From a virus: a DNA stretch of 21,750 bases. The translations under genes were made by a program, and so were the position numbers. This document shows, in pieces, positions 1 through 21,750 of the stretch. The notes below the pieces were generated by a model, which was not told the DNA's origin, ran no database searches, and was given only the letters and a program-made list of their open reading frames with translations. Location: IMG/VR virus record IMGVR_UViG_3300032523_000982, positions 1-21,750 of that record. One strand, 5' to 3'. Each line of letters begins with the position of its first letter. The stretch's first letter is position 1.

Positions 1-1057
1 GGGGTACGGTTTCCGAGGCATCGTTCGACTTGGAATTGGTACCAGTCTGAGCCGAGTCATCTCCCGCGACCGTAGCGTTCTGGGGGCCAGACTCAGCGGA
101 GGAAGACTCGTGGGTGGTCTGGTTGATCGAACTTTGTCGCAGTTTTTTGGCCCACCCCGAGAGGAAGATTGCAGACAGACCTTCACCCACGGAGACGGAG
201 AGGATTGGGTAGATCCCATTGCCCGCAATCGAAGACCCGAAACCCCCGAACTCAAAGTCGTAGAGAGTGAAGAGCGCGAGCGGCTTCTGCAGGATCATCT
301 TGACCTGCGAGATGAGCTTCAGTTTTCGGAAGGGATCGGCATTGTCGCCCTTGGTGGCATTGCCATCGAAGGTGTTGACCCAGCAGCCGCATCTTCGAGC
401 GATCTGCGAGATGAGGTGCAGAAAAGACGTCCCTGCAGTGGAGAGATTCTCCTCTCCATCCAGAGCCGCTTTTGCGAGTGGATCGAGAATCCACTCGTTG
501 TAGTCCGTCTCAACACCCAGCTTCTTGACGAGGTCTTCGATGTGTTTTCGGCGGGTCTGCTTCACCTCGACGCCGGACTTTGCTGTGGCCGCGAGGTAGT
601 AGCCCGCCGTGCCGACGCCCTTCAGCGTAATGGTCACGTCAGTACCGAAGTTTACTTCTGGAGGCTGTAGAATCCCTTGAAACGGAGGCGTCTCAAACCT
701 TCCTTCTGAGCCGGTCGAGTAGCCAAGTGTCACCTCGATGGCGCTGAGGGGGTACTCCAGCAGCGTCGAGTCGAGGATCGTCCTCGCGTCCTCCAATGTC
801 GGCGTCAGGACGACGTCGATGGTGGGCACCCCTCCCAAGTCCATCGAGACAGTCACCGAGGACAGGTAGGAAAGAGTGCTGGCAAAGAGCGGACCGACGA
901 CCTTCTCCCCGGCAGTTGTTCCTGTGAGAGCGACGGGCTTCAGGGACTGTGGATTCGCTTGGTCGCTGTTGACGGACAAAGAGAACCGCTGCTCCGTCGG
1001 CCCCGGACTCTTGATGATTTCCGCCCGCATGAAGGGGCTTGAGAAGTCGGTCTTCAA
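1..1057 (-). CDS. Baseplate hub protein, gpD/gp27-like (3' end outside window)
   Basis: An uninterrupted frame of 352 codons runs from 1057 to the window edge, so the C-terminus is missing. It resembles the hub family (phage late control protein D, T4 gp27, VgrG N-terminal part), which forms the ring between tail tube and spike. What I see: a beta-rich first half with a stretch reading SAIEVTLGYSTG near residue 110, followed by FQGILQPPEVNFGTDVTITL and KGVGTAGYYLA, typical of hub barrels; then a basic helix, a WILDPLAK segment and a Ser/Thr/Asn-rich tail at the cut edge. Start choice: a TTG at 1057 has a GGAGG five bases upstream, directly after the stop of the preceding gene. The first in-frame ATG (1030) has no ribosome site. 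Position after tape measure and a LysM baseplate gene fits. Family assignment is inference from pattern and context. Confidence 0.72.
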   Translation of the reverse strand, partial: MKTDFSSPFMRAEIIKSPGPTEQRFSLSVNSDQANPQSLKPVALTGTTAGEKVVGPLFASTLSYLSSVTVSMDLGGVPTIDVVLTPTLEDARTILDSTLLEYPLSAIEVTLGYSTGSEGRFETPPFQGILQPPEVNFGTDVTITLKGVGTAGYYLAATAKSGVEVKQTRRKHIEDLVKKLGVETDYNEWILDPLAKAALDGEENLSTAGTSFLHLISQIARRCGCWVNTFDGNATKGDNADPFRKLKLISQVKMILQKPLALFTLYDFEFGGFGSSIAGNGIYPILSVSVGEGLSAIFLSGWAKKLRQSSINQTTHESSSAESGPQNATVAGDDSAQTGTNSKSNDASETVP

Positions 1058-1066
1058 TGCGCCCTC

Positions 1067-1384
1067 CTACTGCTTCGTGTTCTTGGCGAACAAGGTGCTG
1101 GCAACGTAGGTCGGCGACGGGATGCGGATGGTGGCTCCGACCTGCAGGTCTGTGGGGAGGAGGTAGAGGTCATTGGCGAGCGCGATGACCCACCAGAGGT
1201 TCGGGTCTCCGTAGTAGCTGAACGCGAGGTTGTCGATGCGATCAGTGATGTTGACGACGATGTAGAAGTCGGACGGCTGGATCGGGACGGTGGGGAGGTT
1301 GTCCATCTCCCAAAACGTCACGCCCCGCACCGTGAGCAGGTTCTTGAAGCGCAGTCGGCTTTGTCGAGAGACGACGACAGACAT
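1067..1384 (-). CDS. Baseplate wedge protein with LysM-like domain, gp53-like
   Basis: A 105-aa protein whose second half is LysM-like: DRIDNLAFSYYGDPNLWWVI, then ANDL and LQVGATIRIPSP. This is the usual form of small baseplate/tail proteins after tape-measure genes (T4 gp53, P2 gpX-like). LysM domains often bind peptidoglycan; in baseplates the fold is commonly structural and joins hub to wedge. The length is shorter than T4 gp53 and close to the small LysM tail proteins of other myophages. The start has GAGG six bases upstream (GAGGtaagcaATG) and lies 8 bases after the tape-measure stop. The downstream hub gene begins 9 bases after this stop, with its ribosome site adjoining the TAG, so the pair is probably translationally linked. 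Confidence 0.75.
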   Translation of the reverse strand: MSVVVSRQSRLRFKNLLTVRGVTFWEMDNLPTVPIQPSDFYIVVNITDRIDNLAFSYYGDPNLWWVIALANDLYLLPTDLQVGATIRIPSPTYVASTLFAKNTKQ

Positions 1385-1392
1385 TGCTTACC

Positions 1393-4300
1393 TCAAGGGG
1401 GTGGAAGCCCGTGATGGCCTGTGCCGGAGCGCGGGGAGAGCGGGGCTGGAGAGGTGGTGCGCGCTGCGCCTGCGGCAGGAGACGAGCTTCTGGTTCCGGA
1501 TCGGGTTCCGGTTCGGGTTCCGGCTGCAGCTGCAGCATTAGAGGCGCGGTTTTCTTCCAACACCTTGCGGATGGTTTCGAGGATGGCTGTTTGCTTCGCG
1601 GCCTCCGTAATCTGGTCAGCCGCCCACTTCGGATTCTCAAGCGCTGAGACGACAGCTGCGGAGTTTTCCTTGTTCGCCGACGCCACGCTCACCCAATCCG
1701 TCGGACCACCCTTATCGGCCAACACACCAGCGCCCATGGCGAGGTCGGGCAGACCCCCCATCGCTAAGTCGGGCAGCCCTCCCCTCTTCGCGAGGGAGTC
1801 TTTCCTCTCTTTTTTTAGTTCAGCCTCTGTGAGCGCACGCTCACCCCTCCTCGCACGGGAGTCTTTTCTTGCTTTTTCGAGTTCAGCCTCTGTGAGGGCA
1901 CCTTTACCCTGCTCCTTGCGGAAGTCTTTCCTCCTTTGTTCGAGTTCAGCCTCTGTTTCCTTGGCAGGAGCTTTCTCAGGTCCGTTTATATCAAGCAGCA
2001 TCTGGCCAAGGCTTGGCCCGCCGTCGAAATCAGCAAAGTCCAGCATATCGTAGCGTCGCGACTTCACATGGTCAGCCATCTTCTCAGCCGCCGGAATGAT
2101 GTCCGTGCTCTTCATGTCTTGAAGAGCCTTGCCTGTGTTCTGCAGTCCCGCGACGGTGGCCGGATCGATGTCGAACAAGGACGAGATGCTGGGGTTGTTC
2201 GCAATCATATCCCCAAGACCGGAGATCAGTTTCCCGATCACTTGGAACATCATGGTTATTGGACTCAGCAGCACTGCAACGAGGGAATTCGTTATCTTCG
2301 TCATGAAGTTGTAGCCCGTGGTGGCTATCTCCATCACCGAATCCCACGTCCCCAAGAAGAAGTTCGCGATTCCAGCACCGAGGTTCTTGAAGATCACGAC
2401 GACGTTTTCGCCAACGAATTTCAAAGCGCCCCAAATTTGATTGCCGTAGTACTGGAACGTCGTGAAGATGGTGTTCCACATCCGGTCCCACGTCTCTTGG
2501 AACGTGTCGCCCTCCTGCTCAGCCATTGTGAACATGCCTACAAAGAACGCAACGAACGCAGCGACGACGATGAGTCCCGCTGCGCCGAGGGCTCCGACGA
2601 TCGTCCGGAAGACGGTCGTGAGAACATTCCAGAGGAAGCTCGCAATCCCCCTGATGATGGTCCCGATCCCATTCAACAAGAACTTCCCAAAACGTAAGAA
2701 CCAGCCCCACATCTTGGTCGCGATGTTTATGAAGACCTGCTTCAAGCTGTGTTCCCAAAGAGCTGTAAATGCCAACTTGAAGATGAACCCAGCAAGCGAG
2801 GCAAAGGCGGCAATAATGGGGCCGAAGAACGTGAGGCCGATGATGGCTCCGGCGATCAGAAGCGGAAGAGACTCGCCGAACCACGCCTTCACCTTCTCCA
2901 TGAAAGTCTTGTTGGGGTCGTTCCAGATGGCGACCATCCGATCCCACCACCCCGCCATATAGGTCTTCAGCTCCTCAAGCGCGAAGTCGAACGCAACTCG
3001 CAACGTCTCACCGAGGGAGTGCCCGAGCGTTTCAGAGGTGCCTGCGTCCTCCGCAAGGGGGTCGCCCATGAGACCGCCCCACATCCCCGTCAGCGCTTTC
3101 TTCGCCTCGCCGAACGCGAATATCAAGGCGTCGTGCAGCATGGTCCCGATGGCTCCGCCAATGACTGTCGCGTCCCCAGCCTTCGGGTCGATCTTCTCTC
3201 CCATCAGCCCCGACATGAACCCTGTGAACATCTCCTTGGCGAAGGCGAGGGCTTTGCCGAAAGCTTCCTTCAAAGTGAAGATGACAGCATTCAGTATTGC
3301 GTCGGTGTCCTTGTCTCCGGTGATAGCGCCGTCACCGAAGAGTCCGCCGGACAAGAGCTTGCGCGCGAAGTTGGAGATGAACTTGATGCCTGTCTCAAGG
3401 TATCTCGGCAGCTTCTCCTTCATGAAAACGATGATTTCTTTCCCCGTCTCCTCAAGCGCCATGCTGGCGATGATGCTCGTGCGCTCTGCTGTCGTCAGAG
3501 CCATCTTCTCCAACGCGGGCCCCACTTGGTCCTCGATGGTGACGAAGTTGGACAGCATTTTAGCGCCGAGCCCTGCGAAGACTCCGACCAGAGCGCCGAA
3601 CGGAGACATCAGGTCGATGCCGATGGAGCGGAGCTTGGCTAACGGTCCTATCAGGGTTTCAGCTGCCGTTCCGAGCGCTGCCAGCGGGCCTTGAAGGTTC
3701 GCAGGGAACAGGCCCTTCGCACCGTACTTCTGAATGTCCGCGAGTTTGCCGATCACGAGGCTGAGCGGGCCACCCTCCGCCGCGACTTTCTCCATCTTCG
3801 CGCCGAAGCTGTTGAATGACGCTTGGCTGTCCGACAGAAACTGATTCGTTGACACGGTCGAGAGGTTGCGGAAGCGATGCATGAAGCCTTGCTGCTGGCG
3901 CTCGAAGATCGCCGCCGCAGTCAGGCCCGTCTCGTAGGTCTTGGCTATCTCCCCCAGCGAAACTTTGCTCGCGTCTTTGGCGACACCACCAATAAGCATC
4001 GCGCGCTTTTTCGCGTCCCCCAAGTTGCCTACGAGCATCTCCGTCGTTTTCTCTCCCAACGAGGCTTCCATGTGGGGACGGAACAAGGCCAAAGCTGCCT
4101 CGACGTCGCCCCCATTCTTCTCTGTCCGGTCTACGACTTCCGCGAGGGTCTTCATGAACTCCTGCGGCCCTTGTTTCATCGCCTCGAAGGCGGCATCGAC
4201 ACCGGGGCCGTAGGCCGCGAAAGCCTTTGTAAAGTCAGGGAGGGCAGTGGCCGAACCCACCAGTAGGTCCGCGAATCCTTTCTTGCTCTTGGTGAGGACG

Positions 4301-5082
4301 GAGGCCAACTCAAAGGCGGCTTCTTTCGCGTGAGCCCCATCTTGAGTCAGGGCGTAGAGGGCGCGCGCTGCACCGAAGGTCTGCTTACCGAACGACTCAA
4401 CTGCCTTCGGGGAGTCGCCGAGGATGGACCGCGTGTGAAGCAATGCCGTCAGTTCGTCCATCGCCCCGAGGGACTCGTTGAGTGTGTTGCTCTCCTGCCC
4501 GAAGAGGGTGGCTTCTTGGGCGATCCGGGCAACAGCGTCGGCGCCGAGGTGGCTGTTCACCCCCATCTGAAGCAAGTTGTACGAGAACTTCGCTGCGTCG
4601 ACACCCGCTTGCTCAGAGAACTTGGCGAGTGTCTTCGCGCTGTCGACGCCAAGTTTGGCGAGGATGTCTGCCACCTTCAGGTCTTTAGTCCCGGCATCGA
4701 ATCCGTAGAGCGCCTTCACCGCCGCCCCAACATCCATGTTGAGACCGTACGCCATCGACGAAGCAGCCTTCTTGAAGGTCTTCATCTCCTCGCCGGTCTT
4801 CCCGACGGCGACACCGAACTTCGACAGCTCCTTGCTGTACCCGGTGAAGGTCTCGTCGATACTGTCAGTCAGCTCCTGCCCGCCCGTCCCGAGCGTCTTC
4901 AGCTTGTCGCCCAGCTCGTTGAGCCGGTCGAAGCTCAGCGCAGCCAGCATGGTCTGCATGCGCTGGAGCCCGAGCATCTCCTTGCCGAGCGAGCGGAAGT
5001 CCCTGCTCAGCCCGTTGACGGCCTTGCCGAGGCCAAGATCGTTTCCCCTGAAACTGAATCCGAGCCCGAAGTTGAGGGCCAT
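1393..5082 (-). CDS. Tail tape-measure protein
   Basis: At 1229 aa this is the longest gene in the window. It acts as the ruler of tail length and lies inside the tail tube before DNA ejection. Helical N-terminal half (residues 20-480); three similar helical blocks of about 45-50 aa at 589-723, each with Phe/Ala-rich helices and the first two ending GLMG plus a charged turn; strongly hydrophobic segments around 738-772, 800-820 and 828-853 that could cross or perturb a membrane; three 21-aa charged repeats beginning TEAEL at about 1043-1103; a doubled GGLPDLAM at 1101-1117; and a Thr/Arg/Gly/Ser tail. AAGGAGC lies just before the ATG. It directly follows the G/GT chaperone pair, as expected. 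At the usual 1.5 angstrom per residue a fully helical ruler would give a tail near 180 nm (inference). Confidence 0.9.
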   Translation of the reverse strand: MALNFGLGFSFRGNDLGLGKAVNGLSRDFRSLGKEMLGLQRMQTMLAALSFDRLNELGDKLKTLGTGGQELTDSIDETFTGYSKELSKFGVAVGKTGEEMKTFKKAASSMAYGLNMDVGAAVKALYGFDAGTKDLKVADILAKLGVDSAKTLAKFSEQAGVDAAKFSYNLLQMGVNSHLGADAVARIAQEATLFGQESNTLNESLGAMDELTALLHTRSILGDSPKAVESFGKQTFGAARALYALTQDGAHAKEAAFELASVLTKSKKGFADLLVGSATALPDFTKAFAAYGPGVDAAFEAMKQGPQEFMKTLAEVVDRTEKNGGDVEAALALFRPHMEASLGEKTTEMLVGNLGDAKKRAMLIGGVAKDASKVSLGEIAKTYETGLTAAAIFERQQQGFMHRFRNLSTVSTNQFLSDSQASFNSFGAKMEKVAAEGGPLSLVIGKLADIQKYGAKGLFPANLQGPLAALGTAAETLIGPLAKLRSIGIDLMSPFGALVGVFAGLGAKMLSNFVTIEDQVGPALEKMALTTAERTSIIASMALEETGKEIIVFMKEKLPRYLETGIKFISNFARKLLSGGLFGDGAITGDKDTDAILNAVIFTLKEAFGKALAFAKEMFTGFMSGLMGEKIDPKAGDATVIGGAIGTMLHDALIFAFGEAKKALTGMWGGLMGDPLAEDAGTSETLGHSLGETLRVAFDFALEELKTYMAGWWDRMVAIWNDPNKTFMEKVKAWFGESLPLLIAGAIIGLTFFGPIIAAFASLAGFIFKLAFTALWEHSLKQVFINIATKMWGWFLRFGKFLLNGIGTIIRGIASFLWNVLTTVFRTIVGALGAAGLIVVAAFVAFFVGMFTMAEQEGDTFQETWDRMWNTIFTTFQYYGNQIWGALKFVGENVVVIFKNLGAGIANFFLGTWDSVMEIATTGYNFMTKITNSLVAVLLSPITMMFQVIGKLISGLGDMIANNPSISSLFDIDPATVAGLQNTGKALQDMKSTDIIPAAEKMADHVKSRRYDMLDFADFDGGPSLGQMLLDINGPEKAPAKETEAELEQRRKDFRKEQGKGALTEAELEKARKDSRARRGERALTEAELKKERKDSLAKRGGLPDLAMGGLPDLAMGAGVLADKGGPTDWVSVASANKENSAAVVSALENPKWAADQITEAAKQTAILETIRKVLEENRASNAAAAAGTRTGTRSGTRSSSPAAGAARTTSPAPLSPRSGTGHHGLPPP
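1776..1964 (-). repeat. Three 63-bp tandem repeats in the tape-measure gene
   Basis: The 10-mer cagcctctgt recurs at 1821, 1884 and 1947 on the plus strand, exactly 63 bases apart. It encodes three 21-residue units beginning TEAEL and continuing with Arg/Lys-rich helix and KDS- or KDF-type turns. The period is in frame, so copy number can change without breaking the gene. Boundaries are approximate. Confidence 0.85.
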
Positions 5083-5131
5083 CGATGCTCCTTCGGAGGT
5101 CTAGTCCCTCGTTTCGTATCACGGTCCACCG

Positions 5132-5332
5132 TCAGCGTCTTGTGCGAGATCGAGACTGCGAGTCTGCTTGCCGCTGTTTCTCTGCGCGGGTTTTCTCCAG
5201 TTCGACCTTCCACTGAATGAGCCTGTGACGCCGGGTCGTCGGGATGCTCATGATGTCCACATACGCTGCTCCGAACGACTCCATCATGAAGGCGATTTCG
5301 TCTTCGAGCCCTTCTGGACTCGACCCGGGAAG
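5132..5332 (-). CDS. GT extension of the tail assembly chaperone, read by -1 frameshift
   Basis: This frame has no convincing start of its own; it is open back to 5392 inside the preceding gene. It encodes 66 residues after the slip site, giving a predicted fusion of 253 + 66 = 319 aa. The peptide looks like a real protein: LEDEIAFMMESFGAAYVDIM, then IPTTRRHRLIQWKVELEK and a basic Arg/Ser/Gln tail. A short helical domain with a P-x-x-R-R turn is common in the T part of tail chaperones, which recruits tube protein to the tape measure. It ends 49 bases before the tape-measure start. Known for the family: the G:GT ratio is set by frameshift frequency. Confidence 0.85.
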   Translation of the reverse strand, partial: LPGSSPEGLEDEIAFMMESFGAAYVDIMSIPTTRRHRLIQWKVELEKTRAEKQRQADSQSRSRTRR

Positions 5333-6090
5333 AAAAAACCGGACTGGCCCAAGTCCAGTTCGCTCTTGTACTCGTGGCTGCAGACAGGACACTGCATGTC
5401 CATCTCCGTGTCCACGCCGCCGTCCTGCCCTTCCATCAGGGTCCGCAGGCCCTGACGATCTCGGAACGACAGCCCCTTGATGTCAGTCATCGTCGGTGCT
5501 TTTCCGTCGAGAAGATCGATGCGTGCGAGGAGCATGGCGGAGGGCTTCTCGTCGTCAGCGACCTTGCTGGCGCGCTCCTCGTCTGCGCCCGTCCCGAGCC
5601 GGTGCCGAACCGATCTACCCGAAGGGAGCACTCCGTCGAACACGCGAACCGTCGGGTTCGTCATCTTCTGGACGGTGAGTTCGCTGAGGTCGAGGACGTA
5701 GTTGCCCTTGCTTTTGCACTCCGGACAGAACTCCTCGACGGGAAACTCGTCTCCCAGAGACGTGCGACGAAGGGCCAGCAGCAGGAAAATGCGGTCGCCC
5801 GTCGGGAGGTGGGAGATGATGCTGGGGAACTGCCCTCGGTCCGTGATGGTGCCAATGCGCTCCAAACAGGCCGCCAGCAGCATCCCTAGCTTCTTCTGCA
5901 CCCCGAGCTTCGGCGTGGCGAGAAGGTCTTCTTCGCGCCCCGTCATTTCTCGCAGATGGACCTCTGTGTGGAGCACCCCGTGGTTGTCGAGGTAGCCGCA
6001 CGGCAAATCGAACACACCGTTCGACGCCTTCGGTGTCTCCAGCAGGTTTTGGTTGATGTTGTCCGAGAATGTGGGGGCTTTGTCGCTCAC
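5284..6090 (-). CDS. Tail assembly chaperone (G-like), T4 baseplate-family zinc protein
   Basis: 268 aa if no frameshift occurs. It should coat the tape-measure protein during tail assembly and be absent from the finished virion. The region from residue 47 (REMTGREEDLLATPK) through a DRIFLLLALRRTSLGDEF stretch (99-116) resembles the T4_baseplate/gp26-like family found in many large myophages. Two Cys pairs, CPEC at 122-125 and CPVC at 234-237, could form one zinc site. The slip site lies at residues 251-253, just after the second pair, so G and GT share both pairs and differ only in the tail. The ATG overlaps the stop of the preceding gene (ATGA). The G-like role rests on position before the tape measure and on the frameshift signal; the gp26-like label is from pattern memory only. 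Confidence 0.82.
   Translation of the reverse strand: MSDKAPTFSDNINQNLLETPKASNGVFDLPCGYLDNHGVLHTEVHLREMTGREEDLLATPKLGVQKKLGMLLAACLERIGTITDRGQFPSIISHLPTGDRIFLLLALRRTSLGDEFPVEEFCPECKSKGNYVLDLSELTVQKMTNPTVRVFDGVLPSGRSVRHRLGTGADEERASKVADDEKPSAMLLARIDLLDGKAPTMTDIKGLSFRDRQGLRTLMEGQDGGVDTEMDMQCPVCSHEYKSELDLGQSGFFFPGRVQKGSKTKSPS
5304..5338 (-). promoter_or_regulatory. Programmed -1 ribosomal frameshift signal
   Basis: On the minus strand the chaperone frame reads GGT TTT TTC, containing the canonical heptamer T TTT TTC (plus-strand 5332-5338). Eight bases later starts a stem of TCGAGTCC (5323-5316) with GGGCTCGA (5311-5304), one U-G wobble, closed by an AGAA loop. Slippery site, 7-9 nt spacer and stem are the three standard parts of a -1 signal. 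The slip joins the chaperone frame to the overlapping -1 frame, which continues to 5132. Confidence 0.9.
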
Positions 6091-6695
6091 GTCTTGTTCC
6101 TTCCAGCTGCGTCTACCAAAGGTGAGGCTTCCGCCTCGTACATACAGAAAAGAGCCTTGAGCGCCGACGTCACGGTCAGTCCTTGACCGTCAACGAGGGT
6201 CTTGAAGGTCGCGTATAGGTTGGACTCGACCCAGATGTTGAGGCGAACATCGGACCCCGCGTCCTGATAGGAGGCAAGGTCGTCGAAGCGACCTTGGTCG
6301 GCGACGTACCTGCCCATCATATAGCGGACCAGCGCGCCCATGCTTGACGTGTGTCCGACGTCGCGCCGTTCCTGCAACTTCTTATAGAGACGGTCCGAGA
6401 CCCAGATGTTGACCAGCCGTCTCTCCTGCTCTGCCAGCTTCCTCGGCGACACGCTGGATGCCAGCTCGCAAGCGCGACAGAGGAGGACTGAGTTCGCGAG
6501 CAGTAGTTTTCCACCAGCCTCCTCCGGCACGATGAGCCGAGGCTTCAGCTTGTGTTCGCCGCCGCAGTTCGCGCACCTACCATGGGCAGCGTCGAACACG
6601 GTCAGCGACCAGAGTCTGCGACTGATGGTGTCTTCGGGGGTCGTCGTCAAAAGGGCACCTGATGGGACCATATGGCCCGCGTCCATGTTGAGCAT
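6087..6695 (-). CDS. HNH-like zinc domain fused to two ribbon-helix-helix-like repeats
   Basis: 202 aa, unusual for a tail operon. Residues 41-76 hold CANC and CRAC pairs around LIVPEEAGG and LLLANSVLLC, the spacing and consensus of an HNH/McrA-type zinc finger, but the catalytic His pair expected before the I-x-P motif is replaced by Pro-Arg, so nuclease activity is doubtful. Residues 94-132 (start LVNIWVSDRLYKKL) and 151-188 (start RLNIWVESNLYATF) are two copies of a strand-helix-helix unit like Arc/MetJ/CopG DNA-binding domains; fused in one chain they could form a pseudo-dimer. A role as a DNA-binding regulator or DNA-associated virion protein is inference. The gene follows a hairpin gap, has GAGG nine bases before its ATG, and overlaps the chaperone start by ATGA, so it is co-translated with it. 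A homing endonuclease origin is possible but less likely. Confidence 0.6.
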   Translation of the reverse strand: MLNMDAGHMVPSGALLTTTPEDTISRRLWSLTVFDAAHGRCANCGGEHKLKPRLIVPEEAGGKLLLANSVLLCRACELASSVSPRKLAEQERRLVNIWVSDRLYKKLQERRDVGHTSSMGALVRYMMGRYVADQGRFDDLASYQDAGSDVRLNIWVESNLYATFKTLVDGQGLTVTSALKALFCMYEAEASPLVDAAGRNKT

Positions 6696-6733
6696 ACTTC
6701 TCTACCTCACATTCGATGTATCACACTCGCAGG

Positions 6734-6753
6734 AAAAGCCCACACGAAGTGTG
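6734..6753 (-). terminator. Hairpin with T run after the 93-aa gene
   Basis: CACAC-TTC-GTGTG on the minus strand, followed by GGGC and TTTT. The stem is short (5 bp) but lies just after a stop codon in a 65-bp gap and is followed by Ts, so a weak intrinsic terminator or processing hairpin is plausible. Confidence 0.4.
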
Positions 6754-6760
6754 CCCTCAA

Positions 6761-7042
6761 TCAGGGCAGCCAGCCCATAGCGCGTAAGGCTCGTCGGTAC
6801 TCAGGGTCACCAGCCCCGAGCGCACGGAGCGCCCTGACCGATGGTGATTCCCACCCAGACGCCACAGGAGGCGGGAACGGGTTCTTTGCGGGCTCTCCGA
6901 GGGGAACAGCGTATGACCCCACGTTGGCCGTCGTGGTGCCCTCTTGTTGGGCAAGGAGAGCGAGCATCGCAGCTTCGCGAGCCTGCTGTTGCAAGAGAGC
7001 CTGGTGTGCTTGCTGCTGATTTCGAGCGCTGCGAGGATTCAT
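6761..7042 (-). CDS. Small tail-operon protein, function unknown
   Basis: 93 aa. The N-terminal third is rich in Gln, Ala, Arg and Leu and predicted helical (about residues 5-33, with runs of QQQ). The middle is Gly/Pro-rich and flexible, and the last 25 residues contain a basic helix, DPEYRRALRAMGW. I do not recognise a family. It lies 9 bases after the second tube-like gene, with GAGG very close to its ATG, so translation may depend on coupling to the upstream gene. Position between tube and chaperone genes suggests a minor tail or assembly factor, but nothing in the sequence proves this. Confidence 0.6.
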   Translation of the reverse strand: MNPRSARNQQQAHQALLQQQAREAAMLALLAQQEGTTTANVGSYAVPLGEPAKNPFPPPVASGWESPSVRALRALGAGDPEYRRALRAMGWLP

Positions 7043-7051
7043 GCCCTCACA

Positions 7052-7846
7052 TTATGCTGCCAGCGAGATTTCCTCCACCGTTTCAGGTTGCACGTCCAGC
7101 TCCTGTATAGAGACTTGCCCAGAGCTGGCGTCGTAGTCCGTCCCTGTTTTGTAGCGAATAGGAATGCAGTTCTTGAGCAAGAACGCTCGCGCCGGTATTT
7201 TGATCCCCATCGAGTTAGAACCACTGGACGGCGGGGCGAAGCCCGCGTTGAACGTACCCGCAGCAGCATTCTGGGACCCTAGTTGAAGCCCTGACGCGAC
7301 ACCCGCCGCAAGACCAGTGGCTGCACCTGCTCCGGCTCCAACCGCAAAACCTGTCGTCAGTGATAGGGCGCTCGCCGACCCCAGCGCTAGTTTGATCTGA
7401 TCATCAACCGATGAGGCAGGTGTGTTGCGAAAGAAATGAACCAGCAGCAATGTCCGACGATAGGTGATGCCCCCTATCGGCAAAGCAGTACCGCCTGTGG
7501 AAAAAGTGCTGCCTATATTCAGACCAATCCCGCCTGTCGAAAAAGTGCTGCCTGTCGAACCCTCTACTGCGGACATGATCCAGCGCCAGAAGTCCGAATT
7601 AAACCAGCTCACTCCTCGGGAAAGAGTGATTGCACCGACGCTCGCACCCTTCACGGCAGTCTTGGTGAAGGCCCAGTTCCCCTCGTTGATCTGCTGAGTC
7701 TCAATAGTAATCTCAGGCGCAGTGATGCTCGAAAATCCAGATAGTGGCGTGAAAATCGGCAGTGCTGGAGCGAAGTCGATCGGAGCGACGTCGTAAAGCC
7801 AGAAGTTGCTGCCGCGCAGCGGATCGAGCAGTGGGTTGCGCGCCAT
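7052..7846 (-). CDS. Second tail-tube-like protein (gp19 family) with Gly/Ala-zipper insert
   Basis: 264 aa, a diverged relative of the adjacent tube protein. Shared pattern: a strand with TQQINEGNWAFTKTAV (about 50-65), GAITLSRGVSWFNSDFWRWI (71-90) matching the tube-family core, and a C-terminal QVSIQELDVQ strand. Between them lie two extras: a tandem 13-residue repeat STFSTGG-plus-six (100-125) and a long Gly/Ala/Leu stretch (about 153-194) that looks like a glycine-zipper helix pair or membrane-active hairpin. Likely roles are tube initiator at the baseplate end, a tail-tip ring or a terminal tube ring (inference); major tube subunits normally lack such an insert. The gene is separated from the tube gene by a strong hairpin. 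GAGGGGG precedes its ATG. Confidence 0.72.
   Translation of the reverse strand: MARNPLLDPLRGSNFWLYDVAPIDFAPALPIFTPLSGFSSITAPEITIETQQINEGNWAFTKTAVKGASVGAITLSRGVSWFNSDFWRWIMSAVEGSTGSTFSTGGIGLNIGSTFSTGGTALPIGGITYRRTLLLVHFFRNTPASSVDDQIKLALGSASALSLTTGFAVGAGAGAATGLAAGVASGLQLGSQNAAAGTFNAGFAPPSSGSNSMGIKIPARAFLLKNCIPIRYKTGTDYDASSGQVSIQELDVQPETVEEISLAA
7491..7553 (-). repeat. Direct 39-bp tandem duplication in the second tube-like gene
   Basis: A near-identical 24-base block occurs at 7491-7514 and 7530-7553 (one mismatch), with a third partial copy of about ten bases starting at 7550. The period is 39 bases (13 codons), so the frame is kept. Near identity at synonymous positions indicates a recent duplication. 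Confidence 0.85.
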
Positions 7847-7862
7847 TTGTCACCCCCTCAAA

Positions 7863-7905
7863 GGGAAACGCCTGAGTTGAGGCTACCTCAAACCCAAGCG
7901 TTCCC
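7863..7905 (-). terminator. Long imperfect hairpin between the two tube-like genes
   Basis: Outer stem GGGAACGC with GCGTTTCCC (one bulged T) and inner stem TTGAGG/CCTCAA around a TAG loop, just after the tube stop. The sequence that follows (TTTGAGG) is only weakly T-rich, so this may be a partial terminator or an RNA-stabilising 3' end that lets the abundant tube mRNA outlast its downstream neighbours. Confidence 0.55.
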
Positions 7906-7922
7906 TCAGTACCTCTGAAAAA

Positions 7923-8528
7923 TCAGGCTGAATTTCGGACGACTGCGACGTCAGCGTCTTCTACGCTGAAATACTCGAAAGCGATGTCGAGTTCCGTCAC
8001 AGAGATATCGCTGGACGTCGCATCGAGGTCTCCAGCGACCTTCACGCGGATCGGAAACGCCTCGTACAGTGTGTAGGTGCGCGAAGCAACAGCGTCGGTC
8101 TGGTTCGCCCTCGATCTCGGCGATCCATTCCCCCCTGTCGACTGACCAGTCAAAGGCGCTGATCCAGCCAACACAGATCGGTTGAAGTGCTTGATCGTGA
8201 CCTCAGTGCGGTAGTTGCCTGAACCCTCGATGACGACTTTGAGCCAGTTCCAGAAGTTCGAGTTCATCGGAGTGACACCCTTCTGCAAGGTGACTTCGTT
8301 GACAGTCGTATTGCCGGGATACTTCTGGGAGTAGTTAAAGTGTCCTTCACGGTATTCGACAGACTCAGTCGTTGCCTCTGGCGTCGTGCAGGACATGAAT
8401 CCTGCAGGAGTATTCGCCGCGCTCATCTCAGGACGGAGTGCGTCAGGAATACCTGTTAAAGGCGATCCGTCCGTGGTCACATGGAACCGCATTGAGTGCA
8501 GGAAGTCGGTACTCGCAGGTCTCGCCAT
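7923..8528 (-). CDS. Tail tube protein, T4 gp19 family
   Basis: 201 aa, close to the usual length. It polymerises into the inner tube around the tape-measure protein, inside the sheath. The core pattern is clear: strand FHVTTDG at 15-21, then SVEYREGHFNYSQKYPGNTT (56-75), EVTLQKGV (78-85) and NSNFWNWLKVVIEG (89-102), followed by a flexible Ser/Gly-rich loop (about 122-145) and C-terminal strands FPIRVKVAGDLD and ISVTELDIAFEYFS. This is the classic layout of the gp19/tube family. AAGGAG lies seven bases before the ATG. Its position downstream of the sheath, with one gene between, is normal for contractile tails. The hairpin after it may raise its expression relative to later genes. Confidence 0.88.
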   Translation of the reverse strand: MARPASTDFLHSMRFHVTTDGSPLTGIPDALRPEMSAANTPAGFMSCTTPEATTESVEYREGHFNYSQKYPGNTTVNEVTLQKGVTPMNSNFWNWLKVVIEGSGNYRTEVTIKHFNRSVLAGSAPLTGQSTGGNGSPRSRANQTDAVASRTYTLYEAFPIRVKVAGDLDATSSDISVTELDIAFEYFSVEDADVAVVRNSA

Positions 8529-8569
8529 AGTAATCTCCTTGAAGCTCTAAAATTCGCAAGACTCGACTA

Positions 8570-9196
8570 TCAGGCTTCGCGACGAGCGGTGAGGATGATC
8601 TCGCCGACCGTCGAGCGGTCACGACGAATGAACAAGCCGACGAGCGATCCGGGGGTCAAGACCACCGAAGCGTTCGGGCCAATCATGCGCGCCGCGCCGA
8701 GGACGTCGGCAGGGACAGTCGCAGCGAGGGTGCCGCCGCCAGCTGCAGCCGAGCGCACCGCGAGAACGGAGGCACCGGGGCCCGCCGTGGATATGAGCGC
8801 AAACGCTTCGAGGATGCGGACCTTGTAAGGCAGAGTGTTGACCGCGTAGATCGTCACGTCGTCGAGGGTGCCCGAAGCGCCGCCTGCTGTGAATGCCTTG
8901 CGGAAGATGACCGGAGCGGAGTCGATAGCCGCAGCCGCGACAGGAGCGGTCGCCAAGGCGGTGACCGACGCAGGCGACAGAGGCGACGCGAGAGGCGACG
9001 AAGCCAATTCGTCCGCCGTGGGAGTGATGGTTGCAGTCAGAACACCGTCAGCAACGGCAGCCTGCAAGCCAAGCATTGAGGAAATCTCTGCAGCTGAGCG
9101 GCTGACGACGACAGTTTGCCCCGCGTCGATGTCAACGTAGATGTCGTTGAGGAAGAAAGACGTCAAAGAGATGTTCGCGATCGAGAGTGAAGCCAT
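8570..9196 (-). CDS. Virion structural protein between sheath and tube, unknown family
   Basis: 208 aa. Residues 1-60 form a small strand-rich domain (IYVDIDAGQTVVVSRSAAEI). A flexible Ala/Ser/Pro linker (about 60-90) leads to a second beta domain (95-208) with DVTIYAVNTLPYKVRILEAF, an Ala/Gly-rich turn, and a closing GLFIRRDRSTVGEIILTARR. The C-terminal half has the look of the jelly-roll-like domains in phage head-fibre and decoration proteins. Function is unknown; sheath-associated decoration or a baseplate component are both possible. CAGGAGAA lies upstream of the ATG. The terminator-like hairpin after the sheath gene separates the two. Confidence 0.6.
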   Translation of the reverse strand: MASLSIANISLTSFFLNDIYVDIDAGQTVVVSRSAAEISSMLGLQAAVADGVLTATITPTADELASSPLASPLSPASVTALATAPVAAAAIDSAPVIFRKAFTAGGASGTLDDVTIYAVNTLPYKVRILEAFALISTAGPGASVLAVRSAAAGGGTLAATVPADVLGAARMIGPNASVVLTPGSLVGLFIRRDRSTVGEIILTARREA

Positions 9197-9233
9197 GATA
9201 GTTCTCCTGCAGGTTGGTAGAGTAGGTCGGTTC

Positions 9234-9270
9234 GACGATAAATACCACAGGGACCATACGGACCCCGTGG
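9234..9270 (-). terminator. Hairpin after the sheath gene
   Basis: Minus strand CCACGGGG pairs with CCCTGTGG (one G-U wobble), with an inner CC/GG pair around a GTAT loop, starting 7 bases past the sheath stop and followed by TATTTATC. This is a good intrinsic terminator candidate, probably partial since the downstream tail genes have no clear promoter. The hairpin contains the repeated motif GGTCC-RTAT-GGTCC. Confidence 0.55.
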
Positions 9271-9277
9271 CCGTGTA

Positions 9278-12130
9278 TCAGCTATTCAAGCTCTTGCTTT
9301 GAAAGCGCATTCGGACAAATTCAGCAGGTCTGTTCACCGCAGCGCCGACGTCGATGATGACCTGACCTGATTCGATGGCTGCTGGCGTGTTGTTCGAGGC
9401 GTCACAGACCACAAAGTACGCCTGCGCCGGATTCACACCCGCGAAATAGCCCTGCGCGAACAGATTTCCCAAGTAGGAGTCCAGCTGCGTCTTGATACGC
9501 GTCCACAGACCGGGACCGTTGTTCTCGAAGACGATCCACCAAGTTGCGTTGAAGATCGACTTCTCCATGAACATGAACAAGCGTCTTGCGTTGATGTAGC
9601 GCCAGTCGGGGACTTGCGAGATGGTGCGAACACCCCACACCGCAATCCCTGTTTGCTGGGTCGAGATGAGCGCGTTGATCTTGTTCGGGTAGACAATATC
9701 ACGGTCGGACTGCGTCGGGGCTGTCTCCAGTTCCACGAGGTAAGTCAGAGCGCCATCTACTGTGCCGCCGGGACTTTTTCCGACGTTCTTGTTGTTGTCG
9801 GTGCGCGCATAGACACCTGCGATGTGTCCCAAGGCGGGCATCAGCAAAGGCCGGTTGTTCATCAGTGGGTTGGTGACACGGACCCAAGGCCAATAGACCG
9901 CCGCGTAATCCGAGGACCGCGCAAGACTGAACCGGAACCAATCCGCAGCCCTCTGCGCCGTCAGGCCCGATGGCGTGGTGAGGATGATAAAGCGGTCGCC
10001 ACCCGAAGGAAGGATCGCTCGGCCCGCAGCATAGTCGAGCTGGTCTGCGGTCGTGATCGTATTCCCAGCAAAGTCAGGAATGGCGACCTGCAGAATTTCT
10101 TCGACCTTGTTGAAGGCGAACATGCCCTTGTCGGTCGCACCGAGCGTCGTGACGTCGGTAAACTGTGCGCGACCCCAGTTCGCTGAGTCGAAAGTCCCCT
10201 CGGCTCCCAGAAGGTAGTTCTTGGAGACGTCCCCAAGGGTATCAGAGTGGACCGTCTCGTCGGCTTGGGAGGCGAACGTCGCTACCACCAGCGAAGAACC
10301 CTTGATGTTGTTCAGGGTGGTGAACTCAACTGCACCAGTTTCGTAGTCGATGGTGTTGACTGCCGAAGACAGTACAGACCCCACCAGATTGCCGTCACCG
10401 TCGTCCGTGATGACGCGAGCAGCGCCGCCAGTGTCGGTGTAGCTGATGGACACTGTGCGAAGTGCAGCAGGGCCACCAAGGGTTGTCGAAAACACTCGGT
10501 TGGGGGCCAATCCATTACCACCGCCGAGCACCAGCGAGTGCGGGACCGCGTTCAACTGATACGGAGGGATGTCTCCGGCGGGTTCCGTGACGCGGAGGTA
10601 GTCGGATAGTTCGTTCACGACGTCCGCAAAGTAGACTGGCGACGAGGAGTCGTCGAAGACCACTTCCTCGTACTGCTCCACGACGTTGAAGGCGGAAGTC
10701 GATGTCTCTCGCAAAAGCACAAGCACGTCAAAGCGAGTGTATGAGCCGGTCGCCGCCTTGAAGAAGTTGGGCGATCCTGCGATCTGGACTTGGACGTTGT
10801 TGCCCCACGCGCCAACCGAGATCGGGTTCACCGACCAAGCGTTGAGCATGTAGTCCGCGAGGAGCGGGCTCTTGTTGCATGGCACGAAGCCGGTCAGGTC
10901 GAGAGCGAACGCACCCGATGAGTAGTCCACGGACCCTGGGGTCGCGACATCCCCAAGCCACAGACCTGCTGCCGAAGCGACCGTGGGAGCCACGGAGAAA
11001 CCCGCTGCTGCGACCGTCTCCGATAAGACAGGCGTTGGTGCAACCGATGAATTCGGCACTAGTTTGATTTGGGTCGAAGACCCCGCCACGGCTTCCGCTT
11101 TAAGCAGAAGCAGGGGGGCGTTGTTGATGGCGGCAATCGTGGCGGCTTGGACGACCGAGGTGGCATCCGCGAGCGTGAACGGGATGGGCAGGCCGGTCGA
11201 CGCACCGTTCGAGTCGTACTCGAAGGTGACGGGAGGGTTGACGCCGTCGTCGATGATGAAGGCGTTGGTGTCCACGAGCGACGCGCCTGCAACGATAGTG
11301 ATCGCCGCGAAACCGTCCACAGCCGTGTGCGTAGCCGAGGTCGGAGTGAAGTCTGCAGTGACGAGGACTCCGTTGTCGCCGAGAACCGGCACAAACGTCC
11401 CGAAAGTGCGGAGCGAGAAGCGACCCGAGCGCGAGTCAAGAGTCACGAGCGCGCCGTCGATGCCGTTGCCGACCGATGCTTGGACGACCGATCCCGTCCC
11501 TGTCGGGATCAGGATCGCCTGAGCGCCAGGGCCGGTGAGCGTGAAATTGATCGTGACCGTTCCTCGAACGACCGCGTCGAGGTTGTTCACCAGCGTTGGG
11601 AGGCTGGTGGGGTTGATGCGACCCTCGTAGCTTGCCTGAGCCGTCACCAATGTGAGGTTGGCCACGCTGTCGCGGTCACGAGTGTTCTGGGCGACCACGG
11701 GGGCACCCGCAGAACGCCAGTTGACGTTGATCGAGCCGGGTACGAGCGGGCTGGCTCCTGCCACAGTCGGAAACGAGCCGGAGAACTCTGTGAGTACGCC
11801 GTCACCTGTGCCGATGCTGTCATCGGTGAGGACTGACTGAATCTTCGCGTTGGCAGCCACTGCGTCAGCCGGAGGGACACGGACAACGAACGCGCGACGC
11901 CCGCTGTTAGCGAAGAACGCCGCCAACGACAAAGGCATGAAACTTTGCGCGACGAGTCCACCGAACGCCCGAGTGTACTGCTCGAAGCTCTGCACAAGGA
12001 CGGCCTCGTTGGCAGGACCACGAGCAGCGTAGCCCACGATGCCGAGGTTCGACGTTGTCACACCGGGGACGATCTGCGCCGCAGTGGGGACTTCCTCGAC
12101 GAAGACACCGGGTGAAAGGAATTCGGTCAT
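9278..12130 (-). CDS. Tail sheath protein (gp18-like), enlarged by inserted domains
   Basis: 950 aa against 659 in T4. It forms the contractile outer tail. The N-terminus, MTEFLSPGVFVEEVPTAAQI, then GIVGYAARGP and RRAFVVRV (residues 1-85), is the sheath family signature. The conserved C-terminal part (about 640-950) has AADWFRFSLARSSDYAAVYW and a closing FENNGPGLWTRIKTQLDSYL, with an INARRLFMFMEKSI helix. The middle is expanded: a segment at 105-265 with strand-rich blocks, one at 270-385 of the type IIDDGVNPPVTFEYDSNG followed by an Ala-rich TIAAINNAP turn (seen in repeat-containing surface proteins), and one at 535-622 nearly identical in pattern to an insert in the capsid protein. These should project from the tail surface. 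TAGGAG lies six bases before the ATG. Confidence 0.93.
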   Translation of the reverse strand: MTEFLSPGVFVEEVPTAAQIVPGVTTSNLGIVGYAARGPANEAVLVQSFEQYTRAFGGLVAQSFMPLSLAAFFANSGRRAFVVRVPPADAVAANAKIQSVLTDDSIGTGDGVLTEFSGSFPTVAGASPLVPGSINVNWRSAGAPVVAQNTRDRDSVANLTLVTAQASYEGRINPTSLPTLVNNLDAVVRGTVTINFTLTGPGAQAILIPTGTGSVVQASVGNGIDGALVTLDSRSGRFSLRTFGTFVPVLGDNGVLVTADFTPTSATHTAVDGFAAITIVAGASLVDTNAFIIDDGVNPPVTFEYDSNGASTGLPIPFTLADATSVVQAATIAAINNAPLLLLKAEAVAGSSTQIKLVPNSSVAPTPVLSETVAAAGFSVAPTVASAAGLWLGDVATPGSVDYSSGAFALDLTGFVPCNKSPLLADYMLNAWSVNPISVGAWGNNVQVQIAGSPNFFKAATGSYTRFDVLVLLRETSTSAFNVVEQYEEVVFDDSSSPVYFADVVNELSDYLRVTEPAGDIPPYQLNAVPHSLVLGGGNGLAPNRVFSTTLGGPAALRTVSISYTDTGGAARVITDDGDGNLVGSVLSSAVNTIDYETGAVEFTTLNNIKGSSLVVATFASQADETVHSDTLGDVSKNYLLGAEGTFDSANWGRAQFTDVTTLGATDKGMFAFNKVEEILQVAIPDFAGNTITTADQLDYAAGRAILPSGGDRFIILTTPSGLTAQRAADWFRFSLARSSDYAAVYWPWVRVTNPLMNNRPLLMPALGHIAGVYARTDNNKNVGKSPGGTVDGALTYLVELETAPTQSDRDIVYPNKINALISTQQTGIAVWGVRTISQVPDWRYINARRLFMFMEKSIFNATWWIVFENNGPGLWTRIKTQLDSYLGNLFAQGYFAGVNPAQAYFVVCDASNNTPAAIESGQVIIDVGAAVNRPAEFVRMRFQSKSLNS

Positions 12131-12171
12131 TTTGTGCTCCTACAGTTGAACGGGCTCGCGGGGAGGTTGAA

Positions 12172-12516
12172 TCAAGTCTTGTCGGGCGACAGAAGTGGTA
12201 AGGCTTCTTTCGCCTTCGGGGAGTCTTCTTTCGCCTTCACGGCGGGCGCTTCAACCTTTGCGGGAGCGACTTCGGTTTTCGACTTCAATTCCCTCTTGGG
12301 AAGGACTGGATTGCGTAGTTTGGATGCCCGAGCAGGGGTCACGACGACGCGAGGGGCTCCAGGCACCAATATCCCTTGGTCTAACAAGCTCTTCAGCGAG
12401 GAAGACAACTCGAAATTGCCCGCCAGCTCCGTCCAATGCTTCGGGGCGAAAACCGCCACCGCACCGTCGATGGTGGCCGAAACCGAACCGCGCGACGTGT
12501 TGTAGAACTTGCTCAT
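12172..12516 (-). CDS. Small virion-associated protein with basic low-complexity tail
   Basis: 114 aa. The first 50 residues look folded (MSKFYNTSRGSVSATIDG, then FAPKHWTELAG), a pattern I associate with small structural proteins beside tail genes in large phages. Residues 55-114 are disordered, rich in Lys, Ala, Pro and Glu, with repeated KAKE-type steps. The ATG overlaps the stop of the gp15-like gene (ATGA), so the two are probably co-translated. No enzymatic motif is visible. It lies 41 bases before the sheath gene. Function unknown. Confidence 0.6.
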   Translation of the reverse strand: MSKFYNTSRGSVSATIDGAVAVFAPKHWTELAGNFELSSSLKSLLDQGILVPGAPRVVVTPARASKLRNPVLPKRELKSKTEVAPAKVEAPAVKAKEDSPKAKEALPLLSPDKT

Positions 12517-13232
12517 GGGGTCTTCCTCTGAAGAGAGAGTATAGGGGGTTGAGTCACGGTGCGGGTAATTGTCGGGTCGGCGAGATCATATTCTGCTTCG
12601 ACCCTGATGGTTACTGCAAACTGAATCATACGCTCAAGGATGCCCGCGACGTCATCCAAATTGACAATACCCTCGTTGAAGGCTTCGTAGGAGCGCGCCT
12701 CCCCAAGCGAATCAGTCACCCAGACCTGCCCGTACACCGGCCAGATTTTCAGGACGTGTGTGAGCATCCGATTCGCCGCCGACCTCCCCTGCCCGCCACG
12801 CAACGAGTTGTAGATGTTGATCGTGTAGGTGAGGTCGTAAGGCGTGCCGGAGTCCTGCATCACCACGCGGTCGGCCCGCGTTCGCAGACCTGCTTGAGTC
12901 TGCGCGGAAACGTAGTTCGCCGTCTTTGCGGGGGCACGGTACTTCGGAGTGAACGGATGGAGTCGCTGGGTTGAAATAGAGACGTCGTCCCTCGTAATCA
13001 CGAAAGCTGGGTACCGGAAGTTCGCGTAGAAATCTTCTGGGTACATGAAGTGAACGGGAATGGCCGGATCCCCTGGCGGGGGTTCCACTCCATCAATAGT
13101 GACGTAGAAACGGTCACCGTTGACCCGCCCACCCATTGACTCGATGAAGCCTTGGTCAAAGGACCGCAGGTCAACATCACCGTTCGGAAGAGCACCCAGT
13201 GTCTGTTCGAGGAGAACGGACGAGTCGGTCAT
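12513..13232 (-). CDS. Probable tail completion / sheath terminator protein, gp15-like
   Basis: 239 aa. The layout parallels T4 gp15, which caps the tube and sheath and joins them to the neck: a Pro-containing strand (RYPAFVITRDDVSIS, 73-87), a YRAPAKTANYVSAQ segment (98-111) at the place of gp15's SYNAPFKTN, a YDLTYTINIYNSLRG strand-turn (132-146) where gp15 has YELSIFTRY, a helix with RMLTHVLKIWPVY (155-167), and a C-terminal IQFAVTIRVEAEYDL strand (203-217). This is an alignment by eye. The gene directly precedes a small gene and the sheath, as expected for a tail terminator. No good ribosome site is visible directly before the ATG, which lies 6 bases after the preceding stop, so coupling is likely. 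Confidence 0.55.
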   Translation of the reverse strand: MTDSSVLLEQTLGALPNGDVDLRSFDQGFIESMGGRVNGDRFYVTIDGVEPPPGDPAIPVHFMYPEDFYANFRYPAFVITRDDVSISTQRLHPFTPKYRAPAKTANYVSAQTQAGLRTRADRVVMQDSGTPYDLTYTINIYNSLRGGQGRSAANRMLTHVLKIWPVYGQVWVTDSLGEARSYEAFNEGIVNLDDVAGILERMIQFAVTIRVEAEYDLADPTITRTVTQPPILSLQRKTP

Positions 13233-13238
13233 CTGGAA

Positions 13239-13640
13239 TTAAGCATCCTCGCCAAGCTGCGTGTCGGCGATTGCCATGACCATGTCGCCGAACGCCATGA
13301 TCTTCGCTTTGCCGATCCACTCTGCAGTGGCGACGAGGTCGTCTTCTTCAGGAATGAACGGCAACGAGCCTTCCTCTGCAACAGCGTCTGCGGCGTCGAA
13401 CACGAAGTCGACAGCGGCTTCTGGGTCGAGGTCGTAGTCCTCCTCGACGCCAGCGGCGATGTCGAGCATGTAGTTGATGAGGATGTCGTTCACGTCGCTG
13501 ACATTCTCCGCCTCGCCGCTGCCTGCTTCGCCGTCGTTGTGCTCCGTGTCGACGGAGCTGTCTGGCCCCCACGCCTCGCCTTCCATTTCCATGATCCTCT
13601 TGCGGATGCCTGTAAGTTTCTGGGAGATGCTGACGGTCAT
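13239..13640 (-). CDS. Small acidic protein, function unknown
   Basis: 133 aa with a basic helical first 20 residues (ISQKLTGIRKRIMEMEGEAW), then strongly acidic: a Glu/Asp/Gly/Ser linker (25-48) and an acidic, probably helical region with DIAAGVEEDYDLDPEAAVDF around 60-79. AGGAGG sits just before the ATG. The charge profile would suit a chaperone, a DNA mimic or a partner of a basic protein, but there is no recognised family. It lies between the HK97-gp10-like and gp15-like genes, so a role in head-tail joining is likely (inference). Confidence 0.6.
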   Translation of the reverse strand: MTVSISQKLTGIRKRIMEMEGEAWGPDSSVDTEHNDGEAGSGEAENVSDVNDILINYMLDIAAGVEEDYDLDPEAAVDFVFDAADAVAEEGSLPFIPEEDDLVATAEWIGKAKIMAFGDMVMAIADTQLGEDA

Positions 13641-13672
13641 AAGTCCTCCTGAGTGCTGTTGTTCTATCGCGG

Positions 13673-14470
13673 TTATCTAATTTTGTCTTGAAACTCTTCA
13701 AATGAATCGATGTCCGTGCCGGGAACGGGGGGAGCCGACAAATTCCTCCATGCCTTCCAGCCATCGAAGTCCCAATCCAGCATCGCTCTCGCGAGTTGGT
13801 CATCGCTCTCGAACAGCGCGGCCACTCTCTGCTGGGTCGCGACGAGGGCGGGGCGCCAGTGAGCGACGCTGCGAGAGCCACCGAGTCCGTATTCCAACCT
13901 CAGCGCTGTGTACGCCAAGTCGGTCGACGCCTCTGTCTTTGATGGAGGAGCGATTTTCACTCCTTCGGCCTTGAACGCCTTGGTCCACTCAGGACGGCTC
14001 TTCAAGAGCTTCTCGCGCAGCCCGTCCACCTCGCGAGTCGACACCTTCCGCTTCGATATCAGCGCGATCGACGCCGGAGGCTTGAAAGGCAGCGTGTCGG
14101 CAGTCCACGGCTGGTACTGCATCAGCAGTTTTACGGCGGGGTGCGGCTTCTGGGCGTTCTTTGGCTTGAAGTAGATGACCTCGCGAGCGCCGTCCACCTC
14201 TTCGACCTTGGCAGGCTCCGCAGCCACAGCGAAGACAGGGTTGACGACGCCAGACTGCACCAGCCGCAGAGAGCTACGGTACGAGGCGTAGTCGGCCCCT
14301 TTCGGAATTCGGGAGACCACCTCTTCGAGCATGATCTTCGCGGCGTTGTAGACGACGTAGCGTTGGACTGCTTCCTGACGAAGACGCAGGAAGCCTTTCT
14401 CGATCATGTCCATCGTCATGCGAGCGTTCATGTCGGGGCCGATGCGGATGTCGAAGGAGGGCTTCGCCAT
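13673..14470 (-). CDS. Head-tail joining / tail completion protein, HK97-gp10-like
   Basis: 265 aa. An N-terminal helix with RLRQEAVQRYVVYNAAKIML (29-48) is followed by a mixed middle region and the segment LEYGLGGSRSVAHWRPAL (192-209). That pattern, a strand ending in E-x-G then a Pro-Ala-Leu before a helix, is the signature of HK97 gp10-type tail completion proteins, which cap the tail at the neck end. At 265 aa it is longer than typical (about 110-150), the extra length being an internal region at about 85-185. The start overlaps the preceding stop by one base (TGATG). Assignment is by pattern and position only. Confidence 0.5.
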   Translation of the reverse strand: MAKPSFDIRIGPDMNARMTMDMIEKGFLRLRQEAVQRYVVYNAAKIMLEEVVSRIPKGADYASYRSSLRLVQSGVVNPVFAVAAEPAKVEEVDGAREVIYFKPKNAQKPHPAVKLLMQYQPWTADTLPFKPPASIALISKRKVSTREVDGLREKLLKSRPEWTKAFKAEGVKIAPPSKTEASTDLAYTALRLEYGLGGSRSVAHWRPALVATQQRVAALFESDDQLARAMLDWDFDGWKAWRNLSAPPVPGTDIDSFEEFQDKIR

Positions 14471-14940
14471 CAGCCTTTCTCCGCTTCGGTCTTCTCAAAC
14501 TCCGCTTCCGTCTCTGCGATCCGCTCCCAGACAGTCTTTTTGCGAGGCGCGAGGAGCGTCGAAAGGGACTTCTCGATCCCGCCGCCGATGTTCACGAGAG
14601 CTTGGGCTTCTTGCGGGAGCTGCATGTTCGTCGGCTTTAGCGTCGGAAGCATGCGCTTATGCTTCTCACATACGCCAAAACGTCGAGAGGAACTCGGCTT
14701 AGCGATGACACACGCCGGACTGTCTCCACAGACGAAGCACCACTGGTCGAAGGCAGTCATCGGCCCCGCGTACTCGTGGAAGTCGTCCCCTGAGAGCGGG
14801 GAGCCGCACGGCGTTCGTGAGGTGCATTGGTCCCCAAGAAGACCTCGGTCGCGACCCTCCCAGTAGCGATGGCAGGTCGCGCAGACCACACTCAAACCCC
14901 CTTGGACTGCGAGGGCCACTTTCACGCTGTGCTGCAGCAA
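14470..14940 (-). CDS. Cys-rich putative zinc-binding protein
   Basis: 156 aa with eight Cys: CATC at 20-23, C39 and C45, CFVC at 68-71, C77, and C91 with H94 (CEKH). These could form two zinc sites, like a rubredoxin/treble-clef pair. The C-terminal 60 residues are a helical, charged tail (VWERIAETEAEFEKTEAEKG). The start is uncertain: the frame opens after a TAG five codons upstream, TTG at 14940 is the first option with AGGA near it, and a GTG at 14925 is also possible; the strong GGAGG upstream (14993-14997) points at a 9-codon open frame ending in that TAG. It overlaps the next gene by one base. Function unknown; zinc-stabilised assembly factor is a guess. Confidence 0.55.
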   Translation of the reverse strand: MLQHSVKVALAVQGGLSVVCATCHRYWEGRDRGLLGDQCTSRTPCGSPLSGDDFHEYAGPMTAFDQWCFVCGDSPACVIAKPSSSRRFGVCEKHKRMLPTLKPTNMQLPQEAQALVNIGGGIEKSLSTLLAPRKKTVWERIAETEAEFEKTEAEKG

Positions 14941-14963
14941 CCGTCCTGCTCTCTACGATGTGA

Positions 14964-14979
14964 GCAGACGTGAGTCTGC
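14964..14979 (-). other. Perfect short hairpin ahead of the Cys-rich gene
   Basis: GCAGAC-TCAC-GTCTGC on the minus strand, a 6-bp stem with four-base loop, between a strong GGAGG and the likely starts of the Cys-rich gene. It lies within the mini-frame described there and may affect translation of the gene. There is no T run, so it is not an intrinsic terminator. Confidence 0.5.
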
Positions 14980-14996
14980 CAACCGTGTAGTTCCTC

Positions 14997-15254
14997 CTAG
15001 ATCGCCGCTTTGGCGACCTTGAGAGCCTTCGTCGCCCTTGAGGCGTTGAACATCTTCATGCCCTTCAGCAAAGCGGACTTGCTGGTGATGAGCTTCTTCA
15101 GCATGCCGATGAATATCTCTTGGTGCCCCTCGTCGCCGGGGTCCATGCCCGCTGCGTCCATTGCGAGGATGATCTGCGGAATGAGAATCTTCGGATCGGG
15201 CATCTGCTCGTTCTCTTCATCGAGCAGCGCGAGCATCTTGGGCGTGACTGACAT
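14997..15254 (-). CDS. Small helical protein, function unknown
   Basis: 85 aa, mostly helical. Acidic N-terminal half (LALLDEENEQMPDPKILIPQ), a DPGDEGHQEIFIGMLKKL helix in the middle, and a basic C-terminal helix with SRATKALKVAKAAI. GAGG lies six bases before the ATG. The gene follows the gp14-like neck gene by 22 bases. The size and charge split would suit an assembly chaperone or DNA-contacting neck factor, but no family is recognised. Confidence 0.6.
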   Translation of the reverse strand: MSVTPKMLALLDEENEQMPDPKILIPQIILAMDAAGMDPGDEGHQEIFIGMLKKLITSKSALLKGMKMFNASRATKALKVAKAAI

Positions 15255-15276
15255 GGGGAACCTCTTCAGACGGACG

Positions 15277-15864
15277 TTAGATGGACATTATCAGTTTTCG
15301 TTCAGGTGTCTGCTGCGTTGTTCGGCGGAGGACACACTTGAACCCGACAAAGGACGGGTTGTCAAATAAGTTTCCGTCCTCTTGGGAATCGGCGATCGAG
15401 AAGAACATCCCTGCTCCGGGGATGTTGAAGCCGTCGACCGCATACTGCGTGTTGAAATATGGGGTGTCCCACACTTGAATGATGTCCGCTTCGCTGGGGG
15501 CCTGCATGTTCACGCGCTCACACTCAGAACGAGGAAGGAAAAGCTCCCCATCAAACGTCGACGACAGTCCCTCCATTCCGACGCTGGTTTGCTTCGATAG
15601 AGTGACGAAGGCTTTGAGCAGGTAGGGACCCAACCACGCACGCTTCACAGGCTCGTTGTAGACGGGGTCCACAATCGACTGAGGCTGGTTCTGTCTGTAG
15701 TAGGCGATAGGTGTTCCGACGATGTTGACGTGCTCGCTCGTGATACAGTCGAACAGCGCGCGCTCACTATCTCCGAGGCTGAACGACTCACAGTTCCCCA
15801 TCGCTCGCACAGGCATCGTGGGCTGAGGACACAGGTAGTCAGATATTGACTTGCACTTGCTCAC
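15277..15864 (-). CDS. Neck protein, gp14-like
   Basis: 195 aa. The pattern resembles T4 gp14, part of the neck joining the head to the tail: an N-terminal helix, VNIVGTPIAYYRQNQ (46-60), a KRAWLGPYLLKAFVTLSKQT helix (69-88), a VGMEGLSSTFDGE turn matching gp14's glycine-rich segment, ADIIQVWDTPYFNTQY (125-140) where gp14 has GDLIYFP, and GMFFSIADSQEDGNLF. The start is a GTG with GGGAG six bases upstream; the protein begins SKCKS, and I see no in-frame ATG that fits better. It is preceded by an AT-rich 85-bp gap with an inverted repeat, separating it from the gp13-like gene. A head-closure protein of another family would be the main alternative. Confidence 0.55.
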   Translation of the reverse strand: MSKCKSISDYLCPQPTMPVRAMGNCESFSLGDSERALFDCITSEHVNIVGTPIAYYRQNQPQSIVDPVYNEPVKRAWLGPYLLKAFVTLSKQTSVGMEGLSSTFDGELFLPRSECERVNMQAPSEADIIQVWDTPYFNTQYAVDGFNIPGAGMFFSIADSQEDGNLFDNPSFVGFKCVLRRTTQQTPERKLIMSI

Positions 15865-15877
15865 GCAGACTCCCTCT

Positions 15878-15916
15878 GGACCATATGGACCCGCACATCA
15901 ACTATGCAGTATAGTT
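15878..15916 (-). promoter_or_regulatory. AT-rich gap with inverted repeat, -10-like site and GGTCC direct repeat
   Basis: The 85-base gap between the gp13- and gp14-like genes is the most AT-rich stretch nearby. On the minus strand it has TATACT (a -10-like hexamer without a good -35), an inverted repeat AACTAT-ACTGC-ATAGTT (15900-15916), and GGTCC-ATAT-GGTCC (15878-15891). The last recurs as GGTCC-GTAT-GGTCC at 9251-9264. A phage promoter or operator is possible; the evidence is compositional only. Confidence 0.35.
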
Positions 15917-15949
15917 TAGACGACTGGTACTGCGTATTGAATAGCGGTT

Positions 15950-16831
15950 TTAAGATACATCACACACCGCTTGAGAAAGAGATGCGACTGCGTGTGACAG
16001 CATCGTAAACAACAGAACACAGCCGACGATAAATCCGATCGGCTTAGCACTCTCACCAATTTCTTCTTCCAGTATCGTCACTTCACTCTCTGCTTCGCTC
16101 AGCAGAACACTGCCGTCGAGTCCTGTAGACCCTCCCGCCGTTGGGTAGGAGTCATACTTGGACCGAATGCGCCCGAGGTCGCGCTTCGCCATCGCCAGCG
16201 AGTAGCGACGGACGAGATCAAAGTCCCGCTGCTTTAGTTCAGTGATGCAAAAGGAATTTGCCGTGTAGTAGACCAGCGCCTTCGGCGTCGTCGGCGAGAG
16301 GCGCGTCGGCAGGATGTAGAGCTTCGTGTTCTCCTGCCGCCACTCAGGGTCAGCCCCCATGATCCGTCGAGCCATATCGGAGTACTGAGAAACCTGCAGA
16401 AAACTAGAGAGCATCCCACCCGTCTCCCCTTGCCCGCCTCCGCCAAAGCCAAAACCACCTGAAGCGAGCGGTACGCCCAGGTTCTCGTTCGGCCACGCCC
16501 ACGCCCACGGGGATGACATCGGACTCATGTCATAGTTGGAAAAAGGAAAGATGACCTCAGTGACGACGTCAACGTCGCTCGGCAGGATGTACTCCACAAC
16601 ACCTGGTTGGAGTTGAAGATCATACTGCTTGATGTAGCCCTTCTTCGCTGCAAACCAACGAAGCGCCTGTCCGATGTCGTCCATCAGATGCTCTTCGGTC
16701 AGCTCGATCTTGAGGAGCGGGGCTCCGAGGCGACGGAGTATCCACAGCGCCATGTCGTCGGCGTCAACCTTCGTGGACGGGGATATCCCGCAGCTGCTGA
16801 TCCCACCACCACCACCGTAGTCGTCGGTCAC
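15950..16831 (-). CDS. Neck protein, gp13-like, with C-terminal extension
   Basis: 293 aa. It forms part of the neck closing the filled head. The N-terminal ILRRLGAPLLKIELTEEHLM (31-50) is the gp13 family signature (T4 has LRRLGAP with ELT). Conserved C-terminal half: RRYSLAMAKRDLGRIRSKY, GGSTGLDGSVLLSEAESEV, then LEEEIGESAKPIGFIVG. T4 gp13 ends FGILVG at that point, but here the chain continues for 23 residues with a hydrophobic stretch (VLLFTMLSHAVASL) to a TAA. The codon after GGC is TGT, one base from a TGA stop. The middle (110-145) is Gly/Trp-rich and low complexity. It starts 15 bases past the stop of the preceding gene, and CAAGAGG-type purines lie upstream. Confidence 0.78.
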   Translation of the reverse strand: MTDDYGGGGGISSCGISPSTKVDADDMALWILRRLGAPLLKIELTEEHLMDDIGQALRWFAAKKGYIKQYDLQLQPGVVEYILPSDVDVVTEVIFPFSNYDMSPMSSPWAWAWPNENLGVPLASGGFGFGGGGQGETGGMLSSFLQVSQYSDMARRIMGADPEWRQENTKLYILPTRLSPTTPKALVYYTANSFCITELKQRDFDLVRRYSLAMAKRDLGRIRSKYDSYPTAGGSTGLDGSVLLSEAESEVTILEEEIGESAKPIGFIVGCVLLFTMLSHAVASLSQAVCDVS

Positions 16832-16845
16832 AAGACCTCCTCTGC

Positions 16846-17316
16846 CTACGCGTCAGGCGCAGGCTTCGCCTTCCTCGGTCTACCCCCTTTGTTCTTCACT
16901 GGGGCCGAAGTGTTCTCCAGAGTATCGTTTGGAGCGGCGTTTGCCGAATTGCTTTCGATTTGATTCGAGGTGAACGGAGCTGTTTCAGTGGAAGCAGGCT
17001 CCGATGGCGAGGCGAGGTCTGCCGCTGGTGGTTCTGGCTGCACAGGATCGGTTGTGACGGGCGCAGTGTCTTCCACCGGCACAGTCTCGCGGGCGGCGAT
17101 GGCGAGAGCGTCGTGGATAGCTGGAATGGCTGCCGCAGCGGGAACCGACTGGTAGACCGGCGCAGTCTCGGCGACGCCAATCTCGTGCAGTAAGTGCGGC
17201 GCAAAGTGCTGGTACTGGTCCCCTTCAAGGATGTCGACGTCGTAGACCCGTCCGTGGCCGGGGACGATGACGACGGGGAGGTGAGGGTTTTTTCGGAAAC
17301 GACGAACGGCTGTCAT
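16846..17316 (-). CDS. Small protein with AT-hook-like C-terminus
   Basis: 156 aa. Residues 1-45 look folded (RRFRKNPHLPVVIVPGHGRV then LEGDQYQHFAPHLL). Residues 55-140 are low complexity, rich in Ala, Pro, Thr, Glu and Ser. The last 14 residues, KNKGGRPRKAKPAP, contain the GRP core of an AT-hook flanked by Lys/Arg. Binding to packaged DNA or to nucleic acid near the neck is inference. The ATG overlaps the preceding stop (ATGA) with GGAGG four bases before it. The same two-part plan, small folded head plus Ala/Pro/Lys/Glu tail, is seen in the 114-aa protein before the sheath gene. Confidence 0.6.
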   Translation of the reverse strand: MTAVRRFRKNPHLPVVIVPGHGRVYDVDILEGDQYQHFAPHLLHEIGVAETAPVYQSVPAAAAIPAIHDALAIAARETVPVEDTAPVTTDPVQPEPPAADLASPSEPASTETAPFTSNQIESNSANAAPNDTLENTSAPVKNKGGRPRKAKPAPDA

Positions 17317-17822
17317 GTGTCCTCCTGAATACTGGTCGCAACGGCTTGCAGAGAGTCGCGAAGGTCCGCAACGCAGGCTTCAAGCAGCTCCAGCCGTGCG
17401 AAGGCTTCTTTCAATCGGCGAGCGACTGGCTGCGGCGCAGAAGGCTTGCGGCTGTACCCAATCCGCACTCCTGGCGAGACTTCAAAAGACGGTCGCTCTA
17501 GCTCAGTTTCGGGGGCATCTTCGGGGGCATCTTCGGCGACCAAAGAGTCGTCGAAAGCGGGTTCGGAAAAATCTTCGCGAAACCCCTCAGTGAGGGCGGC
17601 AATGGCCGCATCCACTTCCGCAGAAGGGGCTGTCTCGGGAACGATGTCCAACGAGAAAGCGGCTGGTTCAATATGGTCCGAAGGTGGACCCAGCAGTGCT
17701 TCGGGGGACTCAGAAGACCCAGGGTCCAGATCAGGGGCTGCTGGAGGGAGCATTGAGATCGGGCGCGAAACCGCTCCTAAGAGAGAAAGTTCCGCGAGCA
17801 CACTGTTGAGGCGTCCGATCAT
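17313..17822 (-). CDS. Acidic low-complexity protein, unknown
   Basis: 169 aa from the ATG at 17822; a GTG 18 bases upstream is in frame but the GGGAGGAG ribosome site lies between them, six bases before the ATG, so the ATG is preferred. The first 20 residues are helical and hydrophobic (IGRLNSVLAELSLLGAVS); residues 25-115 are disordered, rich in Pro, Ala, Glu, Asp and Ser; the last 45 residues are a coiled-coil-like helix (RRLKEAFARLELLEACVADL). It is the first gene after the strong terminator behind the PAP2 gene and the first of the head-neck unit. No family recognised. Confidence 0.6.
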   Translation of the reverse strand: MIGRLNSVLAELSLLGAVSRPISMLPPAAPDLDPGSSESPEALLGPPSDHIEPAAFSLDIVPETAPSAEVDAAIAALTEGFREDFSEPAFDDSLVAEDAPEDAPETELERPSFEVSPGVRIGYSRKPSAPQPVARRLKEAFARLELLEACVADLRDSLQAVATSIQEDT

Positions 17823-17862
17823 AGTTTGCTCCTCCCGCACTCATCGCTTGAGGCGCACATAA

Positions 17863-17868
17863 AGTCAA
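17863..17868 (-). promoter_or_regulatory. Possible -35 element before the head-neck unit
   Basis: Just downstream of the strong terminator the minus strand has TTGACT, five of six matches to the sigma-70 -35 consensus. At 17 bases spacing the -10 position (GATGAG) matches poorly. A promoter is expected here because the terminator would otherwise silence the following genes, but it may be of a phage-specific type. Confidence 0.25.
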
Positions 17869-17876
17869 CACGCTCG

Positions 17877-17903
17877 AAGAAAAACGACCCCGTGAGGGGC
17901 CGT
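17877..17903 (-). terminator. Strong intrinsic terminator after the PAP2 gene
   Basis: Minus strand ACGGCCCC pairs with GGGGTCGT (8 bp, one G-U) around a TCAC loop, followed immediately by TTTTTCTT. It begins 31 bases after the PAP2 stop codon. This is the clearest intrinsic terminator in the window. Confidence 0.88.
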
Positions 17904-17933
17904 TCTTCAGCAGAAGCCGACCTCGCTCAGAGG

Positions 17934-19010
17934 TCAATCCTCGAACAGCGGATACACCGCGTCAGCGAGGTACACCCCAGCGTGGTGATCCGAAGGGAAG
18001 TGCAAGCCCGCACGGATGCGGTTCTGCCCAACATCTTCAGCCAGCGCCTCCAAGCGCGGGCGAATGGTCGGGTAGCGGTCTCCGTAGAGACGCGCGAGGA
18101 ACCTTGAAGCAAAGCTGTGCCCAGATGGGTAGGCCGGGGTCTGCGCGACCTCGGACTCCACCACGACGAGAGGCAGGTTGTAGTAGTCAGCGATCTGCTC
18201 GGGGCGAGGTCGATTGAACTTCAGCTTGTAGAACTGGCTGATCGTAGCCAGCTCGCTCGTGATGGCGTCTAGGTCAGAGCGGTCCTTGTCAGAGAACCTT
18301 AGCCCCTCGCGCGCACACGCATCCGCGAGGAAGTCCGAGAAGAATTCCTCTAAATGCTCGTCTTGCTGGAGGAAGCGTTGCTCCAGTTCTGGAGTGAGCG
18401 TGTCCTCGGCTTGCTGCACCAGAACAAGCTCCATCCGAGTTTCGAGGCTGCTGTTGCTCGGCGGAGGCTTCAGGTCGAGGAGCTTCCAGTCCGAACGGAA
18501 GCGGCGCACAGGCCGATCCGTGTAAGCCCTCTCGGAGCCTTGTATGGGTCCATAGCGGAGGTCGTCGAGCGAAGGCGCCTCGGAGAGCAGGTTTATCATG
18601 CGTTGCTCTATTGACTCTCGACGCACAGACGCTCCAGCAGCAGCTGCCTTCTTGGTGTTCGGGACGAACTGCGCTGAAGACCCACGCTTCTTGCGACGGG
18701 TGGCAGCCTTCTGCGCCTTGGTGAGCTTGTTCCACGCCTTGCGGGGGAGGTAGCGGTCGCAGACGGTCTTGCCGTCCACGGTCTTGCAGGCTTTGTCGCC
18801 TGAAGCGGTCGTCCAGTCCTCGTCAGACCACTTCCCCATCGAAGTCTGGGCCTTCGTGCGCGCGCCGCAGTAACCTCCGCCAGCATCCCGGTAAAGTTTT
18901 CCTGCAAGCTGCATCGCACGCGCAGAGAAGCGCCCGCCCATCTGGGCGATGGCATTCTTCTTTGACTTCTCCCAGAGGTCGGGATCGGTGCGGCCTTTGA
19001 TGCAGGACAT
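17934..19010 (-). CDS. PAP2-family phosphatase fused to a small basic Cys-containing domain
   Basis: 358 aa. Residues 1-125 form a separate domain: GGRFSARAMQLAGKLYRDAG (25-44), four Cys (48, 75, 84 and near the start C3), KWSDEDWTT, RYLPRKAWNKLTKAQKAATR (86-105) and QFVPNT. I associate this with DUF5872-type domains of phages and large DNA viruses. A linker (130-205) leads to a PAP2/class A acid phosphatase domain with all three catalytic motifs: K262-x6-R269-P270, PSGH at 295-298, and R331-x5-H337-x3-D341. There is no membrane helix and no signal peptide, so it should be soluble, unlike typical lipid phosphatases. It removes phosphate from an ester substrate that cannot be named from sequence. 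It lies between the capsid gene and neck genes with a terminator on each side. Start: AAGG four bases before the ATG. Confidence 0.85.
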   Translation of the reverse strand: MSCIKGRTDPDLWEKSKKNAIAQMGGRFSARAMQLAGKLYRDAGGGYCGARTKAQTSMGKWSDEDWTTASGDKACKTVDGKTVCDRYLPRKAWNKLTKAQKAATRRKKRGSSAQFVPNTKKAAAAGASVRRESIEQRMINLLSEAPSLDDLRYGPIQGSERAYTDRPVRRFRSDWKLLDLKPPPSNSSLETRMELVLVQQAEDTLTPELEQRFLQQDEHLEEFFSDFLADACAREGLRFSDKDRSDLDAITSELATISQFYKLKFNRPRPEQIADYYNLPLVVVESEVAQTPAYPSGHSFASRFLARLYGDRYPTIRPRLEALAEDVGQNRIRAGLHFPSDHHAGVYLADAVYPLFED

Positions 19011-19025
19011 GGAACCTTGAAAGGA

Positions 19026-19061
19026 GAAACCCCCGCCAGCCTAACGGATGACGGGGGTTTC
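19026..19061 (-). terminator. Terminator hairpin between capsid and PAP2 genes
   Basis: A perfect 10-bp stem, GAAACCCCCG with CGGGGGTTTC, around a 16-base loop, followed by TCCTTTC. It begins 30 bases after the capsid stop codon and occupies most of the 80-base gap. The T run is broken, so read-through is likely; no separate promoter is visible between it and the PAP2 start, so PAP2 expression probably depends on that read-through. Confidence 0.75.
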
Positions 19062-19090
19062 TGTCGACGCCTAGAATACTAGGGTATTTT

Positions 19091-20584
19091 CTACAAATTC
19101 GTCACACGCATTTGACCATAATATTCCGGGCGCAAGAGCTTCTTCGCGTAGCGGGTACGCATCGCCTTGCGGAGCGAGAAGTCGTTCGGATCCAGGAACG
19201 TCTGGGTGACCTGCAGGGGGATGTACGGGGCCCAGACGTAGCCGGCGTCGAGGAAGCTGCCGCCCTTGAGGCCGATCAGCATCTGGTCGCGCTGGAAGAA
19301 GGGGTCTTCGTAGACCATCCACTTGTTCTGCAAGGTGCCGACCTTGTAGATGCCGAACTGACCCTGTGATGACAGGGGGCGGGGCATGTCAGCGGGGCCG
19401 TAGGGCGATTCAGCGCCCGAGACGTACGCTGCGCGGAAGTCACCATGCGTGGTGAGCTGAGCGAGCAGGGCGCTCACTTCGGGGCTCGTCACGATGAAGT
19501 TCGCGGGCGCACGCAGGGTCTTCTTGTGGATCTGGTTCGAGACGGTCGAGATGACCGTGAGCATCGAGCGCAGGTGGTCGAGTTCCGAGATGCCAGCCGG
19601 GGGCACGCGGTCGAACGAGCCGGTGGTCGAAGTCGAGTTCTGGAAGAGGTCGTCGATGATCTCACGATCAATTTCGAGTGCCATTTCCTGAGCGACTGCG
19701 CTGACGATCTCAGTCTCGGCGTCGATGCCGTGGAAGGCGCGGAGGTCTTCAGCGGCTTCGCTGGACCACAGAGCCTTGAGGCGGCGAGGCTGAGCTTCGA
19801 CTGCGGCCTTTTTGACGTCGAGCTTCATCGACGGGATCTTGGTGTTCAGTTCGCCGTCGTAGACGTAGAACGCCTTGATCTGGTTGCCCAGACCGCACGC
19901 GAGGGTGAACCGGAAGCCGGAGATGGCACCGTTCGCGTAGTTGAGGGCACCCGAGAGCACGTTGCCGGTGAAGCCACCAGCACCGTCATCGGTCGCCTGC
20001 TGGACAACGGCACCCGTGATGACGTTGAACTCGCGGACGATGGTGGCGAAGCCGTTCGAGGCGTTCAGCGGACGAACCGGGTTGAACGACAGGGTGGACG
20101 AGAGCGGAGCGCCAGCGCCGCCGAAGTCAGCGCCGTTGCCGGTGCCGAGGATCTCGCCGTCGATCTTCTCCGACGTGTAGTTGCGGTCGAAGTCACGAGG
20201 GAAGACCTGACCGCGCTGGGTCGGAGCCTTGTTCGTGTCGTAGACGTAGTCGAGGAAGAACACGGCGCCGACCGAGGCCGTCATCGGCTGCACGGACACG
20301 ATGTCGTGGGCGATGAGGTTCGGGAACACACGACGGAGGACGGGGAAGATGAACTTCGTGAACGAGCCGACGTTCACGAGGCGAGTCTCTTCTTCGAGGC
20401 TCTGGAGATGCTGCGACTCGTTCTCCATCAGCACGGCAGTGACGCCAAGAACGTAACGGTCACGTTCACTTCGGTCAGGCATACCTTCCAGCAAGTCCTT
20501 CCACTTGCGAACAAGGGCACCGACGTAGGTCTTGTCGGCAATCGTGCGGGTCGAACCTTCGAGAATCATATTACGCGCTTCCAT
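19091..20584 (-). CDS. Major capsid protein, gp23-like, with inserted domain
   Basis: 497 aa from the ATG at 20584 (T4 gp23 has 521). AAGGAG lies eight bases before this ATG; a GTG just upstream (20587) is too close to the ribosome site to be preferred. The family pattern is clear: VFPNLIAHDIVSVQPMTASV (about 87-106) matching gp23's QPM-x-x-P/S region, FLDYVYDTNKAPTQRG, a helix EMALEIDREIIDDLF (300-314), ITSPEV-like strand (IVTSPEVSALL) and the C-terminal LRKAMRTRYAKKLLRPEYYG (471-490). Residues 147-246 carry a beta-rich insert (IDGEILGTGNG to AFYVYDGELN) that has a counterpart in the sheath. The N-terminal region (1-65) would include the propeptide removed by prohead protease in T4; no exact cut site is claimed. 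Confidence 0.93.
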   Translation of the reverse strand: MEARNMILEGSTRTIADKTYVGALVRKWKDLLEGMPDRSERDRYVLGVTAVLMENESQHLQSLEEETRLVNVGSFTKFIFPVLRRVFPNLIAHDIVSVQPMTASVGAVFFLDYVYDTNKAPTQRGQVFPRDFDRNYTSEKIDGEILGTGNGADFGGAGAPLSSTLSFNPVRPLNASNGFATIVREFNVITGAVVQQATDDGAGGFTGNVLSGALNYANGAISGFRFTLACGLGNQIKAFYVYDGELNTKIPSMKLDVKKAAVEAQPRRLKALWSSEAAEDLRAFHGIDAETEIVSAVAQEMALEIDREIIDDLFQNSTSTTGSFDRVPPAGISELDHLRSMLTVISTVSNQIHKKTLRAPANFIVTSPEVSALLAQLTTHGDFRAAYVSGAESPYGPADMPRPLSSQGQFGIYKVGTLQNKWMVYEDPFFQRDQMLIGLKGGSFLDAGYVWAPYIPLQVTQTFLDPNDFSLRKAMRTRYAKKLLRPEYYGQMRVTNL

Positions 20585-20589
20585 CACAC

Positions 20590-20620
20590 TCTCCTTCGGG
20601 GGCTGAGCGGCTACACCGCC
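20590..20620 (-). other. Weak hairpin between scaffold and capsid genes
   Basis: Minus strand AGTGGC-GGTGTA-GCCGCT, a 6-bp stem with one G-U wobble, just before the CAGCCCCCGAAGGAG ribosome site of the capsid gene. There is no T run. It could be an RNase processing site or translation control element that sets the high capsid-to-scaffold ratio (inference). Confidence 0.3.
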
Positions 20621-20649
20621 ACTCTACAGGTTTGAACTCTATCTGAACT

Positions 20650-21750
20650 TCAGGACTTGATACCAGCTAAAGCGCGCACACGGTCCAAGCTAATGCCTAG
20701 ACCCTGCCAGTTTTCGCCTTCAGAACTACGGCGAGTCCTTGGCGTAGGGACGTCTTCTGACAATTCCGCAGGCACACGTTCGGAGCCTCCACTCATGCGG
20801 CCTCGGATGCGCGCTCGAACAGACTGCAAGTCGTCGTCGTCTCGGACTACTTCGCGTTCGCTCTCAACGAGAGCGTCGACGGCTTTTCGGCTGGTAGGAC
20901 GGGCGCTCTCCACCAAGGTCCGGAGCTTGCCTGCCTTCGGGTGGTTGGCGAGGCGTTCCTCAGCGTAAAGACGGGTCTCCATGTCCTTCGCGTTGCGCTT
21001 GGCTTCGATGAGGTCATCTTCCATGTCCAAACGAAGAGCCTTCTCTGCCGACATCTTCTTTTCCATTGCAGCCAACTTAGATTCGACCGCGTCCCGCTGT
21101 TTGCGTTCAGTCTGTCGAGCCTCGACAACTTCCTTGGCCTTGGAGTCAGACTCGGCTTTCTTGGCTGCTGCCTTACGGTCCAACTCTGCTTTTACTTCAG
21201 TGACTCGCAGTTTGAGGGCATCCGAACTCTCAAAGCTCTTCAAGTCTCCTACAAGGGTGCGGATGGAAGCGGCGTCTGGGTCGTTGGAGACCATTTTCTC
21301 CAGATAGAAGCGGTAGCCGACTTCCTTCGCCATCTCCGCGAGCTGGTTGTTCTCCGACTCCAGATCTTTCAGCTTCAGGTCGCGTTCCGCCAGTTGCTTC
21401 TGCATCTCGCGGATTTCAGCGTCCTTGCCTCGCACGATTTCAGCAGCGTCTTCGGGGAGGAGGTAGGGACGAAGGACTCCGCGCAGAGCGTCGAGCACGG
21501 TCTTGGCATTGCCGATCTCAGGGTCTTCCATCATCTCCTTGCGAAGCTCAGAACGCACAGCTGCGCGGATGGTCGAGAGGTTGTCGATGATGACACTGGC
21601 GAATTCATCGCGCACGTCAAGCGGGGTACCGCCTTGCTTGGCACCCATCTCGCCTTCAATGCGGCGAGCGAACTCTCTGGCCTTCGCAGCGTCACCTTCG
21701 CGGGGCAGGCCCCGCTTGGCGACCATCTCCATCTCGACGCGGCGTGCGAA
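20650..21750 (-). CDS. Capsid scaffold / prohead core protein, gp22-like (5' end outside window)
   Basis: 366 codons are visible and the frame is open at the window edge, so the true start lies beyond 21750; an ATG at 21732 is only internal. It should form the core inside the prohead and be degraded before packaging. Residues numbered from the window edge: two copies of FARRVE/FARRIE with following EMxAK (1-12, 27-38), 26 aa apart; long heptad-rich coiled coils (about 100-143, 178-262); two copies of a unit with the motif R-x-Y-x-E, then a Pro and RTLV (147-172, 259-287); and a Ser/Glu/Pro-rich tail ending GISLDRVRALAGIKS. Position directly before the capsid gene and the helical, charged composition support the call. 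A fused protease domain upstream cannot be ruled out. Confidence 0.72.
   Translation of the reverse strand, partial: FARRVEMEMVAKRGLPREGDAAKAREFARRIEGEMGAKQGGTPLDVRDEFASVIIDNLSTIRAAVRSELRKEMMEDPEIGNAKTVLDALRGVLRPYLLPEDAAEIVRGKDAEIREMQKQLAERDLKLKDLESENNQLAEMAKEVGYRFYLEKMVSNDPDAASIRTLVGDLKSFESSDALKLRVTEVKAELDRKAAAKKAESDSKAKEVVEARQTERKQRDAVESKLAAMEKKMSAEKALRLDMEDDLIEAKRNAKDMETRLYAEERLANHPKAGKLRTLVESARPTSRKAVDALVESEREVVRDDDDLQSVRARIRGRMSGGSERVPAELSEDVPTPRTRRSSEGENWQGLGISLDRVRALAGIKS

Follow-up and report, generated by a model that had tools for sequence, protein, structure and literature searches.

The I-domain of the phage P1 capsid protein is beta-sheet-rich, projects outward from the shell and touches the adjacent capsomer, so that it bridges capsomers (PMC12810830), and insertion domains stabilize the capsids of T4 and phi29 (PMC3185693). 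In contractile sheaths, known and modelled, additional domains generally point away from the tube, and both stabilization and adhesion have been proposed for them (PMC9230969). Promiscuous Ig-like domains of phages, namely Big2, I-set and FN3, have been described (Fraser 2006, cited in PMC10276861). Capsid I-domains, extra sheath domains and the sharing of beta-domains among virion proteins are already known themes. As judged from the open-access papers searched, the new elements reported here are the nesting of module copies and the sequence-level homology of the capsid I-domain family, including that of P1, with the repeated domains of a sheath and with PHROG_6128 proteins. Searches of open-access papers turned up no account of sharing between capsid and sheath; subscription papers fall outside this scope, which makes the absence a weak one. 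The reading considered probable is that one beta-module of ~85-105 residues forms both the outward I-domain of the capsid and a repeated outer unit of the sheath, that it belongs to a widespread domain, and that its role is a stabilizing one.

Capsid and sheath genes of the window

The window is the whole stretch of viral DNA that was analyzed, 21,750 nucleotides in length. The major capsid protein, of the gp23 type, is encoded on the minus strand at 19094..20587 and comprises 498 amino acids when translated from the GTG at 20587; an alternative ATG one codon further in, at 20584, yields a protein of 497 amino acids. The assignment was made by Pfam Gp23 (E=2.4e-72), by PHROG_138 (major head protein) and by structural comparison with Foldseek and VIA. 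The tail sheath protein (9281..12130, minus strand, 950 amino acids) matches Pfam Phage_sheath_1 and 1C as well as PHROG_23 (tail sheath, E=2.5e-56), and was also assigned from its AlphaFold (AF2) model and by VIA. Both identities, a gp23-type capsid and a tail sheath, are those assumed in the original prediction, and the two segments compared there fall at the proper nucleotides: capsid residues 147-246, with the ATG at 20584 taken as residue 1, correspond exactly to 19847-20146, and sheath residues 535-622 correspond to 10265-10528.

Several other genes on the minus strand of the window were also annotated. The product of 17937-19010 is a phage protein in which a weakly DUF5872-like N-terminus is joined to a domain of the PAP2 superfamily. 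Two gp19-like tail tube proteins are encoded in succession at 7926-8528 and 7055-7846, the match of the second being restricted to its N-terminal part. At 6090-6695, between the genes for the tail tube and for the tape measure, there is a weak match to an HNH endonuclease (PHROG_2214, E=2.2e-4).

Homology of the capsid I-domain and a sheath segment

The beta-module of the capsid is the I-domain and spans residues 145-247 in the numbering from the GTG (19847..20155, minus strand), as supported by HHalign to the sheath segment, by a match to PDB entry 9UKM and by the AF2 model. It sits between an RRxxPNLIAxxIxxVQPM...Y block and an IEA/VEAxxRxLKA block, and in the HMM alignment to T4 gp23 conserved blocks flank capsid residues ~130-250. 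T4 gp23 and the P1 capsid occupied the first two Foldseek ranks for the capsid model and were likewise returned by VIA, which aligned 371 residues with 9UKM (Z 15.2, rmsd 7.3). A profile of the module alone, searched against PDB sequences, produced one clear match, to residues 226-294 of 9UKM 'Gp23' (E=4.7e-5), and this entry was identified by tblastn as the phage P1 capsid. The segment in the window capsid is the I-domain normally found in gp23-type capsids, and it is homologous to that of P1. The same module is present in the capsids of Xanthomonas phage phiXF1, Thermus phage phiLo, Listeria phage LIS04, Bacillus phage SP-15, Escherichia phage IME392 and Pseudomonas phage QdP_Psa3. The insert had been regarded as a novelty of this capsid that might be absent from the gp23 and gp18 of close relatives; instead, its place is the usual one of a gp23 I-domain, and it is found in 53 of 53 distinct capsids and in all 56 distinct sheaths that were aligned.

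Homology extends over the full length of capsid residues ~145-247 and sheath residues ~530-624. At the level of single sequences, most of the BLASTP similarity falls within a 35-residue block with 46% identity (E=5e-6 for that pair alone), and the local alignment score of 72 for the window pair was equalled by 1 of 5,000 shuffles (shuffle mean 32.7, sd 6.2). That one shuffle attained the score, together with the low pairwise identity apart from the DDG-x-G and N/D-Y-x-x-G turns, is what would be seen if two unrelated beta-domains had converged on these two turns and shared nothing else, an origin that is nevertheless highly improbable in view of the profile and structural results. HHalign returned a probability of 95% for the capsid and sheath modules with the first relatives and 97.2% (E=3.6e-11) for 53 capsids against 56 sheaths, the alignment running the length of the module (89 of 103 columns). 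An HMM of the module from either protein recovered the other: 21 sheaths were matched by the capsid-module HMM, in 44 stretches altogether, and 75 capsids were found with the HMM of the sheath module. Intermediates also exist, in that the sheath consensus finds the phiLo capsid. The possibility had been raised that the capsid segment was simply the ordinary gp23 I-domain with no likeness to the sheath outside the TDDG block; the first half of this holds, but the similarity reaches far past that block, and the same ~95-residue beta-module is present in both proteins as was proposed.

The two proteins were modelled with AF2, each from a separate alignment. The capsid model is of middling overall confidence (pLDDT 71, pTM 0.49), with the I-domain at a pLDDT of about 84-91 over most of its length, and the sheath model has a pLDDT of 88. 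The strands predicted in the two modules match one another in order: the strand or non-strand state is the same at 82% of 90 aligned residues, a level attained by 0 of 89 circular shifts, the best of which gave 73%. Homology, rather than convergence, is concluded because the HHalign result, the reciprocal HMM matches and this strand-for-strand agreement of the models all point to it.

Module copies in the sheath and in other phage proteins

Profile alignment indicates that the sheath carries about three copies of the module, termed A, B and C, all encoded on the minus strand. Copy C (residues 530-624, 10259..10543) contains the segment described above, with an HHalign probability of 97% to the I-domain and the 82% agreement in secondary structure. 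The other two lie in the sheath beyond the segment first reported. Copy A is split into an N-terminal half (residues 95-150, 11681..11848) and a C-terminal half (residues 376-436, 10823..11005); HHalign of the joined halves gave 96% against the capsid and 97% against copy C, and the C-terminal half on its own gave 93% against copy C. A probable copy B (residues ~180-266, 11333..11593) is nested within copy A and was aligned at 94% to copy A and 90% to copy C. Against the capsid alone, copy B showed no significant HHalign match (4%), its support coming solely through copies A and C.

A second, different module of ~105 residues (268-375, 11006..11329, minus strand), recognized by its phmmer homologues, occupies the DDG loop of copy A in the window and in close relatives. 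Homologues of this second module lie within copy C instead in four other stretches (L149, L063, L049 and L158; phmmer E 6.7e-18 to 8.4e-6), and it therefore appears to have been inserted at different places more than once.

The conserved core of the sheath consists of an N-terminal part (residues 5-94, 11849..12118, minus strand), aligned with contractile sheath cores and with a mean column identity of 0.70, and a C-terminal part (residues 640-945, 9296..10213, minus strand), supported by Pfam, by an HMM match to 8bky (E=3.2e-108) and by VIA, in which the sheath model matched solved sheath cores with Z up to 39. Since the core comprises residues ~5-94 and ~640-945 and the modules are found at 95-436 and 530-624, all module copies belong to the extra, non-core part of the protein.

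The wider occurrence of the module was surveyed by a DNA scan for the exact motif DDGxGNLTGD, which recovers just those copies that preserve the motif exactly; tblastn using consensus modules was insensitive. Viral contigs yielded 86 stretches, and genomes of bacteria and archaea a further 15; nearly all of them encode the module by HMM, two being clearly spurious (L289 and L292). Among the carriers are gp23-type capsids, sheaths, a baseplate wedge protein (PHROG_219), uncharacterized proteins and PHROG_6128 proteins, in which up to six module copies occur. A free-standing protein of 157 amino acids, encoded on two metagenome contigs (L031:15280-15750 and L144:2-454, the latter missing its start), consists of little beyond a capsid I-domain, with about 42% identity to capsid I-domains; in L031 its gene, which has a plausible ribosome-binding site, lies downstream of the capsid gene at a distance of ~4 kb. 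In 14 large records of relatives, profile matches were restricted to open frames of capsid or sheath size, and in the cultured phages phiXF1, phiLo, LIS04, SP-15, P1, IME392 and QdP_Psa3 a single profile match each was obtained, in the capsid. The module is accordingly portable among phage proteins, as the original prediction held, although its occurrence in these further classes of virion protein means that it is not a unit peculiar to the capsid and sheath of this phage. Judged by its sequence relatives, it is one instance of a widespread phage structural domain that has no name. No Pfam family named the module in a scan of 18 module sequences; the Big2, I-set and FN3 models were not matched, and the best Ig-type rows were Big_8 (E=0.044) and Big_3 (E=0.35), with one member each.

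In an Aquificaceae MAG (L287:5253-6749), the I-domain of a gp23-type capsid weakly matches DUF2460 (E=2.1e-4, below the Pfam cut-off), which may be a distant connection to a further family of phage-associated proteins.

Recent exchange or duplication of the segments between the two genes in this lineage, with which the 46% identity block in the window pair would be in keeping, was rejected as very unlikely. Capsid-sheath module pairs are no closer within one contig (mean score 62.0) than across contigs (mean score 60.7; p=0.22), and both inserts are present in every relative aligned. In a tree of 79 modules, which has poor resolution (stars on 8 of its 76 branches, most deep forks without resolution) and lends such an exchange no support, the window capsid copy is one of 12 in a strongly supported set made up of capsid copies only, and the window sheath copies group with sheath copies. 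Because same-phage copies are no closer than cross-phage copies and the tree groups them by protein, the sharing looks old and not a recent transfer in this lineage.

Module regions are more variable than the cores. The median identity of the I-domain is 56% vs 74% for the capsid core, with the I-domain lower in 52 of 52 comparisons, and faster variation of this kind is expected of exposed parts. The conserved module positions are mostly turn Gly and Asp/Asn, plus a few core aromatics, a composition that suggests the signature of a fold and not any evident site of binding.

Exposure, function and relation to known systems

An outside position on both structures, as was originally proposed, is very probable, given that the P1 I-domain protrudes (PMC12810830) and that the sheath copies lie wholly outside the core. 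By analogy, outward exposure and a stabilizing function are also the most likely properties of the module in this phage. The capsid copy would project from the shell, contact neighboring capsomers and stabilize the head in the manner of the P1 and T4 I-domains; it is because of its homology with these that the capsid copy is proposed to brace the shell from outside. The sheath copies would form outer protrusions directed away from the tube, which may stabilize the sheath or contact the surroundings, and for these copies outer-layer stabilization and weak adhesion are both possible.

The module had further been suggested to be a surface-display unit that coats head and tail for weak binding to host or mucus polysaccharide. 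Its likely outward position (PMC12810830; PMC9230969), the presence of several copies on both shells and the weak carbohydrate binding proposed for phage Ig-like domains (PMC9230969) are in keeping with such a role. It is nonetheless rather unlikely, as no carbohydrate-binding family was matched in Pfam by the full proteins or by the 18 module sequences, nor was any other family by the modules; the conserved turn residues and few aromatics are what a fold alone would give, and the module is further present in structural proteins of other kinds, among them a baseplate wedge protein. A broader reading, also unlikely, would make the module a general clip-on surface domain that enters loops of capsid, sheath and baseplate proteins, nests within itself, accepts a second mobile domain into its own loops, occurs free-standing and, in this lineage, covers head and tail with many copies that confer a common weak adhesion on the virion.

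The sequence-level link joins capsid insertion domains, including the solved one of P1, with the extra domains of large sheaths, two groups usually treated apart, and extends to a baseplate wedge protein and the PHROG_6128 proteins. Such a link would justify naming a domain family, would help to annotate many phage proteins whose function is unknown, and would make domain insertion between virion proteins testable.

Among known systems, the promiscuous phage Ig-like domains (Fraser 2006, cited in PMC10276861) resemble the module in being a beta-domain common to unrelated virion proteins, but the module has no significant Pfam match to Big2, I-set or FN3. The extra beta-sandwich domains of contractile sheaths, as presented in the available text of PMC9230969, are similarly located outside the conserved core and away from the tube and are sometimes made of two chain segments; there they are described as Ig-like in general, without a sequence link to capsid I-domains. 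The PHROG_6128 profile matches both window segments and 14 of the 18 module sequences, whereas the architecture of these 1200-aa phage proteins, with several module copies, is unlike that of a capsid or sheath. The I-domains of T4 gp23 and gp24 (5VF3, 6UZC, 1YUE) hold the equal position in the same capsid family and stabilize the capsid (PMC3185693), although neither is found at the sequence level by the module profile. The P1 gp23 I-domain (9UKM, 9VL4) has low sequence identity to the window module, and across the whole P1 record the profile has a single match, which lies in the capsid, with none in the sheath; yet the P1 I-domain is likewise a beta-rich insertion in an HK97-fold capsid protein, is recovered by the module profile (E=4.7e-5) and carries the common DxGxGxL...NYxxG signature.
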